Assembly: GCA_029782145.1 (NCBI GenBank)
Contig: JAKOVH010000032.1
Location: 124,001 to 188,000 of the forward strand
Length of the DNA stretch: 64,000 bases
Source: Actinomycetes bacterium
Lineage (GTDB): Bacteria; Actinomycetota; Acidimicrobiia; Acidimicrobiales; Acidimicrobilacustridaceae
Direction: 5' to 3'
The position numbers were made by a program, and so were the translations under genes. Below are positions 1 through 64,000 of this stretch, in pieces; position 1 is the stretch's first letter, and each line of letters opens with the position of its first letter. The notes under the pieces were generated by a model. The model ran no database searches. It was given only the letters and a program-made list of their open reading frames with translations, and had not been told where the DNA came from.

Positions 1-420
1 GGTGTCGAGGTGGTCGACCTCGATGCCCGCACCGCGGATGGCGTCGATCTGGGCGCGGAACTCCCGCCGCAGGTCGTCGGGGTCGATGCGCCCGGCGGCC
101 GCCAGGGGCAGGAACACCCGCCACGACGACCACAGCCGCCCGCGGCGGTCGACGAGGGTGGGGACCTCGCGGGCCGACAGCAGCGGCGGGTCCTCGCCGA
201 CCGCCGCCAGGTGGGCGCCCCGCCCGAGCGAGGGCGCGTCGTCGAGCCAGCCGGCCGTCGTGGCGAACGCAGGGGCCAGCGCCAGCACCGACGTGGAGGT
301 GACGATGCCGTCGTGGTGCGCGTGGATGATCGCCCTCGACACGCCCTCGGTGAGGCCGTAGTCGTCGGCGTTCACGACCAGCAGCGCGGGCTCTCCCCCG
401 GTGCGGTCGGGGTGGGTCAC
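1..420 (-). CDS. ChbG/YdjC-like (HpnK-type) polysaccharide/glycolipid deacetylase, partial
   Basis: Only the first 140 codons are present; the gene runs off the left edge of the window. The GTG start at 420 overlaps the stop of the upstream glycosyltransferase gene (GTGA), which fixes the start. The protein opens with a hydrophobic strand ending in NADDYGLT, the hallmark N-terminal metal-binding motif of the YdjC/ChbG family, in which the DD aspartate helps bind the catalytic metal. Family members remove acetyl groups from N-acetylated sugars; HpnK does this in hopanoid glycolipid synthesis. Placement after a dolichol-phosphate-mannose-synthase-like protein and a membrane mannosyltransferase suggests a role in making a lipid-linked or cell-surface glycan. 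The substrate cannot be read from the sequence. Confidence 0.8.
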   Translation of the reverse strand, partial: MTHPDRTGGEPALLVVNADDYGLTEGVSRAIIHAHHDGIVTSTSVLALAPAFATTAGWLDDAPSLGRGAHLAAVGEDPPLLSAREVPTLVDRRGRLWSSWRVFLPLAAAGRIDPDDLRREFRAQIDAIRGAGIEVDHLDT

Positions 421-1253
421 GCCGCGCCGCCGCGCCCGGCGTCGGGGAACTGCCCGATCCCGCCGATGTCGATCGGGGGACGCACCAACCGTCCGGCGCG
501 GTGCTCGAGGACCTCCGGCGGGAGGGGCTGCAGCGACTGGAGCTCCGAGCGCAGCTCGAGCATCTCCCGGATGATCTTGGCGATGACGGCGTTGGACGAC
601 AACGTGGAGATGCCGCGGGTGCGGGGGAAGTAGTCGACCCCGAACTGCACGATGCGGAAGCCGAGCCGCTGGGCGCGGGCCAGCATCTCGACGTCGATGA
701 ACGAGCCCTCGCTGCGCAGCTCGACGTGGTCGAACACCGAACGCCGCAGGAGCTTGAAGGCGAAGTTCATGTCGCGGAGGCGCAGCCCGAACAGCGCCTG
801 CACGAGGTGGTTGTACACGTAGCTGTAGACGAGCCGGCGGGCGCCCTCGCCGGTGCGGTCGAAGCGGTAGGCGCTGACGATGTCGGCCTCGTAGATCCGC
901 AGCAGCCGCACGGCCTTGGTCGCCTCGGCCATGTCGAAGGGCAGGTCGGCGTCGGTGTAGAGGATGAGGTCGCCGCGTGCGTGGGAGAAGCCGGTCTTGA
1001 GCGAGCCGCCGAGCTTGCGGTTGGTCGGGTGGTGCACCACCGACACGCGCGGGTCGGTGCTGGCCATCGCGTCGGCGATGGCGCCGGTGGCGTCGGTCGA
1101 GGCGTCGTCGACGATCAGCACGTCGTAGCGGGCGATCTCGCCGTTGGCGACGAGCATGTCGCCGGCCTCGAACGCGGCGGCGACGGCGCGCTCGATGGTC
1201 GCCTCCTCGTTCCACATCGGGTAGAAGATCGTGAGGCTGTCGAAGTGGGCCAT
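417..1253 (-). CDS. family 2 glycosyltransferase (dolichol-phosphate mannose synthase-like)
   Basis: A 278-residue GT-A fold enzyme. The N-terminus has the GT2 nucleotide-sugar signature (FYPMWNEEATIERAV), then LIVDDASTDATG and the metal-binding YTDADLPF (DXD-like) about residue 100. No C-terminal membrane segments are visible, as in short DPM1-type enzymes. The likely reaction is transfer of mannose or another sugar from a nucleotide sugar to polyprenyl phosphate on the cytoplasmic face. The gene lies 5 nt after the membrane mannosyltransferase gene and overlaps the deacetylase gene by 4 nt, so the three form one operon. The ATG at 1253 is chosen because the open frame continues far upstream only through antisense-type sequence. 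Confidence 0.85.
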   Translation of the reverse strand: MAHFDSLTIFYPMWNEEATIERAVAAAFEAGDMLVANGEIARYDVLIVDDASTDATGAIADAMASTDPRVSVVHHPTNRKLGGSLKTGFSHARGDLILYTDADLPFDMAEATKAVRLLRIYEADIVSAYRFDRTGEGARRLVYSYVYNHLVQALFGLRLRDMNFAFKLLRRSVFDHVELRSEGSFIDVEMLARAQRLGFRIVQFGVDYFPRTRGISTLSSNAVIAKIIREMLELRSELQSLQPLPPEVLEHRAGRLVRPPIDIGGIGQFPDAGRGGAA

Positions 1254-1258
1254 GGCGC

Positions 1259-2515
1259 TCACGAAACGTAGTAGCCACGGCCGAAGGCGAAGGCCCACCC
1301 CAGCAGCAAGGTGGCGCCGGCGGCCGCTGTCACCGCTCGCACCGCGGGCCTGGAGCGCAGCAGCTCGGCCAGCGCCAGGTAGCAGGGGAAGGCCGCCAGC
1401 AGGTAACGCCCGGAGCCCTGGAAGTCCTTGGTGCCGAGCAGCGGGATGGCGAGCAGCACGAACGAGTACAGCCCGTACCCCCAGCCGAACCGGCGCCAGG
1501 CCCGCCACGCCAGGAACAGGAATGACACGACGAGCACGCCCTGCACGACGACGCCGGCCGCGTAGAACCACTTCTCGAACACCACGGTGTCGCCGGTGCG
1601 CCACCACTCGCCGAACCATCCGGGCAGGTGCTTGACCTGCTGGAACCACGTGACCTTGAACCACGTGCGGGGTCCGCCGCCCTGGTCCCACCCCGGCGAC
1701 TGCTGCACCTCCTCGAAGGCGAGGGGATGGCCGAAGCGCACGCCGAGGTAGGCCACGTAGCCGACGATGCCGGCGAGCGAGAGCAGCACCCCCGTGTCCG
1801 AGGCCCGCAGGGCGCTGCGGTCGAACCGGAGGCGACCATCCCGGCGGGCCACGACCGCCTTCTTCCACAACGTCACCGCCACGAGCCCGACCACGACGGC
1901 CAGGCCCACGGGGCGGGCGGCGGTGGCGACCGCCCCGGCGAGGCCGGCGAGCACCGGGTGGCCCCGCTCGAGCAGCACGAACGCGCTGAGCGTCGCCAGC
2001 AGGAACAGGGCGTCGCCGTAGACCGCGCCCATCAGGTAGTAGGCGTACGGGTAGAGCAGCAGCAGCACCATGGCGGTGCGGGCGACCACCGGCTCCACCC
2101 GGTCGTCGCACCAGCGCCGGAACAGCACCACCGACCCGACCCCGCAGCCCAGGGTGACGAGCGAGCCGAGGAGCTTGACCGAGACCCCGGTGGAGCCGTG
2201 CAGGGCCCACAGCACCGTCGGGTAGGCGGGGAAGAAGGCGACGGGCGACTGCGAGTCGGGGCCGTTGAAGCTGTAGCCGCTGGTGGCGATGATGTCGTAC
2301 CAGCGGCCGTCGTAGCGGAACCACCCGCCGAGCAGCCAGGAACCGGGGTAGCCGCTGAGGTCGTGGGTCTGCGGGGCGGCGATGGGCCCTCGGGCGCCGA
2401 GCCACACCGCGAAGGTGACCGCCGCCGCCACGACCACGAACGCCACCAGCGCCTCGACCCACCCGGGCCGCTCCCGGCGGCGCCCGGGCACGTCGACGGG
2501 GGCGGTCACGGCCAT
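1259..2515 (-). CDS. integral membrane mannosyltransferase (PIG-V / GPI-mannosyltransferase-like)
   Basis: A 418-residue polytopic protein with roughly nine to ten hydrophobic segments from about residue 20 to the C-terminus. The first external loop holds a conserved-looking YPGSWLLGGWFRYDGRWY segment, including the W-x-R-Y/F-D-x-x-W pattern typical of PIG-V-like glycosyltransferases that use polyprenyl-phosphate sugars. Being first in an operon with a dolichol-phosphate-mannose-synthase-like enzyme, it probably transfers the lipid-carried sugar to an extracytoplasmic acceptor. The acceptor is unknown. The start ATG at 2515 leaves a 92-bp divergent promoter region shared with the RDD-family gene. 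Confidence 0.72.
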   Translation of the reverse strand: MAVTAPVDVPGRRRERPGWVEALVAFVVVAAAVTFAVWLGARGPIAAPQTHDLSGYPGSWLLGGWFRYDGRWYDIIATSGYSFNGPDSQSPVAFFPAYPTVLWALHGSTGVSVKLLGSLVTLGCGVGSVVLFRRWCDDRVEPVVARTAMVLLLLYPYAYYLMGAVYGDALFLLATLSAFVLLERGHPVLAGLAGAVATAARPVGLAVVVGLVAVTLWKKAVVARRDGRLRFDRSALRASDTGVLLSLAGIVGYVAYLGVRFGHPLAFEEVQQSPGWDQGGGPRTWFKVTWFQQVKHLPGWFGEWWRTGDTVVFEKWFYAAGVVVQGVLVVSFLFLAWRAWRRFGWGYGLYSFVLLAIPLLGTKDFQGSGRYLLAAFPCYLALAELLRSRPAVRAVTAAAGATLLLGWAFAFGRGYYVS

Positions 2516-2607
2516 GGCGTCGACGGTAACCGGCCTGCCCCCGGCGTCCGGTGACGCCGGAGGGCCCGCATCGGGCGCCTGGCTGGTAGAGCTGCCAGGA
2601 TTGGGCG

Positions 2608-3891
2608 GTGAACCCGGTCGAACGACTGCTCGGCGCCGTCATCAACCCCGTGGTCGACGCGGTCGACGTCGACGGCGTCGTCGCCAAGGTCGACGTCGAC
2701 CGGCTGGTCAACGAGGTCGACCTCAACGCCGTGCTGGAGAAGCTCGACCTCGACGCCCTCCTCACCACGGTCGATCTCGACGCGCTGATCGGGCGCATCG
2801 ATTTGAACGCGCTCATCGGCAAGATCGACCTCGACGCGCTCATCGACAAGATCGACCTGAACGCGCTGATCGGACGGATCGACGTCAACCGCCTCATCGC
2901 CAAGGTCGACCTGAACGCGCTCCTCGACCAGATCGACCTGAACAAGCTTCTCGCCAAGGTCGACCTCGACAGGCTGCTGGCCGAGCTCGACCTCGACGCG
3001 CTCCTCGAGAAGGTCGACCTCGACGCGCTCCTCGAGAAGGTCGACCTCAACACGCTCCTCGCCAAGGTCGACCTCGACCCGCTCCTCCAGCAGGTCGACG
3101 TCGCCGGGCTCGCCAAGCGCGCCGGCATCGACGACATCGTCGCCGACGCCACCCGCGGCACCGCATCCCGCCTGCTGGCGCTGGCCCGCCGCCAGGTGGT
3201 CGCTCTCGACCTCATCGCCACCGGCATCGTCGCCCGCCTCACCCGGCGGCCCCGCCCGGAAGCGCCCACCTCGGCGTCGCCCACCGGGCTGTTGGCGGGT
3301 GCGGTCAGCCGGCTCCTCGCCTACTTCGTCGACATGGCCGTCATCACCACCACCTTCGGCGTCGTCGTGTCGGTCGCCACCTACCTGGTCCAGCTGGTCT
3401 CCGGTGGCCGGCTCCAGCTGAACGAGGGCAGCTGGGGGTGGCCGTGGCTGGTCGGCTACGCCGTGTTCTGGTTCCTCTACTGGGTCATCGGGCTCACCAT
3501 CGCCGGCAGCTCGCTCGGCAAGGCGCTGCTCGGCATCAAGGTCAGGAGCATCGACGGCGACGACCTGAGGGGCCGCCAGGCGCTCGTGCGCACGCTCGTG
3601 TACCCGTTCAGCTTCGTGCTGGGCCTCGGTCTGCTGCCCATCGTGTTCGCCCGCTCCCACCGCGCCCTGCACGACAGGGCCGCGCGCACCGAGGTGCGCT
3701 ACGACTGGGGCGACACCGCCGGCGCCGAGCGCACCCCGCTCGCCGCCTGGCTCCGGAAGCGCTCGCCGTCCGAGTGGCGGCTCGACGAGCCGCCGGTGCC
3801 GGCCCGAACCGTCGCGGCGGCCCGGCCGGCCCACGCCCCGGCACCGGCCGACAGCAACGGCCAGCGGCACGAGGCGCCCGTGCTGCGCTGA
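2608..3891 (+). CDS. RDD-family membrane protein with N-terminal nonapeptide repeats
   Basis: A 427-residue protein in two parts. Residues 19-171 are seventeen consecutive 9-residue repeats of the pattern [VI]D[LV][DN]xL[LI]xx (for example VDLDALLEK). From about residue 230 to 365 is an RDD domain: a first membrane helix containing the R..D pair (VSRLLAYFVDMAV), a second helix around YAVFWFLYWVIGLTIAGSSLGK, the SLGKALLGIKV motif, and a third helix before residue 350. A proline/alanine-rich tail follows. RDD domains are found in small transporters and membrane proteins of unclear function. The repeats probably form a regular elongated cytoplasmic structure; this is inference. The GTG at 2608 is used because the repeats begin right after it. 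Confidence 0.8.
   Translation: MNPVERLLGAVINPVVDAVDVDGVVAKVDVDRLVNEVDLNAVLEKLDLDALLTTVDLDALIGRIDLNALIGKIDLDALIDKIDLNALIGRIDVNRLIAKVDLNALLDQIDLNKLLAKVDLDRLLAELDLDALLEKVDLDALLEKVDLNTLLAKVDLDPLLQQVDVAGLAKRAGIDDIVADATRGTASRLLALARRQVVALDLIATGIVARLTRRPRPEAPTSASPTGLLAGAVSRLLAYFVDMAVITTTFGVVVSVATYLVQLVSGGRLQLNEGSWGWPWLVGYAVFWFLYWVIGLTIAGSSLGKALLGIKVRSIDGDDLRGRQALVRTLVYPFSFVLGLGLLPIVFARSHRALHDRAARTEVRYDWGDTAGAERTPLAAWLRKRSPSEWRLDEPPVPARTVAAARPAHAPAPADSNGQRHEAPVLR
2662..3120 (+). repeat. 17 tandem 27-bp coding repeats
   Basis: Seventeen in-frame 27-bp units encode the nonapeptides of the RDD protein. The units share GTCGACCTCGACGC-type cores, but most differ at several positions, so the array is old and kept by selection on the protein. 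The two units spanning about 2986-3039 are nearly identical and mark the most recent duplication. Confidence 0.9.
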
Positions 3892-3916
3892 CACCCCGGT
3901 CGGTAACGTGGCCGAC

Positions 3917-3988
3917 GCCCCTGTGGCCAAGTGGCAAGGCAGCGGACTTTTAATCCGACGATCGTGGGTTCGATCCCCACCGGGGGCA
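3917..3988 (+). tRNA. tRNA-Lys (anticodon TTT)
   Basis: A 72-nt cloverleaf can be folded: acceptor GCCCCTG pairs with CGGGGGC, the D arm is GCC/GGC, the anticodon loop is CTTTTAA, and the T arm is GTGGG-TTCGATC-CCCAC. The anticodon TTT reads lysine codons. The 27-43 position of the anticodon stem is a G-A mismatch. CCA is not encoded. The 3' end lies only 4 nt before the queD start codon. Confidence 0.93.
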
Positions 3989-3992
3989 CGAC

Positions 3993-4355
3993 ATGCTGAT
4001 CCACGCCCAGTTCCGCTTCGAGGCGGCCCACCGGCTGCCCAACGTCCCCGAGGGCCACAAGTGCGCCCGGCTGCACGGCCACTCGTTCCGGGTGACGGTG
4101 TGGGTGGCCGGCGACGTCGACGCCGAGACGGGCTGGGTGATGGACTTCGCCGAGCTCAAGGCGGCGTTCGCGCCGCTCCACGACCGGCTCGACCACCGGT
4201 ACCTCAACGAGGTCGACGGGCTGGAGAACCCCACGAGCGAGGTCCTCGCCGCGTGGATCTGGGAGCGCCTGGCGCCGACGCTGCCCGGCTTGGCGCGCGT
4301 CGACGTGCAGGAGACGTGCACCTCGGGCTGCCGCTACGAGGGCCCCGGCAGCTGA
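3993..4355 (+). CDS. queD: 6-carboxy-5,6,7,8-tetrahydropterin synthase
   Basis: A 120-residue enzyme that turns 7,8-dihydroneopterin triphosphate into 6-carboxytetrahydropterin in the preQ0/queuosine (7-deazaguanine) pathway. Zinc ligands H13, H28 and H30 are visible (EAAHRLP and LHGHSF), with catalytic C24 in [10 protein letters not shown]. The C-terminus ends with the family signature [11 protein letters not shown]. Length matches E. coli QueD. No other queuosine gene is in the window. The ATG is just 4 nt after the mature tRNA-Lys end, so its only Shine-Dalgarno-like bases (GGGGG) lie inside the tRNA acceptor stem. It must be either translated from a leaderless message or released by tRNA processing. 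Confidence 0.92.
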
Positions 4356-4363
4356 CCGCCGGC

Positions 4364-5137
4364 TCAGCCGTTGGCCGGGCTGCTGGCGCCGCCGGTGGAG
4401 GCGCCGGCCGGGGCCTGCCCGGTGCGGGCCGCCTCGAGCAGCGCCTCCCACTGCTGGATGGAGAGCTCACCGCTGGTGCGGAAGACCACCTTGCCGTCGG
4501 CGCCGACCACCACGAAGTACGGGAAGCCCGACACCCCGAGGGCCGCACCGGCATCGTTGTTCTTGTCGTCGATCAGCGTCGGGACGCTCCAGCCCTCCTT
4601 GCGCAGCCAGGGGCCGGCCGGGAAGTTGGGGCGGGCGTCGGTGTTCGCGGTGGCGACGGTCGTGAGCTGCACGTCGCTCGGCATGCCGTTCTGGTCGAGC
4701 CACTGCTGGATGCGGGGCACCTCGGCCTGGCAGTGGGGGCACCAGTGGGCGACGGCCATGATCACCTGGGGCTTCCCGCCGGGGGCGATGGTGACGCGCG
4801 ACGTGTCGAAGGTCTCCCCGATGACGGTGGGGATGGTCTGGCCGACGGCCGGGTCGGTGCCCGAGCTGGGCAGGTCGGCCACCTTGTCGCCCTGCACGTC
4901 GACCGATCCGAAGTCGAGGTCGCCGTTGGGCACCACCGTGCCGCCGCTGGGTGACGCCGAGCCGCCGCTGCCCGAACCGCTGTCGCTCGACCGCCCGACC
5001 AGCACGGCCACCACGCCGGCCACCACGATCACGACGACGAGGCCGACCCAGAGCCAGGTCGTGCCGCCCCGTCCGGCGTTGGAGGCCTGGCGCACGCGCG
5101 TCGAGGCCGGGGTCTTGTGGGTGGGCCGGTTGCTCAT
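4364..5137 (-). CDS. membrane-anchored thioredoxin-fold disulfide protein with CPHC active site
   Basis: A 257-residue protein: basic N-terminus, one membrane helix (about 28-48), a Ser/Gly-rich linker, then a thioredoxin/TlpA fold from about residue 95. The active site is C133-P-H-C136 (AHWCPHCQAEVP), the same dipeptide as the oxidase DsbA rather than a reductase-type site. The cis-proline loop is GFPYFVVV. The gene overlaps the preceding DsbB-like gene by 4 nt (ATGA), so the two are translationally coupled. The natural reading is an extracytoplasmic thiol oxidase recycled by its DsbB/BdbC-like partner. It could also act as a TlpA-type thioredoxin; the CPHC site and partner favour oxidation. 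Confidence 0.82.
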   Translation of the reverse strand: MSNRPTHKTPASTRVRQASNAGRGGTTWLWVGLVVVIVVAGVVAVLVGRSSDSGSGSGGSASPSGGTVVPNGDLDFGSVDVQGDKVADLPSSGTDPAVGQTIPTVIGETFDTSRVTIAPGGKPQVIMAVAHWCPHCQAEVPRIQQWLDQNGMPSDVQLTTVATANTDARPNFPAGPWLRKEGWSVPTLIDDKNNDAGAALGVSGFPYFVVVGADGKVVFRTSGELSIQQWEALLEAARTGQAPAGASTGGASSPANG

Positions 5138-5721
5138 GGGTTCTCCTCGATGGTGGCCCGGCGGGGGGACGGGCGGGCGACGAGCAGCAGCACGGTCATG
5201 ACGACGAACGCGGAGAGCGCCATCAGCGGGAGCGACACGAAGCCGAACTCCCACACGTAGCGCGCCGTGCAGGGCGCGTCGACCGTGCAGAACGACGTGC
5301 CGTTCGCCGGAGGGTAGGCCTGGATCCACGAGTGGTAGGTCGAGACCACCATGCCGACGGCGAACACGGGGACGGCGTACACGCGGATGGCGGCATCGCG
5401 GCGCCAGGCGGCGATGCCGAGGATCACGGCGAACGGGTACACGCAGATGCGCTGGTACCAGCACAGCTCGCACGGCACGAAGTGCTGGACCTTCGAGTAG
5501 TAGAGCGAGCCGAGGGTGGTGACGGTGGCCACGATCCAGGCGAGGGGCAGCGCCATGCGCCCGACGTCGTCGCGGAGCGGCTCGAGCCGGCCCGGCCGCC
5601 CCCGTCGCGAGCGACGGACGAGCCAGCCCACCACCAGCGCCGCCGCCGCCGCCCAGCACAGCAGCGACAGCACGGCGAAGAAGGGCGAGGCGGTCTCGAG
5701 GGGGAGCAGCTCGGCGGTCAT
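5134..5721 (-). CDS. disulfide bond formation protein, DsbB/BdbC-like
   Basis: A 195-residue membrane protein with four main hydrophobic segments after an extra N-terminal helix and a basic loop. The first redox pair is C84 and C87 in CELCWYQR, the diagnostic DsbB/BdbC motif. The second pair is C145 and C151 in the second external loop ([11 protein letters not shown]). It would reoxidise the partner thioredoxin-fold protein encoded immediately downstream and pass electrons to the quinone pool. It is longer than typical BdbC (about 140 residues) because of the N-terminal extension of about 55 residues. Confidence 0.88.
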
Positions 5722-5766
5722 CGCCGGGCCATCCTCGCACGGGGCAGCCGGCGTGGCCGGCGCGGG

Positions 5767-6384
5767 TCACCGAGCAGTGGCCACCACGTCGATCGTGCGG
5801 GGGAAGTGGTCCATGGCCCTCACGGCGCCGGCCACGCGCACCGACGCCATCTCCAGCACGGCGCCCGGCACGGGGCCGGTGGCCCGCAGCTCGACGTGCA
5901 GCTCGCTGCCCCTCCGGACCACCTCGGCGTCGGCCAGGCGGGCGTCGAGACCGTGGGCCTCGAGCACGGTGGCGAAGGCGGACCGGGCCACGTCGGCATG
6001 GCGGCGCAGCGGTGCGGCGGCGGCCGCGGCCACGGCCTCGGCGAGGTCGCTGCCGTCGGGGGTGACGGCGGTGGCGAAGCCCCGCAGCGGGCTGCGAGCG
6101 ACGTTGCCGGTGACGACGAGCGGGATGTGGCGGCGCAGGGCGCACCGGGCGCCGTCCTCGCCGGCGTCGCGGTCGAGGCCGGACATGTCAGGCTCGCCGC
6201 GGACCACCACGGCGACGTCGACGTCACCGGCGTCGAGCGGGCAGTCGCCGCCGTCCAGCCCTCGGCACGGGAACGCGGCCTCGTCCTGGCCGTGGCAGCG
6301 GGCGATCGAGTGGCCCGCCTCGGCCAGCGTGAGCGCGGCGTCGCAGGATGCCCCGGCCTCGCCCTCCAGCACCAGCACCTTCAT
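5767..6384 (-). CDS. cysteine-rich protein of unknown function, DosR-box associated
   Basis: A 205-residue soluble protein that I do not recognise. The N-terminus (MKVLVLEGEAG) looks like the first strand and loop of a Rossmann or receiver-like fold. Cysteines 14, 30, 40, 48 and 81 all lie in the first 81 residues, with a FPCRGLDGGDCPLD segment suggesting metal or redox chemistry. The C-terminal part has alternating strands and one long helix. ATG at 6384 is preceded by GGGGAGCC. It is divergent from the copper oxidase gene, and a DosR-box-like palindrome lies near the middle of their 218-bp shared promoter region. That placement suggests expression under low oxygen or nitric oxide stress, but the function is unknown. 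Confidence 0.7.
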   Translation of the reverse strand: MKVLVLEGEAGASCDAALTLAEAGHSIARCHGQDEAAFPCRGLDGGDCPLDAGDVDVAVVVRGEPDMSGLDRDAGEDGARCALRRHIPLVVTGNVARSPLRGFATAVTPDGSDLAEAVAAAAAAPLRRHADVARSAFATVLEAHGLDARLADAEVVRRGSELHVELRATGPVPGAVLEMASVRVAGAVRAMDHFPRTIDVVATAR

Positions 6385-6484
6385 GACGGCTCCCCTCGGG
6401 ATCGCAGGCCACCCCCGGCGGCCCGGGTGTGACCAGCGTCGCCGTCGGCGACGGCCCCTGACAGGGCAGCCCGGCACCGCAGGT

Positions 6485-6499
6485 ACGGACCAAAGTCCC
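6485..6499. promoter_or_regulatory. DosR-box-like palindrome (copper oxidase / cysteine-rich protein promoters)
   Basis: On the minus strand this reads GGGACTTTGGTCCGT. It matches the relaxed pattern GGGAC-H-TT-N-G-N-CCCT at all fixed positions but one. It is almost equidistant from two divergent starts (101 bp from 6384, 104 bp from 6603). Functional assignment rests on the DosR gene in the same cluster. Confidence 0.65.
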
Positions 6500-6602
6500 G
6501 ACAGCACGAGCACCCCTCCCCTCCTCTTCGCTCGCCACTCCCGGCAGCCTGAGGAGGTCCGTGCTGCGACCCCCGCTGGACGATCACCCCCCGAGGAGAC
6601 GA

Positions 6603-8066
6603 ATGGCACCCAACCAAGACCGAAGCATGTTCACCGTGTTCGCGTCATTGACCGCCGTGGCGGCGTTCCTGCTGGCCGCGGTGGGCATCATCGTGGTCGT
6701 CAACAAGGACGACAACGCCAGCCTGAAGACCGCCTCGGGCCCGGTCACCGTCACCCTCACGGAGTTCAAGATCGCCCCCGGCACGATCAACATGCCCACG
6801 GGCGGGTCGCTCGACGTGGTGAACGCCGGCACGATGGCCCACAACCTGACCGTCACCGGCGGCCCGGCCACGCCGGACATCGCCGGCGGCAAGTCGGCGA
6901 CCCTCGACCTGTCGAGCCTCAAGGCCGGCACCTACGAGGTCACCTGCACCATCCCCGGCCACGCGGCTGCGGGCATGAAGGCCACCCTGGTGGTCGGTGG
7001 TTCCGGCTCCGGTGGCGGCGAGACCGCCTCGGGGTCCACCGGCGGCAGCAGCTCGGGCTCCACCTCGGGCGGGGTCTTCAACGGGATGTCGGACCAGGAC
7101 TTCCGGGCCATGGACGAGGCCCAGACGCAGGTCGTGCAGGACTACGTCGCCGCCTTCAAGGAGCACGGCACCGGTGTCCCGACCGCCGGACGGGGTGCCA
7201 CCGTGCTGGAGCCGACCGCCGGCGCCGACGGGTACAAGCAGATCGACCTGAAGGCCTCGATCATCGACTGGGAGGTCGAGCCGGGCAAGGTCGTCAAGGC
7301 GTGGGCCTACAACGACCAGGTGCCGGGCCCGACCATCAAGGTCCAGCCGGGCGACAAGCTGCGGATCTCGTTCACCAACGACACCCCGATGGGCCAGGAC
7401 ATCCACTGGCACGGCGTCTCCACCCCGTTCGGCCAGGACGGCGTGGCCCCCATCACCCAGCCGTTCGTCGCTCCCGGCGAGACCTTCACCTACCAGTTCA
7501 CCGCCCCCGACCACCACGAGATGGGCATGTACCACGCCCACCACGGCGGCGAGATCGCGGTCGTCAACGGTGAGTACGGCCAGTTCCAGGTCGGCGACGT
7601 GCCCCTGCCCAGCGGCAAGACCGTCAGCGGCATCAAGCTGCCCAACGACCTCAAGGTCGACAAGGCCATGCCGATGGTGCTCAACGACGCCGGCAACATC
7701 GGCCTGTCGCTGAACGGCAAGTCGTTCCCCGCCACCGACCCGATCGTGGCCAACGTGGGCGAGACCCTGCAGGTGACCTACCACAACGAGGGCCTGCAGT
7801 GTCACCCGATGCACCTCCACCGGGTCAAGCAGCTGGTGATCGAGAAGGACGACTGGCCCCTCGACCAGCCGTACTACGTCGACACCCTGACGGTGTGCCC
7901 CGGTGAGCGCTACACCGTGCTGATCCGGCCCACCGCCGACGAGGTCGGCATCTGGGCCTACCACTGCCACATCCTCACCCACGCGGAGACCGACAAGGGC
8001 CTGCGCTACATGGTGACCGTGCTGGTGGTGCCGCCGGTGCCCGAGCGGGGCCAGAGCGCCACCTGA
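6603..8066 (+). CDS. three-cupredoxin multicopper oxidase (N-terminal cupredoxin plus two-domain oxidase)
   Basis: A 487-residue protein with an N-terminal membrane anchor (about 10-32). Residues about 40-135 form a blue-copper cupredoxin with ligands H80, C115, H120 and M125 (HNLTV; TCTIPGHAAAGM). A Gly/Ser linker leads to a two-domain multicopper oxidase: H268-W-H270, H311-A-H313-H314, H401-P-M-H404-L-H406 and H454-C455-H456...H460. All trinuclear-site histidines and the second-domain type 1 copper are present, so it should be an active oxidase, or a nitrite-reductase relative. The extra cupredoxin may act as electron donor. ATG at 6603 has GAGGAG 5 nt upstream. A strong hairpin terminator follows. 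A DosR-like box lies in its promoter region. Confidence 0.85.
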   Translation: MAPNQDRSMFTVFASLTAVAAFLLAAVGIIVVVNKDDNASLKTASGPVTVTLTEFKIAPGTINMPTGGSLDVVNAGTMAHNLTVTGGPATPDIAGGKSATLDLSSLKAGTYEVTCTIPGHAAAGMKATLVVGGSGSGGGETASGSTGGSSSGSTSGGVFNGMSDQDFRAMDEAQTQVVQDYVAAFKEHGTGVPTAGRGATVLEPTAGADGYKQIDLKASIIDWEVEPGKVVKAWAYNDQVPGPTIKVQPGDKLRISFTNDTPMGQDIHWHGVSTPFGQDGVAPITQPFVAPGETFTYQFTAPDHHEMGMYHAHHGGEIAVVNGEYGQFQVGDVPLPSGKTVSGIKLPNDLKVDKAMPMVLNDAGNIGLSLNGKSFPATDPIVANVGETLQVTYHNEGLQCHPMHLHRVKQLVIEKDDWPLDQPYYVDTLTVCPGERYTVLIRPTADEVGIWAYHCHILTHAETDKGLRYMVTVLVVPPVPERGQSAT

Positions 8067-8100
8067 GCGGCGCCGCACCGCACCGCTCCACCGCACCATG

Positions 8101-8132
8101 AGAGGGGCCGGGCCTCAGGGCCCGGCCCTTCT
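8101..8132. terminator. hairpin terminator after copper oxidase
   Basis: A 14-bp stem (8101-8114 with 8119-8132, one G-T pair) around a 4-nt loop. It lies between the converging copper oxidase and PPOX genes. There is a short TT but no long U tract. Confidence 0.7.
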
Positions 8133-8171
8133 CGCGCGCCTCGGCGTGCTGGGGATGGTCGAGGGTCGGCG

Positions 8172-8618
8172 TCAGGCCTGGGTGTCGGGGGCGGCGCGCT
8201 CGCCCTCGGCGACGATCCGCCGGCCGGTGACGCGCTCGGGGTGCACCGTGACCCAGCTGTCCTTGCGGTGCTCCGACCAGGGGTGCAGGCCGAGCTGCTC
8301 GAACCGCTCGAGCTGCGCGGGCGCCACCGCGACCCGGGCCCAGCCGGTGACGATGACGCTCCAGGCGCCGTGGCTGCGAGGGTCGGCGTCGTCGATCTCG
8401 AACGCCACGGGGCCGCCCTGGAGGGCGGCGTCGAGCTTGGTGCCCTCGGCGGTGCGCAGGACGATGACGTCGCCGTCCATGGCGTAGTTGACGGGGAAGA
8501 TGACCGGGTGGCCCGCGTCGACCACGGCGATGCGACCGATGTCGGTCGAGCGCAGCAGCTCGAGGCACTCTTCGCGCTCGATGACCTCGATCCCCGTCCG
8601 GCCGTCGATCAGTCGCAT
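8172..8618 (-). CDS. pyridoxamine 5'-phosphate oxidase-fold protein (Rv0080-like)
   Basis: A 148-residue single-domain PPOX-fold protein. The N-terminus has the usual helix (REECLELLRSTDIGRIAVV), followed by PVNYAMDGDVIVLRT and GTKLDAALQGGPVAFEID, the split-barrel strands that bind FMN or F420 in this superfamily. Small actinobacterial members are flavin/deazaflavin binders of often unknown substrate; one (Rv0080) belongs to the M. tuberculosis DosR regulon. A GGTGAGGAGG ribosome-binding site precedes the ATG at 8618. It is divergent from a universal stress gene, with a DosR-like box between the two. Confidence 0.8.
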   Translation of the reverse strand: MRLIDGRTGIEVIEREECLELLRSTDIGRIAVVDAGHPVIFPVNYAMDGDVIVLRTAEGTKLDAALQGGPVAFEIDDADPRSHGAWSVIVTGWARVAVAPAQLERFEQLGLHPWSEHRKDSWVTVHPERVTGRRIVAEGERAAPDTQA

Positions 8619-8683
8619 GGTCGCCTCCTCACCGCGGCGTGCGCCGCCACCACCAGCCTGCACCCGTCGGCCCGACGGCGGGA

Positions 8684-8698
8684 AGGGGCCAAGGTCCG
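8684..8698. promoter_or_regulatory. DosR-box-like palindrome (PPOX / universal stress promoters)
   Basis: The minus strand reads CGGACCTTGGCCCCT, one mismatch to GGGAC-H-TT-N-G-N-CCCT. It lies 65 bp from the PPOX start and 28 bp before the universal stress protein start, so either or both could be controlled. Confidence 0.6.
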
Positions 8699-8726
8699 CC
8701 GGGCCCAGCCCGTAGTGTCTTTGACC

Positions 8727-9191
8727 ATGAGCGAGGCACGCATCGTGGGCGACGTGGTCGTGGCCGTCGACTTCTCCGACCGCACCGACGACGTGCTGGC
8801 CGAAGGCCTGGCGCTGGCGGCGGCCTCGGGCGGGGTGCTGCACCTGCTGCACGTGGCCGCGGGCGAGCCGATCCTCGCCGGCTACGACAAGGAGCAGATC
8901 AACCCCTTCACCCGCGACGCCCGGGCCGGCGAGCTCACCGACGAGCACCGGCAGCTGCGCGAGCTGGCGGCCGGCCTGGCCGACCGCGGGGTCGAGGTAC
9001 GGCCCCTCGTCGTGGTGGGCCCGACCGCCCAACGCATCCTCGAGGCGGCCGAGCACCTCGGCGCGTCGCACGTCGTGATCGGCTCCCACGGCCACGGCGG
9101 CCTGCACCACCTGCTCGTCGGCAGTGTGGCCGAGGAGGTCGTGCGCCACGCCGCCGTGCCGGTCGTGCTGGTCCCGGTGCGCGGCCGCTGA
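8727..9191 (+). CDS. universal stress protein (single UspA domain)
   Basis: A 154-residue UspA-fold protein. It begins DVVVAVDFSDRTDDVL and ends with the ATP-binding signature G-x2-G-x9-G-S (GSHGHGGLHHLLVGSV), followed by HAAVPVVLVPV. The full motif predicts ATP binding. UspA proteins are the most abundant class in the mycobacterial DosR regulon and influence entry into dormancy. The ATG at 8727 is preceded by a weak ribosome-binding site; the DosR-like box ends 28 bp upstream. Confidence 0.87.
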   Translation: MSEARIVGDVVVAVDFSDRTDDVLAEGLALAAASGGVLHLLHVAAGEPILAGYDKEQINPFTRDARAGELTDEHRQLRELAAGLADRGVEVRPLVVVGPTAQRILEAAEHLGASHVVIGSHGHGGLHHLLVGSVAEEVVRHAAVPVVLVPVRGR

Positions 9192-9228
9192 CGAGCCGGC
9201 GTCCTTCCACCCGTCGTCCCGGCCGAAG

Positions 9229-9243
9229 GGGACCTTCCGCCCT
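9229..9243. promoter_or_regulatory. DosR-box-like palindrome (hibernation factor promoter)
   Basis: The plus strand reads GGGACCTTCCGCCCT, one mismatch to the relaxed DosR pattern. It lies in the 158-bp gap between the stress protein and the hibernation factor gene, 106 bp before the latter's ATG. Confidence 0.6.
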
Positions 9244-9349
9244 TCCCGCGCCGCGTCCGGCGGCGCAGGCTCGGCATGCAGGCAGAGATGGCTGCCGTCG
9301 TCCCCACCGGGGCTCCTCGTCCCGAGGGACGCAGCTGGAAGGAGCCACG

Positions 9350-10105
9350 ATGGACGTTCGAGAGGTCGAGGTCGGTGTCACCACGCGCGGCGAGGTGCCG
9401 GAGGCGGCCAAGGAGTACGCCACCGACAAGATCGCCCAGCTCACGCGGCTCACCGACAAGCCGATCCTGTTCGCGCAGGTGAAGCTGACCCTCGAGCCCA
9501 ACCCCGCGCACGAGCGGCCGGCGGTGGCGGAGGCCACCGTGGACCTCAACGGCCACCAGGTGCGGGCCCACGTCGCTGCCGCCCGCATGGAGGAGGCGGT
9601 CGACCTGCTCGAGGGCCGGCTCCGTCGCAACATGGCGCGCTGCGCCGAGCGCATCGACCGCGAGAGCCTCCGCTACGCCCCGGAGCGCCCGGCGCACCGG
9701 CCCGACTACGTGGAGCGCCCGGTCGACGAGCGGGAGGTGGTCCGCCACAAGACGTTCGCCCTCGATCCCATGCCGTGGGACGAGGCGGCGTTCGACCTCG
9801 ACATGCTGGGCCACGACTTCTACCTGTTCACCGAGCTGGCGACCGGCTCCGAGTGCGTGGTGTGCCACACCGACGACGGCGGCACGGAGGTGCTCCCCGG
9901 CACCGACGCCGCCGCGGCCGCCCTGGCCGCGGCGGGCGAGGTCGTGGTCGGACCGGTGGCGCCCGAGCTGCGCCTCGACGAGGCCGAGGAGCGCCTCGAC
10001 GTGGGCCACGAGCCGTTCGTGTTCTTCGTCGACGGCGACAGCCGCCGCGGCCAGGTCGTGTACCGACGCTTCGACGGTCACTACGGTCTCATCACGCCCG
10101 GCTGA
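9350..10105 (+). CDS. long ribosome hibernation factor, RafH-like
   Basis: A 251-residue protein. Residues about 1-105 are an S30AE (HPF/YfiA) domain that would sit in the decoding and mRNA channel of the 30S subunit (VGVTTRGEVPEAAKEYATDKI; HERPAVAEATVDLNG). Two C-terminal S30AE_C-like modules follow: VVRHKTFALDPMPWDEAAFDLDMLGHDFYLF at about 129-160, and FVFFVDGDSRRGQVVYRRFDGHYGLITP at the end. That double C-terminus is the layout of mycobacterial RafH, the hypoxia-induced factor of the DosR regulon, rather than ordinary long HPF. GGAAGGAG lies 5 nt before the ATG at 9350. It probably stabilises idle 70S ribosomes during oxygen limitation. Confidence 0.85.
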   Translation: MDVREVEVGVTTRGEVPEAAKEYATDKIAQLTRLTDKPILFAQVKLTLEPNPAHERPAVAEATVDLNGHQVRAHVAAARMEEAVDLLEGRLRRNMARCAERIDRESLRYAPERPAHRPDYVERPVDEREVVRHKTFALDPMPWDEAAFDLDMLGHDFYLFTELATGSECVVCHTDDGGTEVLPGTDAAAAALAAAGEVVVGPVAPELRLDEAEERLDVGHEPFVFFVDGDSRRGQVVYRRFDGHYGLITPG

Positions 10106-10153
10106 CCCGGCCGGCGCACGAAGGGGCCCACGGCCTCGGCGACAGGAGTGCGG

Positions 10154-10591
10154 ATGAGCAAGATCGTGGTGGGCGTCGATGGCTCGGCCGGCTCGCGGGC
10201 GGCGCTGCGCTGGGCGTACCGGGAGGCCCAGCTGCGGGGCACCACCCTCGAGGCGGTGACCGTGTGGCAGTTCCCCGTCATGACCAGCCTGCCCGCCTTC
10301 GGGGCAATGCCCCCGCCCGAGGACCTCAGCGGCGAGGCGGAGGCGTCGCTGCTGCAGGTCCTGCAGGAGGAGGGCGTGGAGTCCACGGCGCAGGTGCCGG
10401 TGACCACCGTGGTCGCCGAGGGTGCCGCCGCCGCGGCGCTGCTCGAGGCGGCCGACGGCGCCGAGCTGTTGGTGGTCGGGTCGCGCGGCCATGGTGGCTT
10501 CACCGGGCTGCTGCTCGGTTCGGTCAGCCAGCAGTGCGCCACCCACGGTCGCTGCCCGGTGGTGGTGGTGCACCCCACTGACCAGGCCTGA
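10154..10591 (+). CDS. universal stress protein (ATP-binding type)
   Basis: A 145-residue UspA protein. It starts SKIVVGVDGSAGSRAALRWA, where GVDGS and ALRWA are typical of actinobacterial Usps, and carries the complete ATP-binding signature GSRGHGGFTGLLLGSVS before the last strand (RCPVVVVHP). The ATG at 10154 follows CAGGAG by 5 nt; a GTG two codons earlier lies too close to that site. The stop is 1 nt before the GTG start of the P-type ATPase, so the two are very probably co-translated. Confidence 0.88.
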   Translation: MSKIVVGVDGSAGSRAALRWAYREAQLRGTTLEAVTVWQFPVMTSLPAFGAMPPPEDLSGEAEASLLQVLQEEGVESTAQVPVTTVVAEGAAAAALLEAADGAELLVVGSRGHGGFTGLLLGSVSQQCATHGRCPVVVVHPTDQA

Positions 10592-10592
10592 G

Positions 10593-12959
10593 GTGGAGGT
10601 CGCGCATCGGGGCCTGACGAGCGCCGAGGTCGCGCAGCGCCGGGCCGACGGGCGCACCAACGACGTCCCGGACCCCACCAGCCGCACCGTCGGCCAGATC
10701 GTCCGGGCCAACGTCTTCACGCCGTTCAACGCGCTGCTGGGCGTGCTGCTCGTCGTGATCCTCGCCGTCGGCGAGTACCGCGACGCCCTGTTCGGCATCG
10801 TGCTGGTGCTCAACGCGCTGATCGGCATCGTGCAGGAGCTGCGGGCCAAGCGCTCCCTGGACCGCCTCGCCGTGCTCAACGCGCCGCACTCGAAGGTGCG
10901 GCGCGACGGCGAGGTCGTCGACGTGCCGTCGCGCGAGCTGGTCGCCGACGACGTCGTGGTGCTGGCCCTGGGCGACCAGATCGCCGTCGACGGCGAGGTG
11001 CTGGAGGCGTCCGGGCTGGAGATCGACGAGTCGCTGCTGACCGGCGAGGCCGACCCGGTCGACAAGGCGCCGGGCGGCACGGTGATGTCGGGCAGCTTCG
11101 TCGTGGCGGGCAGCGGCAGCATCCGGGCGACGGCGGTGGGCGCCGAGGCCTATGCCTTCCGGCTGTCGAGCGACGCCCGCCGGTTCTCGCTCGTGTCGAG
11201 CGAGCTGCGCACCGGCATCGACCGGGTCATCAAGCTGGTGAGCTGGCTCATGGTTCCCACCGCGGTGCTGCTCGTCACCGCCCAGCTCGACACCCACGAC
11301 GGCATCGTCGAGGCCGTGCAGGCGTCGGTGGCCGGGCTGGTCGCCATGGTGCCGGAGGGGCTCGTGCTGCTCACCAGCCTGGCCTTCGCCGTGGGCGCCA
11401 CCCGCCTGGCCACCCGGAAGGTCCTCACGCAGGAGCTGGCGGCCATCGAGGGCCTCGCCCGGGTCGACGTGATCTGCCTCGACAAGACCGGGACGCTCAC
11501 CGAGGGGGCCCTGACGCTCGGCACCGTGGAGCACCTCGCCGAGCAGGAGCCGGGCGCCCCTGACGCGGCGGCCGTGCTGGGGGCCCTCGGGGCGGCCGAC
11601 GAGCACCCCAACCCCAGCCTGGCCGCCATCGCCGCCGAGCTGCGGCCCCCCGCCGGCTGGTCGCGCACCGACGTGGTGCCCTTCTCGTCGGCGCGCAAGT
11701 GGAGCGCGGCGGCCTTCGACGGCCAGGGCGCCTGGTACCTCGGCGCGCCCGACATCCTCCTCGAGCGAGCCCCCGGCGGTGCTGGCCTGGAGGACGCCCG
11801 CGAGCGCCTCGCCGTCTACGCCAGCCGCGGCCGGCGAGTGCTGCTGCTGGCCCGCTCACCGGACGGGCTCGCCGGCGAGGCGCTCCCCGACGGGCTCGTC
11901 CCCACCGCCCTGGTGGTCCTCGACGAGCAGCTGCGGGAGGCGGCGCCGGCCACCATCGCCTACTTCGGGGAGCAGCAGGTGGCCGTCAAGGTGATCTCGG
12001 GCGACAGCCCGGTCACGGTGGGAGCGGTGGCGCGCCGGGTGGGGGTGCCCGGAGCCGACGATCCCGTCGACGCCCGCACCCTGCCGGACGACCCCGACGA
12101 CCTCGCCGAGGTGCTCGACACCCACTCGGTGTTCGGCCGGGTCACCCCCCACCAGAAGCGGGCGATGGTCCACGCCCTGCAGGCCCGGGGCCACACGGTG
12201 GCCATGACCGGCGACGGCGTCAACGACACCCTGGCGCTCAAGGACGCCGACATCGGCGTGGCGATGGGGTCGGGTTCGGCCGCCGCCCGAGCCGTGGCCC
12301 GCTTCGTGCTGCTCGCCAACGACTTCTCGGTGTTCCCGTCGGTGGTGGCCGAGGGCCGACGGGTGATCGCCAACGTCGAGCGGGTCGCCAACCTGTTCCT
12401 CACCAAGACCTTCTACGCCATGGCCCTCGCCCTGGCCACCGGGGTGGGCCGGCTCCCGTTCCCCTTCATCCCCCGCCACTTCACGCTCATCTCGTCGCTC
12501 ACCATCGGCATCCCCGGGTTCTTCCTCGCCCTGGCCCCCAACGCCCGGCGTGCCCGCCCGGGCTTCCTCGGCCGGGTCCTGCGCTTCGCCCTGCCGACCG
12601 GCCTGGTCGCCGCCGTCGCCACGTTGGTGGCCTACGTGCTCGCCCGCGCCCAGGACGACGTCAGCCTCGAGCAGGCCCGCACGGTGGCGGTGATCACGCT
12701 GTTCCTGGTGGCGCTGTGGGTGCTGGTGATCCTCGCCCGACCGCTCAACGCGTGGAGGGTCGCCCTCGTCGCCACGATGGGTGCGGCCTTCGTCGGGGCG
12801 CTGGCCATCCCGTGGGTGCGCGACTACTTCGAGCTGGTGCTGCCCTCGGCCGTCGTGGTGTCGGCCGCCGTGGGGGTGGCGGCGGTGGGCGCGGCGGTGC
12901 TCGAGCTGGGGTGGCGCCTCGCCGGCTGGGAGCGCGCCCAGGCCCTCGACGAGGGCTGA
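10593..12959 (+). CDS. P-type cation-transporting ATPase, CtpE-like
   Basis: A 788-residue P-type pump. Visible motifs in order: actuator loop TGEADP (TGES equivalent, about residue 150), membrane segment with VPEGLVLLTS, phosphorylation site DKTGTLT with D297, TGDGVNDTLALKDADIGVAMG (hinge, about residue 539), and a C-terminal membrane block. The VPEGLVLLTS...AIEGLARVD context resembles mycobacterial CtpE (calcium uptake, about 797 residues) more than the longer DosR-regulated CtpF. Substrate is probably a divalent cation such as calcium; this is inference. GTG at 10593 lies 1 nt after the stop of the stress protein. Confidence 0.85.
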   Translation: MEVAHRGLTSAEVAQRRADGRTNDVPDPTSRTVGQIVRANVFTPFNALLGVLLVVILAVGEYRDALFGIVLVLNALIGIVQELRAKRSLDRLAVLNAPHSKVRRDGEVVDVPSRELVADDVVVLALGDQIAVDGEVLEASGLEIDESLLTGEADPVDKAPGGTVMSGSFVVAGSGSIRATAVGAEAYAFRLSSDARRFSLVSSELRTGIDRVIKLVSWLMVPTAVLLVTAQLDTHDGIVEAVQASVAGLVAMVPEGLVLLTSLAFAVGATRLATRKVLTQELAAIEGLARVDVICLDKTGTLTEGALTLGTVEHLAEQEPGAPDAAAVLGALGAADEHPNPSLAAIAAELRPPAGWSRTDVVPFSSARKWSAAAFDGQGAWYLGAPDILLERAPGGAGLEDARERLAVYASRGRRVLLLARSPDGLAGEALPDGLVPTALVVLDEQLREAAPATIAYFGEQQVAVKVISGDSPVTVGAVARRVGVPGADDPVDARTLPDDPDDLAEVLDTHSVFGRVTPHQKRAMVHALQARGHTVAMTGDGVNDTLALKDADIGVAMGSGSAAARAVARFVLLANDFSVFPSVVAEGRRVIANVERVANLFLTKTFYAMALALATGVGRLPFPFIPRHFTLISSLTIGIPGFFLALAPNARRARPGFLGRVLRFALPTGLVAAVATLVAYVLARAQDDVSLEQARTVAVITLFLVALWVLVILARPLNAWRVALVATMGAAFVGALAIPWVRDYFELVLPSAVVVSAAVGVAAVGAAVLELGWRLAGWERAQALDEG

Positions 12960-14852
<1,893 letters not shown>

Positions 14853-14859
14853 CCGCAGC

Positions 14860-16341
14860 TCAGCCGGCGGCCTCGATTGCCGCCGCCAGCGCCCGGTCGA
14901 CGCCGTCGGAGGTGTCGACCGCTGTCGCCTCGGGCCACGGCGCGGCGTCGGCGGCCATGCGGCGGGCGACCTCGGCGTCGGCGTCGGAGTCGGTCGGCCC
15001 GGCGGCCCGGCGGCGGGCGATGCGCTCGGCCGCCACCTCCGGGGGGCAGGTGCACCGCAGCTCCACCAGCTCGGCGCCGCAGCGGCGGGCGACCTCTCGG
15101 GCGTCGTCGCGCCGGCCGCCGTCGGTCCACGACGCGTCGAGCACGACCGTGCCACCCCGCTCGAGGACGATGGCGGCCCGCGCCAGCAGCTCGGCGTAGG
15201 TCGCGTCGGACGCTGCTCGCGAGTAGAGGCCCTGCCCGTAGGCCTCCGCCGCCGGGGTGTCGGCCGCCAACCCGGCGAGCTCCTTGCGCAGCGGGTCCGA
15301 CGAGAGATGGGTGGCGTCCAGTCGATCGGCCAGCCCGGAGGCCACGGTGGTCTTGCCGGTGCCGGGCAGCCCGCCGACCAGCACCAGACGCACCCGGGCG
15401 AGGCGCAGGTGGTCGCGGCACTGGGCGAGCCGGGCGCGCGCCTCGGCCACCGCCGCGTCCCGCTCGGGCCCCGGACCGGTCTGGACCGAGCGCAGGGCGG
15501 CGACCTTCGAGCGCACCAGCGCCCGGTAGGCCACGAACACCTCGACCAGGGCGACGGGGGCGTGGTCGCCGCTGAGCTCGCCGTAGGTGTCGCGGAGCAG
15601 GGCGGAGAGGTCCGGGCGCCCGAGGCGTTCGAGGTCCATGGCGAGGAAGGACACGTCGTTCCAGACGTCGACGTGGCGGAGGCGGTCGTCGAACTCGATG
15701 CAGTCGAGGATCCGGGGGCCGTCGTCGAGGCAGAAGATGTCGTCGGCCAGCAGGTCGCCGTGGCCGTCGACCGCGTGGCCGCCGGCGAGCCGCTCGGCGA
15801 ACACCCTCGAGCGGCCCCCGAGCCACGCCGTGGCCAGCCGGCCCACCTCGGCGAGGACCTCCGGGTCGAGCACGGGGTCGGGGCCGGCGCCGAAGGGGGC
15901 CATCTCGGTCAGGTTCTCGACCCACGCGCTGGTGACCGCGGCGTGGGAGGCGTCGCGGTCGACCGCCGGGCCCCGCGCCGCGGCGGCGTGGAAGGCGGCG
16001 ACCTGGTGGGCGACGGCCCGCACGTGGTCGGCGGCGCCGGGATCGCCCTCGGCGACGAGGGTCGAGAGGCGCCGCTCGGGCGGCATGCGCCGCATCTCCA
16101 CCAGGTGCTCGACGGGCCGGCCGTCGGGGCCCACGACATCGAGCACGCCGAGGTACACGTCCGGGCTGAGGCGACGGTTGAGCTGCACCTCGCGGTGGCA
16201 GGCCTCGGCCCGCTGCTCGCGCGTCGAGAAGTCGAGGAAGGCGAACCGCACGGGCTTCTTGACCTTGTAGGCGCGCTCGCCGAGGAAGATCAGGTGCGAG
16301 ACGTGGGTCTCGACCACCCCGTCGGGGTGGTGCTGCGCCAT
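14860..16341 (-). CDS. phosphotransferase / P-loop kinase fusion, Rv2004c-like
   Basis: A 493-residue protein. The N-terminal two-thirds is an aminoglycoside/choline-kinase-like fold, with [22 protein letters not shown], the catalytic loop [13 protein letters not shown] at about residue 190 and IEFDDRLRH after it. The C-terminal third is a P-loop kinase with Walker A GLPGTGKT at about residue 332 and a LID-like arginine-rich helix near the end. This layout and length match M. tuberculosis Rv2004c (498 residues), a DosR regulon gene of unknown substrate. It lies 17 bp downstream of the PPOX gene in one operon headed by a perfect DosR-like box, and converges on the kinase gene with a 7-bp gap. 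Confidence 0.82.
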
Positions 16342-16358
16342 CGCCGCCGGCTCCCCGC

Positions 16359-16838
16359 TCAGGTGGCGCCGGCCGGCACGGCCACCGGGCGGGCCGCACC
16401 GGCGCCGGCGGGGCCAGAACGCCGCCGGGCCGTGCGCCGGCCGCTCACCAGGTCGGTGGTGATCATCACCCACTGGTCGGTGTGGTCGGCCACCCAGGCG
16501 TTGAGGTCGAGGTCGGCCAGCGCGGCGATGTCGGCGGCATCGGTCAGCACCGCCGAGGAGCCCCGCACCAGCACGCTCCACGCCTCGCCCGTCTCGGGAT
16601 CGACGTGGTCGGCCTCGAACGCCACCACCGCGCCGGTGAGGGCGGCGTCGAGCTTGCTGCCCGCCGCGGTGCGGATGACCAGGCGGTCGCCGTCGACCGC
16701 GAAGTTGACGGGCAGGACCACCGGCAGGGCGCTCATCGACAGCCCGATGCGGCCCACGGCCACGGAGGCCAGGAGCCGGAAGCACTCGTCGCGCCCGAGC
16801 ACCTCGAAGCCGTTGCGGTCCATCTCCATGTCGAACAT
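16359..16838 (-). CDS. second pyridoxamine 5'-phosphate oxidase-fold protein
   Basis: A 159-residue PPOX-fold protein, paralogous to the one at 8172. Both share the helix (RDECFRLLASVAVGRIGLS), the PVNFAVDGDRLVIRT strand pair and GSKLDAALTGAVVAFEAD. It has an Ala/Arg-rich tail after about residue 130. ATG 16838 is used, but in-frame ATGs 3 and 5 codons later are possible. It is first gene of the operon with the Rv2004c-like kinase, and a perfect DosR-like box lies 28 bp upstream. Confidence 0.8.
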   Translation of the reverse strand: MFDMEMDRNGFEVLGRDECFRLLASVAVGRIGLSMSALPVVLPVNFAVDGDRLVIRTAAGSKLDAALTGAVVAFEADHVDPETGEAWSVLVRGSSAVLTDAADIAALADLDLNAWVADHTDQWVMITTDLVSGRRTARRRSGPAGAGAARPVAVPAGAT

Positions 16839-16865
16839 GGTCGCCGCGGCAGCGCGAGAGCCACT

Positions 16866-16880
16866 AGGGCCGAATGTCCC
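16866..16880. promoter_or_regulatory. DosR-box-like palindrome, full match
   Basis: The minus strand reads GGGACATTCGGCCCT and fits GGGAC-H-TT-N-G-N-CCCT at every fixed position. It is the best site in the window and lies 28 bp upstream of the PPOX-kinase operon start. Confidence 0.7.
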
Positions 16881-16957
16881 CCGCCCCGGTTTCGATCGAT
16901 CGGGCCGGACGACCCCGCCACCGGGCCCCGACGGGCGCGCCGGTACCCTCGACGCCC

Positions 16958-17947
16958 ATGCCGGCGCCCCTGCGACCGATGAAGGCGGTGAGCGCCACGA
17001 CGCCGCCGACCGGTCCGGGCACGTGGGCCTACGAGGTGAAGTGGGACGGCATGCGGGTGCTCACCGAGGTCGACGCGGGCCGGGTGACGGCCTGGTCGGC
17101 CAACGGCGCCGACGCCACCGCCCGCTTCCCCGAGCTGGAGGGGCTCGCCGTCGCGCTGGCCGGCCATCGGCGTGCCGTGCTCGACGGCGAGGTCATCGCG
17201 CTCGACCCGGGCACCGGTCGGCCCGACTTCGGTCGCCTCCAGCCTCGCATGCAGGCCGCGTCGCCGGCCGCGGTGGCCCGCACCGCGGCCGAGGCCCCGG
17301 TGACCTACGTGGTGTTCGACCTCCTCGAGCTCGACGGCCGCTCGCTGCTCGACGAGCCCTACGACACACGCCGCGCGCTGCTGCAGGCGACGGTGGCCGA
17401 CGGTCCGGGGTGGTTCGTGGCGCCCGCCCACGACGACGGCGAGGCGCTGCTCGAGGCGGCGGACGCCCAGGGGCTCGAGGGGGTGGTCGCCAAGCGGTGC
17501 GACAGCCGCTACGAGCCCGGCCGGAGGTCGCCCGCCTGGGTGAAGGTGAAGGTCCGCCGCCGCCAGGAGCTCGTGGTGGGCGGGTGGCTGCCCGGCGCCG
17601 GGGCGCGGGCGCCGACCTTCGGAGCGCTCCTGCTGGGCTACCACGACCCCCCGGCGAGCGACGCCGCCCCCGCCGGACCCCTCCGCTTCGCCGGCCGGGT
17701 CGGCACCGGGTTCCGCGACGCGCTCCTCCGCGACCTGCGCGCCCGGCTCGACCGCCTCGCCACCGAGCAGTGCCCGTTCGAGCCGCCACCGCCGCGGCCG
17801 GTCCTGCGCCTCGCCCACTGGGTGCGACCCGAGATCGTCGTCGAGGTGGAGCACGCCGAGTGGACCGCCGACGGGGTGCTGCGCCACCCGTCGTACCTGG
17901 GTGAGCGCACCGACAAGCCGGCCAGCGAGGTGGGGCGGGCGCCGTAG
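16958..17947 (+). CDS. ATP-dependent DNA ligase, LigD-ligase-domain-like
   Basis: A 329-residue stand-alone ligase. The nucleotidyltransferase motif I is YEVKWDGMR with adenylated K28; motif III lies in VFDLLELDG; motif IV is GLEGVVAKRCDSRYEPGRRS; motif V is WVKVKV. An OB-fold C-terminal domain follows (RFAGRVGTGF). It lacks nuclease and polymerase domains, so it resembles the ligase module of LigD. The ATG at 16958 follows the divergent DosR-box promoter. A second such ligase is encoded at 47034. Its role is probably DNA repair, perhaps end joining, but no Ku gene is in the window. Confidence 0.87.
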   Translation: MPAPLRPMKAVSATTPPTGPGTWAYEVKWDGMRVLTEVDAGRVTAWSANGADATARFPELEGLAVALAGHRRAVLDGEVIALDPGTGRPDFGRLQPRMQAASPAAVARTAAEAPVTYVVFDLLELDGRSLLDEPYDTRRALLQATVADGPGWFVAPAHDDGEALLEAADAQGLEGVVAKRCDSRYEPGRRSPAWVKVKVRRRQELVVGGWLPGAGARAPTFGALLLGYHDPPASDAAPAGPLRFAGRVGTGFRDALLRDLRARLDRLATEQCPFEPPPPRPVLRLAHWVRPEIVVEVEHAEWTADGVLRHPSYLGERTDKPASEVGRAP

Positions 17948-18004
17948 GCGCGGCTGGCGCACGGTGGCGGCCCTGCCGGCGCCTCGGCGCGCGATGCTGG
18001 CGCC

Positions 18005-18430
18005 GTGGCCCCCGACCGTGCGCCGACCCTCGACGACGTCGCCACCGTGCGGTTGCGGGTGCCCGCCGACCCCCGGTACGCCCGAGTGGTGCGGGTGGCG
18101 GCGAGCGCCTACGCGGTGCGCTTCGGGCTGGCTCCGGTCGACGTCGGCGACCTGCGCCTCGCCGTCGACGAGGCGCTCGTCGTGCTGTTGGGCACCTCGG
18201 GCGACGGGCCGGCGAGCGGCGGGTCGGTGGCGGTCCGCCTCGGCGCCGACGACGGCACGCTCGAGGTCGAGCTCGAGCTGCAGCTCGACGGCACTGCGGT
18301 CGAGCCCCCGCTCGCGCCACGAGCGGCGCCCGGCGCGCTGGCCCGCTTCCACGAGATCGTGCCGTCGGGGATCACGGTGCTGGTCGCCGACCCCGACGGC
18401 GGGCGGGTGGTGCTGAGCCGGCGCCGCTGA
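18005..18430 (+). CDS. RsbW-like anti-sigma/ATPase-fold protein with degenerate motifs
   Basis: A 141-residue protein with the HATPase-like layout of RsbW/SpoIIAB regulators: an initial strand (VRLRVPADPRYARVVRVAASAYAVRF), then DLRLAVDEALVVLL, where kinases have an E-A-x-x-N N-box. The Mg-binding asparagine is absent and no D-x-G-x-G box is visible. It therefore may bind partners without phosphorylating them. Start GTG 18005. It lies 57 bp after the ligase gene and converges with dut, with 3 bp between their stops. Which sigma factor or antagonist it binds cannot be said. Confidence 0.62.
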   Translation: MAPDRAPTLDDVATVRLRVPADPRYARVVRVAASAYAVRFGLAPVDVGDLRLAVDEALVVLLGTSGDGPASGGSVAVRLGADDGTLEVELELQLDGTAVEPPLAPRAAPGALARFHEIVPSGITVLVADPDGGRVVLSRRR

Positions 18431-18433
18431 GGG

Positions 18434-18880
18434 CTACCGGCCGGTGTGCCCGAACCCGCCGGTGCCGCGGTGGGAGTCGCCGAGGTGGTCGAAGTCGTCG
18501 ACCACCTCGAGCACGGCGTGGGCCACCTCCTGGATGACGAGCTGGGCGATCCGCTCTCCCCGCCGCACCTCGAACGCCTCCTCCGGGTCCGTGTTGACCA
18601 GCAGCACCTTGAGCTCCCCCCGGTAGCCGCTGTCGATCAGCCCGGGCGTGTTCAGGCAGGTGACGCCGTGGTGGAGCGCGAGCCCGCTGCGCGGCTGGAC
18701 GAACCCGGCGTGGCCCTCGGGGATGGCCACCGCCACACCCGTGGGCACCAGCGCGCGGCCGCCGCGGGGCGCCAGCACCGTCGGCTCTCGAGCCACCAGG
18801 TCGAGGCCGGCGTCGCCGGGGCGGGCGTAGGCGGGCAGGGGCAGGTCGGGGTCGAGCTTGACGATGGGCACGCGCAGCAC
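18434..18880 (-). CDS. dut: dUTP diphosphatase
   Basis: A 148-residue trimeric-type dUTPase that hydrolyses dUTP to dUMP and pyrophosphate. All five motifs are visible: [36 protein letters not shown] (catalytic Asp and the uridine-binding Tyr), [10 protein letters not shown], and C-terminal [11 protein letters not shown], which closes over the substrate. Start GTG 18880 is preferred; GTG 18871 would also work. It is divergent from orn with a 37-bp gap, so their promoters overlap. Confidence 0.95.
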
Positions 18881-18917
18881 GGCCGGGATGGTAGGGCGCG
18901 CTGCGTAGGATCCGAGG

Positions 18918-19553
18918 GTGCTCGCCTGGATGGACCTGGAGATGACCGGCCTCGATCCGAGCCGCCACGTCATCGTGGAGATCGCCACCCTCGTCACCGA
19001 CGACCAGCTGAACCTGGTCGCGGAGGGTCCCGACCTCGTCGTGCACCAGCCGCCCGAGGCGCTCGCCGAGATGGACCCTGTCGTCGTCTCGATGCACACC
19101 CGCAGCGGCCTGCTGCCGGCGATCCAGGCGTCGACGGTCACCCTCGAGGAGGCCGGCGCCGCCACGCTGGAGTTCCTCCGCCAGCACATCCCCTCGCCGG
19201 GCACGGTGCCGCTGTGCGGGAACTCGATCGGCACCGACCGGCGGTTCCTGGCCGCCTACCTGCCGGACATCGAGCGCTTCTTGCACTACCGCTCGGTCGA
19301 CGTGTCGACGCTCAAGGAGCTGATCAAGCGGTGGAACCCGGCGCTGCTCGACTCGGCGCCCCGCAAGTCCGAGGGCCACCGCGCCCTCGACGACATCCGG
19401 GAGAGCCTCGAGGAGCTGCGCTTCTACCGCGACGCCTTCTGCCGCGTCGCCGAGCCCGCCGAGGCCGCCGCGGCGCCCGAGGCTGCCGGCGCGGAGGGCG
19501 GCGAACCGCAGGTCACGTCGGGGGTCGGCACGGTCGCGGAACGCGACGAGTGA
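18918..19553 (+). CDS. orn: oligoribonuclease
   Basis: A 211-residue DEDDh 3'-5' exoribonuclease that degrades 2-5 nt RNAs and pGpG. DEDD residues are visible in [21 protein letters not shown] and [27 protein letters not shown] is the usual core. An acidic, Ala-rich tail of about 30 residues extends beyond the normal fold. Start GTG 18918. Confidence 0.95.
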
Positions 19554-19570
19554 CGTTAGAGTCGCCCTCC

Positions 19571-20680
19571 ATGGGGGCAGAGCACGACCACGGGACGGCA
19601 GCGGCGACGCGGCCCCGCAAGCAGGAGCAGGAGCCGGCCTCGGAGGAGATCACCGAGGTGGCGCGGGGCATCCTGCGCCTGCAGCTGCCCACCGACTTCA
19701 CCGGCCTCGGCCACGTCAACACCTACGCCATCGAGGACTCCCGCGGCGTCACCCTGGTCGACCCTGGCCTCCCCTCCGACGAGTCGTGGGCGGCGCTGCA
19801 GCAGCGCCTCGCGGCCGCGGGCATCCCCCTGGCCCGGGTGCACACCGTCTACATCACCCACTCCCACCCCGACCACTTCGGCGGCGCCCACCGCCTGGTC
19901 GAGGCGGCCCACTCCGAGGTGCTGACCTCCACGGTGTTCCGCAAGTGGTCGCAGCTGCTCGACCTCGACGAGGCCCCGCTCGAGCCGCTCGACCCGGCCG
20001 ACGCCGGCGAGGCCGCCACCCTGCTCGACGCGGTGGCCAACGCCGACGAGGAGCAGATGGAGCGCGACTACCCGGGCTTCAAGAACTTCCGCGACCGGCT
20101 GCGGGCCGCGGTGGCCGATGGCCGCCTCGAGGAGGCGGCGTGGATGCGGGCGCCCCGGCCCACCATCGTCGTCGACGACACCGAGACCATCCGGCTCGGC
20201 GACCGTGACTGGGTGGCCCTGCTGACGCCGGGCCACACCCATGACCACCTGTGCATGTGGTCGCCCGAGGACGGCGTGCTGCTCTCGGGCGACCACGTGC
20301 TGCCCACCATCACGCCGCACATCGGGGGCTTCATCGGCGGCGATCCCCTCGCCAACTACCTGGCCAACCTCGACAAGGTCGCCGCCCTCGAGGGCATCAC
20401 CCGGGTGCTGCCGGCCCACGGCCACCCCTTCGACGACCTGTCGGCGCGCTGCGAGGCGATCAAGGACCACCACGCCAGCCGGCTCCAGCAGCTCGTCGAC
20501 GCCAGCGACGAGGTCGGCTGGTCGCCGATCACCCGCTGGTCCGAGGAGCTCTTCGCCCCCCGCAGCCGTGGCCCGATGGCCGACAGCGAGACCTACGCCC
20601 ACCTCGAGCACCTCCGCCTCGCCGGGCGCGCCGAGCGCCGCGAGGCCCAGGCGGGCTGGGAGTACCACGTCCTGCACTGA
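19571..20680 (+). CDS. metallo-beta-lactamase-fold hydrolase
   Basis: A 369-residue protein. After a charged N-terminal tail, strands ILRLQLPTDF lead to zinc motif THSHPDHFGGAH (H-x-H-x-D-H), then TPGHTHDHLCMW, SGDHVLPTITP and a final PAHGHPFDDL histidine. A helical insertion of about 80 residues lies between the first two metal motifs, and a C-terminal helical extension carries arginines. The layout is like MBL hydrolases acting on thioesters or glutathione-type substrates; the substrate is unknown. ATG 19571 is 17 bp after orn. Confidence 0.82.
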   Translation: MGAEHDHGTAAATRPRKQEQEPASEEITEVARGILRLQLPTDFTGLGHVNTYAIEDSRGVTLVDPGLPSDESWAALQQRLAAAGIPLARVHTVYITHSHPDHFGGAHRLVEAAHSEVLTSTVFRKWSQLLDLDEAPLEPLDPADAGEAATLLDAVANADEEQMERDYPGFKNFRDRLRAAVADGRLEEAAWMRAPRPTIVVDDTETIRLGDRDWVALLTPGHTHDHLCMWSPEDGVLLSGDHVLPTITPHIGGFIGGDPLANYLANLDKVAALEGITRVLPAHGHPFDDLSARCEAIKDHHASRLQQLVDASDEVGWSPITRWSEELFAPRSRGPMADSETYAHLEHLRLAGRAERREAQAGWEYHVLH

Positions 20681-20736
20681 GCACTGAGCGCCGGGCCCCG
20701 AGCCGAGCGGCGCGCCACCGGTAGCGTTCCGCCATC

Positions 20737-22116
20737 GTGACCCCGCCGCCCTCCGCCCGCGCCCTGCTCGGCGACCGCACCGTGGTGGCCCTGCTGCTCA
20801 CCACCTTCGCCGGCACCACGGCGGCGCTGGCCCAGGTGACGGCCCTCGGCAAGCAGCTCTACGACATCACCGGCGAGGACATCTACCTCGGGCTGCTCGG
20901 CCTCGCCGAGTTCGTGCCGGCGGCGCTGCTCATGACCGTGACCGGCTCGGTGGCCGACCGCTTCGACCGCCGCCGCATCGTCAGCCTCGGCCTGCTCGGG
21001 GAGATGGCGGCGTCGGGCCTGCTGGCGTGGCACGCCGCCAGCGGGAGCACCGAGACGTGGCCCATCTTCACGCTCGTGGTCGGCTTCGGCACCGCGCGCG
21101 CCTTCGTGACCCCGGCGCTGCGGGCCATGCCACCCGACATCGCGCCCGTGGGCGGCCTGCCTCGCCTCATCGCCTTCAGCGCCGCCGGCTGGCAGATCGC
21201 CCTCATCGGTGGGCCGGTGCTCGCCGGCTTCCTGTACGTCGTGTCGCCCGCCGCGCCCTTCCTGGCGTGCATGGTGCTGACCGGCGCCGGCGCCGTGGCC
21301 GTGCAGTTCGCCCGCCCCCGGCGCGAGCACGCCACCGCGCCGCCGTCGCTCACCGGACCGGAAGGGTCGGCCCTCGCCGAGCTGGGCGACGAAGCCCGCG
21401 CCGGCGAGGTGCTCGACACGGTCGGGGAGGCCTTCGCCGGCGCCACCGGACCGGCGACGGCGCCCCTCGACGAGGTGCCCGGCCCGCCGCGCAGCCGGCT
21501 GCACGAGGCCTTCGAGGGGTTGCGGGTCATCCGGGCCAATCCGGTGCTGCTCGGGGCGATCTCCCTCGACCTGTTCGCCGTGCTCTTCGGTGGAGCCGTC
21601 GCCCTCCTGCCGGCGCTGGCCGAGAACCGCTACGGCGTCGGGGCGGTCGGCCTCGGCTGGCTCCGCGCCGCCACCGGGATCGGGGCGTCGATCGTGACCC
21701 TGGGGCTCAGCGCCCGCCCGGTGCGGCGCCACATCGGGCGCACGCTCTACGTCGTGGTCGCCCTGTTCGGGGTGTTCACGATCGTGCTGGGCCTCACCAC
21801 CAGCTTCGCCGTCGCCTTCGTCAGCCTGCTGCTGCTGAGCGCCGCCGACTCGGTCAGCGTGTTCATCCGGGCCACGCTGGTGCCGCTGGTGACGCCGAGC
21901 CCCGCACGCGGTCGGGTGATGGCCGTGGAGGGCGTGTTCCTGGGTGCCTCCAACGAGCTGGGGGCCTTCGAGTCGGGCGTCGCCGGCCAGGTGCTCGGCA
22001 CGTCGGGGGCGGTGGTGTTCGGCGGCTGCGCCACGCTCGTGGTGGTCGGCGCGTGGAGCGTGCTCTTCCCCGCCCTGGGCCGCATGGACCGCTTCCCCGA
22101 CCACCCACCCGAGTGA
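20737..22116 (+). CDS. MFS transporter, EntS-like
   Basis: A 459-residue membrane protein of the major facilitator superfamily, with an N-terminal hydrophobic bundle, the MFS motif A-like loop VADRFDRRRIVSLG, a large polar central loop (about 200-260) and six more helices. It is similar in style to EntS/MFS_3 permeases that export siderophores or drugs. Start GTG 20737. The gene ends 13 bp from the converging MBL gene. Confidence 0.82.
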   Translation: MTPPPSARALLGDRTVVALLLTTFAGTTAALAQVTALGKQLYDITGEDIYLGLLGLAEFVPAALLMTVTGSVADRFDRRRIVSLGLLGEMAASGLLAWHAASGSTETWPIFTLVVGFGTARAFVTPALRAMPPDIAPVGGLPRLIAFSAAGWQIALIGGPVLAGFLYVVSPAAPFLACMVLTGAGAVAVQFARPRREHATAPPSLTGPEGSALAELGDEARAGEVLDTVGEAFAGATGPATAPLDEVPGPPRSRLHEAFEGLRVIRANPVLLGAISLDLFAVLFGGAVALLPALAENRYGVGAVGLGWLRAATGIGASIVTLGLSARPVRRHIGRTLYVVVALFGVFTIVLGLTTSFAVAFVSLLLLSAADSVSVFIRATLVPLVTPSPARGRVMAVEGVFLGASNELGAFESGVAGQVLGTSGAVVFGGCATLVVVGAWSVLFPALGRMDRFPDHPPE

Positions 22117-22129
22117 TCCTCCGGTGGGA

Positions 22130-22990
22130 TCAGGCGATCGACCAGTTGCCGGTGGCCGTCTTGCCGGTGACCTTGCCCTCGGCGGCCAGCTTGAGCAGGT
22201 GGGCGTGCACCGTGCGCTTGGCCACCGGCACCAGCTCGGGGTCGAGGTCGGGGTAGATCTCGGCCACCAGCCCGGCGATCTTGGCCGTGCCGGCCGCGCC
22301 GAGGGCGCTGAGGACCTGCTGCTCGCGCTCGAGGCGGTGCTCGACGTACCAGTCGATGAGCGCCTTGGGGTCGTCGACGAGGTGGCCGTGCCCTGGCGCG
22401 ATCGACCGCAGCCGCAGCTGGCGCACCTTGGCCAGCGACTCGAGGTAGACGGCCATGTCGCCGTCGGGCGGGCTGATGACCACGGTGGAGCCCTGCATGA
22501 TGTGGTCGCCCGAGAACAGCATGCGCTCCTCTTCGAGGAAGAAGCACAGGTGGTTCGAGGCGTGGCCCGGCGTGTGGTGGGCGGTGAGCCGGAACTCGGT
22601 GGCCTCGACGCGGTGGCCCTGCCCGATGCGCTTGTCGACCTTGAGCCCGTCGCGGTTGCCGAAGGCCAGCACCTCGGCGCCGGTCGCCGCCTTCAGCGCG
22701 GCCGCGCCGGGCGAGTGGTCGGGGTGGGTGTGGGTGCAGAGGATCCAGCGGATGCGGTCGCCGCCGCACCCCGTGACGGCGTCGAGGTGGTCGTCGGACT
22801 CGGGCCCGGGGTCGATCACCGCGATCTCGTCGATCCCGACCAGGTAGGTGTTGGTGCCGGCACCGGTCATCTTGCCCGGGTTGGGAGCCACGATCCGGCG
22901 CACGAGCGGTGACAGCGCCCGGGCCACGCCCGGCACGAGCGGCGGCGGCGGGGCCGGTGCCTCGTCGGTGGCGGCGTCGGCGGCTCTCAT
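22130..22990 (-). CDS. metallo-beta-lactamase hydrolase with C-terminal winged helix (LACTB2-like)
   Basis: A 286-residue protein with zinc motif THTHPDHSPGA, GHASNHLCF, SGDHIMQGSTV and PGHGHLVDD. The last about 70 residues (KIAGLVAEIYPDLDPELVPVAKRTVHAHLLKLAAEGKV) form the winged-helix module found behind the MBL domain in LACTB2-like nucleases and thioesterases. Start ATG 22990 overlaps the stop of fxsA by 4 nt. The substrate is either RNA or a thioester; this cannot be resolved by eye. Confidence 0.85.
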   Translation of the reverse strand: MRAADAATDEAPAPPPPLVPGVARALSPLVRRIVAPNPGKMTGAGTNTYLVGIDEIAVIDPGPESDDHLDAVTGCGGDRIRWILCTHTHPDHSPGAAALKAATGAEVLAFGNRDGLKVDKRIGQGHRVEATEFRLTAHHTPGHASNHLCFFLEEERMLFSGDHIMQGSTVVISPPDGDMAVYLESLAKVRQLRLRSIAPGHGHLVDDPKALIDWYVEHRLEREQQVLSALGAAGTAKIAGLVAEIYPDLDPELVPVAKRTVHAHLLKLAAEGKVTGKTATGNWSIA

Positions 22991-23469
22991 CGGCCCGGCC
23001 CGAGCTCGGTGGGCGGGGTGGCGGGTCGGGGCCGGGGCGTGACGTCGCCGACGTACTCGACGTCGACCACGCGGGCCCGGACGAAGGGACGCCCGACGCC
23101 GGGCAGGCCCTGGCCCCGGGTCCAGCGGGCGATCAGCCGGTGGCGGGCGAACGCCCGCACGGGCGGCAGGATCAGCACCAGGCCGATGGCGTCGGTGACG
23201 AAGCCCGGCACCACGCACATCGCCCCGGCGACCACCAGCAGGCCGCCGTCGACCAGCTCGGCCGCAGGGACCTCACCCCGCGCGACGGTGTCCTGCATGC
23301 GGCGCAGCACCCCGAGGCCCTCACGCTTGACCAGCCACACCCCGAGCAGGCTCACCCCGAGCAGGACGGCCAGAGCGGGCACGAGCCCGATGAGCTGGGC
23401 CACCGACGCGAGGACGAACAGCTCGACGAGCGGCACGACCACGAACATCACGAACAGCAGCCCGACCAT
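22987..23469 (-). CDS. fxsA: FxsA-family membrane protein
   Basis: A 160-residue protein with the FxsA core: two N-terminal helices (VVPLVELFVLASVAQLIGLVPALAVLLGVSLLGVWLVKREG), then RMQDTVARGEVPAAELVDGGLL and GFVTDAIGLVLILPPVR. E. coli FxsA influences phage T7 exclusion by F plasmids; its normal role is unclear. The C-terminal tail is charged and proline-rich. It overlaps the next gene by 4 nt. Confidence 0.88.
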   Translation of the reverse strand: MVGLLFVMFVVVPLVELFVLASVAQLIGLVPALAVLLGVSLLGVWLVKREGLGVLRRMQDTVARGEVPAAELVDGGLLVVAGAMCVVPGFVTDAIGLVLILPPVRAFARHRLIARWTRGQGLPGVGRPFVRARVVDVEYVGDVTPRPRPATPPTELGPGR

Positions 23470-23554
23470 GGGTCTCCATGCTACCGGCGAGGGCCCCGGT
23501 TTCCCGGGCGGGACACCGACGCGACGGGCGCGGCGCGGCCCCGCCGCCGGGACG

Positions 23555-23602
23555 AAAAAGGCCCCGGCGCCGGGTCGGACGAGCCGTCCCCGGCGCCGGG
23601 TA
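23555..23602 (-). terminator. Rho-independent terminator after whiB
   Basis: On the minus strand, two copies of a CCCGGCGCCGGG-type palindrome (the proximal one at 23563-23574) can pair with each other or fold singly, and are followed by a run of five T residues (A at 23555-23559 on plus). It is one of few true U-tract terminators in the window. Confidence 0.75.
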
Positions 23603-23650
23603 CGCAGCGATCGTCCGTCCCCCCGAACGGACGTCGCAGGCGTGGGAGCG

Positions 23651-23914
23651 TCAGCCTGCTCTCTGGGTGAGCAGCTGCTTGCGCTCCAGTTCGTTGAGGC
23701 CACCCCAGATGCCGTGCGGCTCCCGGATGGACAGGGCGTAGTCGAGGCATTCGCGCCGCACGGCGCACGAGGTGCAGATCTCCTTGGCCCGGCGTTCGCG
23801 GTGGAGCTTGTCCTCCTTGCGCTCGAACTGCGGGGGCGGGAAGAACACAGCGGCCTGAGGGCCACGGCACGCCGCTTTGAGCTGCCAGTTCTCGTCGATC
23901 CGCTGAGCGCTCAC
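23651..23914 (-). CDS. WhiB-family iron-sulfur transcription factor
   Basis: An 87-residue WhiB-like protein. The four cluster-binding cysteines are visible: C16 (KAACRGP) and the C-x2-C-x5-C group in ICTSCAVRRECLDYAL. The GIWGG turn motif follows, and the tail ends with a basic Lys-containing helix (NELERKQLL). Such proteins hold a [4Fe-4S] cluster that senses oxygen or NO and usually bind the primary sigma factor. GTG 23914 has GGAGG upstream. The gene lies by nfeD and two ArsA-like ATPases, the gene set beside whiB4 in mycobacteria, so WhiB4 is the likely relative. Confidence 0.9.
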   Translation of the reverse strand: MSAQRIDENWQLKAACRGPQAAVFFPPPQFERKEDKLHRERRAKEICTSCAVRRECLDYALSIREPHGIWGGLNELERKQLLTQRAG

Positions 23915-24027
23915 GTCGCCGTGGCCTCCTTTCCGGATGGGGAACGTACAACTCCCCTGCGGCGCCTGGCAAGGAAAAATGCGACATTTGTCACTCGGGC
24001 CCGCTGGGGCCTCCCCGGCAGGGCGGT

Positions 24028-25467
24028 TCAGGCGTCGCTGGCGTCGTCGCGAGGTGCCGGGTCGGCGGTGCCGGCCGCACTGGCCGGGTCGGCCGGGTCG
24101 GCCGGTTCGGCCGGTTCCGCTGGTTCGGTGCTGGCGCGGCGGCCGCGACCCGAGCGGTCGCGGTAGTCGCGGGCTCCGCCGTGCTCGGGCTCCACCTCGA
24201 GCACCAGCCCGTCGATCCCCACGACGCGCACCCGGTCCAGCTCCTCGATCGGCGTGGCCCGGTTGGTCGAGGCCCGCCACAGCGCCTCGCGGACCTGCAC
24301 GACGCCGTCGGGGTCGACCGACGTGACGGCCCGGCCCAGCTCGCCGACCATCCACTCTCGCCCGATGGTGGGCGTCGAGAAGCGCGTGCGGACCATCGAG
24401 GGCATGCCGCCGAGGAACGCGAGCAGCACACCGACGATGCCGACGAGCAACGTGACCCACGACAGCGACAGCCCGTCGTAGAGCGTGAAGGAGCCGGCCA
24501 CGAACATCACCAGGCCGGCGCCGGTCCAGAAGCGCGGGACGCCGGTCTGCACGTCGACGGCGAAGGCGGCCATCGACAGCCCGATGAGCGCCACCGCCCA
24601 CCCACGGGTCGGCAGCACCCCGAGCCCGTAGCCGGCGAGGATGAACGAGCCGGCGCCCACCACGCCGGCCACACCGACGCCGGCGGTGAACAGCTCGAAC
24701 ACGATCAGGGCCAGCCCCACGGTGAGCAGCAGGTAGGCCACCGCCGGGCTGGCCACCGTGTGGAACAGCTGCGACAGCAGCGAGAGCTGCCCGAACCGCA
24801 CCTGGGTCACCGGCTCCCTACGGGTCTCGCCGTTGTCCGCGGTGACCTCCTGGGTCTGCACGGCGGGCAGGTTGACGAGGAAGTCGCCGATGGTGGGGGC
24901 GTCGACCGAGGTGATGCCGAGGTCCTTGGCCTCCTGGGCGTTCACGGTGCGGTCCTCGATGGGGGCGAGGCGCGCCATGTCGAGCGAGTCGGTGACGGGC
25001 GGGCCGGCGTCGCCCAGGCGGGTGCCGGGCGCCATGCCGACCTGGTCGGCGGCACCGACGAGCTGGGCGGCCGTGCCCGTGAGGCGCGACCCTGACGGGC
25101 CGACCCACACGTCGACGGGCACGGCGGCCGACCGGATGCGCTCGAGCAGCGCCGCGAACTGGTTGTCGCTCACCACGACGCCGGTGGAGTTGGCCTGCAG
25201 CACGAGCGCGGTGGCGCCCTGCTGCTCGGCGTCGTCGACCGATGCCGCGACGAAGTCGGCCATCACCGGGTCGATGAGGCCGCTGACCTTCACCACGGCC
25301 ACGAAGCCGGCCTCGTCGACCGAGGGAGCGGCGGTGGTGGACGTGGTGTCGGTGCTCTGGGCGCCGGCCGGCACGGAGGGGCCCACGAGCCCCACCACGG
25401 CACCCAGCACGGCGAGGACCACGCCCACGACGGCCAGGACGGCGCCGGTGGTGGGTAGTCTGCGCAC
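24028..25467 (-). CDS. NfeD-family membrane protein with degenerate ClpP-like serine protease domain
   Basis: A 479-residue protein: signal/anchor helix (about 8-35), a ClpP-like (S49-type) domain from about 55-200, four to five membrane helices (about 225-360), a soluble NfeD beta-barrel at about 375-435 (GELGRAVTSVDPDGVVQV), and an EPADPA-rich tail. Active family members have a catalytic Ser in AASAG; here the equivalent run is GSRLTGTAAQ, so the nucleophile seems lost. The protein may act as a membrane scaffold with prohibitin-like partners. GTG 25467 with GGAGG upstream is chosen because longer starts run into the divergent arsA gene. Confidence 0.78.
   Translation of the reverse strand: MRRLPTTGAVLAVVGVVLAVLGAVVGLVGPSVPAGAQSTDTTSTTAAPSVDEAGFVAVVKVSGLIDPVMADFVAASVDDAEQQGATALVLQANSTGVVVSDNQFAALLERIRSAAVPVDVWVGPSGSRLTGTAAQLVGAADQVGMAPGTRLGDAGPPVTDSLDMARLAPIEDRTVNAQEAKDLGITSVDAPTIGDFLVNLPAVQTQEVTADNGETRREPVTQVRFGQLSLLSQLFHTVASPAVAYLLLTVGLALIVFELFTAGVGVAGVVGAGSFILAGYGLGVLPTRGWAVALIGLSMAAFAVDVQTGVPRFWTGAGLVMFVAGSFTLYDGLSLSWVTLLVGIVGVLLAFLGGMPSMVRTRFSTPTIGREWMVGELGRAVTSVDPDGVVQVREALWRASTNRATPIEELDRVRVVGIDGLVLEVEPEHGGARDYRDRSGRGRRASTEPAEPAEPADPADPASAAGTADPAPRDDASDA
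24082..24126. repeat. 9-bp tandem repeat coding the acidic-proline tail
   Basis: Five 9-bp units of GGCCGGGTC/GGCCGGTTC type encode the EPA/DPA tail at the end of the NfeD-family protein. Confidence 0.7.
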
Positions 25468-25487
25468 GGCTCGCCTCCGAGGGGAAC

Positions 25488-26462
25488 ATGGACCCTGCGC
25501 AGTTCTTCGCAGCATCACGGGTGCTCATCGTTGCCGGGAAGGGGGGTGTCGGCAAAAGCACCGTGAGCGCCGCCCTGGCCCGCACCGCAGCGCGGGCCGG
25601 GCTCTCCACCCTCGTGGTGGAGATCGAGGGCAAGAGCGGCATCGGGTCGCTGTTCGGCCGACCCGCCTTCGGCTACGAGGAGGTCGTCCTGCACCCGGGC
25701 GGCGGTCCGGAGGGCTCAGCCGACGTGCGAGCCCGGGTGCTGACCCCCGACGACGCCCTGGTCGAGTACCTCGAGGACCACGGCCTGCACCGCGTCACCC
25801 GTCGGCTGATGTCCGGCGGCGCCCTCGACGTGGTGGCCACGGCCGCTCCCGGAATCCGCGACATCCTCGTGCTGGGCAAGGTGAAGCAGCTCGAGCGCGC
25901 CGGCGTGGCCGACCTGATCGTGCTCGACGCCCCGGCGGCGGGGCACGCCATCTCCTTCCTGCGCTCGGCCCGGGGCCTGGTCGACACCGCCCGGGTCGGG
26001 CCCATCAACACCCAGGCCGCCGACGTGCTCGAGATGCTCACCGACCCCGAGCGCTGCCAGGTGGTGCTGGTCACGCTCCCCGAGGAGACGCCGGTGAACG
26101 AGCTCGTCGACACCGCGTTCAGCCTGGAGGACGAGATCGGGGTCAGCCTCGGCCCGGTGGTCGTCAACGGCGTCTATCCGCCCCTGCCCGGCCTCGACGC
26201 CGACCCGGCGGCGGTGGCGACCGCCGCCGGTCTCGCCGTGGCGCCCGGCGAGCTGGCGGCGATGGCCGCCGCCGCCGACTTCCGCCGGGAGCGGACCCGG
26301 CTCCAGGGCGACCAGCTCGACCGGCTGGCGAAGTCGTTGCCGCTCCCCCAGCTCCCCCTCCCCTACCTGTTCTCGACCGACCTGGGCCCGGACCACCTCG
26401 AGGCGCTGGCCGACGCCCTGGGCGAGGGCATCGGGGCGCTCGACGCCATCCCGGGCCCGTGA
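25488..26462 (+). CDS. ArsA/Get3-like ATPase, first of pair
   Basis: A 324-residue P-loop ATPase. The N-terminal deviant Walker A is GKGGVGKST (residues about 17-25), the signature of the ArsA/Get3/MinD class. Switch II and Walker B lie in LIVLDAPAAGHAISFL. It has no second ATPase half. It overlaps the next gene by 4 nt (GTGA) and so should form a heterodimer with it, as proposed for Rv3679-Rv3680 in mycobacteria. Family functions include tail-anchored protein delivery and metalloid export. Start ATG 25488. Confidence 0.87.
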   Translation: MDPAQFFAASRVLIVAGKGGVGKSTVSAALARTAARAGLSTLVVEIEGKSGIGSLFGRPAFGYEEVVLHPGGGPEGSADVRARVLTPDDALVEYLEDHGLHRVTRRLMSGGALDVVATAAPGIRDILVLGKVKQLERAGVADLIVLDAPAAGHAISFLRSARGLVDTARVGPINTQAADVLEMLTDPERCQVVLVTLPEETPVNELVDTAFSLEDEIGVSLGPVVVNGVYPPLPGLDADPAAVATAAGLAVAPGELAAMAAAADFRRERTRLQGDQLDRLAKSLPLPQLPLPYLFSTDLGPDHLEALADALGEGIGALDAIPGP

Positions 26463-27589
26463 CCTCCGGCCCCGCCGCGCACCCGCCGGCCGACGACCCG
26501 CTCGGCCGCATGCTCGACGCCCACTCCGTCGTCATCTGCACCGGCTCGGGCGGCGTCGGCAAGACCACCACCGCGGCCGTGCTGGCCATGGAGGCCGCCC
26601 ACCGCGGCCGGCGCGCCTGCGTGGTCACCATCGATCCGGCCCGCCGGCTCGCCGACGCCATGGGCCTCGCCGGGCTCACCGACACGCCGGCACTGGTCGA
26701 GGGACCCTGGCCCGGGGAGCTGTGGGCGATGATGCTCGACACCAAGTCGACCTTCGACGCCCTCGTGGCCACCCACGCCGCCGACCCCGAGCAGGCGGCG
26801 GCGATCCTCGAGAACCGCTTCTACCGCAACATCTCCGGGTCGCTCTCGGGCACCCAGGAGTACATGGCGATGGAGAAGCTCTACGAGCTGCACACCGAGG
26901 AGCGCTTCGACCTCGTCGTGGTCGACACCCCGCCCACCCGCAACGCCCTCGACTTCCTCGAAGCGCCTCGCCGCCTCACCCGGTTCCTCGACCACCGCCT
27001 GTACCGGCTGCTGGTCAGCCCCACCCGAGGCCTGGTGCGGGCGGTCAACCTCGCCGCCCAGACGTTCCTCCGCACGGTGTCGCGGGTCGTGGGCACCGAG
27101 GTGGTGCACGACGCCATCGGCTTCTTCGCCGCCTTCGACGGGATGGAGGCCGGCTTCCGGGAGCGGGCCGCGGCCGTGGTGGAGCTGCTCGCCGACCCCA
27201 CCACCGCCTTCGTGCTGGTCACCGCGCCCCGGGCCGACGTCGTGGAGGAGGCCACCTTCTTCGCCGACAAGCTCGCCGATGCCGGCCTCGAGGTGCGGGC
27301 CCTCATCGTCAACCGGGTGCACCCCGACTTCTCCGGCCAGACGCTGGGCCACGTCGTGCGCCGGGCCGAGGCGCTGGCGGGCACGCCGCTGGCGCCGTTC
27401 GCGGCGAACCTGGCCGACTTCGCCGCCGTGGCCGCGACCGAGGAGGGGCACCTCGAGGGGCTCACCGGCCGGGTCGCCCCGGCGCCGGTCGTGCGGGTGC
27501 CCTTCCTCGACAGCGACGTGCACGACCTGGGCGGCCTCGACCGCATCGCGGCCCACCTCTTCCCCGACGCGGCCGAGCGCTCGGGCTGA
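26459..27589 (+). CDS. ArsA/Get3-like ATPase, second of pair
   Basis: A 376-residue homologue of the preceding protein with Walker A GSGGVGKTT and switch II VVVDTPPTRNALDFLEAP. The T-I-D-P-A-R-R-L motif follows the P-loop (A-loop aspartate). A helical insertion about residues 120-230 may be the client-binding region. Start GTG 26459 overlaps the upstream stop, which argues for 1:1 synthesis of the pair. Confidence 0.88.
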   Translation: MTSGPAAHPPADDPLGRMLDAHSVVICTGSGGVGKTTTAAVLAMEAAHRGRRACVVTIDPARRLADAMGLAGLTDTPALVEGPWPGELWAMMLDTKSTFDALVATHAADPEQAAAILENRFYRNISGSLSGTQEYMAMEKLYELHTEERFDLVVVDTPPTRNALDFLEAPRRLTRFLDHRLYRLLVSPTRGLVRAVNLAAQTFLRTVSRVVGTEVVHDAIGFFAAFDGMEAGFRERAAAVVELLADPTTAFVLVTAPRADVVEEATFFADKLADAGLEVRALIVNRVHPDFSGQTLGHVVRRAEALAGTPLAPFAANLADFAAVAATEEGHLEGLTGRVAPAPVVRVPFLDSDVHDLGGLDRIAAHLFPDAAERSG

Positions 27590-27665
27590 GCCACGCCGAC
27601 ACCATCGACCGAACCGCCGTCGCCCGCCCTGTCCTTCGTTCGACGCCTCGCCGGTGAGACCTGCG

Positions 27666-28010
27666 CTAGTCGACCGGGTCGAGCAGGGCGGCGGCGGCAG
27701 CCTCCACGGTGTCGGCCACGGCCACGATGCGGTCGAACCCCGTGGTGTGCAGCAGGCGCGTGAGGGTGGGCCGGCTGCAGGCCACGGTAACGTCGCCGTC
27801 GGCCTCGCGAGCCCGCCGGATGCCACCGATGAGGGCGCCGAGCCCCGAGGAGTCCATGAACGGCACGTCGGAGAGATCGATCAACAGCCGCTGGGTGGAG
27901 GCGAGCTCGGCCAGGGCGTCACGGAACTGCCCGACGGTGTACGCGTCGAGCTCGCCCACGGGCCGGCAGAGCGTGTACTGCTCGGTCTGCTCCACGATGA
28001 TCTCGAGCAA
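27666..28010 (-). CDS. STAS-domain anti-anti-sigma factor
   Basis: A 114-residue RsbV/SpoIIAA-type protein. The core LLIDLSDVPFMDSSGLGALIGGIRRA holds the phosphorylatable serine region (DSSG). The first strand pair YTLCRPVGELDAYTVGQFRDAL is also typical. TTG at 28010 is chosen because GGGAGG lies 6 nt upstream; no ATG fits. It would release a sigma factor from an RsbW-like anti-sigma factor. It is divergent from a receiver-domain gene. Confidence 0.85.
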   Translation of the reverse strand: MLEIIVEQTEQYTLCRPVGELDAYTVGQFRDALAELASTQRLLIDLSDVPFMDSSGLGALIGGIRRAREADGDVTVACSRPTLTRLLHTTGFDRIVAVADTVEAAAAALLDPVD

Positions 28011-28152
28011 GGGGCCTCCCACGCCGGATGCCGGCGTCTCGACGACGGCGAGGCGGATGGTAGCGGTGCCCTCCGACCGCCACCACCGCCCCGCGGGCGT
28101 CGACGCGGTGTGCGGTTGGGCGGCCGCGGGCGGCTCTTGTAGCCTCGCTCCC

Positions 28153-28584
28153 GTGCCGACCATCCTGCTCGCCACCGACGCCGACTGGATCCTCGACGAG
28201 GTCGACGCCGCCCTCTCCGACGCCGACACCACGGTGTACCGGGTCCACGCCGGCGTCGACGTGCTCGAGGCGATCGACCTGGTCCATCCCGACCTGGTGA
28301 TCCTCGACGAGCAGATCGGCAACATGGGCGGCATGGCCACGTTGTCGGCCATCCGCAACGCCGAGGGCATCGACCGCATACCCATCACCGCCGTGCTGGT
28401 GCTGCTCGACCGGGCCCACGACGTCTTCCTCGCCCGGCGCCACGACGCCGACGGCTACCTCGTGAAGCCCCTCGACGCGCTCCGCCTGCGCCGGGCCGCC
28501 ACGGTGCTGCTCGCCGGCGACGCCTACGAAGAGCCGATCGACCTCGAGCGCAGCCAGCCCGCCGACGTCACGCTTCGGGGCTGA
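28153..28584 (+). CDS. single-domain response regulator (receiver only)
   Basis: A 143-residue protein with the receiver fold: phosphoacceptor Asp in LVILDEQIG, conserved lysine in YLVKPLDAL, and a Thr/Ala-like switch region ITAVLVLLD. The first acidic pair is replaced by ATDADW. No output domain follows. GTG 28153. The neighbouring STAS protein suggests a partner-switching or chemosensory-like circuit. Confidence 0.8.
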   Translation: MPTILLATDADWILDEVDAALSDADTTVYRVHAGVDVLEAIDLVHPDLVILDEQIGNMGGMATLSAIRNAEGIDRIPITAVLVLLDRAHDVFLARRHDADGYLVKPLDALRLRRAATVLLAGDAYEEPIDLERSQPADVTLRG

Positions 28585-28632
28585 CGCGGTTTCGTGGGCC
28601 GCTCGCGCCGCGGGTAGGCTCTGATCCCTCTA

Positions 28633-28709
28633 CGGGCTGTAGCGCAGTTTGGCAGCGCGCTTCGTTCGGGACGAAGAGGTCGTGGGTTCAAATCCCGCCA
28701 GCCCGACCA
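28633..28709 (+). tRNA. tRNA-Pro (anticodon CGG)
   Basis: A cloverleaf with acceptor CGGGCTG/CAGCCCG, D stem GCGC/GCGC, anticodon loop TTCGGGA and T loop TTCAAAT. The anticodon CGG reads CCG. The 3' CCA is encoded (28707-28709), unlike in the tRNA-Lys of this window. Confidence 0.95.
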
Positions 28710-28714
28710 GCGCC

Positions 28715-28775
28715 ATCCCGTTCTGGTGGAGGTTCGACCCCCGATCCGGGGGTGAGACCTCCACCAGAACGGGAT
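28715..28775. repeat. 19-bp inverted repeat with nested hairpin
   Basis: Arms at 28715-28733 and 28757-28775 are perfect complements. The loop contains a second 7-bp hairpin (ACCCCCG/CGGGGGT). It lies between tRNA-Pro and the convergent asd stop and may act as a two-way terminator. Confidence 0.85.
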
Positions 28776-28816
28776 CGGTCAACCAGAACGGGGTCGGTCC
28801 GCCAGAACGGGGTCGG

Positions 28817-28818
<2 letters not shown>
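28764..28818. repeat. three 19-bp-spaced direct repeats
   Basis: A 17-nt core CCAGAACGGGRTCGGTC occurs at 28764, 28783 and 28802, with period 19. The first copy is part of the right arm of the inverted repeat, and the last reaches into the asd stop codon. Confidence 0.9.
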
Positions 28819-29854
<1,036 letters not shown>

Positions 29855-29891
29855 CTATCGGCCGCCACCCCCGCCCCCTCCATGGGTTGCG

Positions 29892-29928
29892 GGGCGCGCT
29901 GGGCGCCCGGACGGGGGCTGGCGCGCCC
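29892..29928. terminator. hairpin in lysC-asd gap
   Basis: GGGCGCGC (29892-29899) pairs with GCGCGCCC (29921-29928), with an inner GGGCGCCC palindrome. It could attenuate transcription from lysC into asd. No U tract. Confidence 0.35.
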
Positions 29929-29936
29929 GGGGCGCG

Positions 29937-31169
29937 TCAGTCGACGTAGACGGGACCGTCGGCGAGGCCGAAGGCGTCGTGGAGGGCCACCACGGCGCGT
30001 TCGACCTCGCGCTCGGCGACCACGCAGCTCACCCGGATGGCCGAGGTGGCGATCATCTCGATGTTGATGTCGTTGGCGGCGAGGGTCTCGAACACGGTGG
30101 CGGCCACGCCCGGGTGCGACTTCATGCCGGCGCCCACCACGCTCACCCGGGCGATGGCGGGCTCGCCGGTGACCGATCGGGCCCCGATCTCGGCCGCCTG
30201 GGCCTGGCAGATCTCGATGGCCCGGGCGAGGTCGCCGTGGGGCACCGTGAAGGAGATGTCGGTGACACCGTCGGCCGAGGTGTTCTGCACGATGAGGTCG
30301 ACGTTGATGTCGGCGTCGGCCAGCGCCCGGCAGTACTTGGCCGCGATGCCGGGCCGGTCGGCGACCCCGGCGATGGTGACCTTGGCCTCGTCGGCGTCGT
30401 GCACGACCGCCGAGACGATCGCCTGCTCCATGTCGTGGTCCTCCTTGGTGACCAGGGTGCCCGCCTCCCACGTGAAGGCCGAGCGGACGTGGAGCTCGAC
30501 CCCGTGGTTGCGGGCGAACTCCACCGACCGCATGGCTGGCTTGGGGCAGCCGTTGGCGGTCATCTCGAGCAGCTCGTCGAAGCTGACGTGGTCCATCTTG
30601 CGGGCGTCGGGCACGATGCGGGGGTCGCTCGTGAAGACGCCGGACACGTCGGTGTAGAGCTCGCAGGAGTCGGCGCCGAGGGCGTGGGCGATGGCCACCG
30701 CCGTGGTGTCGGAGCCGCCCCGGCCGAGGAAGGTCACGTTGCGCTCGGGGGAGACGCCCTGAGCCCCGCCCACCACCGGCACCCGCCCGGCGGCGAGCGC
30801 CTCACGGATGCGGTCGGGGCGCACCTCGGTGATCTTGGCGTTCATGTGGGTGGAGTCGGTGAGGAAGCCGGCCTGTGAGCCGGTGAACGACTCCGCCTCC
30901 ACGCCCAGATCGGCGATGGCCATGCACAGCAGCGCCGTGGCCTTGCGCTCGCCGGCGGTGACGAGCATGTCCATCTCGCGCCCCGGGTGGGTGCCCGACA
31001 CCTCGCGGGCCAGGCGCAGCAGCTCGTCGGTCTCCTTGCCCATCGCCGAGATCACCACGACGACCTGGTTCCCCCGGCGCACCGTGCGCACCACGTGGTC
31101 GGCCACGGCGCGCATGCGCTCGGCGTCGGCCACCGAGGTACCACCGAACTTCTGGACGAGCAGAGCCAC
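29937..31169 (-). CDS. lysC: aspartate kinase
   Basis: A 410-residue enzyme making aspartyl-4-phosphate, the first step of the aspartate family pathway. The N-terminal motif VQKFGGTSVADAERM, the FLGRGGSDTTAVAIA loop and ELYTDVSGVFTSDPRIV belong to the kinase domain. Two C-terminal ACT domains (about 265-410) provide feedback control. GTG 31169 is the start consistent with the family N-terminus; its ribosome-binding site is weak. Confidence 0.95.
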   Translation of the reverse strand: MALLVQKFGGTSVADAERMRAVADHVVRTVRRGNQVVVVISAMGKETDELLRLAREVSGTHPGREMDMLVTAGERKATALLCMAIADLGVEAESFTGSQAGFLTDSTHMNAKITEVRPDRIREALAAGRVPVVGGAQGVSPERNVTFLGRGGSDTTAVAIAHALGADSCELYTDVSGVFTSDPRIVPDARKMDHVSFDELLEMTANGCPKPAMRSVEFARNHGVELHVRSAFTWEAGTLVTKEDHDMEQAIVSAVVHDADEAKVTIAGVADRPGIAAKYCRALADADINVDLIVQNTSADGVTDISFTVPHGDLARAIEICQAQAAEIGARSVTGEPAIARVSVVGAGMKSHPGVAATVFETLAANDINIEMIATSAIRVSCVVAEREVERAVVALHDAFGLADGPVYVD

Positions 31170-31258
31170 GGGCTCGCACGCTACCGGCCGTCCGCAACCT
31201 CTCCGAATCACCGGGGCGTCGCTGCGGCCCGGCAGGCGAGCACTAGCGTCGGCCCGCC

Positions 31259-32110
31259 ATGGCCCCTCCGTCGAGACGCCGCAGCCAGCAGGCCGCCCGC
31301 GAGCGCGCCGCCGCTCGCCAGGCCGCCGCCGCCCGCCGCCGCCGGGTCATCGCCGCCGTGGTGGCGCTGCTGGTGGTGCTCAGCGTGGTGGGCGCCTACC
31401 TCGGCTCGACCCGGTCGGCCTCCACCTCCCGGCCGGCCACGACCACCACGTCGCTCCCCACCTCGACGACCCGCGCCGCCCTGCCCCCGACCGGCGTCAC
31501 CCCTCCCCCGGTGCCCGTGGGCCAGGCGCTCACCGGACCCACCCCGTGCCCGGCCGAGGACGGCTCCTCGCCCCGGGTCACCTCGTTCGCCGAGGCGCCG
31601 CCGACCTGCATCGACACGGGGTTCTTCTACACGGCCACCATCGCCACCTCGAAGGGCGACCTGACCCTGCAGCTCAACCCGTCTCGGGCGCCGGAGACGG
31701 TGAACGACTTCGTGGTCCTCGCCCGGTACCACTACTACGACGGCCAGCCCGTCACCGCCGTGCAGCGCCGCGCGTCGTTCACCATCGGGGTGGCGCTCTC
31801 CGGCGACGGCTCCGACAAGGCGCCGGGGTTCGCCCTCCCCGACGAGGCGCCCGGGCAGGGCCAGGTGCTGACACCCGGCACGATCTCGATGACGGGATCA
31901 ACCGCCGGCGCCAACCGGGGCCAGCTGCTGGTGGCGACCTACGAGGACGCCGCCGGCATCGATCCGGGGGTCACGCCGTTCGGGATCATGCTCTCCGGCG
32001 ACGACACCCTCGCCGCCATCGACCGCCTGGCCAGCCAGGCGGGCGAGCCCACCGAGGTCGTCACCGTCGAGGGGGTCACCGTCACGCGGGGCAGCGCCGT
32101 CCCCTCGTGA
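31259..32110 (+). CDS. membrane-anchored cyclophilin-type peptidylprolyl isomerase, divergent
   Basis: A 283-residue protein: an Arg-rich N-terminus, one membrane helix (about 29-48), a Thr/Pro-rich linker, and a cyclophilin-like domain (about 115-280) with ATIATSKGDLTLQLNPSRAPETVNDFVVLARYHYYDG. The usual catalytic FHRVI is replaced by VQRRASF, and the Q-FF segment by LLVATYEDAAG. It probably keeps the fold with reduced or no isomerase activity, outside the membrane. Confidence 0.75.
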   Translation: MAPPSRRRSQQAARERAAARQAAAARRRRVIAAVVALLVVLSVVGAYLGSTRSASTSRPATTTTSLPTSTTRAALPPTGVTPPPVPVGQALTGPTPCPAEDGSSPRVTSFAEAPPTCIDTGFFYTATIATSKGDLTLQLNPSRAPETVNDFVVLARYHYYDGQPVTAVQRRASFTIGVALSGDGSDKAPGFALPDEAPGQGQVLTPGTISMTGSTAGANRGQLLVATYEDAAGIDPGVTPFGIMLSGDDTLAAIDRLASQAGEPTEVVTVEGVTVTRGSAVPS

Positions 32111-32173
32111 GGGCCGGGCCCGCCCGTGAGGTGAGCGGGCGGGGCGCCGGGCGGTTGGTAGCGTCCCGGCGCG

Positions 32174-32854
32174 ATGGGTACCACCAAGCGGGAACGCCAC
32201 AAGGCGGGGCACCGGGCGCGCCTCAGCGCCGAGCGGGCCGCGATGGCGCGCTACCGGCGCCGTCGCCGGCTGGTGATCGGGGTGCTGTCGGCGGTCGCCG
32301 TGGTGGCCGTCGCCGGGCTGGCCGTGGCGCTGAGCCGCAGCGGCGACTCCTCGACGGCCACGGCGACCAGCACGACCAGCACCACCACCCCCACCAGCTC
32401 CACCACGCTGGCGTCGGCGCTGGGCAAGCCGTGCGTGGCCTTCGACGACACCCTGCCCGCCGGGGCGCCCGAGGTGCCCGTGCCCGTCGGCGACCCACCC
32501 GGAGACCTCGTCACCCGGGATCTGGTGGTCGGCTCGGGCGACCCGGTGGCCCTCGGCGAGCAGATCACCGTCAACTACATCGGTGTGTCGTGCTCGACCG
32601 GCAAGATCTTCGACTCGTCGTGGTCGCGCGGCCAGGCGGCCACCTTCCCGCTCGAGGAGGGCTCGCTGATCGAGGGCTGGACCTCGGGCATCCCCGGCAT
32701 GAAGCCCGGCGGCCAGCGGCTGCTCGTCATCCCGCCGTCGCTCGGCTACGGCTCGCAGGGCCAGGGCAGCATCGCCCCCGACGAGACGCTGGTGTTCGTC
32801 GTCGAGCTCGAGTCGTCCGCCCCCGCCACGACCACCACCACGCCCGCCCCCTGA
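32174..32854 (+). CDS. membrane-anchored FKBP-type peptidylprolyl isomerase
   Basis: A 226-residue protein: charged N-terminus, one membrane helix (about 32-52), Thr/Ser linker, then an FKBP domain (about 115-215) with VNYIGVSCSTGKIFDSSW, IEGWTSGIPGMKPGGQRLLVIPPSLGYG and VFVVEL. Core active-site residues (Phe, Asp, Tyr) of FKBPs are present, so it should be active. It lies 63 bp after the cyclophilin-like gene; both are probably extracytoplasmic folding helpers. Confidence 0.88.
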   Translation: MGTTKRERHKAGHRARLSAERAAMARYRRRRRLVIGVLSAVAVVAVAGLAVALSRSGDSSTATATSTTSTTTPTSSTTLASALGKPCVAFDDTLPAGAPEVPVPVGDPPGDLVTRDLVVGSGDPVALGEQITVNYIGVSCSTGKIFDSSWSRGQAATFPLEEGSLIEGWTSGIPGMKPGGQRLLVIPPSLGYGSQGQGSIAPDETLVFVVELESSAPATTTTTPAP

Positions 32855-32882
32855 GCGCCTGACGGCCGAGCCGGCGCCCGCC

Positions 32883-33563
32883 TCAGGGCCCGGCCGCCGG
32901 CTGGGGGAGCTCGGCCAGCGTGGCCGGCTGGCCGTTGCGGTGCACCACCGGACGGCCGGCGCCCGCCGCCCGCCAGGTGCCGTCGGGATCGCGCACCACC
33001 GCCGTGCGCTCGGGCAGCTCGACGAGCACCACGTCGGGCGGAGCGAGCTCGACGGTGCGCCGCACCTTGTCGGGCGACCACAGGTTCGAGCGGGCCACGA
33101 CGGCGAGGCCAGGGAGCAGGCCGAGGCCCACCGTGAAGGCGCCACCGCGTGTGTCGACCATCGGGTCGCACAGCACGTCGCCGCCGGCCCCGCTGCCCAC
33201 CAGCGCGGCCCCGCCGGCCCAGGCCGACCAGATGGCCTCCAGCACCGGCGTGTCCTTCAGCACCGAGCGCATGTGCATGGGCGACGTGCCCGTCAGGTAG
33301 AGCATGCGGGCGCCGGCCACCGCGTCGACGTGCTCGGCGACCATGGCGTCGGGCCGGGTGTACACCGGCACCTCGCGCAGGCCCACCCCCAGCCCGGCGA
33401 ACCACGCACGCGCCCCCTCGACGACCTTCGCCGGGTTCTCGTAGGCCGAGCCGGTCGCCAGCAGCGCCACCTCGTCGGCCCCCGAGGCGGCGATGAGCTC
33501 GGCGTCGAAGTCGCACCCCGGGGCGAACTCGTCGCCACCGACGAGGGCCAGCGGTCCGCTCAC
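32883..33563 (-). CDS. peptidase S51 / class I glutamine-amidotransferase-like protein
   Basis: A 226-residue protein resembling the cyanophycinase/peptidase E fold: first strand ALVGGDEFAPGC, LYLTGTSPMHMRSVL, and the nucleophile-elbow-like LVGSGAGGDVLCDPMVDTRGG. Family members use Ser in G-x-S-x-G; here GSGAGG puts Ser or Gly at that spot, so activity is uncertain. Start GTG 33563 overlaps the stop of the preceding methyltransferase-like gene by 4 nt. Confidence 0.65.
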   Translation of the reverse strand: MSGPLALVGGDEFAPGCDFDAELIAASGADEVALLATGSAYENPAKVVEGARAWFAGLGVGLREVPVYTRPDAMVAEHVDAVAGARMLYLTGTSPMHMRSVLKDTPVLEAIWSAWAGGAALVGSGAGGDVLCDPMVDTRGGAFTVGLGLLPGLAVVARSNLWSPDKVRRTVELAPPDVVLVELPERTAVVRDPDGTWRAAGAGRPVVHRNGQPATLAELPQPAAGP

Positions 33564-34165
33564 GACGCCACCTCGGCCTCGCTGCGAGGCCGGGGCTGGG
33601 CGGGCGTGGTGCCCTCGGTGCTGGCGTCGGCCCCGGAGCGGGACCCCTCGGCGGGGGCTCGCACGGCGTGGACCTCCACGGCGTGGCGCAGGGACGAGAC
33701 GGCGGTCGGCATGGAGAACCTCTCGATGTGGTCGAGCACGAAGGTCGTGGCCCGCAGCCCGGCGGTGACGTCGCGCCCGACGTGGAACCCGGCGACCCAC
33801 GGCGAGCGGGCCCACGCCGAGTCGAGCAGGGCCGACCCCATGCCGGGGCGGCCGGTGGGCTCGACCACGAGCAGCTGGCCGTCGGGGACGACGAGGCGGT
33901 CGATGGCCCGCAGGGCCGCCACCAGGTCGGGGAACCGCGCCAGCTGCCCGACGGACACCACCGTGTCGTAGGCCGCGGAGCAGTGGGCGCGCGCCGCGGC
34001 TCGGGCGACCTCCTGGCGGGCGTCGGCGCGGTCGAGGTCGAGCACCCGGCCGCGCAGGCGCGCCTGCAGCGCCGGCCGGCGGCGGTCGAGCTCGGCCTCG
34101 ACCGCCGCAGGGAACCGACGAGGCCGTTCGACGACCACGGGACCGCGGGACACCACGTCGGTCAC
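33560..34165 (-). CDS. class I methyltransferase-like protein, degenerate
   Basis: A 201-residue protein. GRVLDLDRADARQEV resembles a methyltransferase motif I with lost glycines, followed by YDTVVSVGQLARFPDLVAALRAIDRLVVPDGQLLVVEPTG, a typical motif 4-6 region. SAM binding may be weak or lost. The tail is low complexity. Function unknown. It forms an overlapping pair with the S51-like gene. Confidence 0.55.
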   Translation of the reverse strand: MTDVVSRGPVVVERPRRFPAAVEAELDRRRPALQARLRGRVLDLDRADARQEVARAAARAHCSAAYDTVVSVGQLARFPDLVAALRAIDRLVVPDGQLLVVEPTGRPGMGSALLDSAWARSPWVAGFHVGRDVTAGLRATTFVLDHIERFSMPTAVSSLRHAVEVHAVRAPAEGSRSGADASTEGTTPAQPRPRSEAEVAS

Positions 34166-34285
34166 GCTACTGCCCCCGACCGCCCGTGCCGGGTGGCCCA
34201 CCGGGCGCAGTGGAACCGCCAACCTACCGGGCGGTAACGTGCTGGCCCGGCCGGCGAGGTCCCGGCCCGACCTGGAGGGCTCCAC

Positions 34286-35140
34286 ATGGCAATCACCCGC
34301 GTCGGCATCGTCGGATCCGGGATCATGGGTCCCGGCATCGCCGAGGTCGCTTCGAAGGCCGGCATCGAGGTGGTGCTGCGCAGCCGCCAGCGCTCGACGG
34401 CCGAGGCCATGGTGGCGGCCCTGGAGAAGTCCCTCACCCGCCAGGTCGAGAAGGGCCGCCTTGAGCAGGCCGACGCCGACGCCGCGCTGGCCCGGGTCAC
34501 GCCCACCGAGGACCTGCACGACCTCGCCCAGTGCGACCTCGTGATCGAGTCGGTGGTCGAGGACCTCGAGGTGAAGAAGCACCTGTTCCGGGAGCTCAAC
34601 CACATCTGCAAGGACGAGGCGATCCTCGCCACCAACACGTCCACCCTGCCGGTGGTCGAGATGGCCATGGAGACCCACCGCCCCGACCGCGTGTGCGGCG
34701 TGCACTTCTTCAACCCGGCGCCGGCCATGTCGCTCGTCGAGATCGTTCGCCCCCTCACGGCCAGCGACGAGACGATCGCGGAGGCCAAGGCCTTCGCCGA
34801 GGCGTGCGGCAAGAACGCCGTCGAGGTGAAGGACCGGGCCGGCTTCATCGTCAACGCCCTGCTCTTCCCGTACCTCAACAACGCGGTGCGGATGCTCGAG
34901 AACGGCACCGCCAGCCGCGACGACATCGACACCGCCATGAAGGGCGGCTGCAACTTCCCGATGGGGCCGCTGGCGCTGCTCGACCTCGTCGGGCTCGACA
35001 CGTCGCTGGCCATCCTCGACGCCCTCTACGACGAGTTCCGCGACCCCAACTACGCCGCCATGCCGTTGCTGCGGCGGATGGTCACCGCCGGCTACCTGGG
35101 CCGGAAGTCGGGCCAGGGCTTCTACGACTACCGCAAGTGA
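34286..35140 (+). CDS. 3-hydroxybutyryl-CoA dehydrogenase
   Basis: A 284-residue enzyme interconverting 3-hydroxybutyryl-CoA and acetoacetyl-CoA. NAD(P)-binding GSGIMGPGIAEVA at the N-terminus; HFFNPAPAMSLVEIV with the catalytic histidine; GFIVNALLFPYLNNAVRM and GPLALLDLVGLD in the C-terminal helical domain. Length is standard. ATG 34286 has GGAGGG upstream. It could feed the ethylmalonyl-CoA mutase pathway encoded nearby or fatty acid oxidation. A TACCGGGCGGTA palindrome lies about 50 bp upstream. Confidence 0.93.
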   Translation: MAITRVGIVGSGIMGPGIAEVASKAGIEVVLRSRQRSTAEAMVAALEKSLTRQVEKGRLEQADADAALARVTPTEDLHDLAQCDLVIESVVEDLEVKKHLFRELNHICKDEAILATNTSTLPVVEMAMETHRPDRVCGVHFFNPAPAMSLVEIVRPLTASDETIAEAKAFAEACGKNAVEVKDRAGFIVNALLFPYLNNAVRMLENGTASRDDIDTAMKGGCNFPMGPLALLDLVGLDTSLAILDALYDEFRDPNYAAMPLLRRMVTAGYLGRKSGQGFYDYRK

Positions 35141-35157
35141 GCCGGTAGAACGGGGGC

Positions 35158-35829
35158 GTGCCTCCCGAGCCGCCGCCCACCGACTGGCAGTTCCCGTCGG
35201 CCTGCACGGCCGACGAGCACGGGCTGGTCGGCATCGGCGCGGACCTCGAGCCCGGCACGTTGCTGGCCGCCTACCGCAGCGGGTTGTTCCCCATGCCCAT
35301 CTCGCGGCGTCGCCCCATCGGCTGGTGGTCGCCCGACCCCCGTGGCGTGCTGCCCCTCGACGCGCTGAAGGTCAGCCGCTCGCTGCGCCAGTCGGCCAAG
35401 CGGTTCGACATCGCCGTCGACCGTGCCTTCGACGAAGTGGTGCAGGCCTGCGCCGACCCCCGGCGCGACGGCGGCTGGATCACCCCCGACATCCGCACCG
35501 CCTACTCCCGGCTGCACCGGCTGGGATGGGCCCATTCGGTGGAGGCGTGGGACCGCGAGACCGGCGAGCTGGCCGGCGGCCTCTACGGGGTGCACGTCCA
35601 GGGGCTGTTCGCCGGGGAGTCGATGTTCCACCGCCGGCGCGACGCGTCGAAGGTGGCGCTGGTGGCGCTGGTGGAGCGGCTCCAGGCCATCGGCGCGGTG
35701 CTGCTCGACGTGCAGTGGCTCACCGCGCACCTGGCGTCGCTGGGTGCGGTGGAGATACCCCGCACCGAGTACCTGCGGCACCTCGAGATCGCCCTCGGCA
35801 CCACCACCGCGCCCTTCGCCGACGGCTGA
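35158..35829 (+). CDS. aat: leucyl/phenylalanyl-tRNA-protein transferase
   Basis: A 223-residue N-end-rule enzyme that adds Leu or Phe from tRNA to N-terminal Arg or Lys. Family signatures: YRSGLFPMPI, GWWSPDPRGVLPLD, WITPDIRTAYSRLHRLGWAHSVEAW, GGLYGVHVQGLFAGESMFHR and LLDVQWLTAHLASLGAVEIPR. Start GTG 35158, 17 bp after the dehydrogenase gene. Confidence 0.95.
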   Translation: MPPEPPPTDWQFPSACTADEHGLVGIGADLEPGTLLAAYRSGLFPMPISRRRPIGWWSPDPRGVLPLDALKVSRSLRQSAKRFDIAVDRAFDEVVQACADPRRDGGWITPDIRTAYSRLHRLGWAHSVEAWDRETGELAGGLYGVHVQGLFAGESMFHRRRDASKVALVALVERLQAIGAVLLDVQWLTAHLASLGAVEIPRTEYLRHLEIALGTTTAPFADG

Positions 35830-35945
35830 GCGGCACCCCGGCAGCGGCCCTCGGGCTCGCCGCCCTCGACCTGCTGCCCTGTGACACTGGTTACCGACCG
35901 GTCATCGTCGTGACAGCAGGGCCGATCCTGGGGAACGATTGGTGC

Positions 35946-37925
35946 ATGGACGCCCCCCAGCAGCGCACGCCGGCGAGCCACGAGCGCGACCGCCCGTGGA
36001 TGATGCGGACCTACTCGGGCCACTCGACGGCCCGGGCCTCCAACGAGCTCTACCGCACCAACCTGGCCAAGGGCCAGACCGGCCTGTCCATCGCGTTCGA
36101 CCTGCCCACCCAGACCGGCTACGACGCCGACGACCCCCGGGCCCGTGGCGAGGTCGGCAAGGTGGGCGTGCCGGTGGCGCACCTCGGGCACATGCGGGAG
36201 CTGCTCGACGGCATCCCGGTCGGCGAGATGAACACGTCGATGACCATCAACGCGCCGGCGTCGTGGCTGCTGGCGCTCTACGTGGCCCACGCCGAGGAGC
36301 ACGGCGTGCCCACCGAGGCGCTGCGCGGCACCACCCAGAACGACATCGTCAAGGAGTACCTGTCGCGGGGCACGTACATCTTCCCGCCCGAGCCCTCGAA
36401 GCGGCTCATCGTCGACATGGTCGCCTACTGCTCCGAGCACGTCCCGGCGTGGAACCCGATGAACGTCTGCAGCTACCACCTGCAGGAGGCGGGGGCCACA
36501 CCGGTGCAGGAGATCGCCTACTCGCTGGCCACCGCCATCGACGTGCTCGACGCCGTGCGCGACTCCGGGCAGGTGCCGGCCGAGCGGATGCCGGCGGTGG
36601 TGGCCTCGATCTCGTTCTTCGTGAACGCCGGCATCCGGTTCGTGGAGGAGGTGTGCAAGATGCGCGCCTTCACCCGGCTGTGGGACCAGCTCACCCTGGA
36701 GCGCTACGGCGTCAGCGACTCCAAGGCCCGCCGGTTCCGCTATGGCGTGCAGGTCAACTCCCTCGGGCTCACCGAGGCCCAGCCCGAGAACAACGTGCAG
36801 CGCATCGTGCTCGAGATGCTGGGCGTCACGCTCTCCAAGGACGCCCGGGCCCGCTCCATCCAGCTGCCGGCGTGGAACGAGGCCCTCGGGCTGCCCCGGC
36901 CGTGGGACCAGCAGTGGTCCTTGCGCATGCAGCAGGTGCTGGCCTTCGAGACCGACCTGCTCGAGTACGACGACATCTTCGCCGGCTCACATGTCGTGGA
37001 GGCGCGCACCTCCGAGCTGGTCGACGCGGCCCGGGCCGAGCTCGACGAGGTGCTGGCCCTCGGTGGCGCCTTCACCGCCATCGAGGAGCTCAAGGGCCGC
37101 CTCGTCGCGTCGAACACCGAGCGGGTGCGTCGCATCGAGACCGGTGAGCAGGTCGTGGTCGGTGTGAACCGCTTCACCGAGACGGCCGAGTCGCCCCTCG
37201 GCGGCGAGGAGAACATCCTCAAGGTCGACCCGTCGGTCGAGGCCCACGCCGTCGCCGAGCTGGAGCGGTGGCGGGCCGAGCGCGACGACGCCGCCGTGCG
37301 GCGGGCCCTCGACGAGCTGCGGCGGGTCGCCGGGTCCGACGAGAACGTCATGCCCGCCACCATCGCCCTGGCCCACGCCGGGGGCACCACGGGCGAGTGG
37401 GCTGCGGCCCTGCGGGAGGTGTTCGGCGAGTACCGCGCCCCCACCGGGGTGGCCGCCGCGGTCGGCATCGGAGCCCTGCCCGACGACCTGCGGGCCGTGG
37501 CCGACAAGGTGCGCTCGCTGCCGGGTGGGCCGCCGCGCCTGCTGGTGGGCAAGCCGGGGCTCGACGGCCACTCCAACGGCGCCGAGCAGATCGCCGTGGC
37601 CGCGCGCGACGCCGGCATGGAGGTCATCTACCAGGGCATCCGGCTCACCCCCGAGCAGATCGCAGCGGTCGCCCGCGACGAGGACGTCGACGTAGTCGGC
37701 CTGTCGATCCTGTCGGGCAGCCACCTGGAGCTCGTCCCCGAGGTGGTCGACCGCCTGCGGGCCGAGGGCCTCGACGCGCCGGTCGTGGTCGGCGGCATCA
37801 TCCCCGAGGACGACCGCCCCCGACTGCTGGCCGCAGGCGTCGCCCGCGTCTACACCCCCAAGGACTTCGAGCTGGGCCGGATCATGGGCGACATCGCCGA
37901 CCTCGTCGCCGCGGCCAGGGCCTGA
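35946..37925 (+). CDS. meaA: ethylmalonyl-CoA mutase (MeaA-type)
   Basis: A 659-residue coenzyme B12-dependent mutase in one chain. The N-terminus DRPWMMRTYSGHSTA, the NLAKGQTGLSIAFDLPTQTGYDAD segment and LSRGTYIFPP match ethylmalonyl-CoA mutases rather than the two-subunit or 730-residue methylmalonyl-CoA mutases. The C-terminal B12 domain has LDGHSNGAEQIA (D-x-H-x-x-G base-off ligand), SGSHLELVPE and GGIIPEDD. It converts ethylmalonyl-CoA to methylsuccinyl-CoA in acetate assimilation. Crotonyl-CoA carboxylase/reductase is not in the window. I see no B12 riboswitch upstream. ATG 35946. Confidence 0.9.
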   Translation: MDAPQQRTPASHERDRPWMMRTYSGHSTARASNELYRTNLAKGQTGLSIAFDLPTQTGYDADDPRARGEVGKVGVPVAHLGHMRELLDGIPVGEMNTSMTINAPASWLLALYVAHAEEHGVPTEALRGTTQNDIVKEYLSRGTYIFPPEPSKRLIVDMVAYCSEHVPAWNPMNVCSYHLQEAGATPVQEIAYSLATAIDVLDAVRDSGQVPAERMPAVVASISFFVNAGIRFVEEVCKMRAFTRLWDQLTLERYGVSDSKARRFRYGVQVNSLGLTEAQPENNVQRIVLEMLGVTLSKDARARSIQLPAWNEALGLPRPWDQQWSLRMQQVLAFETDLLEYDDIFAGSHVVEARTSELVDAARAELDEVLALGGAFTAIEELKGRLVASNTERVRRIETGEQVVVGVNRFTETAESPLGGEENILKVDPSVEAHAVAELERWRAERDDAAVRRALDELRRVAGSDENVMPATIALAHAGGTTGEWAAALREVFGEYRAPTGVAAAVGIGALPDDLRAVADKVRSLPGGPPRLLVGKPGLDGHSNGAEQIAVAARDAGMEVIYQGIRLTPEQIAAVARDEDVDVVGLSILSGSHLELVPEVVDRLRAEGLDAPVVVGGIIPEDDRPRLLAAGVARVYTPKDFELGRIMGDIADLVAAARA

Positions 37926-38005
37926 ACCGGTCGGCGTCGAGCCCGTCGCCCCGCGACTTGGCCGGCGCGCTACAGGAACGGCCTCGTCGCGCCGAGGTAC
38001 CGGAG

Positions 38006-38803
38006 GTGCACGCAGGCGACTCGCAGCCGACCGAGTGGGTCGGTCCCACCTCGGCCGCCCTGGGCGGGCTGGCCGCCGCCGCCGGCATCGGGCTGGCCCT
38101 CGGGGGGCCACTGGTGCTCGTCGCCCTGCCGGTGCTCGCCACCGCCGCCCTGCTCGTGCTGCTGGGCCTGACGCTGCGCCGGGCCGAGCGGGCGGAGAGG
38201 GACCGCTCCCTCGCCGCACGACGCCTCGGCGGCCTGGAGCGCGAGCTGCGGGCCGAGGTCGAGGCCCGCAAGGACGCCGAGGCCCGCCTCGCCTGGCGGA
38301 CACGGCTCGGATCGCTGCGGCGCTCGACCGAGGCCGAGACCCTGGCCGACCCGGAGACCGGCCTGCTGCTCGAGAGCTGGCTGCTGGTGGCCCTCGACTC
38401 GCGCATCGCGTCGGGACGGCGCCGGCTCACCCCGGTCGCGGTGGTGATGTTCGAGGTGCTGGACGGGCCCTCGGTCGACGAGCCCGACCCGTTCGACCCG
38501 GCCCGCACCGCCGAGGTGGTGGTGGGCACCGTGCGGGAGTCCGACGGCGCCTTCCGCCGCCACGAGGGCGGCTTCGCCCTCATCCTCGACGACACCGACG
38601 ACATGGGCGCCCTGCTCGTCACCGAGCGGATCGGGGACGCCCTCGCCGCGCACGCCCCGGCCGCCGTGATCCGGGCCGGGGTGGCCTGCTACCCGAGCCA
38701 CGGGCTCACCGGTGAGGCCATCCTCGACCGGGCCGAGGAGGCGCTCGACCAGGCCCGGCGCTGGCGCCAGCACCGCATCGAGGTCGCCCCCTCGGACCGC
38801 TGA
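38006..38803 (+). CDS. membrane-associated degenerate GGDEF-domain protein
   Basis: A 265-residue protein: two short membrane helices (about 16-55), a coiled-coil-like charged helix (about 57-95), and a C-terminal GGDEF-like domain. The GGDEF signature is replaced by RRHEGGFALIL, and metal/substrate residues are not conserved, so cyclic-di-GMP synthesis is unlikely. IRAGVACYPSHG...ILDRAEEAL matches the end of GGDEF domains. GTG 38006 is an uncertain start; TTG 37958 is possible. Confidence 0.6.
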   Translation: MHAGDSQPTEWVGPTSAALGGLAAAAGIGLALGGPLVLVALPVLATAALLVLLGLTLRRAERAERDRSLAARRLGGLERELRAEVEARKDAEARLAWRTRLGSLRRSTEAETLADPETGLLLESWLLVALDSRIASGRRRLTPVAVVMFEVLDGPSVDEPDPFDPARTAEVVVGTVRESDGAFRRHEGGFALILDDTDDMGALLVTERIGDALAAHAPAAVIRAGVACYPSHGLTGEAILDRAEEALDQARRWRQHRIEVAPSDR

Positions 38804-38858
38804 GCCTCCGTCGGCGGCCCCGGGGTAGCGTCCCCGCCGCGAGGACGGAGGGGGTTCG

Positions 38859-40340
38859 ATGACGTTCACTGCGCAGCAGGCGGCCGCGGCCGTGGAGGGC
38901 CTGGCGGCCCGGGGGATGGTGATCGGCGACGAGCGGCGGCCCACGGGCGGCGGCGGGCGCTACCTGCACCACGACCCCGCCACCGGGCTGCCACAGGCGG
39001 AGGTGCCCGTCGGCGGGCCCGACGACGTCGACGCCGCGGTGGCCGCCGCCCGGGCGGCCCTGCCCGTGTGGCGGTCGACCCCGCCGCCGCAGCGGGCGGC
39101 GGCGCTGCTGCGGCTGGCCGAGCTGCTCGAGGCGAACGGGCCGGAGGCGGCCGCCGTCAACGCCCGCGACAACGGCTGCCCGGTCAGCATCCTCGACGCT
39201 GGCACCTACACCGCCAACTGGTGCCGGCACTACGCCGGGTGGGTCGACAAGATCGAGGGCCGGGTCATCCCCATGCCGATGGCGGGGCACCTCGACTACA
39301 CCCGGCCCGAGCCCTACGGCGTCATCGCCGCCCTGGTGCCCTGGAACGGCCCGATGATGGGCATGGGCCACAAGGCGGTGCCCGCCCTGGCGGCCGGGAA
39401 CACCGTCGTGGCCAAGCCGCCGGAGATCGCCCCGTTCGGCGCCATCCGGTTCGCCGAGCTGGCGCTCGAGGCCGGCCTGCCGCCGGGCGCGGTGAACGTG
39501 GTGCCCGGCGGGGCCGCCACCGGCCAGGCCCTCGTCGGGCACCCGGGCGTCGACAAGGTGTCGTTCACCGGCGGGGTGGTGGCCGCCCGGGCGGTCATGG
39601 CCACCGCCTCGGCCAACCTCACACCACTGTGCTTCGAGCTGGGCGGCAAGTCGGCGAACATCGTGTTCCCCGACGCCGACCTCGACCAGGCCTGCACGGT
39701 GGCCGGGTTGCTGGGTGCGGTGATGCTGAGCGGCCAGGGATGTGCCCTCCCCACCCGGCTGTACGCCCACGACGACGTGTTCGACGAGGTGCTCGAGCGG
39801 GTCGTCGCGCTCGTCGAGGGCGTGCCCATCGGCGACCCGCTCGATCCGGGCACCCTGATGGGGCCGGTCGTCAACCAGGCGGCGTGCGACCGGATCATGG
39901 GGGTGATCGAACGGGCCAGGGCCGACAGCGGAGGCCGCCTGGTGACCGGCGGCGAGCGCCTCGGAGGTGACCTGGCCGGCGGCTACTTCATCGCTCCCAC
40001 CGTGTTCGCCGACGTCGACGACGCCAGCGACGTGGCCGCCAACGAGGTCTTCGGCCCGGTGCTGTCGGTGATGCGCTTCACCGACGACGACGACGTGGTG
40101 GCCCGGGCCAACGCCAGCCACTTCGGTCTCGGGGGCTACGTGTTCACCCGCGACCTCGGCCGGGCCCACCGCCTCGCCGAACGCCTGGAGGTGGGATCGG
40201 TCACCGTCAACGCCTTCCCCTACCTCTCGCCCAACGCCCCGTTCGGCGGGGTCAAGCAGAGCGGCTTCGGCCGGGAGGGCGGCGAGGACGGCCTGCGCGA
40301 GTTCCTCCGCCCCAAGAACGTCCTCATCGGCCTGACCTGA
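38859..40340 (+). CDS. aldehyde dehydrogenase (NAD-dependent family)
   Basis: A 493-residue ALDH. NAD-binding and fold motifs: ALVPWNGPMMGMGHKAVPALAAGNTVVAKPPE, VSFTGG, general base E260 in FELGGKS, and catalytic C295 in SGQGCALPTRLY. C-terminal APFGGVKQSGFGREGG is also typical. The substrate is unknown; a role in aldehyde or alcohol degradation feeding CoA metabolism is plausible. GGAGGGGG precedes the ATG. Confidence 0.92.
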   Translation: MTFTAQQAAAAVEGLAARGMVIGDERRPTGGGGRYLHHDPATGLPQAEVPVGGPDDVDAAVAAARAALPVWRSTPPPQRAAALLRLAELLEANGPEAAAVNARDNGCPVSILDAGTYTANWCRHYAGWVDKIEGRVIPMPMAGHLDYTRPEPYGVIAALVPWNGPMMGMGHKAVPALAAGNTVVAKPPEIAPFGAIRFAELALEAGLPPGAVNVVPGGAATGQALVGHPGVDKVSFTGGVVAARAVMATASANLTPLCFELGGKSANIVFPDADLDQACTVAGLLGAVMLSGQGCALPTRLYAHDDVFDEVLERVVALVEGVPIGDPLDPGTLMGPVVNQAACDRIMGVIERARADSGGRLVTGGERLGGDLAGGYFIAPTVFADVDDASDVAANEVFGPVLSVMRFTDDDDVVARANASHFGLGGYVFTRDLGRAHRLAERLEVGSVTVNAFPYLSPNAPFGGVKQSGFGREGGEDGLREFLRPKNVLIGLT

Positions 40341-40366
40341 CCACCGACGACCCGACACCCCTCCCG

Positions 40367-40411
40367 AGCTGGTTCTGTTCGTTGCGGTTCCCGGAACGTT
40401 CGGAACCAGCT
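40367..40411. repeat. inverted repeat between convergent genes
   Basis: AGCTGGTTC (40367-40375) pairs with GAACCAGCT (40403-40411), with inner GTTCC/GGAAC symmetry. It may terminate the aldehyde dehydrogenase transcript and that of the converging phosphoesterase. Confidence 0.7.
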
Positions 40412-40412
40412 T

Positions 40413-40445
40413 GGGGTGGGTCGGCTCGGGTGGGTGGGGTCGGGG
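40413..40445 (+). other. G-quadruplex-type sequence
   Basis: Six G-runs of three or four separated by short loops follow directly after the inverted repeat, in the 114-bp gap between convergent genes. Such sequence can fold into a G-quadruplex on the plus strand. Confidence 0.5.
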
Positions 40446-40454
40446 TCGCGCCGG

Positions 40455-41462
40455 TCAGGTCGGGCGGTGGGCGGGCACGACGAAGCAGCGGTCGCCGAGC
40501 TCGCCGAAGGCGTAGCCCACGTACATGCCGCCGAACATGTGCCGGGTCTTCTCGGTCCAGACCAGGGCCTCGGGGGTGGAGATGCGGTGGAAGACCTGGA
40601 CCAGGCCGCCCTCGTGGACCTGGTACTCGGCCCATGCGCCGGGGAAGTCCTTCACGCAGGCGACCTCCACCCAGGGCACGTCGCGGCTGATGGTGATGTG
40701 CCGCACGCGGTTGCGGTGGGTGTGGCCGGCGAAGTAGCCGCGAATCACCGGGCGGGCGGCCACCAGCTCCACGAGGCGCACCGACGAGTCGGGGTCGATC
40801 CCGAAGTACGTCTCGTGGCGGGTCGTGTCGGGGCTCCACACGTGGTGGTGGCCGAAGACGTACACGGGCCGGTCGGCCTCGGCGGCGAGGTCGTGGAGCC
40901 ACTCGAGCTGCTCGCCGGTGACATGGCCCGACGCCTGCCCCACCACCGACGTGTCGAGCACGGCGAGCGTGGCCCCGGGCAGGTCGACGCGCTGGAACGG
41001 CTCGGAGGCGAACGACGCGCCGTGGTAGGCGTCGTGGTTGCCCCGGGTGTGCACGAGCGTGTCGCCGAACGCCTCGGCGTAGAACTCGAGGAAGTCGTGG
41101 TACTCCTCCTCGGTGCCCTCGCTGGTGAGATCGCCCTTGACGATGACCACGGCAGGGTCGAGCTGCTCGATCTCGTGGATGGCGGCCCGGTTCATCGTCT
41201 CGGGATAGGGCTCCTCGCCGTCGGCCACCCGGAACGTGGGCCCGATGTCGAGCCCGTCGAGGATGCCGCACTCGACCTCACCGAAGTGGACGTCGTTCAC
41301 CGTGGCGAACGTCGCCAGGCGCTCCCCCGCCGGCCGGGCCAGGGTGCGGAAGGCGAAGGCGTCGTACTCGTAGACGGTGTCGGGCTCGAGGTCGTCGTAG
41401 CGGCGCACCGCCAGCCCGTCGTGCACCACGGCGTGATCGGTCGCGACCGTGGTCAGCTCCAT
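40455..41462 (-). CDS. metallophosphoesterase (calcineurin-like)
   Basis: A 335-residue phosphoesterase. All five metal-site motifs are visible: NDVHFGE, IVKGDLTSEG, RGNHDAYHG, VFGHHHVW and FAGHTHRNR. An N-terminal region of about 50 residues precedes the domain. It resembles cyclic-nucleotide or phospholipid phosphodiesterases of this class; the substrate is unknown. ATG 41462. Confidence 0.9.
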   Translation of the reverse strand: MELTTVATDHAVVHDGLAVRRYDDLEPDTVYEYDAFAFRTLARPAGERLATFATVNDVHFGEVECGILDGLDIGPTFRVADGEEPYPETMNRAAIHEIEQLDPAVVIVKGDLTSEGTEEEYHDFLEFYAEAFGDTLVHTRGNHDAYHGASFASEPFQRVDLPGATLAVLDTSVVGQASGHVTGEQLEWLHDLAAEADRPVYVFGHHHVWSPDTTRHETYFGIDPDSSVRLVELVAARPVIRGYFAGHTHRNRVRHITISRDVPWVEVACVKDFPGAWAEYQVHEGGLVQVFHRISTPEALVWTEKTRHMFGGMYVGYAFGELGDRCFVVPAHRPT

Positions 41463-41583
41463 GGCTGCATTCTGGCCGAGCGGGTGGGCGCGGCGCGCAC
41501 GCCTGGTCGGCATCGGTACGATCGGCCCGGTACGCGACCGGAGCGAGGCAAGGTGGCCTCCTCCCGAGAAAGTGGGGGACGCG

Positions 41584-42858
41584 ATGGATGCCGACGAGCT
41601 CATCCTCATCAGCGTGGACGACCACATCGCCGAGCCGGCCGACATGTTCGACGCCCATGTCCCGGCGCGCTACAAGGACGAGGCGCCCCGCGTGGTCACC
41701 GAGGCCGACGGCGTCGAGCAGTGGTACTACGGCGACATCCGGGGCCGGAACCTGGGGCTCAACGCCGTCGCCGGCAAGCCACCGGAGATGTTCAACATCG
41801 ACGCCAGCCGCTACGACCAGATGCGGCCCGGCTGCTACGACGTGCACGAGCGGGTCCGCGACATGAACGCCGGCGGCCAGCTCGCCGGGCTGAACTTCCC
41901 GAACTGGACGGGCTTCAGCGGCCAGGTGCTGAACCAGGGCCCCGACCGCGACGTCAACCTGGTGATGATCAAGGCCTACAACGACTGGCACGTCGACGAG
42001 TGGTGCGGCGCCTACCCGGGCCGGTTCATCCCCTGCGGCATCCTGCCCCTGTTCGACCCGGAGGAGGCCGCCAAGGAGGTCCGGCGCCTGGCCGACAAGG
42101 GCTGCCACGCCGTCACCTTCTCCGAGAACCCCGCCGCGCTCGACATGCCGTCGATCCACTCGGGCGCGTGGGACCCGCTCTTCGCGGCGGCCTGCGACAC
42201 GGGCACGGTGCTGTGCTGCCACCTCGGGTCGTCATCGAAGAGCTCGGTCACCTCGCCCGACGCCCCGGCCGGCGTGGCCATGTCGCTGTCGTCGGCCGGC
42301 ACGATCTACACCCTGATCGACCTGCTCTGGGCCACGTTCTGGGAGCGGTTCCCCGCGCTCAAGTTCTCGTTGACCGAGGGCGACATCGGCTGGATCCCGT
42401 ACTTCTTGTGGCGGGCCGAGCACGTCAACGACCGCCACCACGGCTGGATCGGCCACGACTTCTCCGTCACCGGCGGGCCCACACAGATCTTCCGTGACCA
42501 CGTCCTCGTGTGCTTCATCAAGGAGACGGTGGGCCCGGAGCTGCTGCACCACTTCAACCTCGACAACGTGTGCTGGGAGTCCGACTACCCGCACTCCGAC
42601 GGCACCTGGCCCTACGCGCCCGAGGAGCTGCTGAAGACCCTCGAAGGGGTCGACGACGCCACGATCGCCAAGATCAGCCACGAGAACGCCATGGCCAACT
42701 ACCAGTTCGACCCGTTCGCGCACCGGCCCAAGGAGCAGTGCACCGCCGGCGCGCTGCGGGCCGAGTCGCCCGACGTCGACACCGTCACCCGGGTCGGCCG
42801 CGCGGCCGACGAGCGCGACCTCGAGCGCTGGAAGCAGATCACCGGCGCCGTCCGCTGA
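41584..42858 (+). CDS. amidohydrolase (amidohydrolase_2 / TIM-barrel)
   Basis: A 424-residue metal-dependent hydrolase or decarboxylase. ISVDDHIAEPADMF gives the first metal motif (D-x-H), CHLGSSSK the mid-barrel histidine, and ESDYPHSDGTWP the C-terminal aspartate. This group includes aromatic acid decarboxylases and many uncharacterised actinobacterial proteins next to CoA genes. The double CoA-transferase gene starts 8 bp downstream, so the two are co-transcribed and probably act in one degradation pathway. ATG 41584 follows GGGGGA. Confidence 0.85.
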   Translation: MDADELILISVDDHIAEPADMFDAHVPARYKDEAPRVVTEADGVEQWYYGDIRGRNLGLNAVAGKPPEMFNIDASRYDQMRPGCYDVHERVRDMNAGGQLAGLNFPNWTGFSGQVLNQGPDRDVNLVMIKAYNDWHVDEWCGAYPGRFIPCGILPLFDPEEAAKEVRRLADKGCHAVTFSENPAALDMPSIHSGAWDPLFAAACDTGTVLCCHLGSSSKSSVTSPDAPAGVAMSLSSAGTIYTLIDLLWATFWERFPALKFSLTEGDIGWIPYFLWRAEHVNDRHHGWIGHDFSVTGGPTQIFRDHVLVCFIKETVGPELLHHFNLDNVCWESDYPHSDGTWPYAPEELLKTLEGVDDATIAKISHENAMANYQFDPFAHRPKEQCTAGALRAESPDVDTVTRVGRAADERDLERWKQITGAVR

Positions 42859-42866
42859 ACGGGCCC

Positions 42867-45215
42867 GTGCGCGCCCTCGATGCCTCCTGCGGCATCGCCG
42901 GCGCCTACTGCACCAAGCTCCTCGCCGACGCGGGCGCCGACGTCGACAAGCTCGAGCCGCCCGGCGGTGACCCGCTGCGGCGCTCGGGCACGGGCTCGCT
43001 GTTCGAGCACCTGAACCTCGCCAAGACGTTCGTGGAGGGCGACGTCGTCGCGCTCGGCGGGCGGGGCTACGACCTGGTGGTCACCGACACCCCGGGCGTC
43101 GCCGACCAGCTCCGCGGCGCGGCCCCCGGGCTCGTCGTGGTCACCGTCACCCCGTTCGGCACCGACGGCCCGTGGGCCGGCCGGGCCGCCACCGAGTTCA
43201 CCCTGCAGGCCGCGGTGGGGTCGCCGGGCGGCCGGGGACTGCCCGACGACGTGCCGCTCGCCGCGGGTGGCCGCATCGGCGAGTGGATCACCGGCACCTA
43301 CGCGGCCGTCGGCGCCCTGGCCGCGCTGCGCCGCGCCCGACGGCACGGGGTGGGTGCCCACGTCGACATCTCGATGCTCGAGGCCATGGCGGTCACCATG
43401 GTGACGTTCCCGTCGGTGTTCGCCGACATGGCCGGCCGCCCTGCGCCGACCGGGCCCGCCCGGGTGCTCGAGATCCCCTCCATCGAGCCCACGAGCGACG
43501 GCTGGATCGTGGTGACCACCAACAGCGCCGCGCAGTTCAGCGACTTCCTGGTGATGATCGGGCACCCCGAGCTGCTCGACGACCGCGAGATCGCCCTGCA
43601 GGCCACCCGCTTCCAGCGGCGCGACGAGTTCGAGGCCACGGTCCGGGGGTGGACCACGGCCCGCACCACCGCGGAGGTGCTCGAGGAGGCGGGGCTGTAC
43701 CGCATCCCCGCCGGGCCGGTGCTCGACGCTCCCGGGATCCTGCGCTTCGAGCACTTCGGCGCCAGCGGGATCTTCTCGCCCGACCCGCTCGGCCGGTTCC
43801 AGCGGCCCCGGGTGCCGTACCGCATCGGGCGCGACACCGCCGCCCCTCACCTCCTGCCCGCCGACCGCGACCGCTCGCGAGCCGACGCCGCCGCCCGGCC
43901 CCTGCGCACTGCCGGCGCGGCCGCCGACCGCTCCCCCGCCGCGCCGCTCGACGCCGCGCCGCCCGACGGGGCGCCCGACGAGGCGGCCGGCGCTCTACCC
44001 CTGGCGGGCATCCGGGTGCTCGACTGCACCGCATGGTGGGCGGGGCCGGTCGCGCCGCACGCCCTCGCCGCCCTCGGGGCCGACGTCGTCAAGGTGGAGG
44101 CCACGGGCCGGCCGGACCTCATGCGCTACTCCTCGGTGAAGCCGCCGACGGAGGACCGGTGGTGGGAGTGGGGCCCGCTGTTCCATTCCGTGAACACCAA
44201 CAAGCGCGGCATCACCCTGGACCTGTCGAGCGACGCCGGCCGGGACCTGTTCGAGCGGCTGGCGACCAGCGCCGACGTGGTCGTGGAGAACTACACGCCG
44301 CGGGTGATGGAGCAGTTCGGGCTCGGCTGGGACCGGTTGCACGAGCTCAACCCGCAGTTGGTCATGGTGCGCATGCCCGCCTTCGGCCTCGCCGGCCCGT
44401 GGCGTGACCGCACCGGCTTCGCCCAGACCATGGAGAGCATCACCGGGCTGGCCTGGCTCACCGGCCACGCCGACGGGTCACCGACGTTGCTGCGAGGCGC
44501 GTGCGACCCGGTGGCCGGCATGCACGCCGTGGTCGCCACGCTGCTCGCCCTCGACGAGCGCGACGCCACGGGCGAGGGCCGCTTCGTGGAGGTGTCGATG
44601 GTGGAGGCGGCGCTCAACGTGGCCTGCGAGCAGGTCGTGGAGCACACGACCGACGGCAGGGTGCTCACCCGCGACGGCAACCGGGGCCCCCACGCCGCGC
44701 CGCAGGGGATCTACCGCTGCGCCGGCGACGACGCCTGGCTCGCCCTCGCCGTGGCGACCGACGACCAGTGGCGGGCGCTGTGCTCGGTGCTCGACCAGCC
44801 CGCCTGGGCGGCCGACGCCGCGCTCGCCACCGACGCCGGCCGGCGCGCCGCCCACGACCACCTCGACGAGGAGATCAGCGGGTGGGCCGGTGCCCTCGAC
44901 GCGAACGACGCGGTCGAGCGCCTCCAGGCCGCCGGGGTCCCCGCCGAGGTCGTGATCGCGCCGCGTGACCTGTCGGCCAACCCGCAGCTGCGCCACCGAG
45001 GGCTGTTCGAGGTCGAGCACCACCCGGTCAGCGGCGACACCGAGGTGCCGATGCTGCCGTTCCGCCTGTCGGGGGTCGAGCGGTGGCTGCGGGCGCCGTC
45101 GCCGACGCTCGGCCAGCACAACGCCGAGGTCCTCGCCGAGGTCGGCGTCGACGCCGACCGGTTGGGTGCCCTGCTCGCCGACGGCGTGGTGGGCGACCGC
45201 CCGAGCGGGCTGTAG
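42867..45215 (+). CDS. double CoA-transferase (two CaiB/BaiF family III domains fused)
   Basis: A 782-residue fusion. Residues 1 to about 335 are one family III CoA-transferase domain (VRALDASCGIAGAYCTKLLADAGADVDKLEPPGGDPLR), shorter than usual. An Ala/Pro-rich linker (about 335-375) leads to a full second domain (IRVLDCTAWWAGPVAPHALAALGADVVKVEATG; NTNKRGITLDLSSDAGRDL). Family III enzymes form interlocked dimers, so the fusion may mimic a heterodimer with only one working active site. The acyl substrate is unknown but presumably linked to the amidohydrolase upstream. Start GTG 42867. Confidence 0.88.
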   Translation: MRALDASCGIAGAYCTKLLADAGADVDKLEPPGGDPLRRSGTGSLFEHLNLAKTFVEGDVVALGGRGYDLVVTDTPGVADQLRGAAPGLVVVTVTPFGTDGPWAGRAATEFTLQAAVGSPGGRGLPDDVPLAAGGRIGEWITGTYAAVGALAALRRARRHGVGAHVDISMLEAMAVTMVTFPSVFADMAGRPAPTGPARVLEIPSIEPTSDGWIVVTTNSAAQFSDFLVMIGHPELLDDREIALQATRFQRRDEFEATVRGWTTARTTAEVLEEAGLYRIPAGPVLDAPGILRFEHFGASGIFSPDPLGRFQRPRVPYRIGRDTAAPHLLPADRDRSRADAAARPLRTAGAAADRSPAAPLDAAPPDGAPDEAAGALPLAGIRVLDCTAWWAGPVAPHALAALGADVVKVEATGRPDLMRYSSVKPPTEDRWWEWGPLFHSVNTNKRGITLDLSSDAGRDLFERLATSADVVVENYTPRVMEQFGLGWDRLHELNPQLVMVRMPAFGLAGPWRDRTGFAQTMESITGLAWLTGHADGSPTLLRGACDPVAGMHAVVATLLALDERDATGEGRFVEVSMVEAALNVACEQVVEHTTDGRVLTRDGNRGPHAAPQGIYRCAGDDAWLALAVATDDQWRALCSVLDQPAWAADAALATDAGRRAAHDHLDEEISGWAGALDANDAVERLQAAGVPAEVVIAPRDLSANPQLRHRGLFEVEHHPVSGDTEVPMLPFRLSGVERWLRAPSPTLGQHNAEVLAEVGVDADRLGALLADGVVGDRPSGL

Positions 45216-45227
45216 GCCGCGCTCGGC

Positions 45228-45409
45228 TCAGGGGCGTTCGCGGCGGGCGGGCACCGGCTTCGACCACCAGCGGCCCGAGAACCGCCACCGCGACACCTGC
45301 CGGACGGGCGGGGCGGCCACCACCACCGGCCGGGTGACCTCGAGCGCAGCGGCGATGGCGGCCGCCTCCTCGATGGTCGGCTCCGGCGTGATCGAGACGC
45401 GGGCGCCGC

Positions 45410-45413
<4 letters not shown>
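45228..45413 (-). CDS. acyl-CoA carboxylase epsilon subunit
   Basis: A 61-residue AccE-type protein. The [15 protein letters not shown] motif is characteristic of actinobacterial epsilon subunits that stimulate AccA-AccD complexes, and the Trp/Arg-rich [18 protein letters not shown] tail is also typical. GTG 45413 overlaps the carboxyltransferase stop by 4 nt (GTGA). Confidence 0.85.
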
Positions 45414-46966
<1,553 letters not shown>

Positions 46967-47033
46967 GGCGTCAACACTAGTGAGAACCGGTGAGGGCTCC
47001 GAAAGCGCAGCGTCCGGCCTAGGGTCTGTGCCG

Positions 47034-48098
47034 GTGGACCTGCCCGTGATGCCCCCCGTGGCCCCCATGCTGGCCAAGGCCGCCGACAGCCTGCCCGACG
47101 GCGAGGGCTGGCAGTTCGAGCCCAAGTGGGACGGCTTCCGCTGCATCGTGTTCCGCGACGGCGGTGAGATCGAGCTGGGGAGCCGCAACGAGCGCCCGCT
47201 CACCCGCTACTTCCCGGAGCTGGCCGCCGCGCTGCTGCGCGAGCTGCCGGACCGCTGCGTGGTCGACGGCGAGGTCGTGGTCGCCACGGCCGGCGGCCTC
47301 GACTTCGACGCCCTGCAGCAGCGCATCCACCCGGCCGAGTCCAGGGTGAACAAGCTGGCGGCCGAAACGCCGGCGAGCTTCGTCGCCTTCGACCTGCTGG
47401 CCCTGGACGACCACGACCTCATGGCCGCTCCGCTCGCCGAGCGCCGCCGCCGGCTGGAGGAGGCGCTGGCCGGCGCCCGGCCACCGCTGCACCTCACGCC
47501 GGTCACCACCGACCGCAGCGTCGCCGAGGACTGGTTCGTGCGCTTCGAGGGCGCCGGCCTCGACGGGGTGATGGCCAAGGACCTCGCTGCGGTGTACGTG
47601 CCGGACAAGCGCACCCAGATCAAGGTCAAGCACAAGCGCACGGCGGACTGCGTGGTGGCTGGGTACCGGGTGCACAAGAGCGGCGACGGCATCGGGTCGT
47701 TGCTGCTGGGCCTCTACGACGACAGCGGCGACCTGCACCACATGGGCGTGGCGACCAGCTTCAGCGCCGCCCGGCGCAAGGAGCTCCTGGCCGAGGTGGC
47801 GCCCTACGAGGCCGACGCGCTCGCCGGCCACCCGTGGCGGGACTGGGGCGGAGCGGGCGCCGACTCCTCCCGCATGCCCGGCGCGCCGAACCGGTGGAAC
47901 GCCACCAAGGACATGTCGTGGACCGCGCTGCGGCCCGAGCTCGTGGCCGAGGTCGCCTACGAGCACGTCCAGAGCGGCCGGTTCCGCCATGCCACCCGGT
48001 TGCTGCGCTTCCGCCCCGACCGCGATCCCCGCAGCTGCACCTTCGCCCAGCTCGAGGAGGTCGCGCCCTACGAGCTGCACCGGATCTTCGGCATCTGA
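47034..48098 (+). CDS. ligC: ATP-dependent DNA ligase, LigC-like
   Basis: A 354-residue ligase. Motif [11 protein letters not shown] with adenylated Lys; motif [12 protein letters not shown]; motif [15 protein letters not shown]; motif [14 protein letters not shown]; and an OB fold ([18 protein letters not shown]). It matches mycobacterial LigC, which is encoded beside a LigD-like polymerase as here. It converges on the polymerase gene with no spacer: stops TGA at 48096-48098 and TGA (complement) at 48099-48101 abut. GTG 47028 is an alternative start. Confidence 0.9.
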
Positions 48099-49118
48099 TC
48101 AGGGGTCGGGCAGGTCGTTGCGCTTGCGGCTCGGCTGCACCCGTCGAGGCTCGCCGGCCATCTTCGGGAAGTTGGGAGGCCACGGTGCGTCGCCGAGGCC
48201 CGCCTCCTGGTCGCGAGCCGACAGCTCGAGCAGCGACTGGAGCGAGCCGGCGTGCTCGTCGATGGTGGCCTCCAGGTCGCCCACCTCGGCCCAGCGGGCC
48301 GGCATGGTCGCGAGGGTGAACGCTTCGAGCTCCACGCTCTCGAGCTCGTCCCACCGGAACGGGGCCGACACCATGCCCTCGGCGTTGTCGCGAGCGGAGT
48401 AGGCGGAGGCCACCGTGCGGTCCCGGGCGTTCTGGTTGTAGTCGATGAACACCCTGTCGCCGCGCTCTTCCTTCCACCACTTGGAGGTGGCGAGGTGAGG
48501 GATGCGGCGCTCGACCTCACGGGCCAGGGCCAGCGCGGCGCGGCGCACCTCGACGAAGCCCCACGTGGCCACGATGCGCACGTTCACGTGGATCCCGCGG
48601 GAGCCGGAGGTCTTCGGGAACCCGACGAGGCCGTGCTCGTCGAGCACGTCGCGCACGGCGGCGGCCACCTGGCGCACCGCGGAGAAGGCCACCCCGGGCT
48701 GCGGGTCGAGGTCGACCCTCAGCTCGTCGGGGTGGTCGAGGTCCCAGCGGCGCACCGCCCACGGGTTCAGGTCGAGGCAGCCGAGGTTGACGGCCCAGAT
48801 CACGTGGGCGAGATCGGCGGGGCACAGCTCCTCGGCGGTGCGGCCGCTGGGGAACGCCACCGTGGCCGTCTCGAGCCAGTCGGGGCGGTTGGCGGGGACC
48901 CGCTTCTGGAAGAACATCTCACCGGTGGCACCGTCGGGGAAGCGCTTCAGCACCGTGGGGCGGCGGTGCACCCCGCGCAGGGCGCCGTCACCGACGAGCA
49001 GGTAGTGCTGCACGAGGTCGAGCTTCGTCTCGCCCCGGGCCGGGAAGTACACCTTGTCGGGGTTGGTGACCTTCACCTCGCGGCCGGCCACCTCGACGGT
49101 GGTGTACGGGCTCGCCAT
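48099..49118 (-). CDS. LigD-type primase-polymerase (PolD1-like)
   Basis: A 339-residue archaeo-eukaryotic primase-type polymerase of the LigD PolDom family. Visible: VTNPDKVYFP, DELRVDLDPQPG with the two metal-binding aspartates, the SGSRGIHVNVRI histidine/Gly loop, and VFIDYNQNARDRTVASAYSARDNAEGMVSAP. Related enzymes add ribonucleotides and fill gaps during double-strand break repair. It is stand-alone; nuclease and Ku are absent here. In mycobacteria Rv3730c lies next to ligC. Confidence 0.92.
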   Translation of the reverse strand: MASPYTTVEVAGREVKVTNPDKVYFPARGETKLDLVQHYLLVGDGALRGVHRRPTVLKRFPDGATGEMFFQKRVPANRPDWLETATVAFPSGRTAEELCPADLAHVIWAVNLGCLDLNPWAVRRWDLDHPDELRVDLDPQPGVAFSAVRQVAAAVRDVLDEHGLVGFPKTSGSRGIHVNVRIVATWGFVEVRRAALALAREVERRIPHLATSKWWKEERGDRVFIDYNQNARDRTVASAYSARDNAEGMVSAPFRWDELESVELEAFTLATMPARWAEVGDLEATIDEHAGSLQSLLELSARDQEAGLGDAPWPPNFPKMAGEPRRVQPSRKRNDLPDP

Positions 49119-49291
49119 CTCCGGAGGTTACGGCCGCGGCGCGCGCACCGGGCGCACATCGCCACCAAGAGATGGAGGAGCGGGAAGAAGAGACATCCGG
49201 GGCGTCGTGGCCTACCCTTTGACCAGGTGCCCACCCCCTGGCGCCGATCCGTGGTCGCCGGTCTGGCGCCGGCTCAGGAAGGACTCCTCCT

Positions 49292-49609
49292 ATGGTGCTC
49301 GCAGAGATCATCGGCTGGGACATGGTCATCGTCCTCGCCATCATCGCCCTGCTGTTCGGCGGCGCGAAGCTCCCGAAGCTGGCCCGGTCGCTGGGCTCGG
49401 CCAAGGGCGAGTTCGAGAAGGGCCTGAAGGAGGGCCAGGTGCCCGCCGAGGCGCCGGCCGACGAGAAGAGCGCCGAGCAGAAGACGGCCGAGGCCAAGGT
49501 GGCCGAGGCCGAGGCTCGCGCCGCCGAGGCCGAGGCGGCCGCGGCCAAGGCCAAGGCCGAGGCCGAGGCCGCCCGTCAGGCCGCCGAGGGCAACCGGACC
49601 GAGGCCTGA
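49292..49609 (+). CDS. tatA: Sec-independent protein translocase TatA
   Basis: A 105-residue TatA/E-type protein: short N-terminus, one membrane helix, the FGG hinge (ALLFGGAKLPKLARSLGSAKGEF), amphipathic helix, then an unusually regular Ala/Glu/Lys repeat tail (about 50-100) likely to form a coiled coil. TatC is not in the window. GGAAGGA lies 8 nt before the ATG. A strong hairpin follows the gene. Confidence 0.92.
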   Translation: MVLAEIIGWDMVIVLAIIALLFGGAKLPKLARSLGSAKGEFEKGLKEGQVPAEAPADEKSAEQKTAEAKVAEAEARAAEAEAAAAKAKAEAEAARQAAEGNRTEA

Positions 49610-49647
49610 GCACGGCGGGGCGCTCCCCCGCCGCTCCACGAACGCCG

Positions 49648-49677
49648 ACAGGGCCGGGGCGAGCGCCCCGGCCCTGT
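49648..49677. terminator. bidirectional hairpin terminator
   Basis: ACAGGGCCGGGGC pairs perfectly with GCCCCGGCCCTGT around a 4-nt loop (13 bp). It lies between the converging tatA and exonuclease genes. Confidence 0.85.
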
Positions 49678-49682
49678 CGCGT

Positions 49683-50561
49683 CTAGGCCAGCCGTTCGGC
49701 GAGGCGCTCGGCCCGGGCCGCCAGGTTCGGGGCATCGAGGCGTTCGGCCACCGAGGCGAACCCGTCGGTCGGGCCCGTCCAGCGCAGCTCTTCGACGTCG
49801 GCGACGGTGGGGGCGTCGCGCTCCACCGTGGCGATGCGCCGGAACAGCAGCGCCAGCTCGAAGTGGTCCTGCAGGGTGGCGGCGAGCTTGCCGGCGCCGC
49901 GCACGGGCACCTCCCAGTCGGCGGCTGCCGCGGGGACGTCCTCGAGTCGCCCGTAGCGGCCGAGGACCGCGGCGGCCGACTTGGCGCCCCACCCGGGCAG
50001 GCCGGGGAAGCCGTCGGCCGAGTCACCGACCAGCGCCAGGTAGTCGGGGATCGACGCGGGCGGCACGCCGAAGCGCTCCTCCACCCCCGCCGCGTCGAGG
50101 ACCACGCCCTTGCGGCGGTCGAGCTGCACGACTCGGTCACCGACCACGCACTGGCCGAGATCCTTGTCGGGTGTGCAGATCCAGACCCGCTCGACCCGGG
50201 GATCGGCGTCGGCCACCGCCGCGGCCGCGGCCATGGCGTCGTCGGCCTCGAACTCGACCATCGGGAACACCGTGAACCCGGCTGCCGCGAGCGCCTCCTC
50301 GAGCAGGCCGAACTGGCCCAGGAGCTCGGGCGGCATGCCCTCGCTCGACTTGTACCCGGCCCAGAGCTCGTTGCGGAACGACTCGATGACGTGGTCGGTG
50401 GCGATGCCCACGTGGGTCGCACCGTCCTCGAGCACGCCCAGCATCGAGCCCACCACCCCGCGGGTGGCGGCCACCTCCTGGCCCGCCGCGGTCACGTGCG
50501 ACGGCAGGGCGAAGTGATAGCGGAACAGCTCGTAGGTGCCGTCGACGAGGTGGACGTGCAT
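49683..50561 (-). CDS. 5'-3' exonuclease (PolA 5'-nuclease domain-like)
   Basis: A 292-residue FEN/PIN-like nuclease. Metal-binding motifs: LVDGTYELFRYHF, EADDAMAAAAAVA, TPDKDLGQCV and VGDSADGFPGLPGWGAKSAAAVL (helix-hairpin-helix). It lacks a polymerase domain; it is an independent flap or RNA-primer nuclease. ATG 50561. Confidence 0.88.
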   Translation of the reverse strand: MHVHLVDGTYELFRYHFALPSHVTAAGQEVAATRGVVGSMLGVLEDGATHVGIATDHVIESFRNELWAGYKSSEGMPPELLGQFGLLEEALAAAGFTVFPMVEFEADDAMAAAAAVADADPRVERVWICTPDKDLGQCVVGDRVVQLDRRKGVVLDAAGVEERFGVPPASIPDYLALVGDSADGFPGLPGWGAKSAAAVLGRYGRLEDVPAAAADWEVPVRGAGKLAATLQDHFELALLFRRIATVERDAPTVADVEELRWTGPTDGFASVAERLDAPNLAARAERLAERLA

Positions 50562-50593
50562 GGCACGAGCCTGCCACCACCTCCCCCAGCATC

Positions 50594-50608
50594 GGGACCT
50601 CGTGCCCT
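50594..50608. promoter_or_regulatory. weak DosR-box-like site
   Basis: GGGACCTCGTGCCCT matches GGGAC-H-TT-N-G-N-CCCT with two mismatches. It lies 59 bp before a small membrane-protein gene. Sites this weak are expected several times by chance in a 64-kb window. Confidence 0.25.
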
Positions 50609-50667
50609 AGTCGGTGCAGCGCGACGGCAGGAGCCTGCGCGCGCGAAGCACATGAAGGAGGTGTGTC

Positions 50668-50955
50668 ATGGCAGGCATCACTCTCCGGCAGTACCAGGAG
50701 GAGGAACGGCGCCTGGCCGCCGACGAGGCGCGGCGCGGGTTGCGCTTCCACGTCCTCGTGACGGTGCTCGTGATCATCGTGCTGGTCGCCGTGAACGTCG
50801 CGGTCGGCGGGTTCCCGTGGTCGGCGTTCGCTGCGTTCGGCATGCTCGTCGGAGTGGCGTTCCACGCCTACTTCGGTGTGGTCCACGGCGACGAGGCGAT
50901 GCAGCAGCACCAGGCAGAGGTGGAACGACACGCAGGCTGGCCGAAGGCCGCCTGA
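50668..50955 (+). CDS. small two-helix membrane protein (2TM-domain type)
   Basis: A 95-residue protein with a charged N-terminal helix (LRQYQEEERRLAADEARRGLRF), two membrane helices (about 29-47 and 52-73), a His in the second helix, and a charged His-rich tail. This is the common 2TM-domain plan of unknown function. GGAGG lies 8 nt upstream of the ATG. It may be co-transcribed with the membrane gene at 51041. Confidence 0.72.
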   Translation: MAGITLRQYQEEERRLAADEARRGLRFHVLVTVLVIIVLVAVNVAVGGFPWSAFAAFGMLVGVAFHAYFGVVHGDEAMQQHQAEVERHAGWPKAA

Positions 50956-51040
50956 ACGAGACCCGGGCCCGACGAGGACGGTCGGAGTTCTCGAGTCGTC
51001 CCGTGGTCGGGTCCGGTTCGTGGAAGGAAGGTGATCGGTG

Positions 51041-51823
51041 ATGCCGGTCCCTGAAGAGCACGTGGCGTGGTGGGGTTCGTTGGTGTGGCTCGTCGCGCTG
51101 ACCGGCGCCGCCTTCCTGGTGGCCTGGGTCTCCGGCACCCGTCTGCGACTCACGAGAGCTGCCTATGTCGCGGTGCTGACGTTGATGACTGCTGCGTTCT
51201 CGTACGCCTACCTCGTGTGGCTCGGCGTCGACGTGGGCGCGGTCCTCACGAACCACTGGGCGTGGGGCGTCGTGGCCGGACTGGTGACGGGGCCTGTCCT
51301 GGCCGCGGCGATGAGGACCCAGCCGGTGGTCCAGAAGGTGCACGGTCGGGCACGAGTGCTCCGAGCCCTCGGGTGGGAAGGGGTGGTCTACGGCACCGCG
51401 GAAGGAGTCCTGCTCACTGCGCTCCCTCCGTTCATGGCGTGGCAGATGGTCCACTCGCTGGGGTGGACCGGCACGGGCGGCCTGGTGGCTCGATGGGCGC
51501 TGCCCGTCCTCGCCGGTGCGGTGGTCACGGTGGTCCACCACCTGGGCTACTGGAACTACCGGAACCGCATCCTGCTTCCCATCGGCGTCGGCCTCAGCCT
51601 GCTCAGCGTGGCCTTCCTCGTGACGGCGAGCTGGATCGCCCCGGCCCTCGGACATGTCATCGCCCACGGCGCCGCCATCCTGCACGGGGCGCAGATGCCC
51701 CCGCAGCGCCGGCCGCGCGCCATCGAGGCGGTGCCGACGCCGACGGAATCCTTCCGGAGGGCCCGGCACGCCGACCCCTCGGAGCATGGGAGGTACGACG
51801 ACCGGGCGGCACCTGCGGCCTGA
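51041..51823 (+). CDS. polytopic membrane protein of unknown function
   Basis: A 260-residue protein with about six to seven hydrophobic segments and a polar C-terminal tail. Several histidines lie in or near helices (VHHLGYWNYRN; LGHVIAHGAAILHG), a pattern seen in haem or metal membrane proteins, but no family motif is recognised. GGAAGGAAGG precedes ATG 51041. It sits between the 2TM protein and an M48-like protein on the same strand. Confidence 0.6.
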   Translation: MPVPEEHVAWWGSLVWLVALTGAAFLVAWVSGTRLRLTRAAYVAVLTLMTAAFSYAYLVWLGVDVGAVLTNHWAWGVVAGLVTGPVLAAAMRTQPVVQKVHGRARVLRALGWEGVVYGTAEGVLLTALPPFMAWQMVHSLGWTGTGGLVARWALPVLAGAVVTVVHHLGYWNYRNRILLPIGVGLSLLSVAFLVTASWIAPALGHVIAHGAAILHGAQMPPQRRPRAIEAVPTPTESFRRARHADPSEHGRYDDRAAPAA

Positions 51824-51878
51824 GGCGGGGCCGAGCTCGTCGGTCCGCCGCCGTCCGTCGTGCGCGACACTCTCGGCC

Positions 51879-52811
51879 GTGGCGGATCAGCGGCCGGCGG
51901 TGGCCTGGGGGTACGTCGGGAGCGACGCGCAGCGACGGGAGCAGACCGGCGTCCTGGCCGTGCTGTGGGTGGTGGCCGCGATCCGGTACCTGCTCGTCGT
52001 CGTCGCCCTCACGACCCTGGCCGCACTGGTCGCGGTGTTCGCCGCTGGCGGACTGGCGTCGGCCGGCCAGCCTGACGGGTCCGCTCCGGCGTGGTGGGAC
52101 CGCGCCCTGCTCGGGGCGCTGATCGTGGGGGTGATCTCTGGGGTCGGGATCACCCTGGTGGCGGTCCCGATGAGGCGCCGCCGCTTCGAGGCCCACGTGC
52201 TCTCCCGCTGCGAGCTCCACCGGTTGGAGGGCGTGCATGAGCGGACGGTCGACAGGCTGGTCGAGGGGCTCGCCATCGCGACCGGATGCCCAGCGCCAGT
52301 CGTGCTGCGCACCCCGTCGCCTGCCCTCAACGCCCTGGCGATCGGCGCCACCCCCGCCGAGGTCACGGTCGTGCTCACCGACGGGGTCCTCGGCCTCCCA
52401 CGGCCGCAGCTCGAGGCGGTGCTCGCCTACGAGCTGGCGCTGATCGCCAGCGGCGAGGTCCGGCTCACCACGTGGATCATGGCCCTCACCGAGGGGTCCG
52501 ACCTGTCGTGGCTGCGCCTCGGCCTGAGGTCGTGGGCGTTGCGCACCAGCGCCCGACACCGCGATCGGGTGGCGGCCAGCTTCACCCGCGACCCGGCCGC
52601 TCTGGCCGCTGCCTTCGCCGCGATCGCCACCGACCGGACGGTCCCCGAGGGCGTGACCATGGAGGTCGCGCCGATGTGGCTCGAGTTCCCGCCGGAGGTC
52701 GACGCTCGGTTCGACCCACGCGCCCACGCCCGCATCCGCGAGGCCATGGGCCTCGAGCGGCGGATCGCGGCGCTCGACCCGACCGGCGGCGGCCGCGGAT
52801 CCGTGGGCTGA
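51879..52811 (+). CDS. M48-like membrane protein lacking the HExxH zinc motif
   Basis: A 310-residue protein with two N-terminal membrane helices (about 28-60 and 75-97), then an M48/HtpX-like domain: VEGLAIATGCPAPVVLRTPSPALNALAIG and VLTDGVLGLPRPQLEAVLAYELALIASGEV. In active peptidases the last segment reads H-E-L-x-H; here it is Y-E-L-A-L, so both zinc histidines are lost. It is presumably a non-catalytic paralogue. GTG 51879. Function unknown. Confidence 0.68.
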   Translation: MADQRPAVAWGYVGSDAQRREQTGVLAVLWVVAAIRYLLVVVALTTLAALVAVFAAGGLASAGQPDGSAPAWWDRALLGALIVGVISGVGITLVAVPMRRRRFEAHVLSRCELHRLEGVHERTVDRLVEGLAIATGCPAPVVLRTPSPALNALAIGATPAEVTVVLTDGVLGLPRPQLEAVLAYELALIASGEVRLTTWIMALTEGSDLSWLRLGLRSWALRTSARHRDRVAASFTRDPAALAAAFAAIATDRTVPEGVTMEVAPMWLEFPPEVDARFDPRAHARIREAMGLERRIAALDPTGGGRGSVG

Positions 52812-52919
52812 CGCCGTCGCCTTCGCCGCCTCGCCGAGGCCAGCCGAGCAGCTCGACGGGCTCATCGGGTCGCGCCGCCTGCCGGCCACGCCGCTCACGG
52901 TCCCTCGACCAGACGTGGC

Positions 52920-52952
52920 AGCGGGGCCCGCCCCGGCGTGACGGGCCCCGCT
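52920..52952. terminator. bidirectional hairpin terminator
   Basis: AGCGGGGCCCG (52920-52930) pairs with CGGGCCCCGCT (52942-52952), 11 bp, 11-nt loop, between converging genes. Confidence 0.8.
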
Positions 52953-52972
52953 CGACGGGAGGACGGCTCGGG

Positions 52973-53569
52973 TCAGCCGTGCTCGCCCACCACCCGGTCC
53001 TTCGGGGTGGTGAAGGCGTGGATGAAGCCGGCGATGCTGGCGAGGAAGAGCACGGCGGCGACGAGGAAGCACACCAGCGCCGCCTGGCCCGCACGCTCAC
53101 CGAAGATGCTGAAGCCGTAGGACGTGAGGAGCAGGCCTCGCAGGGTCTCGCCCCGGAACAGCGTCTGGACCTTGTCGTTCAGCTCGGCGGACTGGGCGGC
53201 GAGGGCGGCATTGGTCGGGTCGGCCTTGGCCTGGGCGGCGACGGTGCGCTGCTCGTTCGACGTCTGGGCGTAGGTCTTCCCGTCGTTGGTCTCGGTCAGG
53301 TGCACCGCGATGTACTGGTTGGCGTAGCACTCGGCCTGCGAGCCGGTGGTGAGCTGCTGGCCGGCGTTGTCCTTCAGGCACTGCGCCTGCGTGTCCGGCC
53401 CGAGCTTGTCCTCTGGGGTGAAGAAGATCTGCTGAGCGCTGAGCTGGTCGTGCACGTAGTCCTTGGCGAAGTTCGCCTGGTTCTGCAACACGAGCCCGAG
53501 CACCAGCACCAGGACGGCGACTGCCACTCCGCCGATGCTGAAGATGAGGTCCAAGGTGCGCCGCTTCAT
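52973..53569 (-). CDS. two-helix membrane protein with large extracytoplasmic loop
   Basis: A 198-residue protein: N-terminal helix (about 7-28), a roughly 130-residue loop with two cysteines (AQCLKDNAG and QAECYANQ) likely to form a disulfide, and a C-terminal helix (about 163-187). The loop is rich in Gln/Ala and contains a helical segment. The family is not recognised. GGAAGGAGC precedes the ATG at 53569. Confidence 0.62.
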   Translation of the reverse strand: MKRRTLDLIFSIGGVAVAVLVLVLGLVLQNQANFAKDYVHDQLSAQQIFFTPEDKLGPDTQAQCLKDNAGQQLTTGSQAECYANQYIAVHLTETNDGKTYAQTSNEQRTVAAQAKADPTNAALAAQSAELNDKVQTLFRGETLRGLLLTSYGFSIFGERAGQAALVCFLVAAVLFLASIAGFIHAFTTPKDRVVGEHG

Positions 53570-53805
53570 GACCGCTCCTTCCCGCCCGTCCGGTCGATCC
53601 GGGGACATCTCAATAGTTGCCATGCGAAACACCCGAACGCACGGGGCGAAGAGCCCATCCCGACGGTCGTCCGGCCCCCATCCGCCAGGGCAGACCGGCC
53701 CAGCACCACCGTCCGAGCGGCCCCAGCACCCGCCAAGTGCGCTGGCTAATGTCGGCGCGCAGCGGTGCAGCGTGCACCGGCCATCCTTCACCTCCGGGGA
53801 GAACC

Positions 53806-54249
53806 ATGAGCGACAACGACGTGATGGGCCCCGTCGACTTCGTGTTGCTGGAGTTCGAGGCCGACCGCATGGACGGCAGCGCCGCGGCCGCGCTGCTCGA
53901 CCTGGTCGACCGCGGCATCGTCACGGTGCTCGATCTGTTGGTCATCACCAAGGACGCCGACGGCACCTTCAGCGGCATCGAGATCACCGACCTCGCGTCC
54001 GACCAGCTCGGCGGGCTCGCCGTGTTCGCGGGCGCCCGATCGGGCCTGCTCGGCGACGACGACCTGGCCGAGGCCGCCGGTGCGCTCGCGCCGGGCACCG
54101 CCGGGGCGGTGATCGTCTACGAGAACACGTGGGCCCGGCCCTTCGTCGCGGCCGCTCGTGGCGCAGGCGCCCAGCTCGTGGCCAGCGCCCGCATCCCCGC
54201 TGACGTCGTCAACGAGGTGCTCGACCAGATCGAAGCCACCGGCGCCTGA
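53806..54249 (+). CDS. DUF6325-family protein
   Basis: A 147-residue protein with the pattern of this actinobacterial family: MGPVDFVLLEFEADRMDGSAAAALLDLVDRGIVTVLDLLVITKDADGTF, a Gly-rich middle with VFAGARSGLLGDDDL, and a conserved VIVYENTWARPF segment. Function unknown; members usually sit beside SHOCT-domain genes, as here. ATG 53806 follows GGGGAG. Confidence 0.8.
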   Translation: MSDNDVMGPVDFVLLEFEADRMDGSAAAALLDLVDRGIVTVLDLLVITKDADGTFSGIEITDLASDQLGGLAVFAGARSGLLGDDDLAEAAGALAPGTAGAVIVYENTWARPFVAAARGAGAQLVASARIPADVVNEVLDQIEATGA

Positions 54250-54279
54250 GCGCCCGAGATCCCACGAACGGAGACAGCC

Positions 54280-54597
54280 ATGCCAGGACTCCTCAGGGGC
54301 GTCGCCCGCACCGCGGTCGTCGCCGGCACCGCCACCGCCGTGAGCGGGCGGGTCCAGCGCCGCCAGGCCGAGAGGTTCGCGTCTCGCGACGCGCAGATCT
54401 ACGCCGACCGCCAGCAGGCCTACCAGGAGCAGCAGCTCGCGGCGCAGCCCGCTCCTCCTCCGGCGCCGCCCGCGGCCGCGGCGCCGAGCCAGGCCGACAT
54501 GATCGAGCAGCTGAAGCAGCTCGGCGAGCTCCACGCCCAGGGGATCCTCACCGACGAGGAGTTCGCGGCGCAGAAGGCGAAGATCCTCGGCTCCTGA
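54280..54597 (+). CDS. SHOCT-domain protein
   Basis: A 105-residue protein: N-terminal hydrophobic/basic region, Gln- and Pro-rich linker, and a C-terminal SHOCT domain (MIEQLKQLGELHAQGILTDEEFAAQKAKIL). SHOCT modules mediate oligomerisation. Paired with DUF6325, 30 bp downstream. Confidence 0.85.
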   Translation: MPGLLRGVARTAVVAGTATAVSGRVQRRQAERFASRDAQIYADRQQAYQEQQLAAQPAPPPAPPAAAAPSQADMIEQLKQLGELHAQGILTDEEFAAQKAKILGS

Positions 54598-54631
54598 CCT
54601 CGCCGCACCCGACCCGGCGAGGGTTTCCCAG

Positions 54632-56329
54632 GTGACGAGCGGCGTCGAGCGGTGGGTCCCGGGCATCGCCCTGCTCCGCCACTACCGAAGGGCGTGGCTG
54701 CCATCGGACCTGGTGGCCGGCGTGGTGCTCGCCGCCATCCTCGTGCCCCAGGGCATGGCCTACGCCGAGCTCGCCGGGCTGCCAGCGGTCACGGGGCTCT
54801 ACACGACGATCGCCTGCCTGGTCGGCTACGCCGTGTTCGGGCCGTCCCGCGTGCTCGTCCTCGGCCCCGACTCCTCGGTGTCGCCGATGATCCTGGCGGC
54901 CATCACCCCTCTGCTGGTGGTCGACGACCCGACCCAGGCCGTGGTCCTCGCCGGGATGCTCTCGATCATGGTGGGGCTCATCGAGATCGGCCTGGGGCTC
55001 GGTCGCCTGGGCTTCGTGGCCGACCTCCTCTCGAGCGAGGTGCAGGTCGGCTACCTCAACGGGTTGGCGGTCACCATCATCGTGAGCCAGCTACCCAAGC
55101 TGTGCGGCTTCTCGACCGACGCCGACGGCTTCTTCGACGAGGTCCGCACGTTCCTCACGAGCCTCGACGAGACGCAGTGGCGGGCGCTGGTGGTGGGCCT
55201 CGGCGTGCTGGCCGTGCTGTTGATCCTCCCCCGGCTCACCACCCGGCTACCGGCCGTGCTGGTCGCCGTGGTGGTCGCCACTGTCGTGTCGGCCGCGTTC
55301 TCTCTCGCCGACCACGGCGTGGCGACGGTCGGGCGCCTGCCCCAGGGCATCCCCCGCCCCTCCTTGCCCTGGACCTCGCTGCACGACGTCGGCCTCCTGC
55401 TCCTCGGCGCGGTCGGCATCACCCTGGTCAGCCTGACCGACACCATCGCCACCGCGTCGAGCTTCGCCGCCCGGCGTGGTGACGAGGTCGATCCCGACCA
55501 GGAGATGATCGGCATGGGGGCGGCCAACGTCACCGCCGGGCTGTTCCAGGGCTTCGCCGTGTCCACCAGCGCCTCTCGCACCGCGGTGGCCGACCAGTCG
55601 GGGGCCAAGAGCCAGCTCACCGGTGTCGTCGGGGCCGGCGTGGTCGTGGTGTTGCTCCTCTTCCTCAACGGGCTCGTCGCCGACCTGCCGCAGTCGGCCC
55701 TGGCCGGGGTCGTGATCGCCGCCGCGCTGTCGCTCGTCGACCTCACCGCCCTGCGCCGCTACGCGAGGGTCCGCCGCAGCGCCCTCGTGCTGTCCCTGGT
55801 GGCCAGCGTGGGCGTCATCGTCTTCGGCGTGCTGCAGGGCATCCTCATCGCGATCGTGCTGGCGGTGCTGCTCTTCTTCCGGCGCAGCTGGTGGCCCCAC
55901 GGGGCCGTGCTGGGCCAGGTCGAGGGCTTGGAGGGCTGGCACAGCATCGACGCGTTCCCGGCGGCGGCGGAGCGCGACGGCATCGCCGTGTACCGCTGGG
56001 AGGCACCGCTGTTCTTCGCCAACGCCGGCGCCTTCCGCGAGCAGGTCCGCCGTCTGGCGCGGCGACCGGGGTGCCGTTGGGTGGTGCTGCAGTGCGAGGC
56101 CATCACCGACATCGACGTGACCGCGGCCGGCATGCTCGAGTCGCTCGACGACGAGCTCAACGACCGAGGCGTGCACATGGCGTTCGTCGAGATGCGCAGC
56201 CGGCTGCAGGAGCGGGCGCTGCGCTACGGCCTGCTCGACACCCTCGATGCCGAGCACTTCTACCCCAGCATGGAGGCGGCACTGGCCGCCATCGCCGAGG
56301 AGCCCACCGACGGAGACGGCGGCGGGTGA
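54632..56329 (+). CDS. SulP-family anion transporter with STAS domain
   Basis: A 565-residue SLC26/SulP transporter: N-terminal sulfate-transport signature VVLAAILVPQGMAYAELAGLPAVTGLYTT, the GPDSSVSPMI half-helix region, TDTIATASSFAARRGDEVDPDQEMIGMGAANVTAG, and a C-terminal cytoplasmic STAS domain (about 455-550). Substrate could be sulfate, bicarbonate or another anion. GTG 54632. Confidence 0.92.
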   Translation: MTSGVERWVPGIALLRHYRRAWLPSDLVAGVVLAAILVPQGMAYAELAGLPAVTGLYTTIACLVGYAVFGPSRVLVLGPDSSVSPMILAAITPLLVVDDPTQAVVLAGMLSIMVGLIEIGLGLGRLGFVADLLSSEVQVGYLNGLAVTIIVSQLPKLCGFSTDADGFFDEVRTFLTSLDETQWRALVVGLGVLAVLLILPRLTTRLPAVLVAVVVATVVSAAFSLADHGVATVGRLPQGIPRPSLPWTSLHDVGLLLLGAVGITLVSLTDTIATASSFAARRGDEVDPDQEMIGMGAANVTAGLFQGFAVSTSASRTAVADQSGAKSQLTGVVGAGVVVVLLLFLNGLVADLPQSALAGVVIAAALSLVDLTALRRYARVRRSALVLSLVASVGVIVFGVLQGILIAIVLAVLLFFRRSWWPHGAVLGQVEGLEGWHSIDAFPAAAERDGIAVYRWEAPLFFANAGAFREQVRRLARRPGCRWVVLQCEAITDIDVTAAGMLESLDDELNDRGVHMAFVEMRSRLQERALRYGLLDTLDAEHFYPSMEAALAAIAEEPTDGDGGG

Positions 56330-56339
56330 GGGGCGCGAG

Positions 56340-56365
56340 ACGGCCCCCGGCGCACCGGGGGCCGT
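56340..56365. terminator. bidirectional hairpin terminator
   Basis: ACGGCCCCCGG (56340-56350) pairs with CCGGGGGCCGT (56355-56365), 11-bp stem with a CGCA loop, between converging genes. Confidence 0.85.
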
Positions 56366-56386
56366 CGTGCTCGAGGCTGGCCGCCG

Positions 56387-57307
56387 TCAGTTGTTGAAGA
56401 AGTTGTTCACGCTGTTGACCTCGCAGGTGACGTCGGTCGGGTCGGACAAGAAGGTGGTCATGGTCCACTTCGCCGTCTGACCCTCCGGCACCTGGACGTA
56501 GGCGCTGGGCGACTCCAGCAGGTTCCCCGAGCCGGCTTCGCGGATCTGGCCCTCGATGGTGAAGTTCATGTCCCGGCCGGCGGTGTTCTGGATGGTCCCG
56601 TCGAAGGTGACCTCGCCGTAGCGGTCGACCTGGCAGTCGCCCGTCTTGAGCTCGTAGTCCGACGAGTCGGCGACCCCGCCGATGTCGTTGAGTGTGTGGT
56701 CGGCGTTGTTGATCCCGATGGTGACGAGGACCAGGAACAGGATGCCGCCGATGATCCCGATCAGACCGAGGATCAGCCCGGCGAGGCTCATGCCCCTGCC
56801 CTGGCCGGATTGCTTGGCCTTGCTCAACCCGAGGAAGCCGAACACCGCGGCCAGGACACCCGCGAGGATCCCCGCCCCGCAGGCGAAGAACAGCACGAGC
56901 GACACGATGCCCAGCACCAGGGCGGCGATGGCCATGCCGTTGCTGGTGCCGCCGCCGCTCGCGACCGGCGGCGGGGGAACGTACGGGGTGGTCGGCGGGC
57001 CGGCCGGCGCCGAGGGGGGCGGTGTCATGGCCGGTGGCGGCATGGCACCGCCCGGCGGGGGCGGTGGCGTGGCCGCTCCTGGGGGAGGCGGCGGTGTGGC
57101 TCCTCCGGGCGGAGGGGGTGGCGCCGTGGCGCCTGCCGGGGGCGGTGGGCTGGCGCTGCCGGGCGCGGGCGGCGCGGGCGGTGAGGGTGGCGTGCTGCCA
57201 GCGGGGGCCGGCGGCGGGGGCGGCGTCGAGCCCCCAGGCGGCGGCGGAGGGGTCGGCGCTGCGCCTGCGGGGTCGCTGTCTTCGGCCGGTGGGGTCAGAT
57301 CGGACAT
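56387..57307 (-). CDS. proline-rich DUF4190-type membrane protein
   Basis: A 306-residue protein. Residues about 12-120 are almost wholly Pro/Gly/Ala (PPPPGG-type repeats). Two membrane helices follow (about 128-158 and 170-190) with GMAIAALVLGIVSLVL and LSKAKQSGQGRGMSLAGLILGLIG, the DUF4190 pattern. The C-terminal extracytoplasmic domain has one cysteine pair candidate (DCQVDRYGEV; VTCEVN). It may be a cell-surface or secretion-related protein. Confidence 0.7.
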   Translation of the reverse strand: MSDLTPPAEDSDPAGAAPTPPPPPGGSTPPPPPAPAGSTPPSPPAPPAPGSASPPPPAGATAPPPPPGGATPPPPPGAATPPPPPGGAMPPPAMTPPPSAPAGPPTTPYVPPPPVASGGGTSNGMAIAALVLGIVSLVLFFACGAGILAGVLAAVFGFLGLSKAKQSGQGRGMSLAGLILGLIGIIGGILFLVLVTIGINNADHTLNDIGGVADSSDYELKTGDCQVDRYGEVTFDGTIQNTAGRDMNFTIEGQIREAGSGNLLESPSAYVQVPEGQTAKWTMTTFLSDPTDVTCEVNSVNNFFNN

Positions 57308-57392
57308 GGTCGCTCCCACGCGTGTCGTCGGTCGGGCCGCTCGGCGCCGACGCCGCGGACGTTAGGCGAGCAGGACGCGGCGCCGACGGACC

Positions 57393-57914
57393 TCAGCCGC
57401 CCACCGCCCAGAACCTGCGCCACGATGACCAGCTCTCGGGGACCGTGCCCCGCCCGTCGTGGCGCTCCGGCCAGTTCGCCGGTGCTTGCTCGAGCGGGTT
57501 GGGGCTGGCCACCTGGCCGTACCACAGCTCGTGGATGCGCCGGACGAAGAACCAGCGGCCGTCACGGCGCTCGTAGGTGTCGCGGTAGAGGATCATCTGG
57601 TGGATCCAGCGCTCTCCGTCCTGGATCTGACCGTGGCAGTACACCGAACCGGTGGCGTGGTCGGCGTCGACCAGGTCGATGGCGTGGGTGCCGACGTTCA
57701 GCATCGACACACCGATGCCGCGCAACGAGTTGTCGAACGACGCCTTGAGCGCTTCCCGGCCGGAGGAGTCGCGACCGACCCGGACGTCGGCGACGAACAG
57801 CCCGACGAGGGCGTCGAGGTCGCGGGAGTCGATGGCGACGGCGTAGTGGGCCGCGAGCTGGCGGATCTGCTCATGGGCCCAGAGGCGCTCGACGAGCTCG
57901 GGGGTGGTGTCCAT
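57393..57914 (-). CDS. SnoaL/NTF2-like protein
   Basis: A 173-residue single-domain NTF2-fold protein: helix LWAHEQIRQLAAHYAVAIDSRDLDALVGLFVADVRV, then GREALKASFDNSLRGIG and curved strands HAIDLVDADHATGSVYCHGQIQ and RRDGRWFFVRRIHELWY. Members include isomerases and dehydratases; the substrate is unknown. ATG 57914; 60 bp from the divergent oxidoreductase gene. Confidence 0.85.
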   Translation of the reverse strand: MDTTPELVERLWAHEQIRQLAAHYAVAIDSRDLDALVGLFVADVRVGRDSSGREALKASFDNSLRGIGVSMLNVGTHAIDLVDADHATGSVYCHGQIQDGERWIHQMILYRDTYERRDGRWFFVRRIHELWYGQVASPNPLEQAPANWPERHDGRGTVPESWSSWRRFWAVGG

Positions 57915-57974
57915 GACGTCGACGGTAGGCCCCGCTCCGGGCTTCCGCCGAGGCCCGTGCGTAACCTCACCCGC

Positions 57975-58988
57975 ATGGCCCCGAGCGCTGCACCTGCGTC
58001 GAACCCTTCGGCGCCCTTCGCCGCCGGGTCGGTGTCGCTGCGGCTCTACCCGCACAACGAGCTGCCGGCGACGCAGGTCGTCGACCGGCTCTGCGCCATG
58101 GCGGCGACGGCGGCCGAGGTCGGCTTCGACGGCGTCATGACGTCCGAGCACCACGGAGGGTTTGCCGGCTATCTTCCCAACCCGCTGCAGGTGAGCGGGT
58201 TCCAGCTCTCCGCCATGGCGTCGGGGTGGGCCGCTGCTGCCCCGCTGCTTCTCCCGCTGCGGCCGGTCGCGCTGGTGGCCGAGGAGGTGGCGTGGCTCGA
58301 CGCCCGCTTCCCCGGCCGGGTCGGGGTCGGGGTCGGACCTGGCTCGCTGAGCCTCGACTTCGAGGTCATGGGCCTCCGGCTCGACGACGCCGTGCCGCGG
58401 TTCGTTCGGGACCTGCCCCGGCTCGCCGCCATGCTGCGAGGCGACGAGCTCGGGGACCTCGCCGGCGATCGGGCCCTCGGGGGGCTGTCCGACTCGGGAC
58501 GCTCGATCCCGCTCGTCAGCACGGCCATGAGCCCCACCGCGGCGCGGCGGGCGGCAGGCGTCGGCGCCGGGGTGATCTTCGATGGGGCGAGCGCCGTCGA
58601 GCGGGTGCGACGGCTGTCGGACGCCCACGCCGAGGCGGGCGGGCGAGGCGCTCGCGTCCTCGTGCGACGGGTGTGGCTCGGCGATCCGCCGACTGCCGCG
58701 TTCGATGCCCAGTCCGAGCTGTACCGGGGCTACACGCCCGCCCAGCGCCAGGCGCACTGGCAGGGGTCGGGTTGGATCTGCGGCGACGACCCCGCGGTGC
58801 TCGCCCGGGACCTGGCCGATGCGGTGCTGCGATCGGCGTCGACCTGCCTCAACCTGCGCATCCACGCCCCCGGCGTCGAGCCCGCCGCCGCCCACGAGCA
58901 GATCGAGGTGCTCGGCGCCGAGCTGCTGCCCCGCCTGCGCCCGCTGCTGGCGGCACCGTCCGCACCCGCGGCCCACGAGGAGGCCTGA
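57975..58988 (+). CDS. luciferase-like (LLM class) flavin-dependent oxidoreductase
   Basis: A 337-residue TIM-barrel oxidoreductase using FMN or F420: CAMAATAAEVGFDGVMTSEHHGGFAGYLPNPLQ, VALVAEEVAWLDARFPGRVGVGVGPG and GVIFDGASAVERVRRL. The H-H of TSEHHGG near the substrate pocket is typical. Its TGA overlaps the alpha-galactosidase ATG by 1 nt (TGATG), so the pair is translationally coupled. Confidence 0.85.
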   Translation: MAPSAAPASNPSAPFAAGSVSLRLYPHNELPATQVVDRLCAMAATAAEVGFDGVMTSEHHGGFAGYLPNPLQVSGFQLSAMASGWAAAAPLLLPLRPVALVAEEVAWLDARFPGRVGVGVGPGSLSLDFEVMGLRLDDAVPRFVRDLPRLAAMLRGDELGDLAGDRALGGLSDSGRSIPLVSTAMSPTAARRAAGVGAGVIFDGASAVERVRRLSDAHAEAGGRGARVLVRRVWLGDPPTAAFDAQSELYRGYTPAQRQAHWQGSGWICGDDPAVLARDLADAVLRSASTCLNLRIHAPGVEPAAAHEQIEVLGAELLPRLRPLLAAPSAPAAHEEA

Positions 58989-60808
58989 TGCGCCTGATCC
59001 CGGATCGCATCGAGGTCGCCGGGTCCGGCCGCCTCCGGCTCGACGGTGCGCCAGGGGCCGGTGGTGAGCTGCAGGGCGTGGCGACCGGGTTGACAGGGAC
59101 CGAGGGGTGGCCCGGCGATCTGCTCCCGGCCGGCGCGCACGCGGAGCGCCTCGGTTGGTGGCTGGCCGACGACACCGGCACCGCTCGGGCGGTTCGCTCC
59201 GCCGCCGTGGTGTTCCGGGTGGTCGACGTGCAAGGGCCGCTGCGCATGTTCCGCCACGGCTACCAGTCGTGGAGCCCGTGCAGCACCGCCACCTTCGGCG
59301 TCGACCGCGACCCATCGCTCGCGGCCGGCTCCCTGGAGCTCGTGCGTGGGGTGCACCAGGCCGACCAACGGGTGGTCGACGATCCCCTGGAGCTGCGCTC
59401 GGAGTGGGTCACCGTGCTCGTCGACGACCGCCACGAGCCGGTGTTGGTCGGCTTCGACGCCGGCACGGAGCACGACGGCACCCTGCGGCTCCGCGACGGG
59501 CAGGAGGGGCCCGAGCTGTGGTGCGAGGCGTTCCTCGGCGACGCCGTGCTGCGGCCCGCCGAGCGGTGCTCGCTCCACGATGTGGTCGTCGCCACGGGTG
59601 CCTCGGTCGAGGACCTCCTCGCCGCCTGGGCCACGCTCGCCGGCGAGGTCGGCCGGGCGCGGACCTCCGCGCCGTACCAGGTGGGCTGGTGCAGCTGGTA
59701 CCACTACTTCCACGACGTCACCGAGGCCGACCTCGACGCCAACCTCGCCCTCGCCGACGACTGGCCCTTCGAGGTGTTCCAGCTCGACGACGGCTACCAG
59801 GCCGCCATCGGCGACTGGCTCGTCACCAACCCCCGGTTCCCGTCCGGCCTCGACGCCATCGCCGGGCGCATCGCCGCCGCCGGTCGGCGTCCCGGCATCT
59901 GGCTGGCGCCCTTCCTCGCCGCCCCCGACTCCGCGGTGGCCACCCGCCATCCCGAGTGGCTGGCCCGCAGCGCCGACGGCTCGCCCCTCGTCACGATGTT
60001 CAACCCACCCTGGGGCGGCGGCCTCGACGGCTTCATGTACGGGCTCGACACCACGCACCCCGAGGTGCTGGCCCACCTCGAGCAGGTGGCCGGCTCCCTG
60101 GTGGAGGCCGGGTTCTCGTATCTCAAGCTCGACTTCACCTTCGCCCCCTCGCTCGACGGCGTGTGGCACGACCGTTCACGCACGCCGGCGCAGCGGGTGC
60201 GGGCCGGGTTCGAGTCGCTGCGGCGGGGCGCCGACCGGGCCGCCGCCCTCGCCGGGGTCGCCGGCGGTGCCTTCCTGCTCGGGTGCGGGGCCCCGCTGTC
60301 GCACGTGGTGGGGTTGGTCGACGCCAACCGCATCGGCGCCGACGTGGCGCCCTGGTGGACGGCGAGCACCGGCGCCGGTCCCGGCACGGCCGTGCTCGCC
60401 GGCTACGAGGACAGCGAGCCGTCCACCGCCAACGCGTGGCGCAACACCGCCGCACGGGCCTTCATGCACCGACGGCTGTGGCTGAACGACCCCGACTGCC
60501 TGATGCTGCGCCAGCAGCACACGGCGCTCGGCCCCGAGGCTTCGGCCACCTGGGCTCACGCCGTCGGTGTCACCGGTGGCATGGCGCTCGTGTCCGACGA
60601 CCTGGCGCTCCTCGGCGCCGACGCCCGCCGGCTCCTCGACGACGTGCTCGAGCTCGGCCGGCGGGCCGACGCCGCGTCGAGCGAGGGTCGTGTCGCGACG
60701 GCCCCGGGGCTCATGGACGCCGGGGTGCCGACCGCGGTGGGCTCACCCGTCGGCCGGCTCGACGTCGACGTGACGACGGGTCGATCGACGTTCCGGCCTG
60801 GAGCCTGA
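58988..60808 (+). CDS. alpha-galactosidase (GH36-like)
   Basis: A 606-residue glycoside hydrolase. The N-terminal beta-supersandwich (about 1-210) contains FRHGYQSWSPCS; the barrel has YQVGWCSWYHYFHDV, FQLDDGYQAAIGDW, nucleophile D382 in YLKLDFTF, and acid/base D452 in NRIGADVAPWW. This matches the Glu/Asp retaining mechanism of GH36/GH27. Specificity is not certain. There are no signal peptide or sugar transporter genes nearby, so it is probably cytoplasmic. Confidence 0.85.
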   Translation: MRLIPDRIEVAGSGRLRLDGAPGAGGELQGVATGLTGTEGWPGDLLPAGAHAERLGWWLADDTGTARAVRSAAVVFRVVDVQGPLRMFRHGYQSWSPCSTATFGVDRDPSLAAGSLELVRGVHQADQRVVDDPLELRSEWVTVLVDDRHEPVLVGFDAGTEHDGTLRLRDGQEGPELWCEAFLGDAVLRPAERCSLHDVVVATGASVEDLLAAWATLAGEVGRARTSAPYQVGWCSWYHYFHDVTEADLDANLALADDWPFEVFQLDDGYQAAIGDWLVTNPRFPSGLDAIAGRIAAAGRRPGIWLAPFLAAPDSAVATRHPEWLARSADGSPLVTMFNPPWGGGLDGFMYGLDTTHPEVLAHLEQVAGSLVEAGFSYLKLDFTFAPSLDGVWHDRSRTPAQRVRAGFESLRRGADRAAALAGVAGGAFLLGCGAPLSHVVGLVDANRIGADVAPWWTASTGAGPGTAVLAGYEDSEPSTANAWRNTAARAFMHRRLWLNDPDCLMLRQQHTALGPEASATWAHAVGVTGGMALVSDDLALLGADARRLLDDVLELGRRADAASSEGRVATAPGLMDAGVPTAVGSPVGRLDVDVTTGRSTFRPGA

Positions 60809-60824
60809 GCCGCCGGGGACGGGA

Positions 60825-62726
60825 TCAGACCAGCTCGTCGGTGCCTTCGGCCGCGCCCGTGAGGTCGGCCCGGACCAGGGTGCGGTACAGCTCGGCGTAG
60901 AGCCCGTCGGCGGCGAGCAGGTCGTCGTGGCGGCCGCGCTCGACGATGCGCCCGTCGTCGAGCACCAGGATCTGGTCCGCCCCGGTGATGGTGGACAGGC
61001 GGTGGGCGATGACGACCGCCGTGCGCCCGGCCAGGGCGGTGGCGAGGGCCCGCTGCACCAGCGCCTCGTTCTCCGAGTCGAGGTGGCTGGTGGCCTCGTC
61101 GAGCACGACGACGGCAGGGTCCTTCACCAGCACGCGAGCGATGGCGAGGCGCTGGCGCTCCCCGCCCGAGAGCCGGTGGCCCCTCTCGCCGACCACCGTG
61201 TCGTAGCCGTCGGGCAGGCCCATGATCACGTCGTGGATCTGGGCCGCCTTGCACGCCTCGACCAGCGCTGCGTTCGACGCGTCGGGCCGAGCGAAGCGCA
61301 GGTTCTCGGCGACGCTGTCGTGGAAGAGGTGAGGGTCCTGCGACACCACGCCCACCGCGGCCCGCACGGAGTCGAGGGTGAGGTCGCGCACGTCGTGGCC
61401 GTCGATGCGGACAGCGCCCTCGGTGACGTCGTAGAGGCGGGGGATCAGCGAGCTGAGCGTGGTCTTGCCAGCGCCCGACGGACCGACGAGGGCGACGAGC
61501 TGCCCCGGCTCGATGCGGGCGGTGACGTCGTGGAGCACCTCCGCGCCGGGACCGTCGTCGACCGCGCCGCTCGAGCCGATCTCCAACGACCGCAGGGAGA
61601 TCTCCTCCCCCGACGAGTACCGGAAGGTCACGTGGTCGAACTCGATGGCGCCGTGCGGGTCGACGAGGTCGACGGCGCCGGGCGTGTCGGTGAGCGGGTT
61701 GGCCAGGTCGAGCACCTCGAACACCCGGTCGAACGAGACGAGGGCGGTCATGATGTCGACCCTGGCGTTCGACAGCTGGGTGAGCGGCTCGTAGAGGCGG
61801 GTGACCAGCGCGGCGAGCGCCACGAGCGTGCCGAGGCTGATGGTCTCGGAGATCACCAGCTGCCCGCCGAGCCAGTACACGAGCACCGTGCCGATCGACC
61901 CGACGAGGGCCAGGGCGATCATGAAGGTGCGGCTGTACATGGCGCTCTTGACGCCGATGTCGCGCACCCGTCCGGCCCGCTCGCCGAAGGCTCGAGACTC
62001 TCGGTGGCCCTGGCCGAACAGCTTCACGAGGAGGGCACCAGAGACGTTGAACCGCTCGGTCATCTGGGTGTTCATGGCCGAGTTGAGGTCGAACGCCTCG
62101 CGGGTGATGCTCGACAGGCGACGGCCCACCCGCTTGGCGGGGACGATGAAGACCGGCAGCAGGATCAGCGCCAGGATGGTGATGCGCCACTCGAGGGCGA
62201 CCATGTAGACGAGCGTGGTGCCCAGCACGATGACGTTGGAGACCACCGAGCCCAGCGTCGTCGTCACGGCCCGCTGGGCGCCGATGACGTCGTTGTTCAT
62301 CCGGCTCATCAGCGCACCGGTCTGGGTGCGGGTGAAGAAGCCGATGGGCATGGCCGACACGTGGTCGAACAGCTTGACCCGCAGGTCGTAGATGAGGCCC
62401 TCCCCGATGCGCGACGAGTAGAAGCGCTCGACGAAGGAGAGGAACGCGGTGAGGAGGGCGGCGAGCAGGGCGGCGCCGGCCAGCACGTGGAGCAGGCCTC
62501 GGTCGCCCTCGGGGATGGCGACGTCGATGATGCGCTTGAACACGTAGATCGGCACCAGCGCGAGCACCGACTCGACGACGATGATCGTGACGAAGGCGAG
62601 GATGGCGCCGCGGTAGGGCCGGGCGAAGTGCAGCACGCGGCGGGCGGTGCGGCGGCTGAGCTTGGCCCCGGCGATCTTGTCGGGGTCCGAGCCCATCATC
62701 ATGTGCATGGATGCGGGTGGTCTCAT
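60825..62726 (-). CDS. ABC exporter, fused membrane and ATPase domains
   Basis: A 633-residue half-transporter: six membrane helices (about 40-325) with the MPIGFFTRTQTGALMSRMNND coupling helix region, then an ABC domain with Walker A GPSGAGKTT, the Q-loop SQDPHLFHDS, signature LSGGERQRLAIARVL, Walker B VVVLDEATSHLD and a switch histidine in VIAHRLST. Likely homodimer exporting lipid or drug-like molecules. ATG 62726; 62708 is possible. Confidence 0.92.
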   Translation of the reverse strand: MRPPASMHMMMGSDPDKIAGAKLSRRTARRVLHFARPYRGAILAFVTIIVVESVLALVPIYVFKRIIDVAIPEGDRGLLHVLAGAALLAALLTAFLSFVERFYSSRIGEGLIYDLRVKLFDHVSAMPIGFFTRTQTGALMSRMNNDVIGAQRAVTTTLGSVVSNVIVLGTTLVYMVALEWRITILALILLPVFIVPAKRVGRRLSSITREAFDLNSAMNTQMTERFNVSGALLVKLFGQGHRESRAFGERAGRVRDIGVKSAMYSRTFMIALALVGSIGTVLVYWLGGQLVISETISLGTLVALAALVTRLYEPLTQLSNARVDIMTALVSFDRVFEVLDLANPLTDTPGAVDLVDPHGAIEFDHVTFRYSSGEEISLRSLEIGSSGAVDDGPGAEVLHDVTARIEPGQLVALVGPSGAGKTTLSSLIPRLYDVTEGAVRIDGHDVRDLTLDSVRAAVGVVSQDPHLFHDSVAENLRFARPDASNAALVEACKAAQIHDVIMGLPDGYDTVVGERGHRLSGGERQRLAIARVLVKDPAVVVLDEATSHLDSENEALVQRALATALAGRTAVVIAHRLSTITGADQILVLDDGRIVERGRHDDLLAADGLYAELYRTLVRADLTGAAEGTDELV

Positions 62727-62827
62727 CTCGTCGGTCAGGCTACGGCCGGCGAGGGGCGACGAGGCCGGACGGGCCAGCCGGAGGCGCCGCCCGACGCGCC
62801 ACCGGCGCCCCTCGGGCGCCGGTGCGG

Positions 62828-62917
62828 TGGCGGAGAGTGTGGGATTCGAACCCACGGTGAGCCGAAACCCACAACGGCTTTCGAGGCCGCCCCATTCGTC
62901 CGCTCTGGCAACTCTCC
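62828..62917 (-). tRNA. tRNA-Ser (anticodon CGA)
   Basis: A class II tRNA with acceptor GGAGAGT/ACTCTCC, long variable arm, anticodon loop CTCGAAA (CGA, reads UCG), T loop TTCGAAT. CCA is encoded (62828-62830). Confidence 0.95.
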
Positions 62918-62988
62918 GTCGGCGACACTAGCGGCCGCTCCGACGGCCCGGCGAACGCAGATCGGCCCCGCGGCAGGCCCGAAGCGGT

Positions 62989-63447
62989 TCAGCGCTTGTC
63001 GGCGAAGAAGGTGGTGAGGAGCTCGGCGCACTCGTCGGCTCGCACGTCGGCCACGGTCTCGAACTCGTGGTTGAGGCGGGGATCGGCGCCGAGGTGGTAC
63101 AGCGACCCGGCGGCGCCCGCGTCGAGGTTGCGGGCGCCGAAGACGAGCCGTGCCACCCGGGCGTTCACCAGCGCGCCGGCGCACATCGCGCACGGTTCGA
63201 GGGTGACCGCCATCGTGGCGCCGGACAGCCGCCACGACCCGACGGCGGCGGCTGCGTCGCGCAGGGCGAGCACCTCCGCATGGGCCGTGGGGTCGCCACT
63301 GCGCTCCCGCTCGTTGTGGCGGCGGGCGACCACTCGGCCGTCGATCACCACCACGGCCCCGATCGGGACGTCGCCGTGCGCCACCGCCGAGCGGGCCTCG
63401 TCGATGGCGAGGCCCATGAGCTCGGCGTCGTCGGGCCCGGTCGACAT
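62989..63447 (-). CDS. tadA: tRNA-specific adenosine deaminase
   Basis: A 152-residue zinc deaminase that converts the wobble A of tRNA-Arg(ACG) to inosine. Zinc motifs: TAHAEVLAL (His plus catalytic Glu) and EPCAMCAGAL. VFGARNLDAGAAGSL and LNHEFETVADVRADEC follow. ATG 63447. It sits between two tRNA-Ser genes on the same strand. Confidence 0.95.
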   Translation of the reverse strand: MSTGPDDAELMGLAIDEARSAVAHGDVPIGAVVVIDGRVVARRHNERERSGDPTAHAEVLALRDAAAAVGSWRLSGATMAVTLEPCAMCAGALVNARVARLVFGARNLDAGAAGSLYHLGADPRLNHEFETVADVRADECAELLTTFFADKR

Positions 63448-63463
63448 GGACCGGGACCCTACG

Positions 63464-63551
63464 TGGCGGAGGGAGTGGGATTCGAACCCACGGTGAGTTT
63501 CCCCACACACGCTTTCCAAGCGTGCCGATTCGGCCGCTCTCGCACCCCTCC
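63464..63551 (-). tRNA. tRNA-Ser (anticodon GGA)
   Basis: A class II tRNA with acceptor GGAGGGG/TCCCTCC, long variable arm, anticodon loop TTGGAAA (GGA, reads UCC/UCU), and encoded CCA (63464-63466). Confidence 0.95.
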
Positions 63552-63611
63552 AAGGGTGTCCCGACCGGGGGGCCGACCGGGCTCTGGAGCCGACAGGGTA
63601 TCGTGTCCACA

Positions 63612-63747
63612 GGCCCGCTCTCGCGTGTGGCGGTCGGGCCCTGTGCAATCGGGACCCGTGAACCGAGTCAGGGCCGGGAGGCAGCAGCTCTCAGCGGGAT
63701 CCCCGATGTGCCGCAGGTCGCCTGACCGCCACACGGGAGAGCGGGCC
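63612..63747 (+). ncRNA. ffs: signal recognition particle RNA (4.5S-like)
   Basis: Ends at 63612-63635 and 63724-63747 are near-perfect 24-nt complements. The apical part carries the SRP domain IV hallmarks GTCAGGGCCGGGAGGCAGCAG and CCGATGTGCCGCAGGTCGCC, equivalent to the GGAA-loop and AGCAGCC / GTGCCG elements bound by Ffh. The long end stem gives about 136 nt. In many actinobacteria this gene lies near tRNA-Ser and dnaX. Confidence 0.9.
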
Positions 63748-63773
63748 CTCCCGCGCCCCCACCCCCCGACCGC

Positions 63774-63876
63774 TGGCTCGATCCATCACCTCATGAGACC
63801 ACCGATCGAGCCAACGATCCCCGGCCACCACACCGGTGGCTCGATCCATCACCTCATGAGACCACCGATCGAGCCA
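63774..63876. repeat. two identical 40-bp palindromic elements
   Basis: Copies at 63774-63813 and 63837-63876 are identical. Each begins TGGCTCGATC and ends GATCGAGCCA (inverted 10-bp ends) and has CTCATGAG at its centre. They are separated by 23 bp, and lie between the SRP RNA and the end of a convergent gene. Confidence 0.92.
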
Positions 63877-63881
63877 GCGGA

Positions 63882-64000
63882 TCAGGCGGCGATGCGCCGG
63901 GCGTGGGCCCGAGCAGCCCGGACCTTGGCCAGCACCACCTCTGGGGCCGAGAAGATCTCGCGCTCGTGGATCTCCACGACGATCCAGCCCGCGGCGCGGA
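63882..64000 (-). CDS. DUF559 / endonuclease-like protein, C-terminal fragment
   Basis: Only the last 39 codons are inside the window; the gene continues past the right edge. The visible sequence RAAGWIVVEIHEREIFSAPEV resembles the end of DUF559 (Vsr-like fold) proteins, followed by a basic Ala/Arg helix to the stop at 63882-63884. Family assignment is tentative. Confidence 0.5.
   Translation of the reverse strand, partial: RAAGWIVVEIHEREIFSAPEVVLAKVRAARAHARRIAA

What the first reader, a model, noticed from the sequence alone, without database searches (positions are those of the whole stretch)
16866..16880. Full-match DosR box upstream of the PPOX-kinase operon, three near matches in the same island
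Sites at 6485, 8684, 9229 and 16866 have 0-1 mismatches at the twelve fixed positions of GGGAC-H-TT-N-G-N-CCCT (one further position is H). All lie between genes of the island and none was noticed elsewhere at this quality. By rough base-frequency reasoning, less than one such site would be expected in the window.
Basis: partly seen in the sequence, partly recalled or inferred. Interest (0 to 1): 0.7.

Follow-up and report, generated by a model that had tools for sequence, protein, structure and literature searches.

The report
DosR-type hypoxia boxes in Acidimicrobiia
The four short DNA sites are almost certainly landing sites for a DosR-type switch protein encoded in the same gene island, which shows that a relative of the oxygen-starvation (dormancy) switch of the tuberculosis bacterium, with a simplified sensor, exists in a distant, little-studied branch of actinobacteria.

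Summary
The four sites (6485, 8684, 9229, 16866) are the only 0-1 mismatch matches in the window (0.1 expected), and all lie between genes. They flank textbook DosR-regulon genes: two PPOX flavoproteins, two universal stress proteins, a long hibernation factor, a CtpF-like P-type ATPase, an Rv2004c-like kinase and a two-domain laccase. Across related Acidimicrobiia the boxes recur at orthologous promoters, the PPOX box at a fixed spacing. Genome-wide, 23 of 25 sites are intergenic. Raw counts alone prove little: one composition-matched control pattern is more frequent. The system is a new variant of a known kind. DosS has a single haem GAF fused directly to the kinase (mycobacterial GAF-B absent) in the Acidimicrobiia examined, and dosRS usually carries no box of its own. 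Most likely low O2 (or NO/CO) makes DosS phosphorylate DosR, which binds the boxes and activates these genes. DNA binding and direction of control are inferred, not shown.

The parts
16866..16880 (-). DosR box, full match GGGACATTCGGCCCT, upstream of PPOX2-kinase operon; 35 bp (centre) from ATG 16838, 44 bp from conserved ATG 16829; also 85 bp upstream of the divergent DNA ligase gene
6485..6499 (-). DosR box, 1 mismatch (GGGACTTTGGTCCGT), between divergent unknown-protein gene (minus) and two-domain laccase gene (plus)
   Evidence: box with <=2 mismatches at the orthologous laccase promoter in all 14 examined genomes
8684..8698 (-). DosR box, 1 mismatch (CGGACCTTGGCCCCT), between divergent PPOX1 (minus) and USP1 (plus)
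   Evidence: conserved in L138 and L141
9229..9243 (+). DosR box, 1 mismatch (GGGACCTTCCGCCCT), 114 bp upstream of the hibernation factor gene
   Evidence: same 15 bases, mismatch included, in L138, L140 and L171
8713..8718 (+). -10-like TAGTGT just upstream of USP1 ATG (TAGNNT in all four aligned genomes); USP1 has no Shine-Dalgarno, so a leaderless promoter is inferred
12993..13646 (-). DosR orthologue (NarL/LuxR response regulator), GTG start
13719..14852 (+). DosS-type histidine kinase with one haem GAF (His113, Tyr135) fused directly to HisKA_3 (His190) and HATPase
5767..6384 (-). Conserved unknown protein (205 aa, invariant Cys residues), divergent from the laccase across box 6485
6603..8066 (+). 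N-terminal cupredoxin fused to a two-domain laccase-type multicopper oxidase
8172..8618 (-). PPOX1, PNPOx-like flavoprotein
8727..9191 (+). USP1, universal stress protein
9350..10105 (+). Long ribosome hibernation promoting factor (S30AE plus S30AE_C)
10154..10591 (+). USP2, universal stress protein by sequence (Usp-like motifs; not itself submitted to a family search)
10593..12959 (+). CtpF-like P-type cation ATPase, no box of its own; probably read through from the HPF promoter
14860..16341 (-). Kinase: AAA_33 P-loop kinase C-terminal part with an N-terminal region like Rv2004c
16359..16829 (-). PPOX2, PNPOx-like flavoprotein (conserved start 16829; upstream ATG at 16838)
16958..17947 (+). 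ATP-dependent DNA ligase, divergent from PPOX2; DosR control uncertain

Best explanation
The four sites are operators of the DosR-type response regulator encoded at 12993-13646. DosS (13719-14852) carries a b-type haem in its single GAF domain. When O2 leaves, or NO/CO binds, the kinase autophosphorylates on His190 and passes the phosphate to DosR Asp55. Phosphorylated DosR dimers bind the boxes, which sit next to or over the -35 region, and switch on PPOX2-kinase, laccase/unknown protein, PPOX1/USP1 and HPF-USP2-ATPase: a hypoxia/redox standby regulon. Shown here: sites, orthology, conserved catalytic and haem residues, conserved promoter positions. Inferred: haem binding, phosphotransfer, DNA binding, direction (activation) and signal.
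For: DosR is the only DosR-clade regulator in the genome (next paralogue 42% identity) and falls in a supported clade (98/93) with M. tuberculosis DosR. The recognition helix [11 protein letters not shown] is identical to that of 3c3w. DosS GAF matches solved DevS/DosT haem domains (E 1e-49 to 1e-47) and keeps the His149 and Tyr171 equivalents (residue roles from PMC4082495). Boxes are conserved at orthologous promoters: laccase promoter 14 of 14 examined, PPOX2 box 33-36 bp from the anchor in 10 genomes, HPF box letter-identical in four genomes, where chance predicts about 0.015 match per 250 bp. 23 of 25 genome sites are intergenic (p about 1e-23). Motif to reversed-control ratio is 2.2 in 31 DosR-positive genomes and 1.2 in 30 negatives. 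Predicted Streptomyces OsdR targets include the same core GGGACCTTCGGCCC (PMC5069765).
Against: No binding or expression data. Composition-matched control patterns give 3 and 79 hits in the genome, so 25 is not extreme as a raw count. The DosR-presence comparison weakens when only genomes of 3 Mb or more are compared (p = 0.10), and G044 has an excess without a DosR orthologue. Only some of the genome-wide sites outside the island recur in the congener G001. Most dosR and dosS promoters have no box.
Confidence: 0.88

Rival explanations
1. The boxes are bound by another NarL/LuxR-family regulator with overlapping specificity, and the dosRS genes next door are coincidental or only partly responsible. 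The perfect palindromes GGGACCTTGGTCCC near lipid and amidohydrolase genes elsewhere could belong to such a regulator.
For: Six paralogous response regulators exist; several off-island sites are a palindromic subtype next to different gene classes; G044 has an excess of sites without a DosR orthologue.
Against: None of the paralogues has the DosR recognition helix. The box set tracks the dosRS island in related genomes, and the target gene families are those of known DosR regulons.
Confidence: 0.07
2. Chance: the sites reflect GC-rich composition and a small amount of intergenic DNA.
For: One composition-matched control pattern is commoner (79 hits).
Against: 0.004 expected in island intergenic DNA against 4 found; the three window hits of that control all fall inside predicted genes (positions against the gene calls); boxes are conserved at orthologous promoters while the flanks diverge.
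Confidence: 0.01
3. DosR binds here but mainly represses, or the boxes serve to integrate nitrosative or copper/redox signals rather than hypoxia.
For: A laccase (an O2-using enzyme) is an odd gene to induce without O2. DosS lacks the Glu87 and His89 equivalents and the whole GAF-B domain, so its ligand preference may differ.
Against: Box placement 36-44 bp upstream of apparently leaderless starts fits a class II activator; mycobacterial DosR and Streptomyces OsdR mostly activate such genes (PMC5069765, PMC10034137).
Confidence: 0.15

Closest known systems
DosR/DevR with DosS/DevS and DosT of Mycobacterium tuberculosis
   Same: Orthologous regulator with identical recognition helix; haem-GAF sensor with conserved proximal His and distal Tyr; regulon families shared (USPs, PPOX-type flavoproteins, Rv2004c-like kinase, CtpF-like ATPase, HPF)
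   Different: DosS has one GAF only (377 aa; the M. tuberculosis protein has 579 residues and two GAFs); divergent dosR/dosS rather than an operon; mostly no box at dosR; box prefers GGGACCTT over mycobacterial GGGACTTT; laccase and a new Cys-rich protein in the regulon
OsdR/OsdK of Streptomyces coelicolor (PMC5069765)
   Same: USP-rich island around the regulator; PPOX gene SCO0214 with a site at -50; targets with core GGGACCTTCGGCCC
   Different: OsdR predicted to autoregulate (site at -81 of osdR) and to control nitrate reductase; the consensus derived upstream of osdR is GGGCCGATCGGCCC
PolS/PolR of Microlunatus phosphovorus (PMC6754071)
   Same: DevS/DevR-like two-component system in a non-mycobacterial actinobacterium
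   Different: Binds a different direct repeat (GTTCACnnnnnGTTCaC); polyphosphate metabolism targets

Membership tests
DosR (DevR) response regulator | NarL-type receiver plus LuxR HTH, clade with M. tuberculosis DosR | tested here: met
DosR (DevR) response regulator | Phospho-acceptor Asp54 and recognition helix [10 protein letters not shown] | tested here: met
   alignment; Asp54 role from PMC4082495
DosR (DevR) response regulator | Binds the box in vitro after phosphorylation | not testable with these tools
   needs protein
DosS/DosT sensor | Haem GAF with proximal His149 and distal Tyr171 equivalents | tested here: met
DosS/DosT sensor | HisKA_3 plus HATPase kinase core | tested here: met
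DosS/DosT sensor | Two tandem GAF domains (GAF-A and GAF-B) | tested here: not met
   GAF ends about 11 residues before the H-box here and in the Acidimicrobiia examined; about 130-190 residues in mycobacteria, Streptomyces, Saccharopolyspora and others. So it is a DosS-like single-GAF sensor, not a full-architecture DosS
DosR regulon | Boxes upstream of USP, PPOX/nitroreductase-type, HPF and kinase genes | tested here: met
DosR regulon | Autoregulation of dosR | tested here: not met
   no match with fewer than 5 mismatches in the window dosR-dosS gap; in the 28 upstream regions tested only L144, L031 and L032 have one with <=2 mismatches
DosR regulon | Induction by hypoxia/NO | not testable with these tools
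   no culture or transcriptome

The most novel reading that the evidence does not exclude
Acidimicrobiia carry a class-wide minimal DosRS in which a single haem-GAF domain, joined directly to the kinase and without GAF-B, controls a hypoxia regulon that is not self-amplifying and that includes a cupredoxin-laccase and a new cysteine-rich protein family. This may be the ancestral form from which the two-GAF mycobacterial sensor arose.
Probability: 0.5. Interest if true: 0.62.

Novelty: new variant of a known kind. Interest (0 to 1): 0.47.

Why it matters
It extends the dormancy switch of M. tuberculosis to a deep, mostly uncultured actinobacterial class and offers a natural single-GAF DosS. The role of GAF-B in mycobacterial DosS was described as unclear in a 2013 review (PMC4082495). 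A kinase that works without GAF-B would let the coupling from haem to kinase be tested directly. It also points to an unknown Cys-rich protein family whose promoter is tied to DosR boxes across the family.

Tried and rejected
Motif counting as proof: rejected as sufficient, because composition-matched controls scatter from 3 to 79 hits. The multicopper oxidase as nitrite reductase NirK (my first label): rejected; the best solved relatives are two-domain laccases and the NirK equivalog score is far below cut-off. Autoregulatory box at dosR/dosS: sought, not found in the window. Sigma-70 promoter scan: nothing. Fold search for the unknown protein: a receiver-like alpha/beta half at best, low scores, not decided. 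Gerasimova et al. 2011 (PMC3133309) not held. Literature: no held paper contains both DosR and Acidimicrobi-; the 20 hits with 'devr' were not read and look unrelated by title; subscription papers are mostly missing.

Full report
Observation. All four sites exist as described. With at most one mismatch they are the only ones in the window; Markov resamples give 0.1 per window and the reversed pattern none. All lie between genes. The whole genome (4.24 Mb, 34 contigs; window = contig 27, 124001-188000) holds 25 such sites against 3 for the reversed pattern, and 23 of 25 are outside predicted genes where about 8% of DNA is non-coding.

Caution on counts. Two further composition-matched palindromic patterns gave 79 and 3 hits. 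The first reads as favoured codons (GAG GCC TTC GNC CTC), and its three window hits are all inside predicted genes. The raw count is therefore weak evidence; position and conservation carry the case.

Anatomy. The island (about 5.8-17 kb) encodes, in order: an unknown protein (minus), cupredoxin-laccase (plus), PPOX1 (minus), USP1 (plus), long HPF (plus), USP2 (plus), a CtpF-like ATPase (plus), DosR (minus), DosS (plus), an AAA_33 kinase (minus), PPOX2 (minus) and an ATP-dependent DNA ligase (plus). The likeness to Rv2004c and CtpF is from general knowledge of the DosR regulon, plus the Rv2004c orthologue named in the M. abscessus regulon (PMC10034137).

The regulator. DosR aligns along its length with solved DevR 3c3w (E 1e-80) with an identical recognition helix; the phospho-Asp is kept. 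A maximum-likelihood tree puts it in a clade of 46 DosR proteins (98/93) with M. tuberculosis, Streptomyces and Saccharopolyspora sequences. The six other related regulators of the genome fall outside and lack the helix. Close relatives are Acidimicrobiales MAGs. That this helix contacts the box in M. tuberculosis is established knowledge (1zlk/1zlj), not tested here.

The sensor. DosS matches solved haem GAF domains of DosT/DevS. His149 and Tyr171, shown in PMC4082495 to hold and read the haem ligand, correspond to His113 and Tyr135; Glu87 is Gly and His89 is Leu. The GAF domain runs directly into the H-box. Of the kinases next to DosR, the Acidimicrobiia ones with a haem motif have this single-GAF layout (gap about 11-14 residues), while mycobacterial, Streptomyces, Saccharopolyspora, Myceligenerans and Herbidospora ones have about 130-190 residues between. 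Colinear single-GAF matches occur in 53 of 148 sampled genomes of the class (this search favours colinear matches, so it shows spread, not exclusivity).

Conserved boxes. In relatives the laccase promoter has a box with at most two mismatches in all 14 examined cases. The PPOX2 box sits 33-36 bp from the alignment anchor in ten genomes, including the window, with diverged flanks. The HPF box is letter-identical, including its mismatch, in L138, L140 and L171. The PPOX1/USP1 box recurs in L138 and L141. Chance would give about 0.015 such match per 250 bp. The dosR and dosS promoters lack boxes, with three exceptions at dosR.

Co-occurrence. Of 61 relatives, 31 have a DosR orthologue (E <= 1e-60) and show 4.2 motifs per Mb against 1.9 control; 30 without show 1.9 against 1.6 (Mann-Whitney p = 0.0005). 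Genome size, and perhaps GC, confound this; among genomes of 3 Mb or more p = 0.10.

Promoter geometry. Two classes appear. USP1 and PPOX2 have no Shine-Dalgarno; the box centre is 36 and 44 bp before the ATG, and USP1 has a TAGNNT -10-like element conserved in four genomes. These look leaderless. Laccase, unknown protein, PPOX1 and HPF have Shine-Dalgarno sequences and boxes 73-114 bp upstream, consistent with leadered transcripts. Both would place the box near -35 to -45, where a class II activator sits. This is inference.

Comparison. The motif and gene set match DosR of mycobacteria and OsdR of Streptomyces, whose predicted targets include GGGACCTTCGGCCC cores and a PPOX gene with a site at -50 (PMC5069765). 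Differences are the single-GAF sensor, divergent dosR/dosS, absence of an autoregulatory box, and new targets. Hence: works like DosRS; the regulator is a DosR by the sequence tests available; the sensor is a DosS-like variant that fails the two-GAF criterion.

Verdict. Binding, signal and direction remain untested.

Noticed in passing
window 5767-6384 (minus) and orthologues in L022, L023, L027, L139, L142, L143, L146-L149, L151, L154: Unknown protein of about 205 aa with invariant Cys (RCH, FPC, CPL, RCALRR) and no match in Pfam or NCBIfam; predicted receiver-like alpha/beta N-terminal half; its promoter usually carries a DosR box.
   Followed up: partly
window 6603-8066: Cupredoxin fused to a two-domain laccase as an apparent DosR target, odd for a low-oxygen regulon because laccases use O2.
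   Followed up: partly
L006, L011, L016, L019, L001: Off-island sites of the perfect palindrome type GGGACCWWGGTCCC near amidohydrolase, acyl-CoA ligase and electron-transfer flavoprotein genes; may belong to a different regulator.
   Followed up: partly
L009 (1501), L010 (1501), L002 (1501), L004 and L157: Boxes upstream of a wax ester synthase-like gene, a phosphoribosyltransferase-like gene, a PPK2-like gene and a high-affinity iron permease-like gene (names from sequence inspection only); the last is conserved in the congener with 0 mismatches.
   Followed up: partly
L163, L166, L167 (congener G001): Several boxes in front of FAD monooxygenase and cytochrome P450-like genes, one of them shared with L014 of the window genome.
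   Followed up: no
G044 (relatives search): 24 motif hits against 10 control hits although no DosR orthologue was found; another regulator or a missed gene.
   Followed up: no
L137 (G001 contig 16): In the congener several extra genes lie between DosS and the kinase-PPOX2 operon, yet the PPOX2 box is kept.
   Followed up: no
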